Of a stretch of 64,000 nt of DNA, positions 1 through 64,000 are shown one piece after another. The translations under genes were made by a program, and so were the position numbers. Each line of letters begins with the position of its first letter. The first letter of the stretch is position 1. Source of the stretch: an uncultured Alistipes sp. (GTDB lineage Bacteria > Bacteroidota > Bacteroidia > Bacteroidales > Rikenellaceae); NCBI GenBank assembly GCA_944322005.1, contig CALUNL010000006.1, forward strand, positions 1 to 64,000. The letters are read 5' to 3'. The notes under the pieces are model-generated. The model was not told the origin of the DNA. It did not search any database and saw only the letters and a program-made list of their open reading frames with translations.

Positions 1-14
1 TCGGAAAACAAAAG

Positions 15-34
15 TCCCCCTCGCAGGAGGGGGA
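15..34 (-). terminator. Intrinsic terminator-like hairpin
   Basis: An 8-bp perfect stem (tccccctc / gaggggga) with a gcag loop. On the minus strand it is followed by a T-rich stretch (cttttgtttt), so it would end minus-strand transcription coming from the ribosomal-protein operon. The purine-rich flank (gggggattcaggggg) looks like the edge of an intergenic repeat, but no second copy is visible in the window. Confidence 0.5.
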
Positions 35-122
35 TTCAGGGGGTGGGTAACACACGAAATATCCCGACGGTCGGAGCCGTACAGACCTTGCCGAGACGCA
101 AGACGGTTATATATCCCCTATA

Positions 123-165
123 CCTAACACAAAAGGCTTCCCGAAAGGAAGCCTTTTGTGTTAGG
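123..165. terminator. Strong 19-bp hairpin, terminator downstream of DUF4295 gene
   Basis: A perfect 19-bp inverted repeat with a 5-nt loop (cgaaa); the arms begin cctaacac and end gtgttagg. The inner A/T-rich part (aaaagg / cctttt) fits a bidirectional terminator. It lies about 40 nt past the stop codon of the minus-strand DUF4295 gene. Confidence 0.65.
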
Positions 166-207
166 AGCCCTGCGGCGTCCTGACCACAATGCGGGACGAT
201 GCCCGGC

Positions 208-357
208 TTATTTCATGAACTCCTGGATCTGGTCGTTCGGCACGATAGCCTCCTTGAATACGTAGGCACCGGTCTTCTCCGACTTTACCATCTTGATGCA
301 CTTGGTGAACTGCTTGCCCACACCCGTTTTAAGGGTTGCAACGACTTTCTTTGCCAT
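208..357 (-). CDS. DUF4295 family small basic protein
   Basis: A 49-residue Lys-rich protein beginning MAKKVVATLKTG and ending QIQEFMK. Its length and N-terminus match the DUF4295 family, which in Bacteroidetes is regularly encoded just after the genes for ribosomal proteins L28 and L33, as here. Its function is not established; the location and basic composition suggest an association with the ribosome, which is inference. It starts 13 nt after rpmG ends and is followed by a strong hairpin. In many Bacteroidetes ftsY follows; here it does not. Confidence 0.85.
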   Translation of the reverse strand: MAKKVVATLKTGVGKQFTKCIKMVKSEKTGAYVFKEAIVPNDQIQEFMK

Positions 358-370
358 TTCTTAACGCTGA

Positions 371-553
371 TTATTTGATTTCACGATGTAAAGTTACCCT
401 CTTCAGGTACGGATTGTACTTCTTGCGCTCGAGACGCTCCGGGGTATTCTTCTTGTTCTTGGTGGTGATGTAACGGGACATTCCCGGAACACCGCTCTCC
501 TTCTGTTCGGTGCATTCGAGTATGACCTGAACGCGATTGCCTTTCTTTGCCAT
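371..553 (-). CDS. rpmG: 50S ribosomal protein L33
   Basis: A 60-residue basic protein with the typical L33 elements: [16 protein letters not shown] at the N-terminus, a central [13 protein letters not shown] segment and a C-terminal [16 protein letters not shown]. The paired cysteines of the zinc-binding (C+) form are absent; only one Cys is seen, so this is the zinc-independent type. It is a structural component of the large subunit. It lies 16 nt downstream of rpmB in the same transcript and 13 nt upstream of the DUF4295 gene. Confidence 0.96.
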
Positions 554-569
554 TTCTCAAAAACTGGTT

Positions 570-803
570 TTAATAGATTTTCTTCGGTGCCACAGCATCC
601 TTCATGGCTGCTGCAAGTCCCTTCTTGTTGATTGTCTTGATTCCCGAGGCGGAAACCTTCAGGGTAATCCAACGACCCTCTTCCTCCGACCAGAAGCGCT
701 TCGTCTTGAGGTTCGGATTGAACTTGCGCTTGCTGCGGAGGTGCGAGTGCGAAACATTGTTTCCCACTACGGCCACTTTTCCTGTGATTTCGCAGATTTT
801 CAT
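570..803 (-). CDS. rpmB: 50S ribosomal protein L28
   Basis: A 77-residue protein. The start was chosen at MKICEITGK, the conserved L28 N-terminus; the longer open frame upstream runs through the promoter. Family features seen: [31 protein letters not shown] and [10 protein letters not shown]. It is a large-subunit protein and the first gene of a three-gene operon with rpmG and the DUF4295 gene. Confidence 0.96.
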
Positions 804-839
804 TGTATCAATAAAGTTTAGTTTTTCCCAGACGGGATG

Positions 840-870
840 CAAATATAAGCATAAATTCCCAAAGAGCAAC
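840..870 (-). promoter_or_regulatory. Bacteroidetes-type promoter for rpmB operon
   Basis: Minus-strand TATATTTG (-7 box, plus positions 840-847) with TTG 19 nt upstream (867-869). This matches the TTTG / TAnnTTTG consensus of the primary sigma factor of Bacteroidetes. It sits between the end of the efflux outer-membrane gene (879) and the rpmB start (803). Confidence 0.7.
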
Positions 871-878
871 AATGTAGC

Positions 879-2342
879 CTATTTTTTCGGCTTTTTGGCC
901 CGTTTGGCCCTCTTCTGCGGGGCCTGCGGCTGCTGTTCTTCCTCCTGTCCGGCGGCCTTGACGCTATCGCCGCCCTCATAGGTTCCGCCGCCGAGAGCCT
1001 GGTAGAGGCTTACCATGCCCTGTATGGCATCGAAGCGGTCGGCTATCTGCGACAGGCGTGCCGAGAGCAGCGTCTGCTGTGCGGTGAGCACCTCGAGGTA
1101 GGTCGACTCGGAGTGGCTCATCAGCTGGCGGGTGCTGTTTACGGCGCTCTCGAGTGCCGTAATCTGGCGCTGGCGGATGTCGGTCTTGCTGCGTGCGGCC
1201 TGGCAGAGCGCCATGGCGTTGTTCACCTCGCTGCCGGCCTCGAGCAGCGTCTGCTGGAACGTTATCAGTGCCTCCTCCTGCTGTGCCTTGGCTATCTTGA
1301 GGTTGGCACGGTTGCGTCCGGCGTCGAATATCGTCGTCAGCAGGTTGCCTACGAATGAGAAGAGCAGGCTGCCAGGCGATACCACCGCACGTCCGATGCC
1401 GTCGACCCATCCGCCGGAGCCGGTGAGCGTCAGCGAAGGGTAGAATGCCGCACGGGCGAGGTTCGTGCTGTAGAAGGTCTGCATGAGTTCGTACTCGGCG
1501 TTCTGCACGTCTGCACGGCGCGAGAGCAGCTGCACCGGAACGCCTATGAGGAGCTCCTCGCATATCTGCTGGTCACGCAGGTTGCCGCGCTCGAACTGTT
1601 GCGGTGTGGTACCCAGAAGCAGCGCGAGGGTGTTCTCGACCTGGATTATCTGGTAGCGCAGGTCGAAGAGCGACGCGTCTATCGAGCAGCTGTTGGCCTC
1701 GGTCTGAGACACCGATGCCTCGTTGGTCATTCCGGCCTCCTTCATCGCCTTCATCGTCAGGACGTTCTCCTTCCACGATGCGGCGGTGGCCTCCGATACC
1801 TGCAGCTGTGCGTCGAGCATCAGCAGCGTGTAGTAACAGTTGGCAATCGATGCCACGACGCTCGTCTGGACGCTCTTGCGGTAGATCAGGCTCTGTTCGA
1901 ATGCGGCCTGCGCGCGGCGCTTGCCGTTCCACAGCCGTCCGGCGATGTCGACCTCCCAGCTCGCCGTAATCGGAATCTGGTAGTCATGGCTCGACGAGCG
2001 CTTGGTGTAGTTGTCGGAGGTTATCTTCGGGTTGAAGGCGAACGAAGGGTAGTACGACAGACGTGCCGTGCGCAGCGAGGCCTCGGCCTGTATGATGCGC
2101 TGTGCGGCAATCTTCATGTCGCTGTTGTTCTCGAGACCCTGCTCGATGAGCCTCTGCAGATGCGGGTCCTTGAAGAAGTCGCGCCAGCCGATGTCGGCGA
2201 GCGTTACGGTGTCGGTCGCAGCGACGCCCTCGCCGAACAGTCCGTCGGTCTTGATGCTCTCCGGCCGCGTGTATTTCTGGTACACCGAACATCCGGTGGC
2301 CAGTATGGCAATAGCCAGTATGGTTATCGTACGTTTCATCAT
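879..2342 (-). CDS. RND efflux outer-membrane factor lipoprotein (OprM/NodT type)
   Basis: A 487-residue outer-membrane channel of a tripartite efflux pump. The N-terminus has a lysine/arginine start, a hydrophobic stretch and a lipobox (ATGC, Cys about residue 18), so it is probably lipidated. Two TolC-type repeats follow, each with long helical segments (for example QRIIQAEASLRTARLSYYPS and the paired region NAEYELMQTFYSTNLARAAF). The start overlaps the stop of the upstream pump gene in an ATGATG context, so translation is probably coupled. Oddity: the last about 20 residues are Glu/Gln then Lys/Arg rich and low complexity. The substrate of the pump is unknown. Confidence 0.9.
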   Translation of the reverse strand: MMKRTITILAIAILATGCSVYQKYTRPESIKTDGLFGEGVAATDTVTLADIGWRDFFKDPHLQRLIEQGLENNSDMKIAAQRIIQAEASLRTARLSYYPSFAFNPKITSDNYTKRSSSHDYQIPITASWEVDIAGRLWNGKRRAQAAFEQSLIYRKSVQTSVVASIANCYYTLLMLDAQLQVSEATAASWKENVLTMKAMKEAGMTNEASVSQTEANSCSIDASLFDLRYQIIQVENTLALLLGTTPQQFERGNLRDQQICEELLIGVPVQLLSRRADVQNAEYELMQTFYSTNLARAAFYPSLTLTGSGGWVDGIGRAVVSPGSLLFSFVGNLLTTIFDAGRNRANLKIAKAQQEEALITFQQTLLEAGSEVNNAMALCQAARSKTDIRQRQITALESAVNSTRQLMSHSESTYLEVLTAQQTLLSARLSQIADRFDAIQGMVSLYQALGGGTYEGGDSVKAAGQEEEQQPQAPQKRAKRAKKPKK

Positions 2343-5300
2343 TTGTCAGGGTTCTGTGCTTGTTTCTTTCTGTCCTGCGGTATCAGTCTCTCCTGCAGCC
2401 TCTGGAATACGATGTAGAGTGACGGCACGATAAAGAGCAGCGCCGTCGTTCCGACGAGCATTCCTCCCACTACGCCCGCGCCGAGCGTGTTGTTTCCGTT
2501 GGCGCCGACGCCGTTGGAGAACATCAGCGGGATCATTCCGAATACCATCGTCAGAACGGTCATCAGAATCGGACGGAATCGGTCCTTGGTGGCGTAATAT
2601 GCCGCCTGTGCTACGCTCATGCCGTGGCGGCGGCGCTCGACGGCGTACTCGGTGATGAGGATGGCCGTCTTGGAGAGCAGTCCGATGAGCATGATGAGAC
2701 CCGTCTGCAGGTAGATGTTGTTCTCGAGCCCCATCATCTTCGCGAACATGAAGCTGCCGAGCAGTCCGAACGGAACCGACAGGATCACGGCGAACGGTAT
2801 GATGTAGCTCTCGTAGAGTGCGCAGAGGATGAGGTATATCAGCAGGATGCAGACTATGAATATGTATATGGTGTTGTTGCCGCTGGCCGCCTCCTCGCGG
2901 GCGATGCCGGCGAAGTCGTAGCCGTAGCCTATCGGCAGCGTCTGTGCGGCCACCTCCTGTATGGCGCGTATGGCGTCACCCGAGGAGTAGCCGTCGGCGG
3001 CACGTCCGTTGATGCCGATGCACGGGAACATGTTGAATCGCGACATGTTCTCCGGCGCGTATATCTTCGTGAGCTTCACGAACTGGCTTATAGGCGCCAT
3101 CTCGTCCCCGATACGGATGAAGATGTTGTTGAGCGTCTGGCGGTCGACGCGGTATTTCGGATCGGCCTGCACCATCACCTGGTAGAGTTTCGTGAATCGG
3201 TTGAATCGCGTCGAGAGCATACCTCCGTAGTATCCGTTGAGGACCGAGAGAACCTCCTTCGGAGATGTGCCGGCACGCTTGCACTTTATGGCGTCCACGT
3301 CTATCTGGTACTGCGGGAACTTGGCGCTGAACGAGGTGTTGGCCGAGCCTATCTCCGGTCTGGACTTCAGCTCCGTCAGGAACTCGTCGCATATGGCCGC
3401 GAGATCCTCGATGCGGCCTCCCTTGCGGTCCTGCAGGTAGAGCTCGAATCCGTTCGTGGCGCCGTATCCCGGGATCATCGCCGGTGCCGACGTGTATATC
3501 GTGGCCTCGTTGATGTTGATGGTATAGTCCCTGATGCGGTTCATGATGTCGCTGACGCTGTGCTCCTTGCCCTTTCTGTCATCCCAGTGCTGCAGACGCA
3601 TGGTGAACGAACCGTGGGAGGAGCCGACGCCGGTGGTCATTCCGTATCCGGTCATGTTGACGTAGGCGCGGCACTCCGGTATGGCCTGCACGACGTCGCG
3701 GTCGATGCGGTCCATCACCTCCTTGGTGTATGACAGGGAGCTGCCCGGAGGCGTGCTGACGTCGATGCGGACCGTACCCATGTCCTCTTGCGGGATAAGT
3801 CCGGTCTTGGTGGTGTTCATGAAGTAGACGAGCAGTCCGATTGAGGCTACGACGAGTACGCCCGAAAGTGCGCGGTGACGCAGGAAGAAGGTCACGCCGT
3901 GCAGGTAGCGGTTGCGGAATGCGTCGAACGAGGCCTCGATGGCTGTGTTCAGACGGGCCAGGAAAGGCCTTTTGATTACGTTCCCGTTCTCATCCTTCGG
4001 CTTGAGGATAAGCGAGCAGAGCGCAGGGCTGAGCGTAAGGGCGTTTACGGCCGAGATACCCACGGCCACGGCCATCGTAAGTCCGAACTGCGTATAGAAT
4101 ACGCCGGATGTTCCGCCGATGAGCGATACCGGGATGAACACGGCCATGAAGACGAGCGAACTCGTTACTACGGCGGCCGTGATTCCGTGCATTGCGTCTA
4201 TTGCAGCCTTGTACGGCGACTTGTATCCGGCGTCGAACTTCGTCTGTACGGCTTCGACGACGATGATGGCGTCGTCGACCACGACTCCGATCGCAAGCAC
4301 GAGTGCGAAGAGCGTCAGGAGGTTGATACTGAATCCGAACAGGTATAGGAACATGAATGTTCCGATGAGCGACACGATGGTTCCGATGAACGGTATGAGT
4401 GTGGCGCGTACCGAACGCAGGAAGACGAACACGACAAGCGTCACGAGGATGATTGCCTCGATGAGCGTCTTTATGACGTTGTGTATGGAGGCGTAGAGGA
4501 AGAAGTTGGCGCTGTCGAGCACGACCGCTTCGAGATCGGCCGGGAAGTCCTCCTTCGCCTTTTCGAGATATGCATCGATCTGGTTGATGACCTCGGTCGC
4601 GTTGGATCCCGGAGTCTGGTATATCGAGAATGATGTTCCCTCGCACTGGTTCACCTCTCCGATGTACTGGTACGACTGCGTGCCGAGCTCGATGTCGGCG
4701 ACATCCTTCAGTCGGAGCACCTCTCCGTTGGAGAGTGCGCGGATGACGATGTTCTCGAACTCTATCGGGGTCTCAAGACGGCCCTTGTAGCGCAGCGAGT
4801 ACTGGAATGTCTGGTCGGAGTTCTCGCCGAAGGAACCGGTTGCGGCCTCGATGTTCTGCTCCTCGAGCGCCTGCGTGATGTCCTCCGGAATGAGTTTGTA
4901 TTGTGCCATCACGTCCGGTTTGAGCCATATTCGCATACTGTAGTCGGCTCCGCGGACCTCGATGTCTCCCACACCCGGGATACGCGATATCTCCGGTACG
5001 AGGTTGATCTTGATGTAGTTTACGATGAACGTTCTGTCGTATGTCCCGTTAGGGCTGTACACGGCAATCTGTTCGAGGATGTTGGTCTGGCGTTTCTTTA
5101 CCGTCACGCCGACCTCGTTGACCTCCGACGGAAGCTGCCGGGTAGCGCGCGACACGCAGTTCTGGACATTCACGGCCGCCATGTCGGGGTCGGTGCCCTG
5201 CTTGAAGTATACGCGGACATTGGCGCTGCCGTTGTTTGTGGCGGTGGAGTACATGTAGGTCATGTTCTCTACGCCGTTGATGGCCTCCTCGAGCGGCACG

Positions 5301-5488
5301 ATGACGCTCTTCTGTACGGTCTCGGCACTCGCTCCCGTGTATGTCGTCGACACGTTGATGGTCGGCGGCGCGATGTTCGGGTAACGCTCGATCGGGAGCA
5401 CCGCAAGTGCGATGAGTCCTCCAAGCACTATTACTATCGAGATGACGGACGAGAGTACAGGTCTGTCGATGAAAGTCTTTACATTCAT
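2339..5488 (-). CDS. RND multidrug efflux permease (AcrB/HAE1 family)
   Basis: A 1049-residue inner-membrane proton-driven pump, the usual length for AcrB/MexB. Visible features are the N-terminal FIDRPVLSSVISIVIVLGGL membrane segment, the TM4 double aspartate GVVVDDAIIVVEAV (proton relay), the TM10 lysine in GLLSKTAILITEYA, and two large periplasmic loops. It works with the adaptor encoded just upstream and the outer-membrane factor just downstream, all in one operon. The gap to the adaptor gene is 27 nt. No regulator gene is adjacent. Known family members export drugs, bile salts, dyes or lipids; which applies here cannot be told from sequence. Confidence 0.96.
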   Translation of the reverse strand: MNVKTFIDRPVLSSVISIVIVLGGLIALAVLPIERYPNIAPPTINVSTTYTGASAETVQKSVIVPLEEAINGVENMTYMYSTATNNGSANVRVYFKQGTDPDMAAVNVQNCVSRATRQLPSEVNEVGVTVKKRQTNILEQIAVYSPNGTYDRTFIVNYIKINLVPEISRIPGVGDIEVRGADYSMRIWLKPDVMAQYKLIPEDITQALEEQNIEAATGSFGENSDQTFQYSLRYKGRLETPIEFENIVIRALSNGEVLRLKDVADIELGTQSYQYIGEVNQCEGTSFSIYQTPGSNATEVINQIDAYLEKAKEDFPADLEAVVLDSANFFLYASIHNVIKTLIEAIILVTLVVFVFLRSVRATLIPFIGTIVSLIGTFMFLYLFGFSINLLTLFALVLAIGVVVDDAIIVVEAVQTKFDAGYKSPYKAAIDAMHGITAAVVTSSLVFMAVFIPVSLIGGTSGVFYTQFGLTMAVAVGISAVNALTLSPALCSLILKPKDENGNVIKRPFLARLNTAIEASFDAFRNRYLHGVTFFLRHRALSGVLVVASIGLLVYFMNTTKTGLIPQEDMGTVRIDVSTPPGSSLSYTKEVMDRIDRDVVQAIPECRAYVNMTGYGMTTGVGSSHGSFTMRLQHWDDRKGKEHSVSDIMNRIRDYTININEATIYTSAPAMIPGYGATNGFELYLQDRKGGRIEDLAAICDEFLTELKSRPEIGSANTSFSAKFPQYQIDVDAIKCKRAGTSPKEVLSVLNGYYGGMLSTRFNRFTKLYQVMVQADPKYRVDRQTLNNIFIRIGDEMAPISQFVKLTKIYAPENMSRFNMFPCIGINGRAADGYSSGDAIRAIQEVAAQTLPIGYGYDFAGIAREEAASGNNTIYIFIVCILLIYLILCALYESYIIPFAVILSVPFGLLGSFMFAKMMGLENNIYLQTGLIMLIGLLSKTAILITEYAVERRRHGMSVAQAAYYATKDRFRPILMTVLTMVFGMIPLMFSNGVGANGNNTLGAGVVGGMLVGTTALLFIVPSLYIVFQRLQERLIPQDRKKQAQNPDK

Positions 5489-5515
5489 GGTTCTGCCCTT
5501 TGTTATCCGTCCCTA

Positions 5516-6652
5516 TTACTTCTTCTTCTCGCTTTCGTTCTCCACGAACGACTTTATCTTGACAGGGGTGTCGTCGCGCAGAAGTCCAACTCCCTCGACG
5601 ATGATGGTGTCACCCTCCATCAGGCCGGACTCCACGACATACTCCTTGCCGTTGCTGATGTTGAATACTCCTATGATCTTGGACTTTGCAACGCCGTCCT
5701 CAACCTTGAACACGTATACCTTGTCCTGTATCTCGTATGTGGCCGACTGCGGGATTACGATGCATCCATCCTGCTTGTGCGGCAGGATTACGTTGCCCGA
5801 ACCTCCCGAAAGCAGCAGGCGCTTGTGGTTCGGGAACTTCGCACGTATGGTCACGGCGCCGGTTGTCGGGTCGATTATTCCGCTTATGGCTTCGATGCGG
5901 CCCTTCTCCGGGTATATCGTTCCGTCGCTCAGCTGCAGCTCGATCGACGGCATCGAACGCAGGGCATTCTCGAGCGAACCGTGCTGGCGTGTGAGCGAGA
6001 GTACCTGGCTCTCGGTCATGGAGAAATAGACGTACATCTCCGAGTTGTCGGATACGGTGGTCAGCGGGGTGGCGTCCGACGGGCTTACGAGAGTTCCGAC
6101 ACGGAACGGCAGCGTTCCGATGACTCCGTCGGCCGGACTCTTGACCAGCGTGTATGACAGGTTGTTGCGTGCGTTTACTTCGTTGGCCCTCGCCTGGGCG
6201 AGCTGTGCCCTCTGGCTGGCAAGCGTCGTGCGCGCCATATTGAGGTCGAACTCCGATATGATGTTCTGCTCGAACAGCGCCTCCTTGCTTGTGGTAGTCA
6301 GCTCGGCGGCGTCAACGGCGGCCTTTGCCACGTCGACGTTGGCTATGGCCGTCTGCAGCTCGGTCTGGTAAGGTATCTGGTCTATTACGAAGAGCGTCTG
6401 TCCCTTCGTTACGACAGAACCCTCCTTGACATATATGTCGGTTATGTATCCCGACACCTTCGGACGGATGTCGATGTCCTGCTTTCCGCGGATTGTTGCC
6501 GAATACACCGAACTCAGTTTGCGCGATGTCGGATGCATTATCATCGCATCGTACTCGCGGACGCGCTTTTCGGTCGTCTGCTCCGTGCACCCGCAAAGGG
6601 CGACGGAGGTGGCCGCAAGTATGGCCAAAGTCAGAAGTCGTTTTTCAATCAT
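5516..6652 (-). CDS. RND efflux periplasmic adaptor (membrane fusion protein)
   Basis: A 378-residue AcrA/MexA-type adaptor lipoprotein. Seen: a signal sequence with lipobox ALCGC (Cys about residue 22), the biotinyl-lipoyl-like halves (IDIRPKVSGYITDIYVKEGS and YTLVKSPADGVIGTL), a helical hairpin between them and the beta-barrel region after it. It bridges the pump and the outer-membrane channel. It is the first gene of the three-gene efflux operon. Confidence 0.95.
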   Translation of the reverse strand: MIEKRLLTLAILAATSVALCGCTEQTTEKRVREYDAMIMHPTSRKLSSVYSATIRGKQDIDIRPKVSGYITDIYVKEGSVVTKGQTLFVIDQIPYQTELQTAIANVDVAKAAVDAAELTTTSKEALFEQNIISEFDLNMARTTLASQRAQLAQARANEVNARNNLSYTLVKSPADGVIGTLPFRVGTLVSPSDATPLTTVSDNSEMYVYFSMTESQVLSLTRQHGSLENALRSMPSIELQLSDGTIYPEKGRIEAISGIIDPTTGAVTIRAKFPNHKRLLLSGGSGNVILPHKQDGCIVIPQSATYEIQDKVYVFKVEDGVAKSKIIGVFNISNGKEYVVESGLMEGDTIIVEGVGLLRDDTPVKIKSFVENESEKKK

Positions 6653-6726
6653 AGGTTTTTATTGTAGTTTGTTTTGTTTTCCATTTGCCGGTATATGGGA
6701 TCTTGCCGGCGTATCTTAATATGTTT

Positions 6727-6749
6727 TTTATGGCAGAATAGGCCATAAA
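6727..6749. promoter_or_regulatory. Inverted repeat, possible operator of efflux operon
   Basis: TTTATGGC and GCCATAAA form an 8-bp perfect inverted repeat with a 7-nt spacer. It lies just downstream of the predicted transcription start of the efflux operon, where a repressor could block initiation or early elongation. It could also simply be a 5' UTR hairpin. No regulator gene is next to it. Confidence 0.4.
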
Positions 6750-6762
6750 CGCATAGAACAAG

Positions 6763-6797
6763 CAAAAATACTAATTTTTTTCATATCGGGTGACAAA
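6763..6797 (-). promoter_or_regulatory. Promoter of RND efflux operon
   Basis: Minus-strand TATTTTTG (plus 6763-6770) with TTG about 23 nt upstream in a T-run (6794-6796). This fits the Bacteroidetes -7/-33 pattern with a spacer at the long end. It would give a 5' UTR of about 100 nt before the adaptor gene. Confidence 0.5.
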
Positions 6798-6840
6798 AAA
6801 GCGGTATTAAGGGGTGAATCGCCATAATTCGACGGTGAAA

Positions 6841-6864
6841 CGGCCTCCCGAATCCGGAAGGCCG
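6841..6864 (-). terminator. Terminator of pyrD-like/cinA operon
   Basis: A 10-bp stem with one G-U pair (cggcctcccg / cggaaggccg on the plus strand) and a 4-nt loop. On the minus strand TTTCACC follows. It lies 42 nt after the cinA stop codon. Confidence 0.55.
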
Positions 6865-6905
6865 CAGCTCATCGTGTCTTTGTGATGGATGTTATGCGCT
6901 GTGTG

Positions 6906-8141
6906 TCAATGCAATTGCTCGTAGAGGAGCGATATGGCATATGCCGAGGCGCGTGAAATTATCTGCGAGCGGTCGGTACCGCAGTCGCGCATGACGGCGA
7001 AGCTCTTTTCCGGGGTGGATATGCCTATCCATACCGTGCCGACCGGTTTTTCGGGGCTTCCTCCCGTAGGGCCGGCTATTCCCGTGGTCGAGACACCGAA
7101 ATCGGCATGTGCTATGCGCCGTACCCCTTCGGCCATGGCCTTTGCCACCTGCTCCGATACGGCCCCGTGCCTGGCGATGTCGCCTGCATCGACGCCGAGC
7201 ACCTCCTCCTTCGACTCGTTGCTGTACGATACCACACCGCAGCGGAAATAGGCCGATGCGCCCGGCATTGCCGTGAAGAGCGAGGCTATCGTTCCACCCG
7301 TGCAGCTCTCCGCCACGGCGAGCGTGCGCCCGCTGTCGGTCAGGTTGCGATGGACGAGCTCCTGCACGGTGGCCTGCTCGAATCCGACGATGTGTCCGGG
7401 TATTATCTTGTAGAGTTTGGCGAATTCGCGGTCGATGGTACTGCGGGCCTCCTCGCCGTCGACCTCGTATGCCGACAGACGGAGCCTGACGATGTTCGGA
7501 GCAGGCAGGTATGCGAGTTTCAACCCCTTTGGCAGCGAGTTCTCCCAGTCGCTTATGCGGGCCGCGAGCATCGATTCGGCTATGCCCGAGGTGATCATCG
7601 TGCGGTGGACTATCGAGTGCAGCGTGAACCTGCTGCGCAGGCGAGGCATCACCTCGTCCTCCATCAGGTGCTGCATCTCGAACGGTACGCCCGGCAGCGA
7701 CACCACTACCGAATCGCCGCGTTCGAACCACATGCCGGGTGCCGTCCCGTGGGCGTTGAAGAGCACCGTGCAGCACTTCGGCACCATGGCCTGTCCGCGG
7801 TTGAGGTCGTTGAACTCTATGCCGCGGCGGGCAAGCATCGTACGGACGTGCTCCCCGACGCGTTCGTCATAGACGAGCTCCGTGCCGAAATAGCGTGTGA
7901 GCGTATGTTTGGTTATGTCATCCTTCGTCGGGCCGAGACCTCCGGTCATTATGACGATGTTGCTCTGCCCGAGCGCCCGGTCGAGCGCCTCGACGATCTG
8001 TCCGGCGTCGTCCCCTATGGATGTGCGTTCGCAGACCGTTATGCCGGCTGCGTTTAGACTTTGCGAGATTTGGCGCGAGTTGGTGTCGAGTATCTGTCCG
8101 ATCAGAATCTCGTCGCCGATGGTGATGATTGTCGATTTCAT
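6906..8141 (-). CDS. cinA: CinA: MoaB-like domain plus nicotinamide-nucleotide amidase domain
   Basis: A 411-residue two-domain protein. The N-terminal domain (about residues 1-170) starts KSTIITIGDEILIGQILDTN and contains MTGGLGPTKDDITK, typical of the molybdopterin-binding-like/ADP-ribose pyrophosphatase part. The C-terminal domain (from about 250) has LAVAESCTGGTIAS and GVVSYSNESKEEVLGV, typical of the NMN deamidase (PncC) part. It is expected to recycle pyridine nucleotide by converting NMN to nicotinate mononucleotide. The start was set at MKSTIITIG because that is the family N-terminus; its ATG overlaps the stop of the upstream pyrD-like gene by four bases (ATGA), so they are translationally coupled. 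Confidence 0.93.
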   Translation of the reverse strand: MKSTIITIGDEILIGQILDTNSRQISQSLNAAGITVCERTSIGDDAGQIVEALDRALGQSNIVIMTGGLGPTKDDITKHTLTRYFGTELVYDERVGEHVRTMLARRGIEFNDLNRGQAMVPKCCTVLFNAHGTAPGMWFERGDSVVVSLPGVPFEMQHLMEDEVMPRLRSRFTLHSIVHRTMITSGIAESMLAARISDWENSLPKGLKLAYLPAPNIVRLRLSAYEVDGEEARSTIDREFAKLYKIIPGHIVGFEQATVQELVHRNLTDSGRTLAVAESCTGGTIASLFTAMPGASAYFRCGVVSYSNESKEEVLGVDAGDIARHGAVSEQVAKAMAEGVRRIAHADFGVSTTGIAGPTGGSPEKPVGTVWIGISTPEKSFAVMRDCGTDRSQIISRASAYAISLLYEQLH

Positions 8142-9250
8142 ATCGTTGCTGCGGATTCGGGCTTTCGCTCCTCCGCCTTCTCTCTCTCCTGCTGCTGCTC
8201 CATGAGCGAACGGCATATCTCCCCGACGAACCGCGGCCCGTTGTAGATGTAGCCGGTGTATATCTGCACGAGCGTGGCTCCGGCGTTGAGCATTGCCTTG
8301 ACGTCGGCCGGGGTCATGAGCCCGCCCGCACCGATTATCGGATAGGCGCCGTGGCTCCGCTCATATATGCGCGACACCACCTCTATGGCCCGTGCCGTGA
8401 GGGGTGATCCGCTGACGGCACCTCCGCCCGTTGCCTTGATCCTGGACAATGCCTCCCTGTTCCTGATTCCCGCCGGCTTCATGGTGGCGTTGGTGGCCAC
8501 GATACCGTCGAGCGGCGAATCCATCATCAGGTCCACTATCGAATCTATCTCGTCGTTCGAGAGGTCCGGCGAAAGCTTGAGCAGTATCGGCCTGTACTGG
8601 TTCTGCCCCCGTCGGAAGTCGAACAGCGGAGACAGTATCGCGCTTACGGCCTCACGGGTGCGAGGCGTGCACCCTTTAGGCGAGATGTCGTATCCCACGT
8701 TTACGGTGAAGTAGTCGACGTACTGGTAGAGGTTCCGGAACAGTTTCAGATAGTCCGACGTCGCATTCTCCGGAGGTGTGGAGGTGTTTTTGCCGATGTT
8801 GCAGCCTATGATGATGTTCTTCCGCGGCCGGCGCAGGTTGCATATCACCCTGTCGAGCCCCTTGCTCGCAAGCCCCACGCGGTTCACTATGGCGCGTTCC
8901 CCGGGAAGGTCGAACACCCTCGGGCGCGGATTGCCCGGCTGCGGGCGCGGTGTGACGGTGCCTATCTCGACGAATCCGAAGCCGAGAGCGTCGAGCTGCC
9001 GGAACATGTCGCCGTTGCGGTCGAAGCCCGCGGCCATTCCCACCGGGTTGCGGAAACGCAGTCCGAAGACCTCGCGTTCGAGAGACTCGTGCTCCACCGA
9101 GTATATCTTACGCAACAGCCACTCTCCGCCCGGAATCTTGCCTATCACGCGCAGTATGGCGGCTGCGATGTCGTGTGCCCTTTCGGCACCGAGAACGGAT
9201 GAGAGTTTGCGGAGAAGTTTGAACATGGCCGTTTGTGGTTTGTCCTTCAT
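8138..9250 (-). CDS. Divergent class-2 dihydroorotate dehydrogenase-like flavoprotein
   Basis: A 370-residue protein with the class-2 (quinone-linked) DHODH architecture: a helical N-terminal region (about 1-60) and a TIM barrel with FGLRFRNPVGMAAG, EIGTVTPRPQPGNPRPR, NIGKNTSTP, LLKLSPDLS and IIGAGG. Several residues that bind orotate in the family are changed: NRMGFNN is NRVGLAS here (Asn to Ala at 128), the NxSSPNT catalytic loop is NVGYDISPKG (184-193), and AAGLDKDG is AAGFDRNG. FMN-binding parts look intact. A regular class-1B PyrD with PyrK is encoded elsewhere in the window (47647-49324), so this copy may have another substrate or a secondary role; that is inference. It is coupled to cinA by an ATGA overlap. 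Confidence 0.8.
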   Translation of the reverse strand: MKDKPQTAMFKLLRKLSSVLGAERAHDIAAAILRVIGKIPGGEWLLRKIYSVEHESLEREVFGLRFRNPVGMAAGFDRNGDMFRQLDALGFGFVEIGTVTPRPQPGNPRPRVFDLPGERAIVNRVGLASKGLDRVICNLRRPRKNIIIGCNIGKNTSTPPENATSDYLKLFRNLYQYVDYFTVNVGYDISPKGCTPRTREAVSAILSPLFDFRRGQNQYRPILLKLSPDLSNDEIDSIVDLMMDSPLDGIVATNATMKPAGIRNREALSRIKATGGGAVSGSPLTARAIEVVSRIYERSHGAYPIIGAGGLMTPADVKAMLNAGATLVQIYTGYIYNGPRFVGEICRSLMEQQQEREKAEERKPESAATI

Positions 9251-9286
9251 GCGTCACGCAGTGTCCGGACGCATTCGGTTATGATA

Positions 9287-9294
9287 CAAAGATA
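9287..9294 (-). promoter_or_regulatory. -7 box for pyrD-like/cinA operon
   Basis: Minus-strand TATCTTTG, a good match to TAnnTTTG, 37-44 nt before the pyrD-like start codon. No convincing TTTG is seen at the -33 distance, so confidence is moderate. Confidence 0.45.
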
Positions 9295-9328
9295 TTAAAA
9301 GTTTTTCATTTTGTCCATATCTGGACCG

Positions 9329-10327
9329 TCAAAAATACTCCTGGCGGTATGCATAGGAGTTGCGCATGCGTTCGAACTCCTCCGGATGGCGCTTCAGGGC
9401 GAGGCTTTCGCCTTCGATGTCGCAGTAGGCGGCTATGCTGCGGGACATTTCCTCCCATCCGATCTCTTTCGGGACGCTCTTTCCGACTCCTTCCGGGTAC
9501 CAGCCGCAAAGCGGCAGCCCGAACCTGTCGGCAATGGCGTTTACGGCCATCGAAGAGGCGTTGGCCTTGCCCTGGAGCGAGTATCCGGCGATGTGCGGTG
9601 TCGATATTTTGGCCCGCTCCAGCAGGTCGCGGCTGATCTCCGGCTCGTTTTCCCATACGTCGAGCGCATACGGGTGCCCGCTTCGGCAGAGGGCCTCCGT
9701 ATCGATGACCTCGCCCCGCGAGGTGTTGATGACGATCGATCCCGGACGCAGGAGCCGCAGGGTATTCCCGTCGAGCATGTGGCGCGTGGAGGCGTCGAGC
9801 GGAACGTGGAACGTTACGATGTCGGCCTCGCGCAGCAGTTGGCCGAATCCGACGAATCCGAGGTCCCCTTCGCGCTGCTGTCTCGGCGGGTCGCAGCACA
9901 CGACGCGGAAACCCCATGCGGCGGCATATTCGGCGACGAGGCTTCCGACATGGCCGACGCCGACCACTCCGAGCGTCCGCTCCGACGGCGTGAAGCCGTG
10001 CCTTTGCGAAAGATGCGCCAGTGCGGCCCCGACCCACTGCAGTACGCCGCGGGCGTTGCATCCGGCCGACGTGGCGACGCCGATGCCGTGGTCGCGGCAG
10101 TATCCGAGATCGATGTGGTCGAAACCTATGGTGGCCGTCACCACCTGCTTCACTGCGGAACCCTCAAGCAGTGCGGCGTCGCACCGGGTTCGCGTGCGTA
10201 CTATGAGGGCATCGGTGTCGGCCACGTCGGCCGGCGATATGGCCTTGCCGTCGAGGTAGAGCACCTCGGCATACGGCTCGAGTATGCCCTTTATGAATGG
10301 AATGGCGTTGTCGACAACTATTTTCAT
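9329..10327 (-). CDS. pdxB: Erythronate-4-phosphate dehydrogenase
   Basis: A 332-residue D-2-hydroxyacid dehydrogenase-type enzyme of the DXP-dependent pyridoxal phosphate pathway; it oxidises 4-phosphoerythronate. Seen: the N-terminal MKIVVDNAIPFIKG typical of PdxB, ATIGFDHID, the dinucleotide-binding GVVGVGHVGSLVAEYA, the catalytic Arg in NTSRGEVID, Glu in WENEPEIS and His in STPHIAGYSLQGK. The start was placed at MKIVVDN rather than at an upstream in-frame codon that lies across the promoter. It is a single gene, divergent from the ureohydrolase gene. Confidence 0.93.
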   Translation of the reverse strand: MKIVVDNAIPFIKGILEPYAEVLYLDGKAISPADVADTDALIVRTRTRCDAALLEGSAVKQVVTATIGFDHIDLGYCRDHGIGVATSAGCNARGVLQWVGAALAHLSQRHGFTPSERTLGVVGVGHVGSLVAEYAAAWGFRVVCCDPPRQQREGDLGFVGFGQLLREADIVTFHVPLDASTRHMLDGNTLRLLRPGSIVINTSRGEVIDTEALCRSGHPYALDVWENEPEISRDLLERAKISTPHIAGYSLQGKANASSMAVNAIADRFGLPLCGWYPEGVGKSVPKEIGWEEMSRSIAAYCDIEGESLALKRHPEEFERMRNSYAYRQEYF

Positions 10328-10380
10328 GGCTTTGCGTTTACAATGGCGTTGCGATGTGCTCCGTGAGGGGCAAATCGACG

Positions 10381-10388
10381 CAAATATA
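10381..10388 (-). promoter_or_regulatory. -7 box of pdxB promoter
   Basis: Minus-strand TATATTTG, 53-61 nt upstream of the pdxB start. Only a weak TTTC is seen at the -33 distance. It is arranged back to back with the plus-strand box at 10434. Confidence 0.5.
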
Positions 10389-10433
10389 GCCACTAATCGC
10401 AATCGTAGTGAATGAAATGCGATTATTTTTTCC

Positions 10434-10441
10434 TACATTTG
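10434..10441 (+). promoter_or_regulatory. -7 box of ureohydrolase operon promoter
   Basis: TACATTTG matches TAnnTTTG and lies 17 nt before the start codon, giving a very short leader. The -33 element is not obvious. Confidence 0.5.
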
Positions 10442-10457
10442 TGGCAAAATAGATGCA

Positions 10458-11522
10458 ATGATGGAGATAAACTTTTTCGGACTCGGCGGCAATGCCGACG
10501 GCGATAACGACAACGGTTACTATTTCCGGGAACCGACTTCTCCGGAAGAGGCGTCGCTCGTGCTCGTGTCCGCCCCGTGGGGCGTGACCTCCGGCAACGG
10601 CGAGGGATCGGCGTATGCCCCCGACGCCATAATCGACTCTTCGGCGTCGATAGGGCTGTTCGATGCCGTTTCGGGCGTTTCGCTCGGGCGCGCGGTCGCC
10701 ACGGCCGAGATAGATTACGACATTCAGGAGAGCTCGCAGCAGCTCGGGCCCGATGCGGGCAAGGTCATCGCCCACATCGAGGACGGCGGAACCCCTTCGG
10801 GCGAGTATTTCACGCGCAAGATATCGCGGGTGAACGAGGGGTTCAGGCAGATGCACGAAAGCATCTACGGCCAGGTCTCACGTTGGGCCGGGAAGGGCAA
10901 GATCGTAGGCACTGTCGGCGGCGACCATTCGGTGAGTGTCGGCGCGGTCCGTGCCGTTGCGGAGAGCTGCGGCGGTCTCGGCGTCCTGTTTATCGACGCA
11001 CATTGCGATCTTCGCGGAAACGACAGGGTATTCGAGCACTCGCACATGACCGTAGCGCGAGACATCCTCGACGGTGTGCCTTCGGTGGAGCACATGGTGC
11101 AGGTGGGCGTGCGTGATTCGGCCGAGGACGAGGTGGACGCGGCGCACAGCGACTCCAGGGTGTCGCTGTTCCTGGCCGAGACGCTTGCAGCAGGGCTTTT
11201 CGAGGGGCGCTGCTGGGCCGACCTCTGCCGGGAGATCATCGCTCCGTTGCCGCAGAAGGTATATATCTCAATAGATGCCGATGCGCTTGCCATAGAGTGC
11301 TTCCCGCACACCAAACGGCCGGTGGCCGGAGGACTCTCGTTCAACGAGACAACATACCTCATCAACGCCGTTGCCGAATCGGGCCGCGAAATAGTCGGCT
11401 TCGACCTCACGGAGGTGGTGCCTACACTCGAGACGACGACAGATGCCGTCGTGGGGGCGCGCCTGCTCTACAAACTGTGCTGTGCATCGCTCAAAAGCCG
11501 TAAAAACACATCTTCGAAATGA
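10458..11522 (+). CDS. Arginase/agmatinase family ureohydrolase, divergent substrate loop
   Basis: A 354-residue member of the Mn-dependent ureohydrolase family. Metal-ligand motifs are present: GTVGGDHSVS, FIDAHCDLR, a downstream histidine in FEHSHMTVARDIL and the paired aspartates of SIDAD. The segment that normally reads DPxxxPxTGTPVPGG is changed to AIECFPHTKRPVAGG, so the usual Asp-Pro and Gly-Thr-Gly-Thr are lost. The overall fold and the C-terminal GREIVGFDLTEVVP agree with the agmatinase-family proteins of Bacteroidetes. The substrate is therefore uncertain: agmatine, formiminoglutamate or something else. Its stop overlaps the start of the next gene (ATGA). No polyamine or histidine-degradation genes are nearby. 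Confidence 0.85.
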   Translation: MMEINFFGLGGNADGDNDNGYYFREPTSPEEASLVLVSAPWGVTSGNGEGSAYAPDAIIDSSASIGLFDAVSGVSLGRAVATAEIDYDIQESSQQLGPDAGKVIAHIEDGGTPSGEYFTRKISRVNEGFRQMHESIYGQVSRWAGKGKIVGTVGGDHSVSVGAVRAVAESCGGLGVLFIDAHCDLRGNDRVFEHSHMTVARDILDGVPSVEHMVQVGVRDSAEDEVDAAHSDSRVSLFLAETLAAGLFEGRCWADLCREIIAPLPQKVYISIDADALAIECFPHTKRPVAGGLSFNETTYLINAVAESGREIVGFDLTEVVPTLETTTDAVVGARLLYKLCCASLKSRKNTSSK

Positions 11523-12214
11523 GAATCATGAAATCCGTACCGCTTTTTTGCCTGACGGCGGCGCTGTTCGCCTCGTCTTTATGCGGATGCGGCCGCGGCG
11601 GAGGGAAACTCGCCGGCGAGGCCGACTCCCTTTCGTATGTAATAGGACTCAACGTTGCCCACAACCTTATCAGGATGGACTCGACACTCAATGTCGATGC
11701 CGTATGCATGGCCATACGCGACGTATATGCCGGCCGTCCGAAGATGAGCATGGAGGATGCGCGGACATACTTCCTCGCACAGAAGACCTATTTCGTACAT
11801 GAGAGGGCAAAGGCATATCAGGAGCAGTTCCTTTCGGACCTGAGCCGCAAGGACCGTTCCTACGTGAGGACCCGTACGGGCGTCACCTACAAGATACTTG
11901 AGCTCGGCGACCAGAGCATACAGAACATGTCGGTGCGCGATACGGTGCTCTACGCCTATACGCTGACCGACGATACGGGCCGCGTGATTGTGGAGTCGGA
12001 TACGCTGCGCACGGCCTACAGACAGCTTCCCGACGGCCTGCAGGAGGTGGTCAGAATTGCGGGCGACAAGGGCCGTTTCGATGCGTGGCTGCCGTCGAGC
12101 ACGGCCTACGACACAGCCGGGAATGCGGAACTCGGAATCGCTCCCGACCAGCTGCTCAACTACCGGGTGGATATCATACGCATAGACTATTACAATGCGG
12201 ACAAGCGCCGTTGA
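11519..12214 (+). CDS. Degenerate FKBP-type isomerase-like lipoprotein
   Basis: A 231-residue exported lipoprotein (lipobox LCGC, Cys about 24). The N-terminal half carries an FKBP_N-like segment (ADSLSYVIGLNVAHNL, then a helical stretch), and the C-terminal half aligns with the FKBP domain of the next gene (DTVLYAYTLTDDTG, LPSSTAYD, NYRVDIIRID). Most active-site aromatic residues of FKBP are missing: the FD pair is VE, the W of RVIKGW is absent and the GYG loop is changed. It is probably not an active prolyl isomerase and may act as a chaperone or binding protein. Its start overlaps the ureohydrolase stop by four bases. Confidence 0.75.
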   Translation: MRIMKSVPLFCLTAALFASSLCGCGRGGGKLAGEADSLSYVIGLNVAHNLIRMDSTLNVDAVCMAIRDVYAGRPKMSMEDARTYFLAQKTYFVHERAKAYQEQFLSDLSRKDRSYVRTRTGVTYKILELGDQSIQNMSVRDTVLYAYTLTDDTGRVIVESDTLRTAYRQLPDGLQEVVRIAGDKGRFDAWLPSSTAYDTAGNAELGIAPDQLLNYRVDIIRIDYYNADKRR

Positions 12215-12244
12215 TGCGTGCCGCGCGGTTAAAAAGCGTCAAAA

Positions 12245-12276
12245 TTGACACGCTACGGATAAATTTATTATCTTTG
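12245..12276 (+). promoter_or_regulatory. Promoter of FKBP lipoprotein gene
   Basis: TTG at 12245-12247 and TATCTTTG at 12269-12276 with a 21-nt spacer, a good Bacteroidetes promoter. The predicted RNA start is near 12284, about 43 nt before the ATG at 12327. Confidence 0.7.
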
Positions 12277-12326
12277 CCGGGATGAATGGACATTTGACTG
12301 AATGCAAAATAAAACCGATTGAAAAG

Positions 12327-13355
12327 ATGAAGAAGATTTTTTATGCCGTCCTTGCGCTCGTTTGCGCTGTGACGGTTACCTCTTGCTCGAGCAAGGGAAA
12401 TGTTACGACGGGCAGCAAGTCGAAGATGGACTCGCTTTCGTACTGCCTCGGAGCCAACATCGGCTTCGGCGTGAAGTCGGAGATGAAAGACATTCCTTTC
12501 GACCTCGACGTTGTTGTCAAGGGTGTGAAGGATGGTGCTCTCGAAAAGGCCGACCAGACACAGGAGCAGGCCATCGAGGTGCTGCGCGACTATTTCATGA
12601 ACAAGCGCATGGAGCGCAAGGCCAAGCTTGAGGCCGAGAAGGAGGCCGACTCGACGCTCGTTGTCGACTATTCGGCGATGTTCGAGAGCGCCGAGGAGCG
12701 TGACAGCGTATCCTATGCCTTCGGAAACGACATCGGCTGCAACGTCCGTGCAAGCCGCTTCCCGGTACAGACCTACTGGCTTACGAAGGGCCTTGTGGAT
12801 GCATACAACGGAGAGTGCACCGTCGAGGAACCGAAGGTGATGGAGTTCCTGCGCAACTACTTCATGGTTGTTTATCCGGCAAAGAAGGCCGAGCAGTCGG
12901 CCGAGTGGCTCGAGAAGATGAGCCGCAAGTCGGGTGTGCAGAAGACCGAGAGCGGACTCCTCTACAAGGTTGTCGAGGAGGGCGATATGACCGTTGCTGC
13001 CGTCGATGACCGCGACGTGGTTGTCGTAAACTACGAGGGCAAGCTCCCTACCGGAGAGGTGTTCGACTCGTCGTACGAGCGCGGTGAACCTGCCGAGTTC
13101 CCGCTCAACCGTGTGATCAAGGGCTGGACCGAAGGTATGAAGCTCGTCGGCAAGGGTGGCAAGATCAAGCTCTACATCCCGTCGAGCCTCGGATACGGAC
13201 CGCGCGGTTCGGGCCGTATGATAGGCCCTAACGAGGCACTCGAGTTCACCGTTGAGGTTATTGATGTCAAGCCTTACGTCGAGCCGGAGGCTACCGCAGA
13301 GGAGAAGGCCGAGCTGGAGAAGGGCAAGGCTGCCGAGGCGAAGAAGACCAAGTAA
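12327..13355 (+). CDS. FKBP-type peptidyl-prolyl cis-trans isomerase lipoprotein
   Basis: A 342-residue lipoprotein; the start was set at MKKIFYAVLA, giving a signal peptide with lipobox VTSC (Cys20). It has two successive FKBP_N-like segments, each with the pattern DSxSYxxGxxIGxxV (about residues 34-90 and 120-180), then a complete FKBP domain (about 215-310) with the active-site residues in VVNYEGKL, EVFDSS, AEFPLNRVIKGW, SLGYG and LEFTVEV. The C-terminus is a Glu/Ala/Lys-rich tail. It is expected to fold secreted or outer-membrane proteins in the periplasm. It has its own promoter and ends in a shared hairpin terminator. Confidence 0.92.
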   Translation: MKKIFYAVLALVCAVTVTSCSSKGNVTTGSKSKMDSLSYCLGANIGFGVKSEMKDIPFDLDVVVKGVKDGALEKADQTQEQAIEVLRDYFMNKRMERKAKLEAEKEADSTLVVDYSAMFESAEERDSVSYAFGNDIGCNVRASRFPVQTYWLTKGLVDAYNGECTVEEPKVMEFLRNYFMVVYPAKKAEQSAEWLEKMSRKSGVQKTESGLLYKVVEEGDMTVAAVDDRDVVVVNYEGKLPTGEVFDSSYERGEPAEFPLNRVIKGWTEGMKLVGKGGKIKLYIPSSLGYGPRGSGRMIGPNEALEFTVEVIDVKPYVEPEATAEEKAELEKGKAAEAKKTK

Positions 13356-13376
13356 ATCCGCGGTTTCATGCAAAAT

Positions 13377-13406
13377 GAGGGCCGGCTTCGATCGAAGCCG
13401 GCCCTC
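13377..13406. terminator. Bidirectional terminator between FKBP gene and pgi
   Basis: A perfect 30-nt palindrome (13-bp stem, GATC loop; arms begin gagggccggcttc). It lies between the convergent FKBP gene and pgi and can serve both. A short T-rich stretch follows on the plus strand. Confidence 0.75.
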
Positions 13407-13456
13407 TTCGTTGCCGTTGCGGCGCACCGTTACGGCGGCCGCGTATGTTGCGCGGA

Positions 13457-14788
13457 TCAGAGGCGTGCCTTTATGGCCTTGCTCTCCTCCTCGTAGCCCG
13501 GTTTCTCGAGCAGCGCGAACATGTTCCTCTTGTAGGCCTCCACACCCGGCTGGTTGAACGGATTCACGCCAAGCATGTAGCCGCTGATGCCGCAAGCCTT
13601 CTCGAAGAAGTAGATGAGCGCTCCGAGCGACCTCTCGTCGATGCGCGGTATCTCCACGCGGATGTTCGGAACACCGCCGTCGGTGTGAGCCAGGCACACG
13701 CCGAGCTCGGCCATCTTGTTCACCTCGTTCAGACGCTTGCCGGCGAGGTAGTTGAGGCCGTCGAGGTTGTCGGCGTCGGAGTTGACGCGAACCTCGTGGT
13801 CCGGTGTCAGAACCGAGATGATGGTCTCGAACATCGAGCGCTCGCCCTCCTGTATGTACTGTCCCATGGAGTGGAGGTCGGCCGTCAGCGTCACGCTTGC
13901 AGGGTATATGCCCTTGCCGTCCTTGCCCTCGCTCTCGCCGTAGAGCTGCTTCCACCACTCGTTGATGTTCTGCAACTTCGGTTCGTATGAGCCGAGTATC
14001 TCTATTTTCTTGCCGTTGCGGTAGAGCGCGTTGCGCACGGCGGCGTACTGTGCCGGAAGGTTGTCTTCGAAGGCCGTGCCGGCACCCGAGGCGAGCTCCA
14101 TCTCGCGCGCACCGCCGACGAGGGCGTCGATGTCCACGCCTCCCACGGCCAGCGGCAGAAGCCCTACCGGAGTAAGCACCGAGTAGCGTCCGCCGACGTT
14201 GTCCGGAATGACGAATGTCGGGTATCCCTCGTTCGTCGCAAGTGTCTTGAGTGCTCCGCGGGCCTTGTCGGTTATGGCCACGATGCGCTCGCGGGCATCC
14301 TCCTTGCCGTAGCGGCGCTCGATCTCCTCCTTGACGATGCGGAAGGCGATTGCCGGTTCGGTCGTGGTTCCCGACTTGGAGATCACGATTGCGGCCAGCG
14401 AGTAGTCGGCCAGCGCGCCGAGCATCTCGGCCAGATAGTCCTCGGAGATATTCTGTCCAGCGAAAATCACAATCGGGTTGTCGTGCTTCCTGCGCAGCAG
14501 CTCGAACGAGTCGCTCATGGCGTCGAGTACGGCCTTGGCCCCGAGGTACGAGCCGCCGATGCCTATGCAGACCACCACTTCGGCCTTGGCACGCAGTTTC
14601 GCCGCCTGTGCCTTGATGGCCTCAAGCTCTCCGGCGCCGATGGACGACGGGAGGTTGACCCAACCGAGAAAATCGTTGCCGGCACCCTTTCCGGAGTGGA
14701 GCAGTTCGTTGGCCTCTGCGGCCTCGCGCTTCAGTTCCGGACCGATTTCGATGCCGCTTTTGCTGATGTCCAGTTTGATAAGTTCCAT
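13457..14788 (-). CDS. pgi: Glucose-6-phosphate isomerase
   Basis: A 443-residue enzyme of the short bacterial type that interconverts glucose-6-phosphate and fructose-6-phosphate in glycolysis. Seen: [12 protein letters not shown], the sugar-phosphate-binding [14 protein letters not shown], the signature [32 protein letters not shown] and [10 protein letters not shown]. The start [12 protein letters not shown] was chosen over an upstream in-frame codon because it matches the usual N-terminus. It is a single gene, convergent with the FKBP gene and divergent from mreB. Confidence 0.96.
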
Positions 14789-15098
14789 TGTTCTGAGATT
14801 TTGTTGTTTTACCTGCAATTGGAATTACTCCTGCCGCCCGTCGCCGCCGCTTCAGACTCCGTCCGTGTCGGACGGTTCGTGCCGCGGTTACGTACGGCAG
14901 CCGCATGCGGCATTCCCGTACCGCATTCTGTCGGCTCGCAAAAGTAACTAAAAATTCCCGAAAAAACATAAAAAGTTATCCATCTTTTTCCTATATTTGC
15001 ACGGATATGTGGGGTCGGGTGCACGACGAATCCGCTTCGCGGTGCATCCGTCTGACTGTCACCATATTTACTTAATCATTTTCATCAGGCAGAAACTT
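14789..15098. other. Divergent intergenic region pgi / mreB
   Basis: No gene is seen in this 310-nt stretch. It holds a 7-bp hairpin (ccgtccg tgt cggacgg, 14859-14875) in the pgi leader, an AT-rich stretch (14940-14998) and a plus-strand -7 box TATATTTG at 14993-15000 that probably drives the mre operon with a leader near 90 nt. A minus-strand box for pgi is only poorly matched (TACTTTTTG, one base too long). Confidence 0.5.
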
Positions 15099-16118
15099 AT
15101 GGGACTGTTTTCACTGACACAGGAACTGGCCATCGACCTGGGAACGGCCAATACGCTGATTGTCCATAACGACGAAGTAGTGGTGGACGAGCCGTCCATC
15201 GTCGCCATAGACGCGCATTCGGGAGAGCTTGTGGCTCTCGGCGAGGAGGCCAGCCGCATGCACGAGAGAACCAATCCGAACATCCGCACCATCCGTCCGC
15301 TCAAGGACGGAGTGATAGCCGACTTCAACGCCACCGAGCTCATGCTCCGCGGAATGATCCGCAAGATCAAGACCTCGGGATCGCTCTTCGCGCCGTCGCT
15401 CAAGATGGTGATATGCATACCTTCGGGTTCGACCAATGTCGAGATCCGTGCCGTGCGCGACTCGGCCGAGCATGCCGGCGGACGCGAGGTGTCGATGATA
15501 TACGAGCCTATGGCCGCAGCCCTGGGCGCCGGACTCGACGTCGAGGCGCCGGAGGGCAACATGGTCATCGACATCGGCGGCGGAACCTCCGAGATCGCCT
15601 GCATATCGCTCGGCGGCATCGTATGCTCGGAGTCGATAAACGTTGCCGGCGATGTCTTTACGGCCGACATCCAGAACTACGTGCGCCAGCAGCACAACAT
15701 CCGCATCGGAGAGCGTACGGCCGAGGCCATAAAGTGCAAGATCGGAGCCGCCATACCGGAGCTGGAGGACGAGCCGGAGGATTATGTCGTAACCGGCCCG
15801 AGCATCCTCACGGCGCTCCCGCAGACCGTGTCGCTCAGCTACAACGAGATCGCATACGCACTCGACAGGTCGCTCGTGAAGCTCGACGCCGCACTGATGA
15901 AGGTGCTCGAGAACATGCCGCCGGAGCTCTACTCCGACGTTGTGCGCAACGGCGTCTACCTGGCCGGCGGAGGAGCCCTCATAAAGGGCCTCGACAAGCG
16001 TCTGTCGGAGAAGACAGGCATTCCGTTCCATATAGCCGACGACCCGTTGAGGGCCATCGTGCGCGGAACGAGCATCGCCCTCAAGAACATCAACAGGTTC
16101 TCGTTCCTGATGCGTTGA
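15099..16118 (+). CDS. mreB: Rod-shape-determining actin-like protein MreB
   Basis: A 339-residue bacterial actin. Seen: the phosphate-1 loop LAIDLGTANTLI, IYEPMAAALGAGLDV, the phosphate-2 loop MVIDIGGGTSEIA and the adenosine motif VYLAGGGALIKGLD. It polymerises under the inner membrane and organises the cell-elongation machinery. The start MGLFSLTQE follows the family; an upstream in-frame codon lies in the leader. It is the first gene of a five-gene elongasome operon. Confidence 0.97.
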   Translation: MGLFSLTQELAIDLGTANTLIVHNDEVVVDEPSIVAIDAHSGELVALGEEASRMHERTNPNIRTIRPLKDGVIADFNATELMLRGMIRKIKTSGSLFAPSLKMVICIPSGSTNVEIRAVRDSAEHAGGREVSMIYEPMAAALGAGLDVEAPEGNMVIDIGGGTSEIACISLGGIVCSESINVAGDVFTADIQNYVRQQHNIRIGERTAEAIKCKIGAAIPELEDEPEDYVVTGPSILTALPQTVSLSYNEIAYALDRSLVKLDAALMKVLENMPPELYSDVVRNGVYLAGGGALIKGLDKRLSEKTGIPFHIADDPLRAIVRGTSIALKNINRFSFLMR

Positions 16119-16164
16119 CGCACATCCGTCCGGTGCCGGCGTGCGCCGAAACGTATGAAACAAC

Positions 16165-17022
16165 ATGTACAAGCTTATCTATTTCATACGCAGGACATTC
16201 GTAGCGGTAATCTTCATCGTGCTGGAGATTGCCGCCATACGTTATTATGCCTACTCGACGCCATATACGCAGGCGCGCCTGCTGACCCTCTCCAACGGTG
16301 TGGTCGGGGCTGCGGACGGACTGTTCAACAATATCGGCGAGTACTTCTCGCTGCGCCGTGAGAATATCCGGCTGACGGCACGCGTGGCCGAACTCGAGAA
16401 TCGTCTCGACGCCTATCGCGGCATCATGCCGGCGGAGACGGACTCGCTTGCACCGCATACGTTCGAGTATATGCCGGCGCGCGTCATCTCCAACTCCGTA
16501 AACCGTGCAAGGAACTTCATAACGCTCGACAAGGGATTCGCCGACGGCGTCTGCATCGACATGGCGGTGCTCTCACCGGAGGGGTTTGCCGTGGGCTACG
16601 TCGTGAACTGCTCGGAGAACTATTCGGTGGCGATGACGCTTCTGAATACCGACTTCAAGACGGGCGGCAAGCTCGCCGACGACGGCAATTTCGGTTCCAT
16701 ACACTGGGGCGGCGGCAATCCGCACATCGTCGATTTCGACGAGGTGCCGAAGTATGCCGAGGTCAAGGCCGGAGACATGGTGACCACGACGGGATTCTCC
16801 TACTACTTCCCGGCCGACGTGCCGATAGGCGTCGTCGAGGAGTATACGCTGAACCCCACGCGCACGACATACGACATACGGGTGAGGCTGTCGGCCGACA
16901 TGCCGAGGCTCTACAACGTCATCCTCGTGAACAATACCGCGTCCGGCGAACTCCGGACACTCGATACCGAAAACCCTTCACCCGCCGCCGACCGCCCGGC
17001 CGACACGGAGATGAAGGAGTAA
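16165..17022 (+). CDS. mreC: Rod-shape-determining protein MreC
   Basis: A 285-residue membrane-anchored periplasmic protein. A short cytoplasmic N-terminus and one transmembrane segment (about 10-30) lead into a helical coiled-coil region (ENIRLTARVAELENRLDAYR), then the beta-rich MreC domain (ITLDKGFADGVCIDMAVLSPEG, INTLLNTDFKTGGKL-like). It links MreB filaments to peptidoglycan synthases. It lies 46 nt after mreB; the C-terminal tail is Pro/Asp/Glu rich. Confidence 0.95.
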   Translation: MYKLIYFIRRTFVAVIFIVLEIAAIRYYAYSTPYTQARLLTLSNGVVGAADGLFNNIGEYFSLRRENIRLTARVAELENRLDAYRGIMPAETDSLAPHTFEYMPARVISNSVNRARNFITLDKGFADGVCIDMAVLSPEGFAVGYVVNCSENYSVAMTLLNTDFKTGGKLADDGNFGSIHWGGGNPHIVDFDEVPKYAEVKAGDMVTTTGFSYYFPADVPIGVVEEYTLNPTRTTYDIRVRLSADMPRLYNVILVNNTASGELRTLDTENPSPAADRPADTEMKE

Positions 17023-17064
17023 CCGTGACGGAGACCTCCGGTTTGCCGCACTTATGGTGATGAA

Positions 17065-17595
17065 ATGAAGGACAAAGGCTCGTACATACTCTTTTTCGCC
17101 GTCTGCCTGCTGCTGCAGATACTGCTGCTGAACCGCATCTCGCTGACCACGCTGCTGGCGCCTACGGTCTATGTGGCCTGCATCATCATCATGCCGCTCG
17201 ACTCGTCGCAGTTCAGGATGCTCATTACGGGGCTCCTTGTCGGCATGCTCATGGATGTCACGATGGGCACGAGCGGGCTGAATGTGCTGGCAACGCTGCC
17301 GATAGCCTTCTTCCGCCGCCCTATACTCCACTTCATGGCCGGATTCTCCGACATCGCGAAGGAGGAGGGCGCACCGACTGCCGGCAGGCTCGGGCGATAC
17401 CGGTTCCACCGCTATGTCATCTCGATGGTGGCTCTGCATTCGCTCCTCTTCTTCGGCTTCGAGAGCCTTACGTTCGACAATTTCGTGTTCCTGCTCCTGC
17501 GCCTGCTCTGCAGTACCGCAGCCACGCTCCTGCTCGTATACCTGCTGATTCTGCTGTTCACTCCGAAACTGTCTCGAAATGAAGGGTCACGATGA
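17065..17595 (+). CDS. mreD: Rod-shape-determining protein MreD
   Basis: A 176-residue polytopic membrane protein with about five hydrophobic segments (for example YILFFAVCLLLQILLLNRI and LLYLLILLF near the C-terminus). Identity rests on size, topology and position between mreC and mrdA. Its last 17 nt overlap the start of the PBP2 gene, so the two are probably translationally coupled. Confidence 0.9.
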   Translation: MKDKGSYILFFAVCLLLQILLLNRISLTTLLAPTVYVACIIIMPLDSSQFRMLITGLLVGMLMDVTMGTSGLNVLATLPIAFFRRPILHFMAGFSDIAKEEGAPTAGRLGRYRFHRYVISMVALHSLLFFGFESLTFDNFVFLLLRLLCSTAATLLLVYLLILLFTPKLSRNEGSR

Positions 17596-19399
17596 GCTTC
17601 GCTCCCCGAGGGCGGTTATCCTGCGCGCGGTGGTACTCGCCGTGTTCGGCGTGATAGTGCTGCGGCTGGCCTACATCCAGCTTGTCGACGACCGATACGG
17701 ATCCATGGCACGGGACAACTTCCTGCGCTACGAGGTGCAGTATCCGCCGAGGGGCGAGGTCTTCGACCGCAACGGCGAATATCTGGTGCAGAGCCGCGAG
17801 TGCTACGACCTGATGGTGATATACCGCGACCTGCCGAAGGAGGGTTTCGACACGCTGCGGCTGTGCGATGTGACCGGCATATCGGAGCGCAAGCTCGAAA
17901 GGGCCCTGGCCGATGCCCGCATGCGTCCGAGGGTCGGTTCGCCGGTGTTCAAGTTCCTCTCGTCGGAGGAGAAACTGCGTCTCGACGAGATGAACGTATC
18001 GGGATTCTACACCGTTCCGCGCACCGTGCGCCGCTACCCGCGCAATATCGGAGGCAACCTTCTGGGCAGCGTGGGCGAGGTCTCGAGGGAGATGCTGCGC
18101 AACTATCCGGAATACAGCGTAGGCGACTATATAGGCACCGAGGGCCTCGAGGCGGCATATGACGATGAGCTGCGTGGCGAGAATGGGTATGTGCTGCGTG
18201 ACATCTATTCGCGCGACGGTTCGCGCGATACGGTACTGAAACGCTCCGTGCCGGGCAAATCCGTAGTCTGTACGATAGATGCCCGTCTGCAGCAGTTTGC
18301 CGAGGAGCTGATGCGGGACAAGGTCGGCGCCGTGGTGGCGATAGAGCCGTCGACGGGCGAGATTCTGGTCATGGCCTCCTCGCCGACGTTCGATCCCGAG
18401 GAGCTTGTGGGCCGCAACCGCGGAAACAACTACATGCGCGAGCTCAACAACAGCCGCCACCCGCTCTTCAACCGCGCCGTAAAGTCGAGCTACCCGCCCG
18501 GTTCCACCTTCAAGCTGGTGAATGCGCTGATAGGACTCCAGGAGGGCGTGCTCACCACGCGCAACGTCTACCCGTGCAACGAGGGCTACGACTATGGCCG
18601 CATACATGTGGGCTGCCACAAGCATGCCTCGCCGCTGGGCTTCTACTATGCCATATCCACCTCCTGCAACGCCTATTTCTGCTATGTCTTCCGCAACATA
18701 CTCGAGAACGACGAATACGGCTCCGTCAAGGATGCCTACGACGTGTGGAGGGACTACGTCATGAGCTTCGGCTTCGGGCGCAAGCTCGGGAGCGACTTCC
18801 TCGGCGAGAGGAGCGGATATGTACCTACCCGTGAGTTCTACGACAAGCGCTACCGCCGTTCGTGGAACTCGCTGACGGTGCTCTCGCTCGCGATCGGACA
18901 GGGCGAGCTGGGCTGCACCCCGCTGCAGATGGCCAACCTCGCTGCCATAGTCGCGAACCGCGGCTACTACTATATCCCGCACATCGTCCGCAGCGTCGAG
19001 GGATGCGACTCCCTGGACGGAAGGTTCCGCGAGCGGCACTACACGATGGTGGACACGAAGTATTTCGAGCCGGTGGTCGAGGGAATGTGGCGCAGCGTGA
19101 ACGTCGACGGAACGAGCCGCCTGGCATATCTCAAGGATTTCGACGTGTGCGGCAAGACGGGTACCGCGCAGAACCCGCGCGGCGAGGACCACTCGACCTT
19201 CGTCTCGTTCGCCCCGCGCGAGAACCCGCGCATAGCCATCGCCGTATATGTCGAGCACGGAGGGTTCGGCTCGGAGATAGCCACCCCGATAGCATCGCTC
19301 ATCGAGGAGATGTACCTTACGGGCAGGATCGAACGGCAGTGGCTGCTCGACTATGTGAAGAACAAACGCATAAACTACCCGATGTATGACAGGAAGTAA
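17579..19399 (+). CDS. mrdA: Penicillin-binding protein 2 (peptidoglycan transpeptidase)
   Basis: A 606-residue class B PBP, the elongation-specific transpeptidase. Order of parts: one N-terminal transmembrane segment, the PBP dimerisation domain (YPPRGEVFDRNGEYL onward), and the transpeptidase domain with catalytic Ser309 in PPGSTFKL, the SCN motif in STSCNAYF and KTG in CGKTGTAQNP. It overlaps mreD by 17 nt and rodA by 14 nt. It forms a polymerase-transpeptidase pair with RodA. Confidence 0.96.
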   Translation: MKGHDELRSPRAVILRAVVLAVFGVIVLRLAYIQLVDDRYGSMARDNFLRYEVQYPPRGEVFDRNGEYLVQSRECYDLMVIYRDLPKEGFDTLRLCDVTGISERKLERALADARMRPRVGSPVFKFLSSEEKLRLDEMNVSGFYTVPRTVRRYPRNIGGNLLGSVGEVSREMLRNYPEYSVGDYIGTEGLEAAYDDELRGENGYVLRDIYSRDGSRDTVLKRSVPGKSVVCTIDARLQQFAEELMRDKVGAVVAIEPSTGEILVMASSPTFDPEELVGRNRGNNYMRELNNSRHPLFNRAVKSSYPPGSTFKLVNALIGLQEGVLTTRNVYPCNEGYDYGRIHVGCHKHASPLGFYYAISTSCNAYFCYVFRNILENDEYGSVKDAYDVWRDYVMSFGFGRKLGSDFLGERSGYVPTREFYDKRYRRSWNSLTVLSLAIGQGELGCTPLQMANLAAIVANRGYYYIPHIVRSVEGCDSLDGRFRERHYTMVDTKYFEPVVEGMWRSVNVDGTSRLAYLKDFDVCGKTGTAQNPRGEDHSTFVSFAPRENPRIAIAVYVEHGGFGSEIATPIASLIEEMYLTGRIERQWLLDYVKNKRINYPMYDRK

Positions 19400-20828
19400 C
19401 CGTACCGTATCCGTGTTTGCGGGTGTAGACCGCGTGGCCGTACTGCTGTATGTGCTCCTGTCGCTGGTGGGAATGGCGGCCGTCGTGTCGGCATCGTGGG
19501 ACGAGACGAGCGAGAATGTCTTCTCGTTCTCGCACATCTATGTCAAGCAGGCCGTGTGGATGTTCGCGGCATGGGTGGTGGGCCTCGTGGTGCTGCTGCT
19601 CGACCGGAGCATATGGCACAAGTTCGCATACTACGCCTACGGGCTCGGCATAATCGTGCTGCTGGCGACGCTTCTCGTCGGCGACAAGGTGAACGGCGCC
19701 AAGGCCTGGCTCCACTTCGGTGGGTTCCGCGTGCAGCCGATGGAGTTCGCCAAGATAGCCATTGCTCTGGCCGTGGCGAGGTTCATGAGCGAATACTCGT
19801 TCTCGATATCCAGGGCCGGGGACCTGTTCCGGCTTGCGGCGATAATACTTGTCCCGTTCGGCATCGTGATACTGCAGAACGACACCGGTTCCGGCATCGT
19901 GCTCGGCTCGTTCCTCTTCGTGCTCTTCCGCGAGGGGCTGAACAAGTGGATATGCATCCCGATAATCTTCATCGCCACGCTGTTCATCGTCTCGTTCCTC
20001 ATATCTCCGACGACGCTGCTGCTGGCGCTGATAACGGTATTCACGCTCTCTGAGGGGATGATGAACCGCCGCTGGAGGGACTGCATACGCTATGCCGCGG
20101 CGCTGCTGCTCTCGAGCATCGTCCTGTATCTCGTTCTGGACGCACTCCTGCCGGGCGGCTTCGACTACTACAAGAGCCTTCTGATTGCGACGCTGCTCTC
20201 GCTGTTTGTGGTCCTGTGGTACGCCTACCGCAACAACCTGCGCAACATATATGTCTCGGTGGCCATATTCTTCCTGTCGATGATGTTCCTGCCCACCTCC
20301 GACTTCATCTTCTCGTCGGTGCTCCAGCCGCACCAGCAGAAACGCATCCTGAACTTCCTCGGACTGCTCGACGACAACTACAACGTCAATCAGTCGAAGA
20401 TCGCGATCGGCTCCGGCGGATTTTTCGGCAAAGGCTATCTGGAGGGGACGCAGATACGCTACAACTTCGTTCCGGAGAAACACACCGACTTCATCTTCTG
20501 CACCGTCGGCGAGGAGACGGGTTTCGTCGGCTCCATCGTAGTGCTGTCGCTGCTCTGCATGCTCATCCTGCGGCTTATGCGCATGGGCGACCGCCAGCAG
20601 GAGACCTTCGGACGCGTCTACTGCTACTGCGTGGCTGCCATAATCCTGTTCCACACCTTTGTCAATGTCGGCATGACAATCGGAATAGTGCCCGTCATGG
20701 GCATACCGTTGCCGTTTGTAAGCTATGGCGGCTCCTCGTTCATGGCCTTCACCATCATGGTCTTCATTGCCTTCTCGCTCGACGCATCCACCCGCAAGGG
20801 CCTGCCTACATATGGCGGTAGAGCCTGA
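19386..20828 (+). CDS. rodA: RodA, SEDS-family peptidoglycan glycosyltransferase
   Basis: A 480-residue multi-spanning membrane protein, longer than the about 370 residues of E. coli RodA because of an expanded central part with extra hydrophobic segments. SEDS features: GAKAWLHFGGFRVQPMEFAK, a conserved acidic site in VPEKHTDFIFCTVGEE, and the C-terminal GIPLPFVSYGGSSF. It polymerises lipid II during elongation together with PBP2. It is the last gene of the operon; no clear terminator follows before the B12 riboswitch promoter. Confidence 0.95.
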   Translation: MTGSNRTVSVFAGVDRVAVLLYVLLSLVGMAAVVSASWDETSENVFSFSHIYVKQAVWMFAAWVVGLVVLLLDRSIWHKFAYYAYGLGIIVLLATLLVGDKVNGAKAWLHFGGFRVQPMEFAKIAIALAVARFMSEYSFSISRAGDLFRLAAIILVPFGIVILQNDTGSGIVLGSFLFVLFREGLNKWICIPIIFIATLFIVSFLISPTTLLLALITVFTLSEGMMNRRWRDCIRYAAALLLSSIVLYLVLDALLPGGFDYYKSLLIATLLSLFVVLWYAYRNNLRNIYVSVAIFFLSMMFLPTSDFIFSSVLQPHQQKRILNFLGLLDDNYNVNQSKIAIGSGGFFGKGYLEGTQIRYNFVPEKHTDFIFCTVGEETGFVGSIVVLSLLCMLILRLMRMGDRQQETFGRVYCYCVAAIILFHTFVNVGMTIGIVPVMGIPLPFVSYGGSSFMAFTIMVFIAFSLDASTRKGLPTYGGRA

Positions 20829-20906
20829 TTGCTGATGTATATATCGTTGCAAATCAGCTGTATCACTCCGTGCTCGGTTCGAGATGTGAAAAAAAATCCG
20901 TGTTTG

Positions 20907-20938
20907 TTGTACGGATATGCAATTTTGTTATACCTTTG
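20907..20938 (+). promoter_or_regulatory. Promoter of cobalamin-uptake operon
   Basis: TTG at 20907-20909 and TACCTTTG at 20931-20938, spacer 21 nt, directly before the riboswitch. The RNA should start near 20945. Confidence 0.65.
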
Positions 20939-20941
20939 TGA

Positions 20942-21130
20942 CGCAAAGGTTCGCCGCACGCATCCACGCACGCGGCGATGAAAAGGGAATCGGGTGAGAA
21001 TCCCGAACAGTCCTCGCTGCTGTGAGTCCCGCAATCCTCCGAAAGAGGATTTCTCCGACAATCTCTGCCACTGGTGCGGACGCCACCGGGAAGGCGCCGG
21101 AGAAGGACGAGTCAGAAGACCTGCCTTGCG
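20942..21130 (+). promoter_or_regulatory. Cobalamin (AdoCbl-type) riboswitch
   Basis: The conserved B12 aptamer elements occur in order: an outer stem (gcaaagg near 20943 with ccttgc near 21125), the core AAAAGGGAAT and GGTGAGAATCCCGAACAGTCC-like region, GCTGCTGTGAG, GCCACTGG, CGGGAAGGCG and the B12 box AGTCAGAAGACCTGCCT. It precedes a gene set for cobalamin capture, so it should shut off uptake when B12 is plentiful. No clean terminator is seen between it and the first gene (172 nt), which may mean translational control. Confidence 0.92.
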
Positions 21131-21303
21131 ATTTCAGGATTTATGCCTGCGGCGGACGGGATGAATCAACGGCGACTTTTTCACGGGCCATTGGTTTTTT
21201 ACGCAAACGCATGTCGGATGGCGGCAATGTCCGCACATATGGCATCCGTGCGCACGGGCAATCCGACCGGAACAGAGATTGTAACCATAAAAAACAATGT
21301 AAC

Positions 21304-22059
21304 ATGAAAAAGATTTTCCTTTTTGCAATGGCTGCGGCCCTGATCGCTGTGGGATGCAGCAAGAACGATGATGGCGGAACAGGTTCACAGACTCTCGTAC
21401 TTGATTTCGAGGGTGACGCATGGACGGCACTTGTAGACAACCCGCAGTACAACGGTCCGCTGCTCTACGGCGACGGATATTCTTGGCACGACCCGGAGAC
21501 CGATCTCTACAGCGAATTGACCAACTCGGGGGGCGACAACAAGTTCTGGGGCGGCGGCGTAGCCATCTCCAACTACTATTCCACGGACATAGAGACATAC
21601 GGCACCTCCGATTACCAGCTTACGGTATACGGAAACGGAGCCCACTCTGGATCCTGCTGCGCCGTATGCAACGGATACAAGAGCTCATACGGCGATTCGC
21701 GCTCGTTCATCGCATTCAAGAACTCGACAGGCGTGATCGATCACCTTTATATATGTTCCACCACCTATCTGCTCAATTCGGCGGCCGGCAACGGCTATGC
21801 ACCTGCCGTAACGGGCGACGACTACGTGAAGGTGGTTGCGACGGGCTATGATGCATCCGACAACGAGACGGGAAGCACGGAGTTCTATCTCTGTCAGGGC
21901 GATGCCCGAGTTACGGAGTGGACGAAGTGGTCGCTGGCCTCGCTCGGCGAGGTGAAGACCGTGCGCTTCGACGTACAGGGACCGGCAGACCCGGATTCGT
22001 TCGTCCTGCCGGCCTATTTCGCCATAGACGACATTGCCGTCACCAAGAGCGCTGAATAA
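21304..22059 (+). CDS. DUF4465 family surface lipoprotein in B12 uptake operon
   Basis: A 251-residue lipoprotein (lipobox VGCS, Cys about 17). The mature part resembles DUF4465: LVLDFEGDAWTALVDN near the start, GDGYSWHDPETDLYSEL, GGGVAISNYYS, then DHLYICSTTYLLNSAA and a C-terminal ALPAYFAIDDIAVT-like end. The start was set at the ATG giving a regular signal peptide; the open frame runs upstream through the riboswitch. Its place directly after a cobalamin riboswitch and ahead of btuG/btuB suggests a role in cobamide capture at the cell surface. It might be a counterpart of accessory B12-binding lipoproteins known from Bacteroides, but this cannot be decided here. Confidence 0.8.
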   Translation: MKKIFLFAMAAALIAVGCSKNDDGGTGSQTLVLDFEGDAWTALVDNPQYNGPLLYGDGYSWHDPETDLYSELTNSGGDNKFWGGGVAISNYYSTDIETYGTSDYQLTVYGNGAHSGSCCAVCNGYKSSYGDSRSFIAFKNSTGVIDHLYICSTTYLLNSAAGNGYAPAVTGDDYVKVVATGYDASDNETGSTEFYLCQGDARVTEWTKWSLASLGEVKTVRFDVQGPADPDSFVLPAYFAIDDIAVTKSAE

Positions 22060-22083
22060 CATAATTATAGATTGGTTTGGGGG

Positions 22084-22138
22084 CAGAGGTTGAAACCTCT
22101 GTACGTGGGGAGCGGCACTGCGGTGCCGTTCCCGACGT
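22084..22138 (+). terminator. Two tandem hairpins between cistrons of the B12 operon
   Basis: The first hairpin is 8 bp (cagaggtt ga aacctctg, 22084-22101). The second has an 11-bp stem (gggagcggcac / gtgccgttccc, one G-U) with loop tgcg, extended by acgt/acgt (22103-22138), and is followed by gttttt. The pair could act as a partial terminator or RNA stabiliser that sets the ratio of the first lipoprotein to the rest. Confidence 0.5.
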
Positions 22139-22158
22139 GTTTTTCGACAATGGCATCC

Positions 22159-23118
22159 ATGAAGAGAGTATTTACGGCATTTGCGGCGGCACTTGTGGCC
22201 GCCGGCTGCAACTCCGGCGAGATAATCGTCTCCGGAGGTGGCGGCGGAGCGGAGACGAGCGCGGAGTTCGAATCGGTGATAGAGTTCCGCCCTGCGCCGG
22301 GGCAGTTCATCAACGACCCGTACGGTTCGGGATATACCGGGCAGGAGACCACCGAGGCTGCGGCGCTGGCGTATGCCGAACGGCGGCTGCGCAGCGGCAT
22401 GTACGTCTCGCTCGGCGGATTCGGCGGCTATATCGTCGTCGGATTCGACCACAGGGTGGCCAACGGGGCCGGAGGCGATCTGCTCATAGGCTCCAACCAG
22501 ACCATGACCTCCAATGAGCCGGGCATCGTCTGGGTCATGCGCGACGACAACGGCAACGGACTCCCCGATGACGTATGGTACGAGCTTGCCGGAAGCGACA
22601 GCGGCTCCGACTTCGCGGAGCACGGCACCCTGCGCAACTACTCCGTGACCTATCACCGGCCGACATCCGCCGGAGGGGCAGTGACGTGGACCGACAATGC
22701 CGGCGGCAGCGGCACGCTCGAACGGAACAAGTACCACCAGCAGGAGAGCTACTTCCCGGCATGGATTGCCGACGAGTCGTACACGCTTGTCGGGACGAGG
22801 CTCGAGGCCCGCAACTACGACGACGGCAAGGATGGCGAGGAGTACTGGATAAATCCGCCGTACGACTGGGGCTATGTCGACAACATGGGCAGCGACATGC
22901 TGCCGGAGGATACCTCCCTGCCGCTACCGTCGGGAGTGCGCTTCGTTGCGTTCGATATCTCGAATGCGATCGATGCGGACGGGACGCGTGTCAATATGGA
23001 CGGCATCGACTTCGTGAAGGTGCAGTCGGCCGTCAATGCCGTGAGCGGCTCCATCGGGGAGAACTCCACCGAGGTGATGGCCGTGTACGATTACCACAAA
23101 CTCGTCGGAACTTATTGA
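22159..23118 (+). CDS. Surface lipoprotein of B12 locus (PGQFIN family)
   Basis: A 319-residue lipoprotein with start MKRVFTAFAAAL and lipobox AAGC (Cys about 16); an in-frame ATG nine bases upstream is an alternative. The mature part has FRPAPGQFINDPYGSG, MYVSLGGFGGYIVVGFDH, EPGIVWVMRDDNGNGLPDD and a C-terminal segment with ARNYDDGKDGEEYWI. Similar proteins in Bacteroides are annotated as cell-surface or PKD-associated proteins and are found near btuB/btuG. The DDNGNGLPDD run looks like a calcium-binding loop. The molecular role is not known; it is likely exposed on the outer membrane and helps cobamide uptake. Confidence 0.75.
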   Translation: MKRVFTAFAAALVAAGCNSGEIIVSGGGGGAETSAEFESVIEFRPAPGQFINDPYGSGYTGQETTEAAALAYAERRLRSGMYVSLGGFGGYIVVGFDHRVANGAGGDLLIGSNQTMTSNEPGIVWVMRDDNGNGLPDDVWYELAGSDSGSDFAEHGTLRNYSVTYHRPTSAGGAVTWTDNAGGSGTLERNKYHQQESYFPAWIADESYTLVGTRLEARNYDDGKDGEEYWINPPYDWGYVDNMGSDMLPEDTSLPLPSGVRFVAFDISNAIDADGTRVNMDGIDFVKVQSAVNAVSGSIGENSTEVMAVYDYHKLVGTY

Positions 23119-23123
23119 TAGCC

Positions 23124-24179
23124 ATGCTGTCGGGACGCCGTTTCATACTGCCGTTGTTCGCACTCCTGCTTTCGGGGTGCATCGACTACGGCATGCCGGA
23201 GCTCGAGCCCTTCGACCGTTCCGGTTCCGACGGTGTCTTCATCCTGAACGAGGGCAACTTCATGTACGGCAACGCCTCGCTGTCATACTACGACATCGAC
23301 CGTGACGAGTGCCTGAACGACATATTCTACCGCGCCAACGGCGCCCGTCTGGGCGATGTTGCGCAGTCGATGACCATACGCGGAGAAACGGGGTATGTGG
23401 TGGTGAACAACTCGGGAGTCATATATGCGGTCGACATATCGACCTTTGCCGTGAAGTCCGTCATACGCGGGCTCGTCTCCCCGAGATACATCCACTTCGT
23501 CGATGACGGCCGCGCCTATGTCACCGACCTCTATTCCGGCAAGATCGCAGTCGTCGACATGTCGGACGGAAGCATATCCGGCCATATCGATACCGGCGGC
23601 CATGCCTCCACCGAGCGCATGGCGCAGAGCGGACACCTTGTCTTCGTCTGCTGCTGGTCATACGACGATTCGGTGCTCGCGGTCGATACGGAGAGCGACT
23701 CGGTGGTCGGTGAGATCAGGGTCGGGCGCCAGCCCAACTCCATAGTCTCCGACCGTGACGGTAACATCTGGTGCCTGTGCGACGGCGGCACCTCCGCCGA
23801 TGCCGTCGGCTCGCTGTGGCGCATCGACCCGTCGACCCTCCAGGCGGAGATGGCACATGTATTCGGAGTCGGCGACGCTCCGTCGGAGCTCTGTACGGAT
23901 GCCGGCGGCGACTTCCTCTATTTTCTCAACCGCGCCGTGTGGCGCGTTGCCGTCGGCGATGCCTTCGGACACTTCCCCGCCGAGCCGCTGATACCCGACA
24001 TCGGGACCATGTATTACGGCCTCGGGGTTGACCCCCAAAGCGGTGACATATATGTCGCCGATGCCGTCGACTACGTACAGGAGGGTACGGTCTACCGCTA
24101 TTCAGCCTCGGGCGTGGAGCTTGCGCGGTTCCGTACGGGCATCAACCCGGGCGCGTTCTGTTTCAAACACGTGGAGTAG
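23124..24179 (+). CDS. btuG: BtuG-like cobamide-binding beta-propeller lipoprotein
   Basis: A 351-residue lipoprotein (lipobox LLSGC, Cys about 19). The mature protein is built of repeated YncE-like blades: GVFILNEGNFMYGNASLSYY, SPRYIHFVDDGRAYVTDLYSG, VGRQPNSIVSDRDGNIWC and TMYYGLGVDPQSGDIYVADA. This is the architecture of BtuG of Bacteroides, a surface lipoprotein that captures B12 with very high affinity and hands it to BtuB. It lies 5 nt after the previous gene and its stop directly abuts the btuB start. The assignment is by blade motifs plus context. Confidence 0.85.
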   Translation: MLSGRRFILPLFALLLSGCIDYGMPELEPFDRSGSDGVFILNEGNFMYGNASLSYYDIDRDECLNDIFYRANGARLGDVAQSMTIRGETGYVVVNNSGVIYAVDISTFAVKSVIRGLVSPRYIHFVDDGRAYVTDLYSGKIAVVDMSDGSISGHIDTGGHASTERMAQSGHLVFVCCWSYDDSVLAVDTESDSVVGEIRVGRQPNSIVSDRDGNIWCLCDGGTSADAVGSLWRIDPSTLQAEMAHVFGVGDAPSELCTDAGGDFLYFLNRAVWRVAVGDAFGHFPAEPLIPDIGTMYYGLGVDPQSGDIYVADAVDYVQEGTVYRYSASGVELARFRTGINPGAFCFKHVE

Positions 24180-26279
24180 ATGGTGCGGCGGTTCATACAT
24201 ACGGTTGCGGCTGCGCTGCTCCTGCTCCTTCCGGCAAGGGCATTCGCCGGGCATCTGTCCGAGCCCCTTGACTCGCTCGAAAACGTGAATATCGAGAGAA
24301 TCGAGGTGCGCGGGCGTCGCCTTATGCGCGACATCGGGCTCCAGCATTCGAGACTCGACACCACGGCCCTGCACGACAACATATCGCTCTCGATGGGCGA
24401 CATCCTCATGCAGAACGCCAATACCTTTATAAAGTCGTACGGGCGCGGGACGATGGCCACCGTGTCGATGCGCGGCACGGCACCGTCGCATACGCAGGTG
24501 ACGTGGAACGGCATGCCGCTCAATTCGCCGATGCTCGGAATGGTCGACTTCTCGCTCATCCCGTCATATTTTGTCGACGAAGCCGGGCTCTACCGCGGAG
24601 CAAGCTCCGTCGGGATAGCGTCGGGCGGTCTCGGAGGGGCTGTCACCCTCGAAAACAGGCCGGCGCAGGCGCGCGGACCGGAACTGCGGTTCGTGCAGGG
24701 AGTCGGCTCGTACATGACCTTCGACGAGTTCCTGCGGTTCGGCTACTCGGGCGAGCGCTGGAGCACCTCCACGCGTGTGATGTACTCCCGCTCGCGCAAC
24801 GACTTCCAGTATACGAACTATTCGAAACTGCCGGAGCTGGAGTTCGACGATGCCGGCAATCTCACAGGCCGCCGGTATCCGACCGAACGCAACCGCAACG
24901 GCGACTACAGCGACCTGCACATCCTTCAGGAACTCTATTTCAATACGCGCGCCGGCGACCGCTTCGGCCTCGCGGCGTGGTACGTGCTCTCCTCACGCGG
25001 GGTGCCGAAGCTCTCGACCGACTACCGCGACGACAGCCACACGCGCGCCCAGCAGGACGAGTCGACACTGCGGGCCGTGGCATCGTGGGACAGGATTGTG
25101 TCGAGCGTCGGAATCGGCGCGAAGGCCGGTTACGCATATACCGACATGCTCTACCGCTACATGTACGACCTGACGGGGACGGGCGAGAACATGGTCGACG
25201 GCATACGCTCCCAGAGCTACGCCCATACGGCCTTCGCGCAGGCCGAGGCGGAGTATTCGTGGCACGACAGGCTGATGGCCTCGGCACGCGTGACGGCAAA
25301 CCAGCACTTTGTCGTCAGCCGCGACGAGTCGGTATACGGCAATGCCGGTGAGGAGAGGATAGTGGGCTACCGCCAGGCGCGCTTCGAACTCTCCACGCTC
25401 GCTTCGCTGCGCTATGCCCCGATCGAGAGGGTGGGCCTTGCGGCTTCGGTGCGCTGGGACGTGTACGGAGTGAAGTGCACTCCCGTCGTGCCGGCGTTTT
25501 TCGCCGATTTCGTGCTGTGGCCGCGGCTGAACCTCAAGCTGAAGGCATCCATAACGCGCAATTTCCGCTACCCGACGCTCAATGACCTCTATTTCCAGCC
25601 GGGCGGCAATCCCGACCTGCGTCCGGAGAGGGGCTTCACGTATGACGGCGGCCTGTCGTTCGAGATTACGGCGGCCGGCAAACGTGTGCGCATTACCGGC
25701 GAGGTGTCGGCTTACGACTCCTATATCGATGACTGGATTCTGTGGCGGCCGACCTTCAAGGGGTTCTGGACTCCGCTTAACATACGCCGCGTGCATGCCT
25801 ACGGTGTCGAGTCGTCGCTCGGCCTGTCGGCGGATCTCGGCCGTGGGTGGCAGCTGTCGCTGAACGGAATGTTCTCCATGACGCGCTCGCTGAACCAGGG
25901 AGACGCCGTGACGGAGAACGATGTCTCGTACGGCATGCAGCTCCCGTACATCCCGGTCTTCACCTCGTCGGCCGTCGGCCGCATCGAGTGGCGCGGCTGG
26001 GCCTTCATCTACAAATGGCGCTACTACAGCGAGCGCTATACCACCTCCTCCAACGACCTCACGGTGACGGGCGTCATCGCCCCGTACTTCATGAGCGACA
26101 TCTCGCTCGAAAAGAGATTCTCCTGGCGATGGGGCCGTCTCTCCCTCCGAGCCGACGTGAACAACCTCTTCGGCGAGGAGTATGAGACCGTGCTGTCGCA
26201 CCCGATGCCGGGCCGTAATTTCGGCTTCTCTGTGGGCATATCTCCCGATTTCGGGAGGTGCTGCCGCCGCGGACGCTGA
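24180..26279 (+). CDS. btuB: BtuB-like TonB-dependent cobamide receptor
   Basis: A 699-residue outer-membrane TonB-dependent receptor. A signal peptide (to about residue 22) is followed by a short N-terminal stretch (IERIEVRGRRL), the plug domain (DILMQNANTFIKSYGRGTMATVSMRG, then TQVTWNGMPLNSPM and GASSVGIASGGLGGAV) and a barrel ending ADVNNLFGEEYETVLSHPMPGR. Position after a cobalamin riboswitch and btuG indicates cobamide import. After the last beta strand there is a short basic tail with two Cys instead of the usual terminal aromatic residue. The ABC importer (btuFCD) is not in the window. Confidence 0.88.
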   Translation: MVRRFIHTVAAALLLLLPARAFAGHLSEPLDSLENVNIERIEVRGRRLMRDIGLQHSRLDTTALHDNISLSMGDILMQNANTFIKSYGRGTMATVSMRGTAPSHTQVTWNGMPLNSPMLGMVDFSLIPSYFVDEAGLYRGASSVGIASGGLGGAVTLENRPAQARGPELRFVQGVGSYMTFDEFLRFGYSGERWSTSTRVMYSRSRNDFQYTNYSKLPELEFDDAGNLTGRRYPTERNRNGDYSDLHILQELYFNTRAGDRFGLAAWYVLSSRGVPKLSTDYRDDSHTRAQQDESTLRAVASWDRIVSSVGIGAKAGYAYTDMLYRYMYDLTGTGENMVDGIRSQSYAHTAFAQAEAEYSWHDRLMASARVTANQHFVVSRDESVYGNAGEERIVGYRQARFELSTLASLRYAPIERVGLAASVRWDVYGVKCTPVVPAFFADFVLWPRLNLKLKASITRNFRYPTLNDLYFQPGGNPDLRPERGFTYDGGLSFEITAAGKRVRITGEVSAYDSYIDDWILWRPTFKGFWTPLNIRRVHAYGVESSLGLSADLGRGWQLSLNGMFSMTRSLNQGDAVTENDVSYGMQLPYIPVFTSSAVGRIEWRGWAFIYKWRYYSERYTTSSNDLTVTGVIAPYFMSDISLEKRFSWRWGRLSLRADVNNLFGEEYETVLSHPMPGRNFGFSVGISPDFGRCCRRGR

Positions 26280-26340
26280 TTGATGAAAAAGTGTTGATAA
26301 AAATCATGCGCGGAAATTTCTCCGTTCGATGTACGATAGG

Positions 26341-26348
26341 TATCTTTG
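26341..26348 (+). promoter_or_regulatory. -7 box of the 6S-like RNA
   Basis: TATCTTTG matches TAnnTTTG exactly and lies 60 nt after the btuB stop. Transcription should begin about 26352-26356. Confidence 0.6.
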
Positions 26349-26351
26349 CAC

Positions 26352-26588
26352 CATGAAACGGTGTGTGCCATCTGCTTTTGCCACGGCTTGCGCCCGTGGG
26401 GGTCTTCGGACGTACAGCCCGGCGTCCGCCATACGGAAACGGCGGTCCCAGGGAGCGGACTCGCACCGGCAACAGCTCCGCATGAACGGATTGCAGCATC
26501 TCCAAGGTGCTGAGCCTCAAGGTGGGAGCATATGCGGATAAATTACAGGGCCACTGCAGCGGCATGCTGCGGTGGCTCCTTATTTTTG
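26352..26588 (+). ncRNA. ssrS: Candidate 6S RNA (RNA polymerase regulator)
   Basis: A structured, non-coding segment of about 225 nt with its own promoter and a terminator. It contains several hairpins (ccacgg/ccgtgg, cggacg/cgtccg, ccgcc/ggcgg, agcatct/ggtgct). The 3' part has TTACAG then GCGGCAT (26543-26565), the same order I recall from the 3' strand of E. coli 6S RNA, and GTGCC plus CTGC near the 5' end (26365-26375) can pair with it as a closing stem. 6S RNA genes are known next to purine genes in some bacteria, and purE follows here. The match is from memory; a covariance-model search would decide. Confidence 0.6.
26548..26588 (+). terminator. Terminator of the 6S-like RNA
   Basis: An 11-13-bp stem (gccactgcagc / gctgcggtggc, one G-U) with a 5-nt loop (ggcat), followed by cctTATTTTTG. 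The T-run also reads as a TATTTTTG -7 box, so the same bases may start the purE transcript. Confidence 0.75.
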
Positions 26589-26612
26589 GACAAACCTGAA
26601 ACCGGACATATT

Positions 26613-27080
26613 ATGAAAGTTGGAGTTATCATGGGTTCGACAAGCGACTGGGAGGTTATGGCCGACGCGGTCGCGACGCTCGAGGAGTTCGGCGTTCCGT
26701 GCGAGAAGCGGGTGGTGAGCGCCCACCGTACCCCGGAGCTGCTGTACGAATATGCGCGTACGGCGAAGGAGCGCGGCCTGGATGTGATAATAGCGGGAGC
26801 CGGAGGCGCGGCACATCTGCCGGGAATGACGGCGGCCATCACGACGCTGCCGGTCATCGGCGTTCCGGTCCGCACGCGGGCGTTGAAGGGCATGGATTCG
26901 CTGCTCTCGATAGTCCAGATGCCGGCGGGCGTTCCTGTGGCCACGGTTGCCATAAACGGGGCTCGCAATGCGGCTCTGATTGCGGTATCGATACTCGCCC
27001 TGCAGGACGGTGACCTCGACGCAAGGCTGCAGGCGTTCCGCAAGGCCCAGACGGAGAAGGTGCTTGCGGCAGAACTGTAA
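26613..27080 (+). CDS. purE: N5-carboxyaminoimidazole ribonucleotide mutase
   Basis: A 155-residue class I PurE that moves the carboxyl group of N5-CAIR to give CAIR. Seen: [42 protein letters not shown] and PVIGVPV. Start MKVGVIMGS was chosen; an earlier in-frame ATG lies in the 6S-like terminator. It is the first gene of the purine operon, followed 11 nt later by purK, its partner. Confidence 0.96.
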
Positions 27081-27091
27081 GACGGACGGCC

Positions 27092-28198
27092 ATGGCGGTG
27101 ATAGGAATCATAGGCGGCGGACAGCTGGGGATGATGATCGCTCAGGAGGCACGCCTGCTGGGTGCGGAGACGGCTGTTCTGGACCTTTCGGAGGATGCCC
27201 CGGCATTCAGCGTATGCGACAGGCGTGTCGTTGCTCCGTCGTTCGCCGATGCGGAGTCGCTCGAACGGTTGTGTGCGATGTCGGATGTGGTGACCTACGA
27301 ATTCGAGAACATTCCGGCCGACGTGCTGGCGCCGCTGGCCGGGAAATACAACATAAAACAGGGCGTCAGCCAGCTGCTTGCCTCGCAGGACCGCCTGACG
27401 GAGAAGCGCAACGCCGAGGCCGGAGGACTCCGCTGCGGCGGATACGTCAAGGTCGATACGCCGGAGGAGCTTCGTGCGGGTGTGGCCCGTTTCGGTTATC
27501 CGTGCATACTCAAGAGCCGCCGTCTGGGTTATGACGGCCACGGCCAGAAGGTGCTTCGCTCGGAGGCCGATCTGGCGGATGCGGAGAGGATGCTCGCCGT
27601 GCCGTCGATTCTCGAGGAGTTCGTCGATTTCGACTACGAGGCGAGTGTCATAATGGTTGCCGACGGCGACAATGTGATATCGTTCCCTGTCGGACAGAAT
27701 ATACACCGCGACGGCATACTTGATCTGAGCATCGTGCCCGCCCCGCAGATGGACGAGGCCCTACAGCGCCGGATGGTTGCCGAGAGCGAGGCGTTCATGC
27801 GCCGTTGCGGATATGAGGGCATACTTGCCATAGAGTACTTCGTGTGCGGTGACAGGGTGCTCTTCAACGAGATGGCGCCGCGTCCGCACAACAGCGGCCA
27901 CTATACGATAGAGGGGTGCACCACCAACCAGTTCCGCGAGTTGTGCCGGTATCTGCTCGGCATGCCGCTTGAGGAGCCGCGTCTGGTAGCCCCGACGGTG
28001 ATGAAGAATATCCTCGGCCGCGACATGAAGGCAGCCGAAGAGTTGCGGAGAATGGCGCCGGAGGGCGTCCATGTCCATCTTTACGGCAAGAGCGAGGCTC
28101 GCCGGCTGCGCAAGATGGGCCATGTGACCATGGTCGGCGTGACGCCGGAGGAGTATCGCGGACGCTGGGAGAGTTTCTTCGCGGAGAACGAATGTTGA
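27092..28198 (+). CDS. purK: 5-(carboxyamino)imidazole ribonucleotide synthase
   Basis: A 368-residue ATP-grasp enzyme that carboxylates AIR with bicarbonate and ATP. Seen: IGIIGGGQLGMMIAQEA at the N-terminus, VTYEFENIP, the ATP-grasp region CILKSRRLGYDGHGQ, ILEEFVDFDYEAS, and NEMAPRPHNSGHYTIEGC near the metal site. It works directly with PurE, whose gene precedes it. Confidence 0.96.
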   Translation: MAVIGIIGGGQLGMMIAQEARLLGAETAVLDLSEDAPAFSVCDRRVVAPSFADAESLERLCAMSDVVTYEFENIPADVLAPLAGKYNIKQGVSQLLASQDRLTEKRNAEAGGLRCGGYVKVDTPEELRAGVARFGYPCILKSRRLGYDGHGQKVLRSEADLADAERMLAVPSILEEFVDFDYEASVIMVADGDNVISFPVGQNIHRDGILDLSIVPAPQMDEALQRRMVAESEAFMRRCGYEGILAIEYFVCGDRVLFNEMAPRPHNSGHYTIEGCTTNQFRELCRYLLGMPLEEPRLVAPTVMKNILGRDMKAAEELRRMAPEGVHVHLYGKSEARRLRKMGHVTMVGVTPEEYRGRWESFFAENEC

Positions 28199-28219
28199 AT
28201 CAAACGTTGCAAACACAAT

Positions 28220-31200
28220 ATGAAAAACCATCGGATTTTTGTCGAGAAGCGCGAGGGGTTCCGTGTCGAGGCGGAGAGCCTGCGTGCGGAGTTGAACGAA
28301 AGCCTCGGCCTGGAGATACGATCGTTGAGACTGCTCAACGTCTATGACCTTTTCGGCTTTACGGAGCAGTTGCTCGAGAGGTGCCGCTATTCGGTCTTCG
28401 GCGAGATCGTCACCGATATCGTGAGTGACGGGTTCCCGCTCGAGGGCAAACGGTATCTGGCCGTCGAGTACCTTCCCGGCCAGTTCGACCAGCGTGCGGC
28501 ATCGGCCGTGGACTGCGTGCACCTGCTCGACCCGTCGGCCGACGTGCGCATAAGCAGCGCAAGGCTTCTGGTCTTCGATGACGGGGTCTCGGACGATGAC
28601 ATGGAGGCCATAAGGCGCTACTACATAAACGGTGTGGAGTCGCGCGAGAAGGATCTCGGCCGCCTTGCCGACGACGAGCGTGCGGAGGTGCGCCCGGTTC
28701 CGGTGCTGGAGGGATTCACGGAGATGGGCGACGGCGACCTGGAGGAGTTCTGCCGCACTAACTCGCTTGCGATGAATGCCGATGATTTGCGCGAGGTGGT
28801 GCGCTATTTCCGCAGGGAGGGACGCAACCCGAACCAGACGGAGCTGAAGATCCTCGATACCTACTGGAGCGACCACTGCCGCCATACGACCTTCACTACG
28901 GAGATTACCGATGTAAAGATAGACGATTCGTTTGCCGGTGCCGCCATCTCGGAGGCTCTCGGCGAACTCAACGACATGCGCAGCGAACTCGGCCGCGGTG
29001 ACCGTGCGCTCTGCCTGATGGAGATTGCCACCATCGGCGCGCGCTACCTCCGCCGTCACGGACTGCTCGACGACCTCGAGGTGAGCGACGAGAACAACGC
29101 ATGCAGCATATTCGTCGACGTGGACGTGGATGGGCGCACCGAACGGTGGCTGCTTCAGTTCAAGAACGAAACCCATAATCATCCTACCGAAATAGAACCG
29201 TTCGGTGGTGCATCCACATGTCTCGGCGGAGCCATACGCGACCCGCTCTCGGGCCGTGCATACGTCTACCAGGCGATGCGCGTGACGGGCGCCGGCGACA
29301 TATACCGCAGCGTCGCTGAGACACTGCCGGGCAAGTTGCCGCAGAGGGTGATAAGCCGCAAGGCCGCGGCCGGATATTCGAGCTACGGCAACCAGATAGG
29401 ACTGGCCACGACCCACGTCAGGGAGATATACCATGACGGCTACGTAGCCAAGCGTCTGGAGGTGGGTGCGGTTGTCGGGGCCGTAAAGGCATCCGACGTA
29501 CGCCGCGAGGCCCCTTGCAAGGGCGATGTCGTACTGCTTCTGGGCGGCCGCACCGGCCGCGACGGCATAGGCGGGGCGACCGGCTCCTCGAAGGGACATA
29601 CGCTCTCGTCGCTGCGCGAGTGCGGCTCGGAGGTGCAGAAGGGAAATGCCCCGGAGGAGCGCAAGCTCGCACATCTGTTCCGCCGTCCGGACGTTACGCG
29701 CCTCATAAAGAAATCGAACGACTTCGGCGCCGGCGGCGTCAGCGTCGCCATAGGCGAGCTGGCCGACGGTCTCGACATATATCTCGACCGCGTGCCGGTG
29801 AAGTACAGCGGTCTCAACTCGACGGAGCTTGCCATAAGCGAGTCGCAGGAGCGCATGGCCGTGGTGGTCGAGCGCAAGGACATGGAGCGGTTCATGGAGC
29901 TTTGCAGCGAGGAGAACGTCGAGGCGACGCATGTGGCCGATGTCACCGACACCGAGCGCATGCGGATGTTCAACCGCGGCGAGGTGGTGGCCGACCTCTC
30001 GCGCGAATTCATCGACAGCGCCGGAGCGCGCCACTTCACGAAGGTCCGCATCGGAGGCGTCGAGCGCTGCAACCCGTTCCGCCGCACCCCTGACGGGGCG
30101 TCGCTGCGCGAGCGGATGCTCAACTGCCTGTCGGACCGCAATGTGGTGTCGCAGAAGGGACTGATAGAGATGTTCGACTCGACGATAGGTGCATCCACGG
30201 TGCTGATGCCTTTCGGCGGCCGTACGCAGCGCACCGAGACGCAGGTGTCGGTTCAGAAGCTTCCGGTCGGAAACCACCGTACCGAAACGGCGAGCATCAT
30301 GGCCTTCGGATATGACCCGTTCCTCTCGTCGTGGAGTCCGTTCCACGGCGCGCAGTACGCCATAGTCGATGCCGTGGCCAAGGTGGTGGCCGCAGGAGCG
30401 AGGTACGACCGCATGAGGTTCTCGTATCAGGAGTATTTCGAGCGCATGACCGACGACCGGTCGTGGGGCAGGCCTATGGCCGCGCTCCTGGGCGCACTGA
30501 CCATGCAGAAGAGGCTGGGGCTGCCGTCGATAGGCGGCAAGGACTCGATGAGCGGAACGTTCCGCGACATCAACGTCCCGCCGATGCTCATGGCCTTCGG
30601 CATCACGACGGTCGATGCACGCAAGGTTATAAGCCCGGAGCTGAAGAGCGCCGGTAACCGCATATATGTTGTCCGCCACACCCCGTCGGAGGATCTGACT
30701 CCGGACTGCCGGCAGCTCATGGACAATTTCACCAAGGTGGCCGATGCCATCGGCCGCGGCGACGTGGTTGCGGCCTATGCCGTCGGATTCGGGGGCGTTG
30801 CGGCTGCGCTGGCCAAGATGTCGTTCGGAAACTGCATCGGAGCCGATGTCGAGTATGACGCGGAGTCGCTGTTCGACTGCGCCTACGGATCGATACTGCT
30901 CGAGAGCCGGACGGCAATCGACGACGACGCTTTCGTGCAGATAGGAGAGACGGTCTCCGAAGCGTGTCTCCGTATCAACGGGGAGGAGTTCGACCTCGGG
31001 GAGCTCTACCGTGCCAACACCGAACGTTTCGAGAAGGTGTACCCTTCGCGCGGCTTGCGCGGCGGAGAGACCCGTAAGGGCGACTGCGACCGCAAACCGC
31101 AGGAGTATCCGGGAGAGCCTGTCGGCGAGGTGCGCGTGTGCCTGCCTGTATTCCCGGGAACCAACTGCGACTACGATACCGCCCGCGCCTTCGAGAGGGC

Positions 31201-31930
31201 AGGCGCTACGGTCCGCCCTCTGATATTCCGGAACCTCACCGAGAGCGACATCCTCGATTCGCTGGAGCGCCTGCGCCGCGGAATCGACGACTGCCACATA
31301 CTCGTGTTGAGCGGAGGATTCTCGCTCGGTGACGAGCCTGACGGCAGCGGCAAGTTCATTGCCGGAGTGCTGAACAATGCCGGCATAGCCGATGCCGTGC
31401 ATGCGCTCATCGGCCGCGGCGGCCTGATTCTCGGAATCTGCAACGGATTCCAGGCACTGGTGAAGTCGGGACTGCTCCCGTACGGACGCCTGGGAATGGT
31501 CAACGAGTCGTCGCCGACGCTTTTCCACAACGACATACACCGCCACGTCTCGCAGATCGTGACGACTCGCGTGGGATCGACCGCCTCGCCGTGGCTGTCG
31601 TCGTTCCATGTGGGCGAACTGCACTCGATTGCCGTGAGCCACGGTGAGGGCAAGTTCGTCGTGAGCGACGCGATGGCCGAAGAGCTCTTCGCCGCAGGCC
31701 AGGTGGCATTCCAGTATGCCGATGCGGAGGGACGGCCGACTACCGATGCCCCGTACAACCCTAACGGTTCGTGTTTCGGCATCGAGGGCATCATAAGCCG
31801 CGACGGACGCATTCTCGGCAAGATGGGGCATACCGAGCGCTATGACGAGGGGCTGATGAAGAACATCCACGGGAACAGGCGCCAGTCGATATTCGAGAAT
31901 GCGGTGCGCTATTTCCGCAAACAGAAGTGA
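28220..31930 (+). CDS. purL: Phosphoribosylformylglycinamidine synthase, large single-chain form
   Basis: A 1236-residue fused enzyme (synthase plus glutaminase), so no separate purQ or purS is needed. The central part has two AIR-synthase-like halves (for example TYWSDHCRHTTF, ETHNHPTEIEPFGGASTC and GGKDSMSGTFRD). The C-terminal class I glutaminase domain (from about 970) has LPVFPGTNCDYDTARAFE, the nucleophile in GICNGFQALVKSG and a His/Glu pair in the MGHTERY region. It converts FGAR and glutamine to FGAM. Confidence 0.96.
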   Translation: MKNHRIFVEKREGFRVEAESLRAELNESLGLEIRSLRLLNVYDLFGFTEQLLERCRYSVFGEIVTDIVSDGFPLEGKRYLAVEYLPGQFDQRAASAVDCVHLLDPSADVRISSARLLVFDDGVSDDDMEAIRRYYINGVESREKDLGRLADDERAEVRPVPVLEGFTEMGDGDLEEFCRTNSLAMNADDLREVVRYFRREGRNPNQTELKILDTYWSDHCRHTTFTTEITDVKIDDSFAGAAISEALGELNDMRSELGRGDRALCLMEIATIGARYLRRHGLLDDLEVSDENNACSIFVDVDVDGRTERWLLQFKNETHNHPTEIEPFGGASTCLGGAIRDPLSGRAYVYQAMRVTGAGDIYRSVAETLPGKLPQRVISRKAAAGYSSYGNQIGLATTHVREIYHDGYVAKRLEVGAVVGAVKASDVRREAPCKGDVVLLLGGRTGRDGIGGATGSSKGHTLSSLRECGSEVQKGNAPEERKLAHLFRRPDVTRLIKKSNDFGAGGVSVAIGELADGLDIYLDRVPVKYSGLNSTELAISESQERMAVVVERKDMERFMELCSEENVEATHVADVTDTERMRMFNRGEVVADLSREFIDSAGARHFTKVRIGGVERCNPFRRTPDGASLRERMLNCLSDRNVVSQKGLIEMFDSTIGASTVLMPFGGRTQRTETQVSVQKLPVGNHRTETASIMAFGYDPFLSSWSPFHGAQYAIVDAVAKVVAAGARYDRMRFSYQEYFERMTDDRSWGRPMAALLGALTMQKRLGLPSIGGKDSMSGTFRDINVPPMLMAFGITTVDARKVISPELKSAGNRIYVVRHTPSEDLTPDCRQLMDNFTKVADAIGRGDVVAAYAVGFGGVAAALAKMSFGNCIGADVEYDAESLFDCAYGSILLESRTAIDDDAFVQIGETVSEACLRINGEEFDLGELYRANTERFEKVYPSRGLRGGETRKGDCDRKPQEYPGEPVGEVRVCLPVFPGTNCDYDTARAFERAGATVRPLIFRNLTESDILDSLERLRRGIDDCHILVLSGGFSLGDEPDGSGKFIAGVLNNAGIADAVHALIGRGGLILGICNGFQALVKSGLLPYGRLGMVNESSPTLFHNDIHRHVSQIVTTRVGSTASPWLSSFHVGELHSIAVSHGEGKFVVSDAMAEELFAAGQVAFQYADAEGRPTTDAPYNPNGSCFGIEGIISRDGRILGKMGHTERYDEGLMKNIHGNRRQSIFENAVRYFRKQK

Positions 31931-31963
31931 ACAGGGAGAGAAACATATAAGGAGAGTAGTGTG

Positions 31964-32689
31964 ATGAAGCAGCTTGAATTGCTCTATGAGGGAAAGGCCA
32001 AACAGGTCTACGCGACTGATGACGAGAATCTCATCATCATCCATTACAACGATACGGCTACCGCCTACAACAACATAAAGAAGGCCACGATAGCCAACAA
32101 GGGGGTACTCAACAACAGTATTTCGTCCATAATCTTCGGGTATCTCCACGACGCGGGTATAAAGACCCACTATGTCGGGACGCTCAACGACCGCGACCAG
32201 CTCTGCCGCAGGGTGTCGATAATCCCGCTGGAGGTGATCGTCCGCAACCGCATCGCCGGTTCCATGGCCAAGCGCCTCGGACTCGAGGAGGGCCTCAAGC
32301 CCGACAACGTCATCTACGACATCTGCTACAAGAGGGACGAACTGGGCGATCCGTTGATAAACGACCACCATGCCGTCGCTCTCGGTCTGGTGACATACGG
32401 GGAGCTCGACTGCATCTACAGGACTACGGCCGAAATCAACCGTGTGCTGATCGATCTGTTCGGGCGTATGGATATCGACCTGATAGACTTCAAAATCGAA
32501 TTCGGGCGCACTCCCGAGGGCGAGATCATTCTCGCCGACGAGATCAGCCCCGACACCTGCCGCCTGTGGGACAGGAAGACCGGCGAACGGCTCGACAAGG
32601 ACCGTTTCCGCCGCGACCTCGGCCACATCATCGAGGCTTACGAGGAGATATATTCCCGTTTGCTCTCTTTGGACGGCCACAAGGCATAG
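31964..32689 (+). CDS. purC: Phosphoribosylaminoimidazole-succinocarboxamide synthase
   Basis: A 241-residue SAICAR synthase joining aspartate to CAIR. Seen: [15 protein letters not shown], the substrate loop [27 protein letters not shown] and [14 protein letters not shown]. The ATG at 31964 is preceded by aaggagag at a good spacing, a rare clear ribosome-binding site here; a GTG three bases earlier is also in frame. Confidence 0.96.
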
Positions 32690-32761
32690 ACGCGGAGCCG
32701 GGACGCACGCCGTCGCGGCACCGTAGCAATTTTACCGTATAAAGCGTACAGAACAGCCATT

Positions 32762-34171
32762 ATGGGAGAACATGTTTTCGATTCGCTGCACGAGGAGTGC
32801 GGAGTTTTCGGCGTTTACGGGGTCGACAACGTATCGCCGATAATCTATTACGGCCTGCACTCGCTGCAGCACCGCGGACAGGAGGGGTGCGGTATCGTGT
32901 GCGTTGACGAGAAGGGCAACATGTCGCGCCAGCGCGGCCTCGGCCTCGTTAGCGAGGTGTTCGACGAAGCCAAGCTCGCCTCGCTCAAGGGACGCATGGG
33001 TATCGGTCATGTGCGTTATTCGACATCGGGCGGAGGCGGTCTGGACAACGTGCAGCCTTTCTTCTTCCGCCACAAGTCGGGAGACTTCGCGCTTGCGCAC
33101 AACGGCAACCTTGTCAATTCGCGCCAGCTCTCCGACTATCTCGAGAGCCGCGGCAGCCTCTTCCATTCGACTTCGGACAGCGAACTGCTGGCCCACCTGA
33201 TAAAGAAGGACGGCAACGAACCCCGCATTTTCGCCATAATCGATGCGCTGAACATGCTCGAAGGGGCGTTCGCCTTCCTCATAATGACCAAGAACAGGAT
33301 TTACGCATGCCGCGACAAGTACGGCCTGCGCCCACTCTCGATAGGACGCCTGGGCGACGGGTATGTCGTCAGCAGCGAGACCTGCGCCTTCGATGTCATC
33401 GGCGCCACCTTCGTGCGCGACATCGAGCCGGGCGAGATCGTCACCATCGACGACAAGGGTTTGCGCAGCAATTTCTACTCGAAGTTCCAGCGCCGTAAGA
33501 TGTGCGCCATGGAGTACATATATTTCGCCCGCCCCGACAGCGACATAGAGGGGTGCAACGTGCATGCCTACCGCAAGGAGTCGGGCCGCCGGCTCTTTCG
33601 CGAGGCTCCGGCCGATGCCGACATCGTAATCGGCGTTCCCGATTCGAGCCTCAGCGCGGCCATGGGTTACAGCGAGGCGAGCGGAATACCGTACGAGATG
33701 GGCCTCATAAAGAACAAGTATGTCGGCCGCACCTTCATCCAGCCGTCGCAGGAGTTGCGCGAGAAGGGTGTGAAGATGAAGCTGTCGGCCGTACACAGCA
33801 TAGTGAACGGTAAGCGTATCGTGCTTATCGACGACTCGATAGTGCGCGGCACCACGTCGCGGCGAATCGTCGAGATGCTGCGCGAGGCGGGAGCGAAGGA
33901 GGTGCATGTGAGGATTGCCAGCCCGGCAATCACGCACCCGTGCTTCTACGGCGTCGACATATCGGTCTACGAGGAGCTGCTGTGCGCACGCCGCAACAAG
34001 GATGAGGTGCGCCGGATAATAGGTGCCGATTCGCTGGAGTTTCTGTCGCTGGAGTCGGCGCTGAAGTCGGCCCCTGGACGTTCGGAGATGTGCTTCGCAT
34101 GCTTTACTGGTGACTATCCGACGGCGCTATACCAGTCGCTCGAGGAGGCAAACAAGGATGGAAAATTCTAA
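32762..34171 (+). CDS. purF: Amidophosphoribosyltransferase, Fe-S and propeptide type
   Basis: A 469-residue first committed enzyme of purine synthesis (PRPP plus glutamine to phosphoribosylamine). The N-terminal nucleophile Cys13 (EECGVFGVYG) is preceded by a 12-residue propeptide that must be removed. Four cysteines that match the [4Fe-4S] ligands of the Bacillus enzyme are present (KMCAMEYIYF, ITHPCFYG, MCFACFTGD). The PRPP motif is VLIDDSIVRGTTS. The Fe-S form can be oxygen sensitive, which suits an anaerobe. Confidence 0.96.
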   Translation: MGEHVFDSLHEECGVFGVYGVDNVSPIIYYGLHSLQHRGQEGCGIVCVDEKGNMSRQRGLGLVSEVFDEAKLASLKGRMGIGHVRYSTSGGGGLDNVQPFFFRHKSGDFALAHNGNLVNSRQLSDYLESRGSLFHSTSDSELLAHLIKKDGNEPRIFAIIDALNMLEGAFAFLIMTKNRIYACRDKYGLRPLSIGRLGDGYVVSSETCAFDVIGATFVRDIEPGEIVTIDDKGLRSNFYSKFQRRKMCAMEYIYFARPDSDIEGCNVHAYRKESGRRLFREAPADADIVIGVPDSSLSAAMGYSEASGIPYEMGLIKNKYVGRTFIQPSQELREKGVKMKLSAVHSIVNGKRIVLIDDSIVRGTTSRRIVEMLREAGAKEVHVRIASPAITHPCFYGVDISVYEELLCARRNKDEVRRIIGADSLEFLSLESALKSAPGRSEMCFACFTGDYPTALYQSLEEANKDGKF

Positions 34172-34187
34172 AAAAAGCTGAAATATC

Positions 34188-35213
34188 ATGGCAGAAAGTT
34201 ATGAAAAGGCCGGCGTTAACCTCGAGGCAGGTTACGAAGTGGTGCGTCGCATAAAGTCGCACGTGGCATCGACTGCCCGCAAGGGCGTTATGGGAGGAAT
34301 CGGAGCGTTCGGAGGGATGTTCGACCTCGCTTCGCTCGGGGTGAAGGAGCCGGTGCTCGTCAGCGGCACCGACGGCGTGGGTACGAAGCTCAAGCTCGCT
34401 TTCGCGCTCGACAGACACGACACCATAGGCATCGACGCCGTGGCCATGTGCGTCAATGACGTGCTGGCGCAGGGTGCGGAGCCGCTCTTCTTCCTCGACT
34501 ACATTGCGGTGGGCCACAACGAGCCTGCGAAGATAGAGGCCATCGTGGCCGGTGTTGCCGAAGGGTGCCGCCAGGCCGGATGCGCCCTCATAGGCGGCGA
34601 GACGGCCGAGATGCCGGGCATGTATGCCGGCGGCGAGTACGACATCGCTGGCTTCACGTGCGGTGTCGTGGAGCGTTCGAAACTTATCGACGGCAGCCGG
34701 GTGAAGGCCGGTGACGTGCTTGTGGGAATAGCCTCGAGCGGAGTCCACTCCAACGGCTTCAGTCTCGTGCGCAAGATACTCTCCGACAACGGCCTCGACC
34801 TGCATGACCGTTACGACGAGCTCGGCGGGGCGACGCTCGGCGAGGCGCTGCTGCGCCCGACGAAGATTTACGTGCGCCAGGTGCTCGAGGTGATACGCCG
34901 CTGCGACGTCCACGGCATAAGCCATATCACGGGCGGCGGCTTCGACGAGAACATCCCGCGCATCCTGCAGAAGGGCCAGGGACTCGACATCGAGGAGGGA
35001 ACATGGGAGATACTCCCTATCTTCCGCATGCTGGAGAACTGGGGCGGCATACCTCACCGCGAGATGTTCAACATATTCAACATGGGAATAGGCATGGTCC
35101 TGGCACTCGACGCCTCGCAGGCGCAGGAGGCCGTATCTATACTCGAATCGGCGGGCGAGCGCGCCTCGGTCATAGGCCGCGTTACCGACCGTGAAGGTGT
35201 GATGATAGCATGA
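34188..35213 (+). CDS. purM: Phosphoribosylformylglycinamidine cyclo-ligase (AIR synthetase)
   Basis: A 341-residue AIR synthetase closing the imidazole ring of FGAM. Seen: [49 protein letters not shown] and [17 protein letters not shown]. Its stop overlaps purN by four bases (ATGA). Confidence 0.96.
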
Positions 35214-35773
35214 AAAGGATAGCGGTTTTCGCCAGCGGCGAAGGGTCCAACTTCGAGTCGCTCGTTACGGCCTGCGAGCAGGGGCGCCTGCATGCGGAGC
35301 CGGTGCTGATGGTGTGCGACCGCCCGGGAGCAAAGGTGGTCGGGCGTGCCGCGGCGCACGGCGTGGAGTCGTTCGTATTCTCGCCGTCGTCGTATGCGTC
35401 GAAGGCGGATTACGAGCGCGAAATCGTCCGGCGTCTCGATGCGGCGCATGTCGACCTGGTATGCCTTGCGGGGTACATGCGCATACTTTCGGATACGATG
35501 CTTGCGGCATACGGCGGACGTATCGTGAACATACACCCGTCGCTGTTGCCGGCATTCCGCGGAGCGAAGGCCATCGAACAGGCCGTGGCGTATGGGGTCA
35601 AGGTCTTCGGGGTGACGATACACTATGTCGACGAGAGCCTCGACGGCGGCCGCATAATAGCCCAGCGGGCGTTCGAATACGACGGCTCCGACGTGGAGCA
35701 GGTGCGGCGGCTTACGCAGCAGATCGAGCATTCGCTCTATCCGGAGACTGTCGAAAAATTGCTTGCAGAATAA
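35210..35773 (+). CDS. purN: Phosphoribosylglycinamide formyltransferase (folate-dependent)
   Basis: A 187-residue GAR transformylase using 10-formyl-THF. Seen: [28 protein letters not shown], the catalytic [13 protein letters not shown]-type segment, and [11 protein letters not shown]-like [12 protein letters not shown] with the catalytic Asp. A second, formate-dependent enzyme for the same step (purT) is encoded at 55303-56493. Confidence 0.95.
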
Positions 35774-35801
35774 AAAAAACAACCGAAAAAACGATATTGA
35801 A

Positions 35802-37331
35802 ATGAGAGCTTTGATCAGTGTGAGCGACAAGCGCGGGGTTGTGGACTTCGCACGTGAACTGCAGTCGCTCGGATGGGAGATAATCGCCACGGGTGGTACG
35901 CAGCGCATGCTCGATGAGAACGGCGTGCATACGATTGGCATAAGTGAGGTTACGGGTTTCCCGGAGATATGCGACGGACGCGTGAAGACGCTGCACCCGA
36001 AGGTGCACGGAGCGCTCCTTGCGCGCCGCGACGACGAGAACCACCTCAAGGCGTTGCGAGAGAACGGCATCGGGTTCATCGACATGGTATGCGTGAACCT
36101 CTATCCGTTCCGCCAGACCATCGAACGCGAGGGCGTGACCATGGAGGATGCGATAGAGAATATCGACATCGGCGGTCCGTCGATGCTGCGCAGTGCGGCC
36201 AAGAACTACCGTGACGTTACGGTGGTGTGCGACCCGGATGATTACGCAACGGTTCTGGCGGAGATACGCGCCGACGGCCGGACCAGTCCGGAGACCCGTC
36301 TGAAGCTCTCGGCCAAGGCCTATACCCATACGGCCGAGTACGATGCCTGCATCGCCGCGTTCATGCGCGAGAAGGCGGGGCTGAACGAGAAGCTCTTCCT
36401 CGAGTTCGACCTCGTGCAGACGCTGCGCTACGGCGAGAACCCGCACCAGAGCGCGAAGTTCTACGGTGACGGCAGCAATGCGCCGTACTCGCTTGCTACG
36501 GCGAAGCAGCTGGGAGGCAAGGAGCTTTCATACAACAACATACAGGATGCCAATGCGGCCCTGAACATCGTACGTGAGTTCGACGAGCCGTTCTGCGTCG
36601 GCGTGAAGCACATGAACCCTTGCGGTGCGGCCGTGGGAAAGGATGCGGCCGACGCATGGAAGAGGGTATACGATGCCGACAGCGTCAGCATCTACGGCGG
36701 AATCGTTGCGGTGAACCGCGAGCTTACCCGCGAGGCGGCCGAGCTGATGAAGCCGGTGTTCCTCGAGATAGTCATGGCCCCTTCCTTCTCGGAGGGTGCG
36801 CTGGAGGTGCTCTCGACGAAGAAGAACCTGCGCCTGCTGCAGGTCGACATGAGCCGCGACGACAAGGTCCGCAACCAGTACGTAAGCGTCAACGGCGGCC
36901 TGCTCGTACAGCAGCTCGACAGGGAGATACGTACCGTCGAGGAGTCGATGTGCGTGACGGATGTGCGCCCGACGAAGGAGCAGCTTGCCGACATGAACTT
37001 CGGCTGGAGAATAGTCAAGCATGTGAAGTCGAATGCCATAGTGGTTGTGCACGACGGCGCGACGGTGGGCGTGGGCGCCGGCCAGATGAACCGTGTCGGT
37101 TCGGCCGAGATCGCACTTACGGAGGCCCGTGCGGCCGGATTCTCGGATGGCCTCGTGCTCGCCTCGGACGGCTTCCTGCCGTTCGACGATACGGTCGCCC
37201 TTGCGGCGAAGTACGGCGTCGAGGCGATTGTGCAGCCGGGCGGAAGCATCCATGATGCCGACTCGGTGAAGAAGGCGAACGAACTCGGCATAACGATGCT
37301 CTTTACCGGCATGCGCCACTTCAAACACTGA
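35802..37331 (+). CDS. purH: Bifunctional AICAR transformylase / IMP cyclohydrolase
   Basis: A 509-residue bifunctional enzyme for the last two steps to IMP. The N-terminal cyclohydrolase domain has MRALISVSDKRGVVDFA, ATGGTQRMLDE and RVKTLHPKVHGALLA; the C-terminal transformylase domain has QTLRYGENPHQSA, the catalytic Lys-His in GVKHMNPCGAA, and a terminal FTGMRHFKH. The start was set at MRALISV; upstream in-frame codons are A-rich leader. Confidence 0.96.
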   Translation: MRALISVSDKRGVVDFARELQSLGWEIIATGGTQRMLDENGVHTIGISEVTGFPEICDGRVKTLHPKVHGALLARRDDENHLKALRENGIGFIDMVCVNLYPFRQTIEREGVTMEDAIENIDIGGPSMLRSAAKNYRDVTVVCDPDDYATVLAEIRADGRTSPETRLKLSAKAYTHTAEYDACIAAFMREKAGLNEKLFLEFDLVQTLRYGENPHQSAKFYGDGSNAPYSLATAKQLGGKELSYNNIQDANAALNIVREFDEPFCVGVKHMNPCGAAVGKDAADAWKRVYDADSVSIYGGIVAVNRELTREAAELMKPVFLEIVMAPSFSEGALEVLSTKKNLRLLQVDMSRDDKVRNQYVSVNGGLLVQQLDREIRTVEESMCVTDVRPTKEQLADMNFGWRIVKHVKSNAIVVVHDGATVGVGAGQMNRVGSAEIALTEARAAGFSDGLVLASDGFLPFDDTVALAAKYGVEAIVQPGGSIHDADSVKKANELGITMLFTGMRHFKH

Positions 37332-37344
37332 TTTGCATAGAGCT

Positions 37345-38604
37345 ATGGAGGGAAAGAAGGTACTCGTGGTCGGAGGCGGCGGACGCTGCCATGCCATAGT
37401 CGATGCGCTTGCGCGCTCGCCGCAGGTCGGACGCATATACTGCGCCCCGGGCAATGCCGGAATCGCCGCGCAGGCGGAGTGCGTGGCCATAGGGGATACG
37501 GATGTGGAGTCGCTGAAGAGGTTTGCGCTCGACAACGGCATCGACCTTACGGTCGTCGGGCCGGAGGCGGCGCTTGCGGCCGGAATCGTCGACGTGTTCC
37601 GCGCTGCGGGACTGAAGATATTCGGACATACGAAGGATGCGGCCCGGATCGAGACGAGCAAGGAGTTCGCCAAGGAGCTGATGCAGCGCCACGGCATACC
37701 GACGGCATCGTACAGGTCGTTCTCGGATTACGGCGAGGCTCTGGCCTATGTCTCCGGACGCCCGTTCCCGGCGGTGCTCAAGTACGACGGCCTTGCGGCC
37801 GGCAAGGGCGTGGTGATTGCTGAGACCCGGGAAGAGGCCGATGCCGCATTGCGCGACATGCTCCTGGACGGCAGCTTCGGCGGCGGACGTGTGGTCGTGG
37901 AGGATTACCTCGAAGGGCCGGAGTTCTCGTTCATGTGCTTCGTCGACGGCGAAAGGCTCTATCCGATGCCGCTTGCGCAGGACCACAAGCGCGCCTTCGA
38001 CGGCGACAAGGGCCCGAATACCGGCGGCATGGGGGCATATACCCGCCTGCCGTTCATCACGGAGGAGGACCGCAGCTTCGCCTTCGAGCGGATAATGGTC
38101 CCTACGGCAAAGGCAATGGCGGAGGAGGGGTGCCCGTTGTCGGGCGTCCTCTACGGCGGACTGATGAAGACGCGCGACGGCGTGAAGGTCATCGAGTTCA
38201 ACGCACGCTTCGGCGATCCCGAAACGGAGGTTGTCCTTCCGCTTCTGGAGAGCGACATATGCGAAATTTTCAGTAATATTGCAGAACACAGGCCTGTTGC
38301 GGAGGTCAGGTGGAGCGACGATGCCACACTCGGCATAGTGCTGGCTTCGAAGGGATACCCGGGACATTATGAGAAGGGATTCCCGATCCGCGGGCTGGAG
38401 CGCGTCGAGGGTAGGCTCTACCACATGGGAACGGCGCGGCGCGACGGGGAGACCGTCACGGCGGGCGGCCGCGTGATGATCGCGGTGGGCCGCGGGCGGA
38501 CGCTTGCCGAGGCGCACGAGGTGGCGATGCGGGATGCCGGGAGGATAGAGTGCGACAATCTCTTCCACCGCAGCGACATAGGCCACCGTGCATTTGAAAA
38601 ATAG
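37345..38604 (+). CDS. purD: Phosphoribosylamine-glycine ligase (GAR synthetase)
   Basis: A 419-residue ATP-grasp enzyme that joins glycine to phosphoribosylamine. Seen: a Gly-rich N-terminal loop, VVGPEAALAAGIVD, the ATP-grasp LKYDGLAAGKGVVIA, and GVLYGGLMKTRDGVKVIEFNARFGDPE. The N-terminal motif usually read as GGREHA is GGRCHA here, an unusual Glu to Cys change. The ATG at 37345 was chosen; a TTG twelve bases earlier is in frame. Confidence 0.95.
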   Translation: MEGKKVLVVGGGGRCHAIVDALARSPQVGRIYCAPGNAGIAAQAECVAIGDTDVESLKRFALDNGIDLTVVGPEAALAAGIVDVFRAAGLKIFGHTKDAARIETSKEFAKELMQRHGIPTASYRSFSDYGEALAYVSGRPFPAVLKYDGLAAGKGVVIAETREEADAALRDMLLDGSFGGGRVVVEDYLEGPEFSFMCFVDGERLYPMPLAQDHKRAFDGDKGPNTGGMGAYTRLPFITEEDRSFAFERIMVPTAKAMAEEGCPLSGVLYGGLMKTRDGVKVIEFNARFGDPETEVVLPLLESDICEIFSNIAEHRPVAEVRWSDDATLGIVLASKGYPGHYEKGFPIRGLERVEGRLYHMGTARRDGETVTAGGRVMIAVGRGRTLAEAHEVAMRDAGRIECDNLFHRSDIGHRAFEK

Positions 38605-38631
38605 AGTGAACAAACGGAAAACGACATAGAT

Positions 38632-39489
38632 ATGGGAGTTGTAATCGACGGAAAGACATTGTCGGCAAACATAAAGGCCGACCTTGCCGAACGCGTGCGG
38701 TCGCTGCGCGGGGAGTACGGCCGTGTGCCGGTGCTTACTGTGATACTCGTGGGCGACGACCCGGCGAGCCATTCGTACGTGCGCGGCAAAATCAAGGCTG
38801 CGGCCGAGGTGGGCATCGAGAGCCGCCTCGTGGAGCTGGATGCATCGGTAGGCGAGCAGGAACTGCTCGACAGGGTGCATGCGCTGAACGAAGACGACGG
38901 TGTGGACGGAATACTGGTCCAGCTGCCGCTGCCGAAGCATATCGACTCGGAGAGGGTCGTGTCGGCGATATCGCTCGAGAAGGATGTGGACGGTTTCCAT
39001 CCGCTCAACGTGGCGCGACTGTGGCTCGGTGAGCCGTGTACGCTGCCTTGTACGCCCAAGGGCGTGATGCGGATGCTCGACAGCGTCGGCATCGGGCTGT
39101 CGGGATGCAATGCCGTTGTGGTCGGACGCAGCAACATCGTGGGCAAACCGATGGCGAAGCTGCTGCTGGATGCCAACGCGACGGTTACGGTGGCGCATTC
39201 GCGTACGCGCGACCTTGCCGAGGTTACGCGCCGCGCCGACGTGCTCATAGCGGCCGTGGGCCGTGCACGCTTCATCGGCGCCGACATGATAAAGGAGGGT
39301 GCCGTGGTAATCGACGTGGGCGTGAACCGCGACGAGACGACCGGAAAGCTCTGCGGCGACGTCGATTTCGACGCCTGCGCCGGCAAGGCATCCTACATTA
39401 CAAAGACTCCGGGCGGTGTGGGTCCGATGACCATATGCATGCTCATGGAGAATACGATAGAGTGTTTCGTAAAGAGAAAAAGCAGATAG
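38632..39489 (+). CDS. folD: Methylenetetrahydrofolate dehydrogenase / cyclohydrolase
   Basis: A 285-residue bifunctional enzyme that makes 10-formyl-THF, the one-carbon donor for PurN and PurH encoded in the same operon. Seen: the catalytic Tyr-Lys pair in [43 protein letters not shown], the dinucleotide loop [12 protein letters not shown] and TPGGVGPMT. Confidence 0.96.
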
Positions 39490-39493
39490 AGTC

Positions 39494-40789
39494 ATGATAG
39501 AGAGATACAGCCGTCCGGCCATGCGTGCCGTGTGGACGGAGAAGAACAAGTTCGATGCCTACCTGAAGGTGGAGATTCTGGCCGCGGAGGCATGGAGCGA
39601 ACTCGGAACGGTGCCGAAGGAGGACGTTGAGAAGCTCTACGAGAGGGCCTCGTTCTCGATAGACCGTATAAAGGAGATCGAGGAGCAGACGCGCCACGAC
39701 ATCGTGGCCTTCACGCGAGCCGTGAGCGAGACGCTCGGCCCGGAGCGCAAGTGGGTGCACTACGGCCTTACGAGCACCGACGTCGTGGATACGGCCAACG
39801 GCTACCTGCTGCGTCAGGCCAACGCGATTCTCCTGCGCGACATAGAGGATTTCATGGCGGTGCTGCAGCGACGCGCCCTCGAGTTCCGCAACACGCCGTG
39901 CATCGGCCGTACGCACGGCATACATGCCGACATCACCTGTTTCGGCCTTAAGTGGGCGTTGTGGTACGAGGAGATGAAGCGAAATCTGGAGCGTTTCCGC
40001 TCCGCCGCACGCGGTGTCGAGGTGGGAAAGATAAGCGGCGCCGTGGGCAACTTCGCCAACATACCGCCGTTCATACAGGACTACGTCTGCGGCAAGCTCG
40101 GCATCGACAGCGCCAACATATCGACGCAGGTGGTACAGCGCGACCGCCACGCCTACTACATGGCTACGCTCGCCGTGATAGCCTCGACGCTCGAACAGAT
40201 GGCCATGGAGGTGCGCAACCTCCAGCGTACGGAGGTCCACGAGGTCGAGGAGGCCTTCGGCCGCGGTCAGAAGGGGTCGAGCGCCATGCCGCACAAGCGC
40301 AACCCGATAAGCAGTGAGAACATATGCGGATGCGCCCGCGTCATGCGCGGATACATGGCCACCGCATACGAGAACGTGGCTCTGTGGCACGAGCGCGACA
40401 TATCGCACTCCTCGACGGAGCGCATCATACTCCCCGACGCGACGATGCTGCTCGACTACATGCTCGTCCGCTTCCGCGGGATACTCGAGAACCTGGTCGC
40501 GTTTACCGACGTGATGATGGAGAACATCTACCGCACGCGCAAGGTGATCTTCGCACAGAGGGTGATGAATGCCCTTATCGGCAAGGGCCTTTCGCGCGAG
40601 GAGGCCTACGATACGGTGCAGCCGATAGCCATGCGCGCCATGAGCGAGCGTGCCGACTACCAGCAGCTGCTCTCGGAGGATGAGAAGGTGATGTCGCTGC
40701 TCTCGCGCGAAGAGCTCGACGCCTGCTTCACGCTCGACTACTACATGAAGAACGTCGACCTTATATTCCATCGCGTGGGCATCGAATGA
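39494..40789 (+). CDS. purB: Adenylosuccinate lyase
   Basis: A 431-residue fumarase-superfamily lyase acting on SAICAR and adenylosuccinate. Seen: [36 protein letters not shown] and the signature [17 protein letters not shown]. It starts 4 nt after folD ends, and a strong terminator follows, so it is the last gene of the purine operon. Confidence 0.96.
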
Positions 40790-40808
40790 TGCCGTGCGAC
40801 GGCCGACG

Positions 40809-40847
40809 GCGGGGCGGGGATTTGTGGTTCCCCGTCCCGCTTTTTTT
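40809..40847 (+). terminator. Terminator of purine operon
   Basis: A 12-bp GC-rich stem (gcggggcgggga / tccccgtcccgc, one G-U) with an 8-nt loop, followed directly by seven T. It begins 20 nt after the purB stop. Confidence 0.88.
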
Positions 40848-40883
40848 GTGTTGAAAACTTGTTTGCCGAAAATGGCCGGCGGA

Positions 40884-40915
40884 TTTGCGGAATTTGCCGG
40901 GCCGTATTATATTTG
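40884..40915 (+). promoter_or_regulatory. Promoter of nrdDG operon
   Basis: TTTG at 40884-40887 and TATATTTG at 40908-40915 with a 20-nt spacer, a near-perfect Bacteroidetes promoter just before the riboswitch. Confidence 0.78.
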
Positions 40916-40924
40916 TCTTCGTAA

Positions 40925-41091
40925 ACGAGGCTTCCGGCCGGTGGCAACCGGCATGGAATTAAAAGGGAACCCCGTGCGAATCGGGGGCTATGCCCGTAGC
41001 TGTAAGTTCCGTTCGGAGCCGCACACTCTCTGCCACTGTCGCTTGCGACGGGAAGGCGTGCGGCGGGAACAAGCCAGAAGACCTGCCTCGT
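40925..41091 (+). promoter_or_regulatory. Cobalamin riboswitch upstream of nrdD
   Basis: The outer stem is perfect (acgaggc 40925-40931 with gcctcgt 41085-41091). Core elements in order: GGTGGCAACC hairpin, AAAAGGGAACCCCGTGCGAATC, GTAGCTGTAAG, GCCACTGTCG, CGGGAAGGCG and the B12 box AAGCCAGAAGACCTGCC. It should lower nrdDG expression when adenosylcobalamin is available, presumably because a B12-dependent class II reductase takes over; that gene is not in the window. No clear terminator is seen in the 157 nt before the ATG. Confidence 0.93.
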
Positions 41092-41248
41092 GCACAACGG
41101 TACCGTGCTTCGGGACTTCAGGCGCGTATCGGCTTTTGAAAATCACATGCGACCAAGGTCGGATTCTCTCCTGCCCGCAGGGGCCGGGGGCGGTGTCTTG
41201 CCGGCTGTGCGCATGCCGCAATGCAACAACTGTAAAAATATAGTGATT

Positions 41249-43384
41249 ATGGGAATATCGGAACTTCAGATCGTAAAGCGCGACGGCAAGCGCGAGACGT
41301 TTTCCATCGAAAAGATCAAGCGTGCGGTGTCGAAGGCGTTCCTGTCGGTGGGCGGATATGCCACCGAGGATGACCTCATCTCGGTGCTCGGGCGCGTACA
41401 CGTCTCCGACGGCATGAGTGTCGAGGAGATTCAGAACCAGGTCGAGGTGGCACTCATGGCCGAGCGCTACTTTGCCGTGGCCAAGAGCTACATGCTCTAC
41501 CGCCAGAAACATGCCGAGGACCGCGAGGACCGCGAGAAACTCGACTTCCTCATCGACTACTGCGACGCGTCGAACCCGGCCTCGGGCAGCAAGTACGACG
41601 CCAACGCCAACGTCGAGAACAAGAACATCGCCACCCTCATAGGCGAACTGCCGAAACGCAACTTCATCCGCCTTAACCGCCGCCTGCTTACGGACCGCAT
41701 CAAGGAGATGTACGGCCGGGAGCTTGCGGACAAGTACCTGCACCTGCTCAACAACCACTTCATCTACAAGAACGACGAGACATCGATGGCCAATTACTGC
41801 GCCTCGATAACGATGTACCCGTGGCTGTTGAACGGAACGCTCTCCGTGGGCGGTAACTCCAAGCGCCCGACCAACCTCAAGTCCTTCTGCGGAGGCTTCG
41901 TGAACATGGTATTCATCGTCTCGAGCATGCTCAGCGGGGCGTGCGCCACGCCGGAGTTCCTGATGTACATGAACTATTTCATCGCGAAGGAGTACGGCGA
42001 GGACTACTACCTGCGCGCCGACGAGGTGGTCGACCTCTCGCTCAAGCGCCGCACCATCGACAAGGTCATCACCGACTGCTTCGAGCAGATCGTCTACTCG
42101 ATAAACCAGCCGACGGGCGCCCGCAACTTCCAGGCCGTATTCTGGAACGTGGCCTACTACGACCGCTACTATTTCGAGAGCCTTTTCGGCGAGTTCCGCT
42201 TCCCGGACGGCTCGCGGCCGCACTGGGAATCGCTTTCGTGGCTGCAGAAGCGCTTCATGAAGTGGTTCAACCGCGAGCGTACGCGCACCGTGCTGACCTT
42301 CCCCGTCGAGACCATGGCGCTGCTGACGAAGGACGGCGACGTGATGGACCGCGAGTGGGGCGACTTCACGGCCGAGATGTATGCCGAGGGACATTCGTTC
42401 TTCACCTACATAAGCGACAACGCCGACTCGCTCTCGAGCTGCTGCCGCCTGCGCAACGAGATTCAGGACAACGGCTTCAGCTACACGCTCGGCGCCGGCG
42501 GCGTCTCGACCGGCTCCAAGAGCGTGCTCACCATAAACCTCAACCGCTGCATACAGTACGCCTCCAGAAACGGCATGCACTACATGTCTTTTCTCGAAGA
42601 TGTGGTCGACCTGACGCACAAGGTGCAGACGGCCTACAACGAGAATCTGAAGGCGCTGCAGGCGAAGGGGATGCTCCCGCTCTTCGATGCGGGATACATA
42701 AACCTCTCGCGACAGTACCTCACCATAGGCGTCAACGGCCTGGTCGAGGCGGCCGAGTTCCTCGGCATCGAGATCTCCGACAATGACCGCTACGCCGCGT
42801 TCGTGCAGGAGGTGCTGGGGCTCATAGAGCGCTACAACAGGAAGTACCGCAGCAAGGAGCTGATGTTCAACTGCGAGATGATTCCGGCGGAGAACGTGGG
42901 CGTGAAGCATGCCAAGTGGGACCGCGAGGACGGATACAGCGTGCCGCGCGACTGCTACAACTCCTATTTCTATGTCGTGGAGGACGACTCGCTTAATATT
43001 GTCGACAAGTTCCGCCTGCACGGCCGCCGCTACATCGAACACCTTACGGGCGGCTCGGCCCTGCACATGAACCTCGAGGACCACCTCTCGAAGGCGCAGT
43101 ACCGGCAGCTCCTGCGCGTGGCCGCGCGCGAGGGGTGCAACTACTTCACCTTCAACATACCGAATACGGTCTGCAACGAGTGCGGACACATCGACAAGCG
43201 CTACCTGCACGAGTGTCCGGAGTGCCACTCCTCGAATGTGGACTACCTCACGCGCGTGATAGGCTACATGAAGCGGGTGTCCAACTTCTCGGCGGCCCGC
43301 CAGAAGGAGGCGGCCCGCAGGTATTACGCACACGTTGCGCCTTCGGCGGAGGGAGGTGCCGTTCAGGATGGTCAGGTACTTTAA
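41249..43384 (+). CDS. nrdD: Anaerobic (class III) ribonucleoside-triphosphate reductase
   Basis: A 711-residue glycyl-radical enzyme that makes deoxyribonucleotides without oxygen or B12. The N-terminus is an ATP-cone (IVKRDGKRETFSIEKIKRAV; about 1-95). The body has SSCCRLRNEI with the likely catalytic Cys and GAGGVSTGSKS. The C-terminus has a zinc site (CNECGHI and CPECHS) and the radical-glycine loop RVIGYMKRVSNFSAARQ. The start MGISELQIVKR was chosen; the frame stays open upstream through the riboswitch. It overlaps nrdG by 17 nt. Confidence 0.95.
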   Translation: MGISELQIVKRDGKRETFSIEKIKRAVSKAFLSVGGYATEDDLISVLGRVHVSDGMSVEEIQNQVEVALMAERYFAVAKSYMLYRQKHAEDREDREKLDFLIDYCDASNPASGSKYDANANVENKNIATLIGELPKRNFIRLNRRLLTDRIKEMYGRELADKYLHLLNNHFIYKNDETSMANYCASITMYPWLLNGTLSVGGNSKRPTNLKSFCGGFVNMVFIVSSMLSGACATPEFLMYMNYFIAKEYGEDYYLRADEVVDLSLKRRTIDKVITDCFEQIVYSINQPTGARNFQAVFWNVAYYDRYYFESLFGEFRFPDGSRPHWESLSWLQKRFMKWFNRERTRTVLTFPVETMALLTKDGDVMDREWGDFTAEMYAEGHSFFTYISDNADSLSSCCRLRNEIQDNGFSYTLGAGGVSTGSKSVLTINLNRCIQYASRNGMHYMSFLEDVVDLTHKVQTAYNENLKALQAKGMLPLFDAGYINLSRQYLTIGVNGLVEAAEFLGIEISDNDRYAAFVQEVLGLIERYNRKYRSKELMFNCEMIPAENVGVKHAKWDREDGYSVPRDCYNSYFYVVEDDSLNIVDKFRLHGRRYIEHLTGGSALHMNLEDHLSKAQYRQLLRVAAREGCNYFTFNIPNTVCNECGHIDKRYLHECPECHSSNVDYLTRVIGYMKRVSNFSAARQKEAARRYYAHVAPSAEGGAVQDGQVL

Positions 43385-43838
43385 TTTCGACGTGGTCTTC
43401 GCCGAGGTGCCGGACCGGGTGTCGCTCGCGATAAACATCACGGGCTGCCCCAACCGCTGCCCGGGCTGCCACAGCCCGCACCTGTGGGAGGATGCCGGGC
43501 GCGTGCTCGACGAGGGGGAGCTCTCCGCGATGCTCGACCTATACGGCGGTGACGTCACGTGCGTATGCTTCATGGGCGGCGACGCCTCGCCCGACGATAT
43601 CGCCTCGCTGGCGGCATTCGTCCGCCGGCGGCATCCTGAGCTCCGCATAGCCTGGTACTCGGGACGGCCGCGGATGCCCGAGGGCTTCGATGCCTCCCTG
43701 TTCGACTACGTTAAGCTCGGCCCGTGGGTGGAGAGACTCGGGCCGCTCTCGTCGCCATCGACCAACCAGCGGATGTATGAGATACATGGAGACGGGTCGC
43801 TGGAGGACATCACCGGACGGTTCCGGCGCAAAAAGTAG
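43368..43838 (+). CDS. nrdG: Anaerobic ribonucleotide reductase activating enzyme
   Basis: A 156-residue radical-SAM protein that installs the glycyl radical in NrdD. The cluster-binding cysteines are Cys27, Cys31 and Cys34 in GCPNRCPGCHS (CxxxCxxC). Also seen: VCFMGGDASPDD and a C-terminal TNQRMYEI. The ATG at 43368 was chosen because it gives the usual start (MVRYFNFD). The stop codon lies inside the left arm of the terminator. Confidence 0.94.
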   Translation: MVRYFNFDVVFAEVPDRVSLAINITGCPNRCPGCHSPHLWEDAGRVLDEGELSAMLDLYGGDVTCVCFMGGDASPDDIASLAAFVRRRHPELRIAWYSGRPRMPEGFDASLFDYVKLGPWVERLGPLSSPSTNQRMYEIHGDGSLEDITGRFRRKK

Positions 43839-43860
43839 GGTGTATCCCTACTTTTTTTTA
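43830..43860 (+). terminator. Terminator of nrdDG operon
   Basis: An 11-bp perfect stem (aaaaagtaggg / ccctacttttt), loop tgtat, followed by more T. It overlaps the nrdG stop codon. Confidence 0.85.
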
Positions 43861-43884
43861 TTTATGATGTGAATTTTATTAAAA

Positions 43885-43920
43885 TATATTTGCATAAAAT
43901 TAAAGTATATATTAATTTTG
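43885..43920 (+). promoter_or_regulatory. Promoter(s) of DUF2089-Yip1 genes
   Basis: An AT-rich stretch. TTTG at 43889-43892 and TAATTTTG at 43913-43920 are 20 nt apart and would start RNA near 43927, nearly leaderless for the ATG at 43932. An alternative -7 box TATATTTG is at 43885-43892. Confidence 0.6.
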
Positions 43921-43931
43921 TTGTGTAAAAT

Positions 43932-44216
43932 ATGAATGATATGGAAAATAAGTCTCTTTTGCCGGTTTGCTGCCCGTCGTGCGGCAGCCGGTTGCAGGTA
44001 CGGCGGCTCGGGTGCCCGTCGTGCGGTACGGAGGTGATGGGCGACTATCCGCTGCCCGCGCTGATGCGCCTCTCGGTCGAGGAGCAGGAGTTCGTGCTGG
44101 CGTTCGTCAGGAGCAGCGGCTCGCTCAAGGAGATGGCGTCGCTGCTGAAGCTGAGCTACCCGACCGTACGCAACAAACTCGATGACATAATAGAAAAATT
44201 TGGCAAACAGGATTGA
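43932..44216 (+). CDS. DUF2089 family zinc-ribbon/HTH protein
   Basis: A 94-residue protein. The N-terminus is a four-Cys zinc ribbon (CCPSCGS then CPSCGT), and the C-terminal half is a predicted helix-turn-helix (SGSLKEMASLLKLSYPTVRNKLDDII). This matches DUF2089, thought to be a small DNA-binding regulator. A second ATG at 43941 is an alternative start, and a predicted RNA start near 43927 would slightly favour it. It ends 3 nt before a Yip1-type membrane protein gene, which it may regulate; this pairing is seen in other Bacteroidetes as far as I recall. Confidence 0.82.
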   Translation: MNDMENKSLLPVCCPSCGSRLQVRRLGCPSCGTEVMGDYPLPALMRLSVEEQEFVLAFVRSSGSLKEMASLLKLSYPTVRNKLDDIIEKFGKQD

Positions 44217-44219
44217 TTT

Positions 44220-44801
44220 ATGGAAAAGCTGAAAATCGTATTCGACCCGTTCCGCTACATCGCGGGATTCAAGGCCCTTTCGCTCGGGCTCGTGTTCATC
44301 CTCTCCGCGGCGCTGCTGCTCAACGCCGCCGGCTACCTCTCCGACGGCTATCTGCACTATACGGTGCAGCCCGAAGGTGTCGGATTCCTGCGCACGCTCG
44401 CACTGCAGCTGCTGGTGTGGCTGATTCCGGCGCTGATGTTCTATTTGGCAGGTCTCGTTTTCTCGAAATCGAAGATACGCATCATCGACGTGCTCGGGAC
44501 TACGGCCTTCGCACAGCTGTTGCAGCTGTTCCTTATAGTTCCGATGCTCGTGCCTGCACTCTCCGAGCAGCTCAATGCCATCTCGGAGGCCGTGCTTGCC
44601 GGTACGATGCCGACCGTCGGGGCGTGGATTATAGTCTATGGCATATGGGCCATGCTGTGGCTTGTATTCTTCCTCATATTTACCTACAAGGCATTCTCGG
44701 TGTCGTGCAACATGAGCGGAGGCAAGGCCGTGGCCGTGTATGTCGTGGTGACGCTCGTTGCGATGTTCGTCATGCCGTACGTTGCAAGGCTGCTGCTCTG
44801 A
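44220..44801 (+). CDS. Yip1-domain integral membrane protein
   Basis: A 193-residue membrane protein with about five hydrophobic helices (GLVFILSAALLLNAAGYL, QLLVWLIPALMFYLAGLVF, LLQLFLIVPMLVPAL, WIIVYGIWAMLWLVFFLIF and VAVYVVVTLVAMFVMPYVA). The spacing and the start FDPFRYIAGF fit the Yip1 family. No catalytic motif is seen and its role is unknown. It forms a two-gene operon with the DUF2089 gene. Confidence 0.78.
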   Translation: MEKLKIVFDPFRYIAGFKALSLGLVFILSAALLLNAAGYLSDGYLHYTVQPEGVGFLRTLALQLLVWLIPALMFYLAGLVFSKSKIRIIDVLGTTAFAQLLQLFLIVPMLVPALSEQLNAISEAVLAGTMPTVGAWIIVYGIWAMLWLVFFLIFTYKAFSVSCNMSGGKAVAVYVVVTLVAMFVMPYVARLLL

Positions 44802-44820
44802 CCGGGCGCGATGCATGAAA

Positions 44821-44855
44821 AAACGGAGGGGTTTCATGACGAAATCCCTCCGTTT
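44821..44855. terminator. Bidirectional terminator between Yip1 gene and pyrB
   Basis: A 15-bp stem (aaacggaggggtttc / gaaatccctccgttt, one G-U) with loop atgac. It is flanked by an A-run on the left and a T-run (gcttttttttt) on the right, so it ends both the plus-strand Yip1 transcript and the minus-strand pyr operon. Confidence 0.9.
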
Positions 44856-44876
44856 GCTTTTTTTTGCCGTGCGGCA

Positions 44877-45956
44877 CTATTTAACCTTCGAGTCGCAGTA
44901 GAGGCAGCGCAGTTCGCCCGACTCCCCGCGGCGGAAGCGCGGCTCGACATTCTCCATGTTGGAGATGCAGTTGCGGTTGGAGCAGGTGCATCCGGCCGCT
45001 TCGGCGGTGTCGCTGCGCTCCGGCATGCCGTGAGACGGGTCGTCGCGCCACTCCAGAAGCCGGCAGATAAGCGCCATGCGCACGAACTTCCCGTTCTCGA
45101 CCTGTCGGAAGTAGGCTGCGCGCGGGTCGGCGTCAACCTCCTTGAGTATCTCGTTCACGCGCGGCAGCGGGTGAAGTATCGCCATCCGCTCCTTGGCTGC
45201 CGAGAGCTTTGCGCGGTCGAGTACGAAGCTGTCCTTGAGGCGGTCGAACTCCTCCTCGTCGAGGAAACGCTCCTTCTGCACGCGTGTCATGTAGAGGACG
45301 TCGAGCTCTCCCATCACCTCCTCCATGGTGCGGCACTCGCGGTACTCTATGCCGCAGCGGTCGCACACGTCGTGCTTGATGTAGTCGGGCAGCTGCAGCT
45401 CGTCGGGCGCGATGAGTATCACGCGCGTCCCCTCGTAGCGCGAGAGCGCCTTGATGAGAGAGTGGACGGTGCGTCCGAACTTGAGGTCACCGCAGAATCC
45501 CACCGTGAGGTGGTCGAGGTGCCCGAGTTCGCGCTTTATCGTGAGCAGGTCGGTCAGCGTCTGCGTCGGGTGGCTGTGGCTGCCGTCGCCGGCGTTTATG
45601 ACCGGTACGCGCGATACGGCCGATGCCGCCAGCGGGGCACCCTCGATGTGGTGACGCATGGCGATTATGTCGGCGAAGCATCCGACGACGCGCACCGTGT
45701 CCTCTACCGTCTCGCCCTTGCTTACCGAGGTGTTGCGGGCATCGGCGAAGCCGAGTACGTTGCCGCCGAGCTCCATCATCGCCGCCGTAAAGCTCAGGCG
45801 TGTGCGTGTGCTCGGTTCATAGAAGAGCGTGGCGAGCTTGCGCCCCTTGCACCGCTCGCTGTAACGCTCCCGGTGAGCTATGATGTCCTCTGCGAGGGAT
45901 ATGATGTCGGAGGTCTCTTCGGGTGTGAGGTCCGTCGGGTCGATAAGATGTTTCAT
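44877..45956 (-). CDS. pyrB: Aspartate carbamoyltransferase fused to a PyrI-type zinc ribbon
   Basis: A 359-residue protein, about 48 longer than E. coli PyrB. The catalytic chain (about 1-310) is complete: FYEPSTRTRLSF with the carbamoyl-phosphate loop at 49-52, GDGSHSHPTQTLTDL and ILHPLPRVNEI. The extra C-terminus (about 320-359) has Cys325, Cys330, Cys351 and Cys354 in the pattern C-x4-C-x20-C-x2-C, with SNRNCISN and RCLYCDSK, closely matching the zinc-binding domain of the regulatory chain PyrI. The nucleotide-binding allosteric domain of PyrI is absent, and no pyrI gene is in the window. The tail may hold the catalytic trimers together without CTP/ATP control. It is the last gene of the pyr operon. 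Confidence 0.95.
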   Translation of the reverse strand: MKHLIDPTDLTPEETSDIISLAEDIIAHRERYSERCKGRKLATLFYEPSTRTRLSFTAAMMELGGNVLGFADARNTSVSKGETVEDTVRVVGCFADIIAMRHHIEGAPLAASAVSRVPVINAGDGSHSHPTQTLTDLLTIKRELGHLDHLTVGFCGDLKFGRTVHSLIKALSRYEGTRVILIAPDELQLPDYIKHDVCDRCGIEYRECRTMEEVMGELDVLYMTRVQKERFLDEEEFDRLKDSFVLDRAKLSAAKERMAILHPLPRVNEILKEVDADPRAAYFRQVENGKFVRMALICRLLEWRDDPSHGMPERSDTAEAAGCTCSNRNCISNMENVEPRFRRGESGELRCLYCDSKVK

Positions 45957-45974
45957 CGCTTTATGGTTTAGGGG

Positions 45975-46607
45975 TTATTTTATCCAGCTTTCGTCCGAAG
46001 GGTTGTCGCGGAAGGCGAGTATCCGCTCCCGCTCGTCGGCGGTGATGCGTCCCTCCTCGAGTGCGGCATCGACCAGCGCGTCGAGGTTCGAGAGCGAGTA
46101 GTTGACCGTTCCGGCTTCGGCTATACGCTCGATGCCGCGCCGCATGCCGTAGGTGAATATGCTCACGATGCCGAGGACGTCGCCTCCGGCCTCGCGCAGG
46201 GCGTCCACAACCTCGATGCAGCTGCCTCCGGTCGATATGAGGTCCTCGACGACCACAACCTTGTCGCCCTTCTCAAGCTTGCCCTCGATGCGGTTGGCGC
46301 GGCCGTGATCCTTGGCCCCGCTGCGGACGTATCCCATCGGAAGGTCGAGTATCGTCGCCGTTATGGCGGCATGGGCAATGCCCGCGGTGGAGGTGCCCAT
46401 CAGAACGGTGCACTCCGGGAACTTCGTGCGTACGAGTTCGGCCAGTCCCGCCTCGATCTTCTCGCGCACGCGCGGCACCGAGAGCGTCAGACGGTTGTCG
46501 CAGTATATGGGGCTCTTTATTCCGCTCGCCCATATGAACGGCTGCTGCGGGCGCAGGAAAACGGCGCCTATCGAGAGCAGCTCCTTTGCAATCTCCTTTT
46601 CGGTCAT
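45975..46607 (-). CDS. pyrE: Orotate phosphoribosyltransferase
   Basis: A 210-residue enzyme that joins orotate and PRPP to OMP. Seen: [25 protein letters not shown], the flexible loop [15 protein letters not shown] and the PRPP motif [13 protein letters not shown]. It lies 18 nt before pyrB and 40 nt after the thioredoxin-like gene. Confidence 0.95.
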
Positions 46608-46647
46608 ATCTTTTTCGGGTTTTGTTCGACTTGTGTCGTTTTTTCAA

Positions 46648-46917
46648 CTATTTGTCCTCTGCGAGTGCACGGCGCAGAATCCTCTCCACCTCCTCCGGGA
46701 ATATGCCGCCCTCGTGCACCTTCTTGTCGCCGACGTAGAAGGTCGGGACATAGTAGTAGTCGTAGCGGTCGGCGATGTCGGGATGCTCCGACTCCTCTAT
46801 GGTCTCGATCTCGACCGCAGCCAGCTCCGGATGGGCCTTGCGGGCCTCGTCGATGTAACTGAACGCCCTCTTGCAGAAGGGGCAGTTGTGCAGGTAGAAA
46901 AGCTTTATCTTCGCCAT
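46648..46917 (-). CDS. Small thioredoxin/glutaredoxin-fold protein in pyr operon
   Basis: An 89-residue protein with a redox-active CPFC (Cys12-Cys15) after an LFYLHN strand, a cis-Pro region YYYVPTFYVGD and a C-terminal helix. It looks like a stand-alone glutaredoxin-like thiol-disulfide protein. The start MAKIKLFYL was chosen; the frame continues upstream but not plausibly. It sits between pyrF and pyrE (15 nt and 40 nt gaps), so it is co-transcribed with pyrimidine genes. A role in keeping a pyr enzyme reduced is possible but is inference. Confidence 0.82.
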   Translation of the reverse strand: MAKIKLFYLHNCPFCKRAFSYIDEARKAHPELAAVEIETIEESEHPDIADRYDYYYVPTFYVGDKKVHEGGIFPEEVERILRRALAEDK

Positions 46918-46931
46918 ATCCTCTTTTTTGT

Positions 46932-47630
46932 CTATCCGAAAAACTCCTTCACGCACCTCTCGTATGCCGCAACCGGGTCGGCTGCCGCCGTTACGGGACG
47001 TCCGACGACGATGTAGTCGGAGCCGATTTCACGTGCCCGCGCCGGCGTGGTGATGCGCACCTGGTCATCCGATGCGGAGTCGGCAAAACGTATGCCGGGA
47101 GTGACGGTCAGGAATCCCTGCCCGCAGCGCGACTTGACGTCGGCTGCCTCAAGCGGCGAGCAGACCACTCCGTCGAGCCCCGACCGCGCCGCATTTTCGG
47201 CGTAATGCATTATGGTGTACCGTATGTCGGTGCCGATGAGCAGTTCGTCGCGCATGCGCTCCTCGCTGGTCGACGTGAGCTGCGTCACGGCGATGAGCAG
47301 CGGCCGCGTACCGTCGGGCCTGACGAGTCCCTCGAGTGCCGCGCGCATCATCTCGGCCGTGCCGGCCGCGTGGACGTTGCACATGTCGATGTCGAGCCGC
47401 GAGAGCACGCCCATGGCCTTTTTTACGGTGTTGGGTATGTCGTGCAGCTTCAGGTCGAGGAATATGCGGTGGCCGCGCCGCTTTATCTCGCGGACGATCT
47501 CCGGCCCCTCCGCATAGAAGAGCTCCATGCCTATCTTCACGAACGGCTTGCGTTCGCCGAACTGCCCGAGAAACTCGAGCGTGCGTTCCCTGCTGCTGAA
47601 ATCGCAGGCTATTATCACATCCTTTGCCAT
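46932..47630 (-). CDS. pyrF: Orotidine-5'-phosphate decarboxylase, short type
   Basis: A 232-residue enzyme for OMP to UMP. Seen: IACDFSS with a substrate Asp, VKIGMELF, the catalytic [16 protein letters not shown] and VGRPVT. It is the short, Bacillus/E. coli-like form rather than the longer subfamily 2 form found in several Bacteroidetes. Confidence 0.95.
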
Positions 47631-47646
47631 ATCCTTGTGTGTATCT

Positions 47647-48579
47647 TTATCCTCTGTGTGCCGCGCCGATTATCCCTTCGAGCCGCTCTATGCCGAGCCG
47701 CTCCATGACCTTCGGCAAATTCTCTATTATATCCCTGCATGCATACGGGTTGTGCAGGTTCGCCGAGCCCACCTCGACGGCCGAGGCTCCGGCCATCATC
47801 ATCTCCACGACATCTTCGGCGCTCTCCACGCCGCCGCAGCCGACCACCGGTATGCGGCACGCCCCGGCCACCTGGTATACCATGCGCAGCGCCACCGGGA
47901 ATACGGCCGCACCCGAAAAACCTCCCGTGGTGTTGGCAAGTACCGGACGGCGGCGGCGGATGTCGATGCGCATGCCGAGCAGCGTGTTTATCAGCGTCAG
48001 GCCGTCGGCCCCCTCATCCTCGCAGGCGCGGGCTATGGAGACTATGTCCGTGACATTTGGGCTCAGTTTTACTATGAGGGGCTTTGTCGTGACCCGGCGT
48101 GCGGCGCGTGTCACCTCGGCCGCCGCCTCGGGCGACGTACCGAAGGCCATGCCTCCGTTGTGGACGTTCGGGCACGAGATGTTAAGCTCGATGAAGGCCA
48201 CCTGCTCCTGCGAATCCATGCGCCGGCAGCACTCCGTGTACTCCTCCACCGAGAATCCGCTTATGTTGGCCATTATCGGTTTGCGGAAGCGGCTGCGAAG
48301 CCGCGGCAGCTCCTCCGCAATCACCGCGTCGATGCCCGGGTTCTGTAACCCGACCGCATTGAGCATGCCCGAGCGGCACTCGGCGATGCGCGGCGTAGGG
48401 TTTCCGAACCTCGCGTGAAGCGTCGTTCCCTTGAGCGAGACGGACCCGAGTATGTTGATGTCGTAGAAGTCGTCGTACTCGCCGCCGAAGCCGAATGTCC
48501 CGCTCGCCGGGATTATCGGGTTGTCGAGCCGCACCCCGCAAAGGTGTGTCGAAAGGTCGTATTTTGTGCTCTCTGCCAT
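47647..48579 (-). CDS. pyrD: Dihydroorotate dehydrogenase, class 1B catalytic subunit
   Basis: A 310-residue FMN enzyme that oxidises dihydroorotate to orotate and passes electrons through PyrK to NAD. The catalytic cysteine of class 1 enzymes is in [11 protein letters not shown]. Also seen: [40 protein letters not shown] and GCGGV. The start [10 protein letters not shown] was chosen over an upstream codon that overlaps pyrK. It lies 4 nt after pyrK. Confidence 0.95.
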
Positions 48580-48583
48580 ATCC

Positions 48584-49324
48584 CTATTCCCATATAACCT
48601 CCGCACGGCGGAGTACCGGTCCATCCTTGCATATGCGTTTGCTCCCCGATGCGGTCTTGCAGCTGCAGCCCATGCAGGCGCCGAAGCCGCAACCCATGCG
48701 CTCCTCGAAGCTCATCTCTCCGTCGGCCGGAGTGGCCTCGCACAGCGCGCGCAGCATCGGTACCGGACCGCAGGCGTAGAAGTAGTCGAAACCGCCCTCT
48801 CTGTCGCGCACCTCATCGGTCACGAGCCCCTTGCGGCCGTACGAACCGTCGGCCGTGGTGACGATGACCTCCGCACCCGTCGCGCGGAACTCGTCGGCGT
48901 AGAATACCTCTTCGGCCCGGTTGAACCCGAGGATGACGGTCACCTGCCTTCCGCGTGCGACCAGATCCTTTGCCAGACGGTAGAGCGGAGGTATGCCGAC
49001 GCCACCGCCCACAAGCAGCGGCCGGCGGCAGTCGTGCTCCGCGTCGAAGCCGTTGCCAAGTCCGGTGAGGATGTCGAGACGCTCCCCGCGCCGCATGGCA
49101 GCCATGCGGGAGGTGCCTTCGCCCACGACCTTGTAGATTATCGTAAGGCTGTCGGCGGTGAAGTCGCACACCGAAATCGGCCGGCGCAGATACAGGCCGT
49201 CGATTGCGATGTTGACGAACTGTCCGGCGCGCTTTACGGCCGACGCGTCGCCGCGGAGCCTCATGCGCATGACATCGGCCGTCAGTGCCGCGTTGTCCTC
49301 TATTTCGAACACTACCTTGTCCAT
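48584..49324 (-). CDS. pyrK: Dihydroorotate dehydrogenase electron-transfer subunit
   Basis: A 246-residue ferredoxin-reductase-like subunit. Seen: the FAD-binding RRPISVCDF, VGGGVGIPPLYRLA for NAD, and a C-terminal [2Fe-2S] site (CGFGACMGCSC followed by a Cys in RICKDGP). It channels electrons from PyrD to NAD. The ATG at 49324 was preferred to a TTG nine bases upstream. Confidence 0.94.
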   Translation of the reverse strand: MDKVVFEIEDNAALTADVMRMRLRGDASAVKRAGQFVNIAIDGLYLRRPISVCDFTADSLTIIYKVVGEGTSRMAAMRRGERLDILTGLGNGFDAEHDCRRPLLVGGGVGIPPLYRLAKDLVARGRQVTVILGFNRAEEVFYADEFRATGAEVIVTTADGSYGRKGLVTDEVRDREGGFDYFYACGPVPMLRALCEATPADGEMSFEERMGCGFGACMGCSCKTASGSKRICKDGPVLRRAEVIWE

Positions 49325-49350
49325 CACGTGCAAGTTAATCCAAATTTTCC

Positions 49351-52300
49351 TTATCTCGAAATGCGTCCGGTCGTTTTTGCCCCGTATTCGGCGTCGATGG
49401 TCGACACACCGAGCGTTATCTCCTCGAGAACGTCCAGAAGCACGCGCACCGTCTCCAGCGAGGTGAATATCGTGATGTTGTTCTCAACGGCCGCACGGCG
49501 TATCTCGTAGCCGTCCAGACGCGTGCTGTGCTGGTTGAGGTCGATGGTATTCACCACATAGTTGACGTGTCCCTTGCGCAGGGTCGTGTAGATGTCGTTG
49601 CTGCCCTCGCTCAGCTTGCCCAGACAGCGGGTGCGCAGACCGTGCTCGCGCAGGAAGTTGGCCGTGCCGCGCGTGGCCTCGATGTTGAATCCGAGGTTGT
49701 AGAAGCGCTTTATGAGCGGCAGCGCCGTCTGCTTATCCTTGTCGGCGAGCGTTACGAGTATGGTGCCGTAGTTCACGACCGCCATTCCCGATGCCTGCAG
49801 CGACTTGTAGAGTGCGCGCGTGAGCGTGTCGTCGTAGCCTATGGCCTCGCCCGTCGACTTCATCTCCGGGGAGAGGTAGGAGTCCACGCCCTTGATCTTG
49901 GCGAAGGAGAAGGCTGGGGTCTTGACGAACCACCGCTTGCGCTCCGGTGCGCAGACCTCCGTGATGCCCTGCTCGCGCAGCGAGTGGCCGAGGATGACGC
50001 GCGTGGCAATCTGCGCCATCGGCACCCCGGTCGATTTCGATAGGAACGGCACCGTGCGCGACGAGCGCGGGTTGACCTCGATGACGTAGACCTTCTCGTC
50101 GGCGTCGACGATGAACTGTATGTTGAAGAGTCCGACGATGCCTATCGCAAGGCCGAGCCTTACGGTGTAGTCGGTTATCGTACGCTTGACCTTTTCGCTG
50201 ACGCTGAATGTAGGGTAGACGCTTATGCTGTCGCCCGAGTGGATGCCGGTCTTCTCGACATGCTCCATTATGCCCGGGATGAAGACGTCGCGGCCGTCGC
50301 AGATGGCGTCGACCTCGAGCTCCTTGCCCATGATGTACTTGTCGACCAGCACCGGCGAGTTCTCGTTTATCTCGACGGCGTTGTGGAGGTAGTAGCGCAG
50401 CGTCTGCTCGTTGCCCACGATCTGCATGGCGCGGCCTCCGAGCACGAAGCTCGGACGCACGAGCACCGGATAGCCGATGCGCTCGGCGGCACGCACTCCC
50501 TCCTCAATGTCGGTTATGGCCTCGGCAGGCGGCTGCGGTATGCCGACCTCGTTCATGATGTTCTCGAACAGCTTGCGGTCCTCCGCCTTGTTTATGGCGT
50601 CGATGCCGGTTCCGATGATCTTCACGCCGTGACGCGCCAGCGGCTCGGCGAGGTTTATGGCCGTCTGTCCGCCGAGCGACACTACGACTCCGAGCGGATT
50701 CTCCAGACGGATGACGTTCATCACGTCCTCGACCGTCAGAGGCTCGAAGTAGAGCTTGTCGCTTATGGTGTAGTCGGTCGATACTGTCTCCGGGTTGTTG
50801 TTTATGATTATGGCCTCGTATCCCGCCTCGCGGATGGCCCAGATGGCATGTACGGTCGAGTAGTCGAACTCGACGCCCTGTCCGATGCGAATCGGGCCCG
50901 AGCCGAGAACGACGATTTTCCGCCGGTCGCTCACCACCGACTCGTTCTCCTGCTCGTAGGTCGAGTAGAAGTACGGAACGTACGACTGGAACTCGCTCGC
51001 GCAGGTGTCGATCATCTTGTACACCGGGAACATCCTCTCGTGCTCGCGCATGGCGAACACGTCGTCGGCGCTGCATCCCCACAGTTTGCCTATGTATTTG
51101 TCGCTGAATCCCATGCGCTTCGCTTCGTAGAGCGTTTCGCGGTCATGGGGATGTGCCGCCACGACAGCCTCCTCCTCGACGATGTTCTTGATCTTCTCGA
51201 GGAAGAACATGTCGATCTTCGTGCGGTCGTAGATGAGCGACAGGTCGATGCCGTTGCGTATGAGCTGCGCTATGGCGTAGAGACGGTCGTCCGGGCAGCG
51301 TGCGATGTAGGCCAGCATGTCGGCGTTGGACATCGTGTCGAACTTCTTGCTGTAGAGGTGGCATACGCCCGTCTCGAGCGAGCGCACCGCCTTGAGCAGG
51401 CTCTCCTCGATGGTGCGGCCGACGCTCATCACCTCGCCCGTGGCCTTCATCTGCGTGCCGAGCTCGTTGGAGGCCTCGCTGAACTTGTCGAACGGGAAGC
51501 GCGGTATCTTCGTGACGACGTAGTCGAGCGCAGGCTCGAAACTTGCCGGCGTGTTGGCTATGTCTATCTCGTCGAGCGTCAGTCCCACCGCAATCTTCGC
51601 GCTTACGCGGGCTATGGGGTAGCCGCTGGCCTTCGACGCGAGCGCCGAGGAGCGCGACACGCGCGGGTTGACCTCGATGATGTAGTAGTTGAACGATAGC
51701 GGGTCGAGCGCGAACTGCACGTTGCAGCCGCCCTCGATGCGCAGGGCGCGTATGATCTTCAGCGCACTGTCGCGCAGCAGCTGGTACTCCTTGTTGGTGA
51801 GCGTCTGGCTCGGAGCCACCACGATGGAGTCACCCGTGTGGATGCCGACCGGGTCGACGTTCTCCATGTTGCAGATGGTGATGGCCGTGTCGTTGCGGTC
51901 GCGCATCACCTCGTACTCGATCTCCTTGTATCCCTTTATGCTCTTCTCGACAAGCACCTGGTGGACCGGCGAAAGCATGAGCGCATTGTGCATCAGCTCG
52001 CGCAGCTCGCTCTCGTTGTCGGCGAAACCGCCGCCCGTGCCTCCCAGCGTGAAGGCCGGACGCAGTACGACCGGATAGGTTATCTCGTTGGCCACGCGTA
52101 TGGCCTCCTCCACCGACCCGACCATCTCCGACGGAAGAACCGGCTCGCCGAGCCTTATGCAGAGCTCCTTGAAGAGCTCGCGGTCCTCGGCCTGCTCGAT
52201 GCTCTCGAACGACGTGCCGAGAATCTCGACCTGGCACTCCTCGAGGATTCCCTTGCGGGCCAGCTGTACGGCGAGGTTGAGTCCCGTCTGCCCGCCAAGT

Positions 52301-52566
52301 CCCGGAACGATGGCGTCCGGACGCTCGTAGCGGATGATCTTGGCCACGTATTCGAGCTTCAGCGGCTCCATGTAGACCTTGTCCGCGATGTGGGTGTCGG
52401 TCATTATCGTGGCCGGGTTGGAGTTGACCAGTATCACCTCGTAGCCCTCCTCCTTGAGCGCGAGGCAGGCCTGTGTTCCGGCGTAGTCGAATTCGGCGGC
52501 CTGGCCGATGACTATCGGGCCTGAACCTATCACCATTACCTTCTTTATGTCTGTTCTCTTAGGCAT
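49351..52566 (-). CDS. carB: Carbamoyl-phosphate synthase large subunit
   Basis: A 1071-residue enzyme with two homologous ATP-grasp synthase halves (start [20 protein letters not shown]; second half [20 protein letters not shown]) and a C-terminal MGS-like allosteric domain. It makes carbamoyl phosphate from bicarbonate, ATP and ammonia supplied by CarA. Its first eight bases overlap the end of carA, so the two subunits are translationally coupled. Confidence 0.97.
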
Positions 52567-53650
52567 GACGGTTGTCCTCCATCAGTTTTATGAATTTGTC
52601 GAAAAGATATGTGCTGTCCTGCGGGCCCGGTGCGCTCTCGGGGTGGTACTGTACCGAGAATATCTTGTCGGCGCGGTTCTCCACGCCCTCGACCGTGCCG
52701 TCGAGCAGGTTTATGTGCGTCACCTCGAGCCGTGTCCCCTTGAGCGAGTCGGCGTCGATGGCGTAGTTGTGGTTCTGGCTCGTTATTTCGATCTTGCCGG
52801 TGAGAAGGTTCTTTACCGGATGGTTGCCGCCGCGGTGTCCGAACTTGAGCTTGAAGCTCCTGGCGCCGTAGGCGAGCGATATGAGCTGATGGCCGAGGCA
52901 GATGCCGAATATCGGAATGCGTCCGCGCATCTGCTCCACCAGGCGGGCCACCTGCGGAACGTCGCTCGGGTCGCCCGGGCCGTTGGAGATGAATATCCCG
53001 TGCGGGTTGAATGCCATGATCTCCTCGGCAGGCGTGTCGAACGGCACGATGATGACGTTGCAGCCGCGCTGGTTGAGCGACCGTACGATGTTGTACTTTA
53101 TGCCGCAGTCGATGGCCACCACGTCGAAGCGGTGGTGTGCCGTCCGCGAGAACCACCTCTTCTTGCAGCTGACCTTCGACACCACATTGTGGTCGACCGG
53201 GGTCGACGCAATGAGCTTCAGCGCCTCGTCTGTCGGCATGTCGGCATTGACTATCGCCGCGCGCTGGCAACCCTCGTTGCGGATTATGCGTGTCAGAAGC
53301 CGTGTGTCGATGCCGCTTATGCACGGTATTCCGTGCTCCTCGAAGACCTCCGAGATTGTCTTCGTGTAGCGGAAGTTGCTCGGGTTCTCGCTGCATTCGC
53401 GTACTATCATTCCGCCGATGGTCAGCGACTTGGTCTCGAAATCCTCGTCCGTGATTCCGTAGTTGCCTATCAGCGGATAGGTCATCACGACAATCTGGTT
53501 GGTGTACGAAGGGTCCGAAAGGATCTCCTGATAACCCACCATCGAGGTGTTGAAGACTATCTCGCACACCGTCTGCTTGTCGGCTCCGTATCCGTAGCCG
53601 AGAAATTCCCGTCCGTTTTCGAGGACTAGTTTTTTGTCGGGTCGTTTCAT
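52559..53650 (-). CDS. carA: Carbamoyl-phosphate synthase small (glutaminase) subunit
   Basis: A 363-residue class I glutamine amidotransferase. The N-terminal domain has [15 protein letters not shown]; the C-terminal domain has the nucleophile in [23 protein letters not shown] and the His-Glu of [12 protein letters not shown]. The start MKRPDKKLV was chosen. Its start overlaps the pyrC stop by four bases (ATGA). Confidence 0.96.
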
Positions 53651-54969
53651 ATATGGTTGTTTGTTGCTTGCCTGTTGTTGCGGCTCCTGATCCACTCCTC
53701 GTCGCACCATACCTTGTGTCCGTCCTTGAGAGTGAGCAGGCACCTTCCGAATACCTCCCATCCGTCGAAAGGCGTCGACCGTCCCTTCGACAGGAACTCC
53801 CTGCTGTCGATGCGGTACGGCGTCGAGATGTCGAACAGCGCGATGTCGGCCGCTTCGCCCTCGCGCAGCGCACCGCCGAGGCGGAATATGCGGCGCGGGT
53901 TGTCGCACATGAGCTCTATCATCCTGCCGAGCGATATGATGCCCGTACGCACGAGTCTGGTGTATATTACCGGAAATGCCGTCTCGAGACCGACGATGCC
54001 CATGGCGCTCCCCTTGAGCCCGCGCGACTTCTCTTCGGCCGTGTGCGGCGCATGGTCGGTTGCTATGACCTCTATCGTGCCGTCCTGTATGCCCTTTATG
54101 AGGGCGTTGCGGTCGGCCGCCGAGCGCAACGGCGGATTCATCTTGAAACGTCCCTCCTCCTGCAGGTCATCCTCTGTGAGCGTGAGGTAGTGCGGAGCCG
54201 TTTCGCAGCTCACCTCAAGACCTTCCATGCGAGCCTCCCTGACGAGCTCCACGCTCTCGGCCGTGGATATGTGGCATGCGTGGTAGCGGCATCCGCTCTC
54301 CGCGGCGAGGCGTATGTCGCGTACGACCTGCGCCCATTCGCTCTTTGAGCAAATTCCGGCATGGCCGTGGCGGCATGCGTAGGCGCCGTCGTGTATGTAT
54401 CCTCCGTGGAGCAGGCTTTCGTCCTCGCAGTGTGCGGCCACGATGCCTCCGACGGCGGCGATACGCTTCATCGCCCCGAACATCGTCTCGGCCGACTGCA
54501 CCCCGCAGCCGTCGTCGGAAAACCCGACGACCTCTCCGGCAAGATGCTCTACGTCGGATATCGTCCTGCCGCTCCTTCCAACCGTTATCGCACCGTAGGG
54601 GCGTACGTCGATGACGGCCTGGCTGCGTATGAGCTCCTGTTCGACGGCCAGATGCTCCGGAGAGTCTGGCGCCGGGTTGAGGTTGGGCATGGCGCATACG
54701 GTGGTGAATCCGCCGTGGGCCGCTGCAAGCGTGCCGCTGCGGATTGTCTCCTTCGAAGAGAAACCGGGCTCGCGCAGATGGACGTGTACGTCGGCCAGTC
54801 CGTATGTCACGATGCAGCCCTCGCCATTTACGGTCTCGACGGTCCCGTCAGGCTGAATGTTCTCGGATATTGCGGCTATGCGGCCATCCTCGATGAGTAT
54901 GTCGCGCCTGGCGGCAAGGCCTTCGCTTACCGCTATCGCTCCGTGTATGAGTATTTTCGGCCTGCTCAT
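53647..54969 (-). CDS. pyrC: Dihydroorotase (class I type)
   Basis: A 440-residue amidohydrolase closing carbamoyl aspartate to dihydroorotate. Seen: the metal-binding ADVHVHLREPG, MPNLNPAPDSPE, VAAHCEDE, CETAPHYL and ATDHAPHTAEEK. The ATG overlaps the stop of the leader ORF by four bases (ATGA), and the stop overlaps carA. It is the first enzyme gene of the pyr operon. Confidence 0.96.
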   Translation of the reverse strand: MSRPKILIHGAIAVSEGLAARRDILIEDGRIAAISENIQPDGTVETVNGEGCIVTYGLADVHVHLREPGFSSKETIRSGTLAAAHGGFTTVCAMPNLNPAPDSPEHLAVEQELIRSQAVIDVRPYGAITVGRSGRTISDVEHLAGEVVGFSDDGCGVQSAETMFGAMKRIAAVGGIVAAHCEDESLLHGGYIHDGAYACRHGHAGICSKSEWAQVVRDIRLAAESGCRYHACHISTAESVELVREARMEGLEVSCETAPHYLTLTEDDLQEEGRFKMNPPLRSAADRNALIKGIQDGTIEVIATDHAPHTAEEKSRGLKGSAMGIVGLETAFPVIYTRLVRTGIISLGRMIELMCDNPRRIFRLGGALREGEAADIALFDISTPYRIDSREFLSKGRSTPFDGWEVFGRCLLTLKDGHKVWCDEEWIRSRNNRQATNNHI

Positions 54970-55202
54970 GAGTGCGTACGGTATGAAAACAGGCGACCGG
55001 ATAGGTCGCCTGCAAATTTGACAATATGTTTTTTCTCAACGTCGGAACCGGAAACAACAGGAGAAAGGTCGTGCCATGGTGACGGCTCCGCACCCCGTTT
55101 CCGCTGTTGAGGATGACGGTGGCCCTTGAGGGAAACGGATCCCGCTGCCTGCATGGACTGCATGCCGGTTGTCGTGATGTTTCCGTTCTGGGACTTCGTC
55201 AT
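54966..55202 (-). CDS. Leader ORF of pyr operon, possible attenuation peptide
   Basis: A 78-codon open frame starting MTKSQNGNITTTG with a clear aaggaag ribosome-binding site 6 nt before the ATG. Its stop overlaps the pyrC ATG (ATGA). No family is recognised. Codons 64-71 cover a 9-bp terminator hairpin, so ribosomes translating the frame would open that hairpin. This resembles the logic of the E. coli pyrBI leader, where translation relieves termination at low UTP. It could also be an ordinary small coupled gene; codon choice in the second half is less like the neighbouring genes. Confidence 0.5.
   Translation of the reverse strand: MTKSQNGNITTTGMQSMQAAGSVSLKGHRHPQQRKRGAEPSPWHDLSPVVSGSDVEKKHIVKFAGDLSGRLFSYRTHS
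54983..55012 (-). terminator. Putative attenuator in pyr leader
   Basis: A 9-bp perfect stem (caggcgacc / ggtcgcctg) with a 5-nt loop, followed on the minus strand by TTTTCATAC. It lies 20-40 nt before the pyrC start, inside the leader ORF. Upstream are four segments that can pair alternately: CGGAAAC (55179-55185), CCGTTTCC (55131-55138), GGAAACGG (55095-55102) and GTTTCCG (55049-55055). Confidence 0.6.
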
Positions 55203-55240
55203 AAGAACTTCCTTGTTGGTGAATCGGTCTCTCGACCGTG

Positions 55241-55270
55241 CAAAGTTACTAATTTTTTGCCGAACCGCAA
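55241..55270 (-). promoter_or_regulatory. Promoter of pyr operon
   Basis: Minus-strand TAACTTTG (plus 55241-55248) with TTG 19 nt upstream (55268-55270). It gives a leader of about 265 nt before pyrC, long enough for attenuation. Confidence 0.72.
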
Positions 55271-55302
55271 GGCTGCCGGCCCTCTTTTCGGACAAAAATG
55301 TT

Positions 55303-56493
55303 CTATCGCGGCAGAATTTCTACCGAAAGCCGTGAGTATGCGCGTTCCGCCTTCTCGAGAGCCTTCTCCACGCTCTCGTCCGAGGCGAGGATGACCCCCA
55401 TGCGCCGGTGCCCCTTTACCTCCGGCTTGCCGAACAGGCGAATCTGCACACCCTCTTCCGAGAGAACCTCCCCGAGGTTGCCGAATACGACCTTGTCGCT
55501 GTCGCCCTCGACTACTATGGCCTTCGATGCGCTCGGGGCGATGAAACGCACACCCGGAACCGGCAGCCCGAGTACGGCCCTCGCATGAAGGGCGAACTCC
55601 GACAGATCCTGCGATGCCATGGTCACCATGCCCGTGTCGTGCGGACGCGGCGAAACCTCGCTGAATATCACGTCGTCACCGCGTACGAACATCTCCACTC
55701 CGAAGATTCCGTATCCTCCGAGCGCTCCGGTTATGGCACGGGCTATTTCACGGGCCTTCTCCCTTGCCGAAGGGCTCATGGCCTGCGGCTGCCACGATTC
55801 GCGGTAGTCGCCGTCGACCTGATGGTGGCCGATTGGCTCAAGCAGCGTGGTGCCGCCGCTGTGGCGCACCGTAAGGAGCGTTATCTCATAGTCGAAGCGT
55901 ATGAACTCCTCGACGATGACGCGTCCGGCTCCGGCGCGGCCCTCTTCGCGGGCGCAGCGCCATGCCTCCCTGATGTCGGCCTCGCTGCGTACGACGCTCT
56001 GCCCGTGACCCGACGAACTCATTATCGGCTTGACTACGCACGGTATGCCTATCTCGCGCACGGCTCGCCCGAACTCCTCCTCCGTGTCGGCGAAGGCGTA
56101 GCGGGCCGTAGGCAGCCCGAGTTCTTCGGCCGCAAGGCGGCGTATGCCTTCACGGTTCATGGTCAGGCAGACGGCCCTTGCCGTCGGAACAACTGTGTAG
56201 CCCTCCTTCTCGAGCTCCGCGAGTGTGCCGGTGGCTATGGCCTCCACCTCCGGTATTATTATGTCGGGGTGTTCGCGTTCGATGGTTTCGCGCAGCTGCT
56301 TCCCGTCGAGCATGTCGATTACGTGTGAGCGGTGAGCCACCTGCATGGCAGGGGCATCGGGATAACGGTCGACGGCTATCACCTCGACTCCGTAACGCTG
56401 CAACTCTATTGCGACCTCCTTGCCGAGCTCTCCCGAGCCGCAAAGAAGGGCCTTTTTACCTGCCGCCGTAAGCGGCGTGCCGATTTTGGTCAT
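55303..56493 (-). CDS. purT: Formate-dependent phosphoribosylglycinamide formyltransferase
   Basis: A 396-residue ATP-grasp enzyme that formylates GAR with formate and ATP, bypassing folate. Seen: [49 protein letters not shown] and [14 protein letters not shown]. It duplicates the PurN step encoded in the purine operon, giving a choice between formate and 10-formyl-THF. The start MTKIGTPLT was chosen over upstream codons that cross the promoter. It stands alone just upstream of the pyr operon promoter. Confidence 0.95.
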
Positions 56494-56518
56494 GGCATGT
56501 GTATTTTTTATCTCGGTG

Positions 56519-56526
56519 CAAAGGTA
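56519..56526 (-). promoter_or_regulatory. -7 box of purT promoter
   Basis: Minus-strand TACCTTTG, 26-33 nt upstream of the purT ATG. The -33 element is not clear. Confidence 0.5.
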
Positions 56527-56668
56527 GTGTTGCCGCCGCTGCCCGGAAAGGGGCGTGCGGAGAAAGTTATCAAAAGTTTTCATCAATTCGGACGTGCCCC
56601 CGGCGCATGAGGTCAGAAATCCCTACTCTTGTGTCAAATTGCATAACGCCGCATCGCAGGTTACTGCA

Positions 56669-56676
56669 TAACTTTG
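56669..56676 (+). promoter_or_regulatory. -7 box of rhaBAD promoter
   Basis: TAACTTTG lies 22 nt before the rhaB ATG. A TTG occurs 27 nt upstream, longer than the usual spacing, which would fit a promoter that needs an activator. Confidence 0.5.
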
Positions 56677-56697
56677 TATAAAACCTGAAACACTGCC

Positions 56698-58125
56698 ATG
56701 TCAGCGGACAAGAACTTCATTGCGGTCGACATCGGGGCGACGAGCGGCCGTGTCATTCTCGGAACACTCTCCGGCGGACGCCTCCGTACCGAGTGCGTCC
56801 ACAGATTCCCAAACGGCTCGATAACCGTCGGGGGCCGTCTGTATTGGGACATATATGCGATATTCGGCGAGATAAGGCGGGGCCTTTCGGAGGTCGCGCG
56901 CCGCGGCGTGCGCGTGGAGTCCATCGGAATCGACACCTGGGGCGTCGATTTCGTGTGCGTGGCCGGTGACGGCGAACTGCTTTCGCTGCCGCGCGCCTAC
57001 CGCGACCCGCGCTTTGCCGGAGTCCCGCAGGAGTTCTTCCGCAAGGTGCCGGGACGCGAGGTCTACGACCGGACGGGAATCCAGATTATGGACTTCAATA
57101 CGCTTTACCAGCTCTATGCGATGTCGTGCGACGGCTCTTCGTCGTTGCGTGCCGCCGAGTCGCTGCTGTTCATGCCGGATGCCATATCATATATGCTCAC
57201 GGGCGAGCGCGTGTGCGAACATACCATACTCTCAACGTCACAGCTCATGGACCCGCGCACAAAGAGTCTCGATACGGTACTGCTGGGGGCAGCCGGCGTT
57301 GCGGAGTCGCTCTTCCCGAGGCGGGTCATGCCTGGCGAAACGGTGGGATGCCTGCGCGATGACGTGGCTGCCGGTACGGGGCTCGGGCGGGTGCCCGTCG
57401 TGGCCGTGGCGGGGCACGATACGGCATCTGCCGTGGCGGCGGTGCCGGCCGAGGGGAGGAATTTCGCATATTTGAGTTCGGGAACATGGTCGCTTATGGG
57501 ACTTGAACTTGACTCGCCGGTAATCGGCGATGCGTCGTTCGGCGGCAATTTTACGAATGAAGGGGGCGTCGGAGGCAAGGTCCGTTTTCTGAAGAACATA
57601 ACCGGGATGTGGTTGTTGGAGCAATGTTTGGTTTCATGGAAGAGGGCAGGCCGGAATTATTCGTATGACGACGTGGTCCGTCTTGCATCGGAGATGCCCG
57701 GTTCTCCGGAGACGATGGACCCGGACGCCCCCGAATTCGTGTCTCCGCAGGACATGCCGGCAGCCATTGCCGCATACTGCCGGCGGTGCGGAATCGACGC
57801 GCCGGCGTCGGATGCCGCCACGATGAGGCTCATATTCGACTCGCTGGCCGCAAAGTACGCTTCGGTGCTCGCATCGCTGCGCGCGTTTGCGCCATTCGAC
57901 ATCGAGACCCTGCACGTGATAGGCGGCGGTGCGCGCAACGGACTGCTCAACCGTCTGACGGCTGCGGCCGCCGGGATAAGGGTCGTGGCCGGGCCGGCCG
58001 AGGCTACGGCGATGGGCAACATCATGGTGCAGGCAGCGGCTGCCGGAGCCGTGCCGTGGGACGGTATCCGCCGCACGGTGCGCGACTCCGTTGAACTTGA
58101 GATTTATGAACCTGAAAAAATATGA
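56698..58125 (+). CDS. rhaB: Rhamnulokinase
   Basis: A 475-residue FGGY-family sugar kinase that phosphorylates L-rhamnulose. Seen: AVDIGATSGRVILG, IGIDTWGVDFVC, VAGHDTASAVAAVP, the phosphate loop YLSSGTWSLMGLE, and the adenosine motif HVIGGGARNGLLNRLT. It is the first of three rhamnose catabolic genes; its stop overlaps the rhaA start by four bases. Confidence 0.94.
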   Translation: MSADKNFIAVDIGATSGRVILGTLSGGRLRTECVHRFPNGSITVGGRLYWDIYAIFGEIRRGLSEVARRGVRVESIGIDTWGVDFVCVAGDGELLSLPRAYRDPRFAGVPQEFFRKVPGREVYDRTGIQIMDFNTLYQLYAMSCDGSSSLRAAESLLFMPDAISYMLTGERVCEHTILSTSQLMDPRTKSLDTVLLGAAGVAESLFPRRVMPGETVGCLRDDVAAGTGLGRVPVVAVAGHDTASAVAAVPAEGRNFAYLSSGTWSLMGLELDSPVIGDASFGGNFTNEGGVGGKVRFLKNITGMWLLEQCLVSWKRAGRNYSYDDVVRLASEMPGSPETMDPDAPEFVSPQDMPAAIAAYCRRCGIDAPASDAATMRLIFDSLAAKYASVLASLRAFAPFDIETLHVIGGGARNGLLNRLTAAAAGIRVVAGPAEATAMGNIMVQAAAAGAVPWDGIRRTVRDSVELEIYEPEKI

Positions 58126-59384
58126 CCGTAATGAAAAGAGAGATTGTTGAGAGCGCCTATGAGGCGGCGCGTGAACGCTATGCGTCACTTGGAGTGGACG
58201 TGCGTGCGGCGATGGAGCGCCTGCGCGGCATAAGCCTGTCGATGCCGTGCTGGCAGGCCGACGATGTGTCGGGATTCGAGAATCCGGACGGTGAGCTGTC
58301 CGGGGGCATACAGGCTACGGGCAACTATCCGGGCCGTGCGCGGAACATCGGTGAGCTGCGCAGCGACATCGAAAAGGCTCTGTCTCTGGTTCCGGGACAC
58401 CACCGTCTCGGGCTGCATGCCATATACGGCGACTTCGGCGGACGCCGTGTGGAGCGCGACGAGGTGGGCCCGGAACACTTCGAGAGCTGGATCGAGTGGG
58501 CGGAGCGCAATTCGCTCAAGCTCGACTTCAATTCGACTTCGTTCTCGCATCCGAAGAGCGGATGGCTGTCGCTGGCCAATCCCGATGACGGCATACGCAA
58601 CTTCTGGATCGAGCATACGGTACGCTGCCGCGCCATTGCCGAGGAGATGGGACGCCGCCAGGGCTCGCCGTGCGCCATGAACCTGTGGATACACGACGGA
58701 TCGAAGGACTCGACCGTGAACCGCATGCGTTACCGCGAACTGCTGCGCGATTCGCTTGACAGAATCTATGCGAAGGAGTACGGAAATGTAGCCGACTGCA
58801 TCGAGGCCAAGCTCTTCGGGCTTGGTGCCGAGAGCTATACGGTGGGCTCCTACGACTTCTATCTTGCATACTGTGTCAGCCGCGGCAAGACGGTGACGCT
58901 CGATACGGGCCATTTCCACCCGACCGAGAGCATCGCCGACAAGATTTCGTCGCTGCTGCTCTTCATGCCGGAGGTTATGCTCCACATAAGCCGTCCGGTG
59001 CGCTGGGATTCGGACCATGTGCCGACCATGAACGACGATACGCTCGAAATAGCCCGCGAACTGGTGCGCTGCGGCGCACTCGAGAGGGTGCACATCGCTC
59101 TCGACTACTTCGATGCCTCGATCAACCGCGTCGGAGCCTATGTTGTCGGAATGCGTACCGTGCAGAAGTGCCTGATGCAGGCCCTGCTCGAACCTGTCGA
59201 GCAGCTGCGCCGCTACGAGCAGGAGGGTGCCTGGTTCGAGCGCCTGGCTCTGCTCGAGGAGTGCAAGTCCCTGCCGTGGAGCGCCGTATGGGACATGTTC
59301 TGCATGCTCAACGACGTCCCTGTGGGCGAGGACTACATAAACGAGGTGCAGAGATACGAAAGGGAGGTAACATCAAAACGCTGA
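58122..59384 (+). CDS. rhaA: L-rhamnose isomerase
   Basis: A 420-residue TIM-barrel isomerase converting L-rhamnose to L-rhamnulose. Seen: ISLSMPCWQADDVSGFE, GGIQATGNYPG, LDFNSTSFSHPKS, NLWIHDGSKD, TLDTGHFHPTES and HISRPVRWDSDHV, which hold the metal ligands of the family. The ATG at 58122 overlaps the rhaB stop; a second ATG at 58131 is possible. Confidence 0.95.
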   Translation: MTVMKREIVESAYEAARERYASLGVDVRAAMERLRGISLSMPCWQADDVSGFENPDGELSGGIQATGNYPGRARNIGELRSDIEKALSLVPGHHRLGLHAIYGDFGGRRVERDEVGPEHFESWIEWAERNSLKLDFNSTSFSHPKSGWLSLANPDDGIRNFWIEHTVRCRAIAEEMGRRQGSPCAMNLWIHDGSKDSTVNRMRYRELLRDSLDRIYAKEYGNVADCIEAKLFGLGAESYTVGSYDFYLAYCVSRGKTVTLDTGHFHPTESIADKISSLLLFMPEVMLHISRPVRWDSDHVPTMNDDTLEIARELVRCGALERVHIALDYFDASINRVGAYVVGMRTVQKCLMQALLEPVEQLRRYEQEGAWFERLALLEECKSLPWSAVWDMFCMLNDVPVGEDYINEVQRYEREVTSKR

Positions 59385-59389
59385 AAGAG

Positions 59390-60193
59390 ATGAAATCTGT
59401 TCTTGAAGGGCGCCCGGGGTTGAGGCGCATCGTGGAGGATACGGCCGAAGTGGCCGGTTTCCTGTGGCAGCGCGGCTGGGCCGAGCGCAACGGCGGAAAC
59501 ATCACGGTAAACGTAACTGAATATGCCGACGAGGAGATGCGCATGGCTCCGGCCATTGCCGGCCCGTTCGATACGGGCGTGGACCTTCCGCATCTTGGCG
59601 GGGCATTCTTCTACTGCAAGGGCACGGGGCGCAGGATGCGCGACCTTGCCCGGAATCCGATGGCCAATGGCGCCGTCATAAGGCTCTCGGAGGATGGCCG
59701 CCGGTACGAAATCATTGCCGACGAGCCTGTGGTGCCGACGTCGGAGCTGCCGTCGCACCTGTCGATGCACGAGTTCATGATTGCGTCGGGCAACGGTTAC
59801 CGTGCGGTGCTGCACACCCATCCGACCGACCTGGTGGCGATGAGCCACAATCCGGCATTCCTGGGCAAGGATGTGCTTACGGAGCTTCTGTGGAGCATGA
59901 TTCCGGAGACGAGGGCCTTCTGCCCGAAGGGACTCGGCGTGGTGCCTTACTGCCTGCCGGGTTCGGTGGAACTTGCCGAGCGTACGGTGGAGCAGCTCGG
60001 CGGGTATGATGTGGTGCTGTGGGAGAAGCACGGCGTGTGTGCCGTGGCAGAGGATATCTTCGAGGCATTCGACATGGTCGACACTCTGGCCAAGTCGGCC
60101 GAAATATACCGTTCGGCACGTTCGATGGGATTCGTTCCGGACGGCATGTCGCGCGAGCAGATGGACGAAATCAAGCGTGCATTCAATCTTTGA
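59390..60193 (+). CDS. rhaD: L-rhamnulose-1-phosphate aldolase
   Basis: A 267-residue class II zinc aldolase that splits rhamnulose-1-phosphate into dihydroxyacetone phosphate and L-lactaldehyde. Seen: WAERNGGNITVN, FYCKGTGRRMRDL, the zinc ligands in LHTHPTDLVAMSH and the third His in LWEKHGVCAV. The ATG at 59390 was chosen (5 nt after rhaA). No rhamnose permease, lactaldehyde reductase or regulator is next to the cluster. Confidence 0.94.
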   Translation: MKSVLEGRPGLRRIVEDTAEVAGFLWQRGWAERNGGNITVNVTEYADEEMRMAPAIAGPFDTGVDLPHLGGAFFYCKGTGRRMRDLARNPMANGAVIRLSEDGRRYEIIADEPVVPTSELPSHLSMHEFMIASGNGYRAVLHTHPTDLVAMSHNPAFLGKDVLTELLWSMIPETRAFCPKGLGVVPYCLPGSVELAERTVEQLGGYDVVLWEKHGVCAVAEDIFEAFDMVDTLAKSAEIYRSARSMGFVPDGMSREQMDEIKRAFNL

Positions 60194-60213
60194 CGGGTCC
60201 GTTGGATTGAAAC

Positions 60214-60243
60214 GATGCGCCCGACTGCACAGGCGGGCGCATC
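60214..60243. terminator. Hairpin between rhaD and fimbrillin-like gene
   Basis: A 10-bp perfect stem (gatgcgcccg / cgggcgcatc) with a 10-nt loop in the convergent gap. No long T-run follows on either side, so termination is probable but not certain. Confidence 0.5.
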
Positions 60244-60261
60244 GCCGTATGTCGCGGTCCG

Positions 60262-62541
60262 TCAGAGACCGTAGATGTACTCCACCGGCGACTTCTTGAA
60301 GCGCAGTATGCGCGTATCGTTGTTGCCGGCTCCGTTCTTCACCATGTAGAGCCCGGCCATGCTCCCGCTCATGTACCATCCGCTGCCTTCCGGAGAGTGG
60401 ACGCTGAAGAGAATGTTGTTGTAGTGGTTCGAGTGACGTATTCCGTCAGCGTTCCACTGCGCCCCCGGGCCGTACCACACCACAGGCTCGTACTCCGTGA
60501 AATCGGGACTCGACATTCCTATGTATAGGAGGTCGGTGGCCGCTACGGATCCTACCGTCACGTCGTTGCGGCGGCGCTGCTCGCGCTTTACAATGTCGTG
60601 CCCCTCCCATGGGTTGCGCAGACGGTGGGTACCGCTCCACATCATCCATATGTAGTCGGTGGCGTCGAATACCCGGTTGAAATCCTCCATCGACGGGAGT
60701 TCGTAGCCGTCGGGAGATAGCGCATCGGCCGGGAGCTTGTTAATGTGCGACGGGATGCCTGTCGTGAAACCGTCCATGACGAGGATGCCATCCTTCTCCA
60801 CCACCTGCATGCCCTCTCCGCTGTCGCCGTGGTAGGCCCAGCCCCACAGGCTGCGGAACTCCTCGGCAGAGCAGTCGCGGAGGTAGTCGAGAACCGTCTT
60901 GCCGGCCGCTGCCGCAGGGTCGGAGGCACAGAGTACCTGGTCGTCGAAACGGCGCGAGTTGCCGCGTGCGTTGTACTTGCACCACCATACTCCGTGGAGC
61001 CATGTAACGGGCAGTCCGTAGTTGCGGCGGGAGACGGTGTAGCGCTCCTCTTCGGAGCCGTCGGCGATGTTGCGGATTACGAGCGTTGCCGACTGCACGC
61101 GCCCGTTTGCCGTGGCGTCATTAGGTTTCCAGCCTCCAAGGACACGGACCGTGTTGCCGCTGTCGTCGGCCGGTACGAGCTTGACCCATTCGTCCTCGCC
61201 CTCTTCGAACTCCACGGCGAGCTCCTTGTGCTCAGGAAGCGTAAATCGCCCGAGTTCGTTGTCCACATACTTGCCGAAGTCGAAAGAGTAACTCTCGGAA
61301 TCGAATGAGATCGGTCCTTCGAGCAAGGTGGGGTTGGACGAGAGCTTGAATACTATCACGTCCTCCGGGTAGGAGCCGTCGAGACCCCTGCGTCTGAACG
61401 TCAGACGCACTTCGTCAGCCGCCATGCCCGGTGCATAGAGAGGCTTGCGTATCCTGAAAATGTTCGTTCCGCCGATACCACGTGCCTCTTTTACCGACTC
61501 AACCGTTATCGGCAGCCCATCCGTGGATACCTCATCGAGTTCGTCGTTGCAGTCCAGTGCAAGCAGCATGTCCACCTCTGCGTGCGAGAGCGTGAGCTCC
61601 GTCCCGTCTTCGGAGACGGTCACGCCGAATGGCAGCGAAGACATCTCGCGGTTTACGGTTATCCGGCCTCCGAAATCGGGTGTCAGATCGGTGCTGCCGC
61701 CATCTTCCCACTCCTCTACGGTGAGCACTGCGTCCCTGTCGACGTGGCTTTTGGTTACGGTGGCGACGTAAATCCTGTTGCGGGTTATGCTTTTCGGCAG
61801 CTCTGCCTCCATGTCGTACTCCCTGCCGTCTATCAGTGCCCTGACCGTGAGTGTCAGCCCGGCGTTGTCCTGCTCGTAGATGTTTGCCACATCGTCGGTA
61901 TCCTCCGTATATGGAGTTCCGGGACGGAATATGATGTCGCCGTGCATCGCAGTCTCCCTGTCGGCGGCCGCGAAAACGCCGGTGCGCATCGATGCGCCGC
62001 TGAACGACAGCTCCTCTATCTCGGCCTTGCCGACAGTGCGTATGCGCAGGTCGATCCGCGCAACGCTGCGGGTGAGCGTGACGGAGACCTTATCCTCGTC
62101 TCCGCCGAGAGCTGCCGTTCCGGAGAGGAATCGGACCGGCTTGCCGTTGTCGGTCTCCGCCGTCATGGCCAGCCACTCCTCTTCGCCGGTACCGACCGTG
62201 CACATCGACTCGAAGTCGCGTATCCTGCCGGCATTGGCAATCACATACAGCCTTCCCCCGGTACGCTCCATTATGAACGAACAGTCTCCGGAGGCCTCCA
62301 CCGACGGGTGATATACCGATGTCAGTATGCCGTTCTCGAACACGCAGGCGCGGATATCGTCCATCTCCTCGGCGGAATCGTTGCCTGCCGTTCCGTCGGG
62401 CGTTTCGTAATCGGCGACCTTCACCGTCACCAGGGTCTCTCTCTTTACCGCATCCGTTCCGGTATCCTCCTTCGTACATGCGGTCATGGTCAGGCCGGCT
62501 ACGGCAGCAACGGCCACAAATATATGCTTGTTTATCTTCAT
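60262..62541 (-). CDS. Fimbrillin-like surface lipoprotein with C-terminal FISUMP-like domain
   Basis: A 759-residue exported protein. The signal peptide ends in a lipobox LTMTAC (Cys about 22). The N-terminal half resembles fimbrillin/Mfa-type pilin modules of Bacteroidales (MDDIRACVFENGIL, VTLTRSVARIDLRI, then a strand-rich stretch ending NRIYVATVTKSHVDRDAVLTVE-like and EEWEDGG). A middle beta domain follows, then a C-terminal domain with RNYGLPVTWLHGVWWCKYN, PDGYELPSMEDFNRVFDA and an end KKSPVEYIYGL. The C-terminal part is shared with the gene upstream. It may be a fimbrial tip or accessory adhesin; this rests on pattern and is moderate. Confidence 0.68.
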   Translation of the reverse strand: MKINKHIFVAVAAVAGLTMTACTKEDTGTDAVKRETLVTVKVADYETPDGTAGNDSAEEMDDIRACVFENGILTSVYHPSVEASGDCSFIMERTGGRLYVIANAGRIRDFESMCTVGTGEEEWLAMTAETDNGKPVRFLSGTAALGGDEDKVSVTLTRSVARIDLRIRTVGKAEIEELSFSGASMRTGVFAAADRETAMHGDIIFRPGTPYTEDTDDVANIYEQDNAGLTLTVRALIDGREYDMEAELPKSITRNRIYVATVTKSHVDRDAVLTVEEWEDGGSTDLTPDFGGRITVNREMSSLPFGVTVSEDGTELTLSHAEVDMLLALDCNDELDEVSTDGLPITVESVKEARGIGGTNIFRIRKPLYAPGMAADEVRLTFRRRGLDGSYPEDVIVFKLSSNPTLLEGPISFDSESYSFDFGKYVDNELGRFTLPEHKELAVEFEEGEDEWVKLVPADDSGNTVRVLGGWKPNDATANGRVQSATLVIRNIADGSEEERYTVSRRNYGLPVTWLHGVWWCKYNARGNSRRFDDQVLCASDPAAAAGKTVLDYLRDCSAEEFRSLWGWAYHGDSGEGMQVVEKDGILVMDGFTTGIPSHINKLPADALSPDGYELPSMEDFNRVFDATDYIWMMWSGTHRLRNPWEGHDIVKREQRRRNDVTVGSVAATDLLYIGMSSPDFTEYEPVVWYGPGAQWNADGIRHSNHYNNILFSVHSPEGSGWYMSGSMAGLYMVKNGAGNNDTRILRFKKSPVEYIYGL

Positions 62542-62566
62542 CGTCGTTTCTGTCTTTATTGCAAAC

Positions 62567-64000
62567 TCAATCGTAAATGTACTCCACCGGGCTCTTCACA
62601 CACCGTATCGTGCGCGTCTTGGTGGAGTTGTTGCCGGTGTATTTGAGCCAGTTCTGTCCCGGCCGCACGCTGTTGGCGTATCCCTCCATCAGCCAGCTGT
62701 TGGAGTTGCCGCTGTATGTCGCCATCAGCAGCATCTTGGTGGCTATGTTGCCGGGAGTGGTGTCCCACTGGTGGCCGAGCCCGAACAGAACCCAGCTTGC
62801 GCCTCCGGCGCTGAATTCATAGATGGACACGTTGCCGTAGGACTGGCCCAGGAATGTCGCTTCGCGTTCGATGACGCGTACCGAGATCTGCTCTCCTGCC
62901 ATGTTGCTGTAGGTGCGCGAGCCGATGCCGCCTATGTTATAGTTGTTGCTGCCGCTGAAAAAGGCATAATCATCGTAGTCGGGTATGCGGTATCCTTCCG
63001 GTGCCATTGCCGTCGGGTCGAGTGTGCCGAAGTTCTGTGCCGAGGACTTGATACCCTCGTAGTGGAACGATGTTCCGTTGTGGCGCAGCGGAAGCCCGTC
63101 GGTGTTGCCGGCCTGATACTGGTCGCCCATGAGACGCAGCAGTTCGTCATCGCCGCATGAGTTGAGGTAGTCGGCGAGCCCGTCTGCGTTCGCCGCAGGG
63201 TCGGCCTGAATCGAAATCTGGTCGTCGAACGACTTCACGTTCCCGCGCAGGTTGTACTTGCACCACCATGTGCCGCCCATCTCCACGACCGGCAGGCCAT
63301 GGTTGCGGCGTCGTACGGTATAGCTCTCCGCATTCGAACCGTCGGCATCGGAGATTACGATGCGCCCCTCCTGCACGCGCCCGTCCGCCTTCGGGTCGTT
63401 CGGCTTCCAGCCCCCGAGGACTCTCCATTCGCCATTCTCCTCCGTGAGCTTCATCCAGCTGTCCTCGTCTGCGTCGAACTCCGCCCTTGCAACCTTGCCC
63501 TCGGGCAGGACCAGGCGTCCGAGCTCGCCCTCGACGTATTTGCCGAAGTCGCATACCCCGTTGTCGTCGAAGCTGATTGCTCCGGAGAGCTGTGCCGGAT
63601 TCGGCTCGAATACAACTACGATCCTTCCCGAATGTATCTCTCCGCGACGTACCGTGAGATATATGTTCTCCCGCTTCTCTCCCGGAATGCGCAACGTGCT
63701 TTGTATCGATACGGCGGCTGCAGGGGCAAGTTCCCTGCCGCGGGCCTCGACCTCGGCCGTCACTCCGCGTACGGAGCCCTCTATGTCGACCGTGGAGCCG
63801 GCCTCCGCGAGCAGCGCCAGTTTGAACTGTCCCCCGAGGTGCGACACGTATGCCGAGTCGCGCGTCTCGCTTATCCTTATCCCCTCTGCCAGTACCGACG
63901 ACTCCGTGTCGATGATACCCTTGAGCGAGGGTGACGATTCGGCGGAGCCGCCCTCTTCCCAGCCTTCCGTGCCGACCGACACCGTCAGGTCGGCTCCCGC
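62567..64000 (-). CDS. Fimbrillin-like protein, partial (start beyond window)
   Basis: The frame is open to the right window edge, so the N-terminus, including any signal peptide, is missing; about 477 residues are seen. The visible part begins with the VSVGTEGWEEGGS module end and runs parallel to the downstream protein: CDFGKYVEGELGRL, WRVLGGWKPND, RRRNHGLPVVEMGGTWWCKYN, PEGYRIPDYDDYAFF and an end CVKSPVEYIYD. It ends 25 nt before the next gene, so the two form a tandem paralogous pair in one transcript. Function as a fimbrial or adhesin subunit is inferred. Confidence 0.65.
   Translation of the reverse strand, partial: AGADLTVSVGTEGWEEGGSAESSPSLKGIIDTESSVLAEGIRISETRDSAYVSHLGGQFKLALLAEAGSTVDIEGSVRGVTAEVEARGRELAPAAAVSIQSTLRIPGEKRENIYLTVRRGEIHSGRIVVVFEPNPAQLSGAISFDDNGVCDFGKYVEGELGRLVLPEGKVARAEFDADEDSWMKLTEENGEWRVLGGWKPNDPKADGRVQEGRIVISDADGSNAESYTVRRRNHGLPVVEMGGTWWCKYNLRGNVKSFDDQISIQADPAANADGLADYLNSCGDDELLRLMGDQYQAGNTDGLPLRHNGTSFHYEGIKSSAQNFGTLDPTAMAPEGYRIPDYDDYAFFSGSNNYNIGGIGSRTYSNMAGEQISVRVIEREATFLGQSYGNVSIYEFSAGGASWVLFGLGHQWDTTPGNIATKMLLMATYSGNSNSWLMEGYANSVRPGQNWLKYTGNNSTKTRTIRCVKSPVEYIYD

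Follow-up and report, generated by a model that had tools for sequence, protein, structure and literature searches.

ATCase is a textbook allosteric enzyme, and the separate contribution of the zinc domain of its regulatory chain (PyrI) has been studied in E. coli by means of an isolated peptide. The pyr locus analysed here raises the question of what kind of ATCase results when this zinc domain is joined to the catalytic chain (PyrB) in a single polypeptide, and whether the allosteric part of the regulatory chain is still encoded elsewhere. We address this question for the window, by which we mean the whole stretch of 64,000 nucleotides, and for the relatives of its pyrB gene.

The gene, termed pyrB-Zn (44877..45956, minus strand; 359 residues), is the last of a run of pyr genes and encodes a full ATCase catalytic chain fused to a C-terminal PyrI_C zinc ribbon. 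The catalytic part (residues 1-303; 45048..45956, minus strand) matches OTCace_N (PF02729, residues 2-141) and OTCace (PF00185, residues 149-298), scores 336.9 bits over residues 2-300 in a profile search with TIGR00670 (cut-off 236.95), and bears the active-site residues S52-T53-R54-T55, K84, H134, R167, R229, and Q231, thereby combining both domains with the conserved active site of an ATCase catalytic chain. A variable linker (residues 304-324; 44985..45047, minus strand), whose length differs among relatives, connects it to the ribbon (residues 325-354; 44895..44984, minus strand). There, Cys 325, 330, 351, and 354 are spaced as C-x4-C-x20-C-x2-C, with an extra Cys at 323, and PF02748 (PyrI_C) matches residues 324-358 with 37.1 bits (E 2.9e-9), above its curated cut-off of 23.4, as expected of a PyrI zinc domain. 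TIGR00240, the model for full PyrI, finds the PyrI_C residues again (E 4e-5) but falls far short of its own threshold, the protein having no more of PyrI than the zinc part. When a profile of 26 tails was compared with the PDB, only PyrI chains were found below E 0.1 (12 distinct sequences, E 6.5e-10 to 1.9e-5), the next match having an E of 0.19. The original prediction of a complete catalytic chain followed by a PyrI-type ribbon is thus borne out. The protein is not a PyrI regulatory chain, since neither it nor the genome contains PF01948; it is not a class C enzyme (a catalytic trimer without regulatory sequence; class names after the available part of PMC6022934), since the ribbon is present; and it is not a Thermotoga-type PyrBI with both allosteric and zinc domains fused, since PF02748 occurs alone.

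A separate pyrI elsewhere in the genome had been named beforehand as the finding that would contradict this picture, and it did not turn up. PF01948, the nucleotide-binding domain of PyrI, has no match in the own genome even at E<=1, and the pyrB tail is the single PF02748 match there, while 7 of the 14 control genomes match PF01948 in the same search, and likewise PF02748. PF01948 was also found in none of the 42 fused-gene genomes searched, which were drawn from the best 80 of 585 relatives.

The zinc-capped PyrB looks like a real, conserved, slimmed-down form of the allosteric enzyme that is common to many relatives. Among 120 genomes of the family, PF02748 was found in 112 and PF01948 in 62. 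Within the own genus (g1), the fused gene occurs in 30 of the 32 sampled genomes, and all 30 were read: 29 were found by PF02748, and the remaining one (G102) has a shortened tail under the search threshold with the four Cys kept. In the two exceptions, G104 and G108, PyrI is a separate chain of an ordinary Bacteroidales pyrBI, together with the other type of PyrE. Genus g20 has PF02748 in 22 of 23 genomes and PF01948 in none; 21 of these 22 matches lie in frames of at least 361 residues and one (G086) in a frame of 229 residues, and the tails of 12 of the 22 were read and are all fused. PF01948 is present in 60 of the remaining 65 genomes of the family. At the level of the order, PF02748 was found in 361 of 393 genomes, and when 40 of them, mostly low scorers, were searched again, 35 had PF02748 and the same 35 had PF01948. 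The low scorers G751, G615, and G667 fell outside this second search, and the matches listed for the order give no frames for middle scorers; the zinc-only fusion may occur elsewhere in the order. A survey of 296 genomes of the phylum gave PF02748 in four, namely the own genome and three with frames of 154-167 residues. In a scan of species genomes, the motif was present in 79 of the best 80 of 585 relatives, picked by likeness, and the exception ends at a contig end; these 80 are labelled Alistipes, Tidjanibacter, Cryptobacteroides, Cacconaster, and several families, although labels of MAGs may err. Two side observations were made in these surveys. One fused-type genome has a second, weak PF02748 match under the cut-off (G093:C2:122885-122986, E 7.5e-4) in a frame of 45 residues, probably another small Cys ribbon. 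Six genomes (G010, G098, the one g20 genome without an ATCase match, G415, G436, G516, and G655) have no ATCase-level match, with partial matches of 31-33% identity or none, and are either auxotrophs or affected by assembly gaps.

For the analysis of conservation, the fused set was defined as 118 distinct sequences with at least 320 residues and at least 58% identity to the window protein. Of 119 distinct tails, 118 retain all four Cys, that of G102 among them, and the remaining tail is truncated at a contig end; with such retention the motif is not a product of chance. Of 16 positions checked in PyrB, which we take to be the catalytic residues, 15 do not vary among the 118 fused and 61 separate-type proteins; at the sixteenth, A127, 112 of the fused ones have Ala and 6 have Gly. 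Pooled dN/dS was 0.043 for the catalytic part, 0.088 for the ribbon, 0.074 for the last few residues, and 0.204 for the linker. Only the ranking of these rough values counts because synonymous sites approach saturation (pS about 0.55 in the 46 close pairs, which share no sequence).

The residues with which the zinc domain meets the catalytic chain distinguish the fused ribbon from separate PyrI. We take rLys143 to be a T-state contact to the opposite trimer, and cArg113 and cGlu109 presumably touch the zinc domain of the regulatory chain. Among the 118 fused tails, rAsn111 is kept in 114, rGlu119 in 117, rTyr140 in all, and an acid at r142 in 117, and cAsp236 of the catalytic part is kept in 113. 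By contrast, Lys at r143 occurs in 0 of 118 fused tails, as well as not in Acetoanaerobium noterae, versus 61 of 61 separate PyrI chains. Position c113 is Arg or Lys in 61 of 61 separate-type enzymes, Leu in 103 of 118 fused ones, and Lys in Acetoanaerobium. A Trp at E. coli position 306, close to where the catalytic part ends, is found in 116 of 118 fused and 0 of 61 separate-type enzymes and is absent in the Clostridial ones. Lys or Arg mostly replaces rAsn113 in the fused tails and is also common in separate Bacteroidales PyrI. The fused ribbon usually stops five residues past the last Cys, as against 12-13 in separate PyrI. The accessible part of a study from 2020 (PMC6981877) describes rAsn111, rAsn113, rGlu142, and rLys143 as interface residues, mutation of which lowers feedback or destabilises the T state. 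The pattern would fit a ribbon that has kept its place on the chain to which it is fused while giving up its part in linking two trimers. With cArg113 mostly replaced by Leu, the catalytic-ribbon interface is, judging by its residues, at least remodelled.

How did the fused gene arise? At separate-type loci (n=84, some from one genome), pyrI follows pyrB on the same strand in 82; the two others are a single fused gene (L116) and a locus without pyrI (L212). The latter belongs to a 99% complete Bacteroidales genome (G551), whose PyrB is 48% identical and which has no PF02748 or PF01948 match, i.e. a PyrB without PyrI. In genome G013 (L193/L018), unlike in nearly all relatives, no catalytic chain was detected within 13 kb next to a full PyrI. 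A local in-frame deletion between adjoining pyrB and pyrI was considered and dropped because the fused PyrBs are not nested in the Bacteroidales pyrBI clade. A PyrB tree of 165 rows unites all 118 fused genes in one clade with local support of 100, and E. coli PyrB, flagged as a long branch, adjoins this group; long branches were flagged in this and every other PyrB tree. Relatives in a plasmid collection were the PyrB of Lachnospira eligens (59% identity, no ribbon) and that of Acetoanaerobium noterae (50% over 99%, with ribbon). Several class B PyrBs are also about 50% identical to the window PyrB, without coverage of the tail, and the kinship of the Acetoanaerobium enzyme therefore rests on the tree. 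A tree of 58 rows comprised 21 fused rows chosen from the 118, the two named Clostridia, and the IMG/VR contigs L226, L227 (partial), and L247, of which L226 and L227 were taken as Clostridial by assumption. All of these group together (100/98), to the exclusion of 25 Bacteroidales PyrBs, separate or fully fused. Although L247 and other rows were flagged as long branches, a tree of 54 rows without L247 gave the same outcome. In the 58-row tree, the ribbon-bearing Acetoanaerobium and L247 diverge first, whereas Lachnospira and L226, which have no ribbon, stand nearer the Rikenellaceae-type genes. Two changes of the ribbon trait suffice on this tree, for example one gain and one loss. An exclusive clade of ribbon-bearing PyrBs was disfavoured (p-AU 0.027, for a group picked after an earlier tree), which fits loss of the ribbon in Lachnospira and L226. 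In these two enzymes of the same clade, the ribbon is evidently dispensable.

The neighbouring pyrE (45975..46607, minus strand), directly upstream of pyrB, shows a split in inheritance that matches that of pyrB. In the 18 genomes searched, identity to the window PyrE is 69-81% in six other fused genomes versus 44-49% in 11 genomes with separate PyrI. On the L227 contig, pyrE abuts pyrB, and its product is 67% identical to the window PyrE. Rooting a PyrE tree on the Acetoanaerobium PyrE proved unusable for direction, given an outgroup branch length of 10; with this poor outgroup, the L227 PyrE is placed among the fused-type sequences instead of next to them and lends no support to L227 as donor. 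Because PyrE shows the same split as PyrB, it is likely that pyrB was acquired together with at least pyrE, probably from a Clostridial lineage that already carried the fusion. Transfer of a pyr segment from Clostridia would be the simplest reading, with the donor deduced and both donor and direction resting on few sequences. The idea that only the zinc part was kept and fused in cis accordingly needs dividing: PF02748 without PF01948 agrees with it, whereas local retention is doubtful, the gene belonging to a Clostridia-linked clade and having probably been acquired already fused.

Viral collections were searched as well. In IMG/VR, the window query found L226 and L227, the Lachnospira query the L227 contig alone, and the Acetoanaerobium query no relative, while among the best 80 of 148 matches to an alignment query, a motif script detected one fused tail (L247) and one separate PyrI motif. 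L247:1-1056 encodes a fused PyrB-ribbon of 352 residues at a contig end, with the four Cys and a PF02748 match under the cut-off (E 0.0021), beside phage-like neighbours. In a phage collection, 37 records matched, and in the 20 listed the match stops at residue 306 or before. ATCase genes were also seen on very long contigs labelled viral, among others L252, L259, and L266 in IMG/VR (up to 529 kb) and H70 in the phage collection (LR756511.1, 595 kb); these are possibly pyrimidine genes of huge phages.

The run to which pyrB-Zn belongs has the order pyrC, carA, carB, pyrK, pyrD, pyrF, a small thioredoxin-like gene, pyrE, and pyrB, where pyrC and carA were named by eye from the sequence without a family search. 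All other members were assigned by profile matches, again on the minus strand: carB (49351..52566), pyrK (48584..49333; PF10418 above its cut-off, the best NCBIfam electron-transfer-subunit models below theirs), pyrD of subfamily 1 (47647..48624), pyrF (46932..47630), and the thioredoxin/glutaredoxin-like gene (46648..46956) between pyrF and pyrE. A small protein with two CxxC pairs is encoded convergently to pyrB at 43932-44216 (plus strand). Just past the pyrB stop, a scan listed, for the plus strand only, a terminator-like hairpin of 15 pairs (44821..44855); it is weak by count (one found versus a shuffle mean of 0.5), and the T run at its end on the minus strand was seen by eye only, the scan having no minus-strand entry. 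The proposal that regulation has moved to an RNA leader of the operon was dropped, since no Rfam family matched between positions 43000 and 60000 at E<=0.1; a leader of a type outside Rfam may still be present. UMP usually controls CarB through its MGS domain, and the one found here at residues 948-1035 may be where such control remains, with feedback acting one step before ATCase.

Taken together, we consider it somewhat more probable than not that pyrB-Zn encodes an active, zinc-capped ATCase trimer in which PyrI is reduced to a ribbon in cis, PyrI-type control by CTP and ATP is gone, and the origin is probably Clostridial. Of the regulatory chain, the zinc ribbon alone would remain, fused to the catalytic chain. 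In the trimer, every chain would most likely pack the ribbon it carries against the carbamoyl-phosphate domain, where the PyrI zinc domain docks in E. coli, and the docked ribbon might stabilise the trimer and tune the active site. The allosteric domain is, we assume, the part that forms the r-r dimer in class B ATCase; without it, two trimers should not be bridged by a PyrI dimer, and CTP/ATP control of the PyrI type should be missing. Feedback would then probably act on CarAB, by UMP via the MGS domain of CarB, and on transcription. Zinc binding, docking, oligomeric state, and kinetics of the fused enzyme are predictions from sequence, and the earlier suggestion of a zinc-stabilised assembly that has lost CTP/ATP control appears reasonable on the same grounds.

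The ribbon might instead be a fading remnant without a role, leaving in effect a class C trimer. Its absence from the Lachnospira and L226 enzymes, the two changes sufficient on the tree, its early stop past the last Cys, and the still shorter ribbon of G102, which misses PF02748, all point that way; the near-complete retention of the four Cys, even in G102, and a ribbon dN/dS well under that of the linker speak against it, and we regard a remnant as unlikely. We judge equally unlikely that the ribbon makes contacts between trimers, or with other ribbons, by which a hexamer forms in the absence of PyrI. In E. coli, the zinc domain is also turned towards the opposite trimer, and the conserved cAsp236 would suit such contacts, but the uniform loss of rLys143 from the fused tails, when every separate PyrI has it, argues against them, provided that the residue has the role assumed above.

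Slightly less credible again is a four-Cys site that senses metal or redox state and through which an anaerobe would adjust its ATCase to oxygen stress or to the supply of zinc. The site consists of Cys only, and a thioredoxin/glutaredoxin-like gene lies among the pyr genes; yet this gene is seen in just 5 of the 14 fused loci listed (L096, L115, L147, L156, and L163), and the PDB profile matches identify the site as the one in the PyrI zinc domain. Finally, the enzyme could be a true class B ATCase with a separate PyrI that the assembly lacks or that has diverged too far to be recognised, as the own genome is 95.68% complete in seven contigs. The lack of PF01948 in all 42 fused-gene genomes and in the fused g1 and g20 genomes, set against the control genomes that do match, leaves this explanation close to refuted, and we give it hardly any weight.

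Beyond the zinc-capped trimer itself, we tentatively propose, as a scenario that falls somewhat short of an even chance, that such enzymes form a distinct ATCase class recording a stepwise passage from class B to an unregulated trimer. The steps would lead from PyrB with PyrI, via PyrB with a ribbon in cis (Acetoanaerobium, L247, and the Rikenellaceae type), to PyrB alone (Lachnospira and L226), and the middle form would have crossed phyla with part of the pyr operon and replaced the native pyrBI in common gut genera. The fused enzymes may therefore show the stepwise dismantling of an allosteric enzyme, and they bear on the control of pyrimidine synthesis in common gut genera, probably Alistipes and Tidjanibacter.

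Among the papers listed in a literature search, which leaves most subscription journals outside its coverage, none names an ATCase with the zinc domain alone fused. Compared with the class B enzyme of E. coli, a PyrB-PyrI dodecamer, the fused enzyme has a homologous catalytic chain, 49% identical and matching it in the active-site residues, and the same four-Cys zinc ribbon with Asn111, Glu119, and Tyr140, but it lacks the allosteric domain, a separate regulatory chain, and rLys143, has cArg113 replaced, and carries its ribbon in cis. With class C enzymes of the B. subtilis type it would share a trimer without PyrI; it differs in having the ribbon and in lying near class B PyrBs, in trees that contain no class C enzyme. 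The PyrBI fusion of Thermotoga maritima (Chen et al. 1998) likewise joins catalytic and regulatory sequence in one chain, and the title of that paper, which both PMC4581275 and PMC6022934 cite, describes the enzyme as allosteric. The T. maritima genome, used as a control, matches PF01948, whereas the window fusion keeps the ribbon alone. A full PyrB-PyrI fusion of 468 residues with allosteric and zinc domains also occurs in Bacteroidales (G627, L116:250-1653), in another family of the order and another clade.

The same architecture is seen in the unannotated ATCase of Acetoanaerobium noterae (L221; 357 residues), which, in addition to the identity over 99% of the query and the missing Lys at r143, has no PF01948 match over the cut-off in its 2.6 Mb record (two matches under it, E 0.17 and 0.40, with Ilyobacter and Prevotella matching as controls). 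It differs in its phylum (Bacillota), in its gene order with pyrB first, and in its Lys at c113. A model of how the fused enzyme might work is the isolated zinc domain of E. coli PyrI: in 1991, Markby, Zhou, and Schachman reportedly bound this 70-residue domain to the catalytic trimer. In that construct, as is predicted for the fused enzyme, a zinc domain acts on a catalytic trimer with no allosteric domain, but the peptide was supplied in trans, whereas the window ribbon is natural, shorter, and in cis. The fused enzymes are thus many diverse natural versions of that construct, with a sharp switch at r143, and permit a direct test of the role of the zinc domain without the nucleotide sensor.
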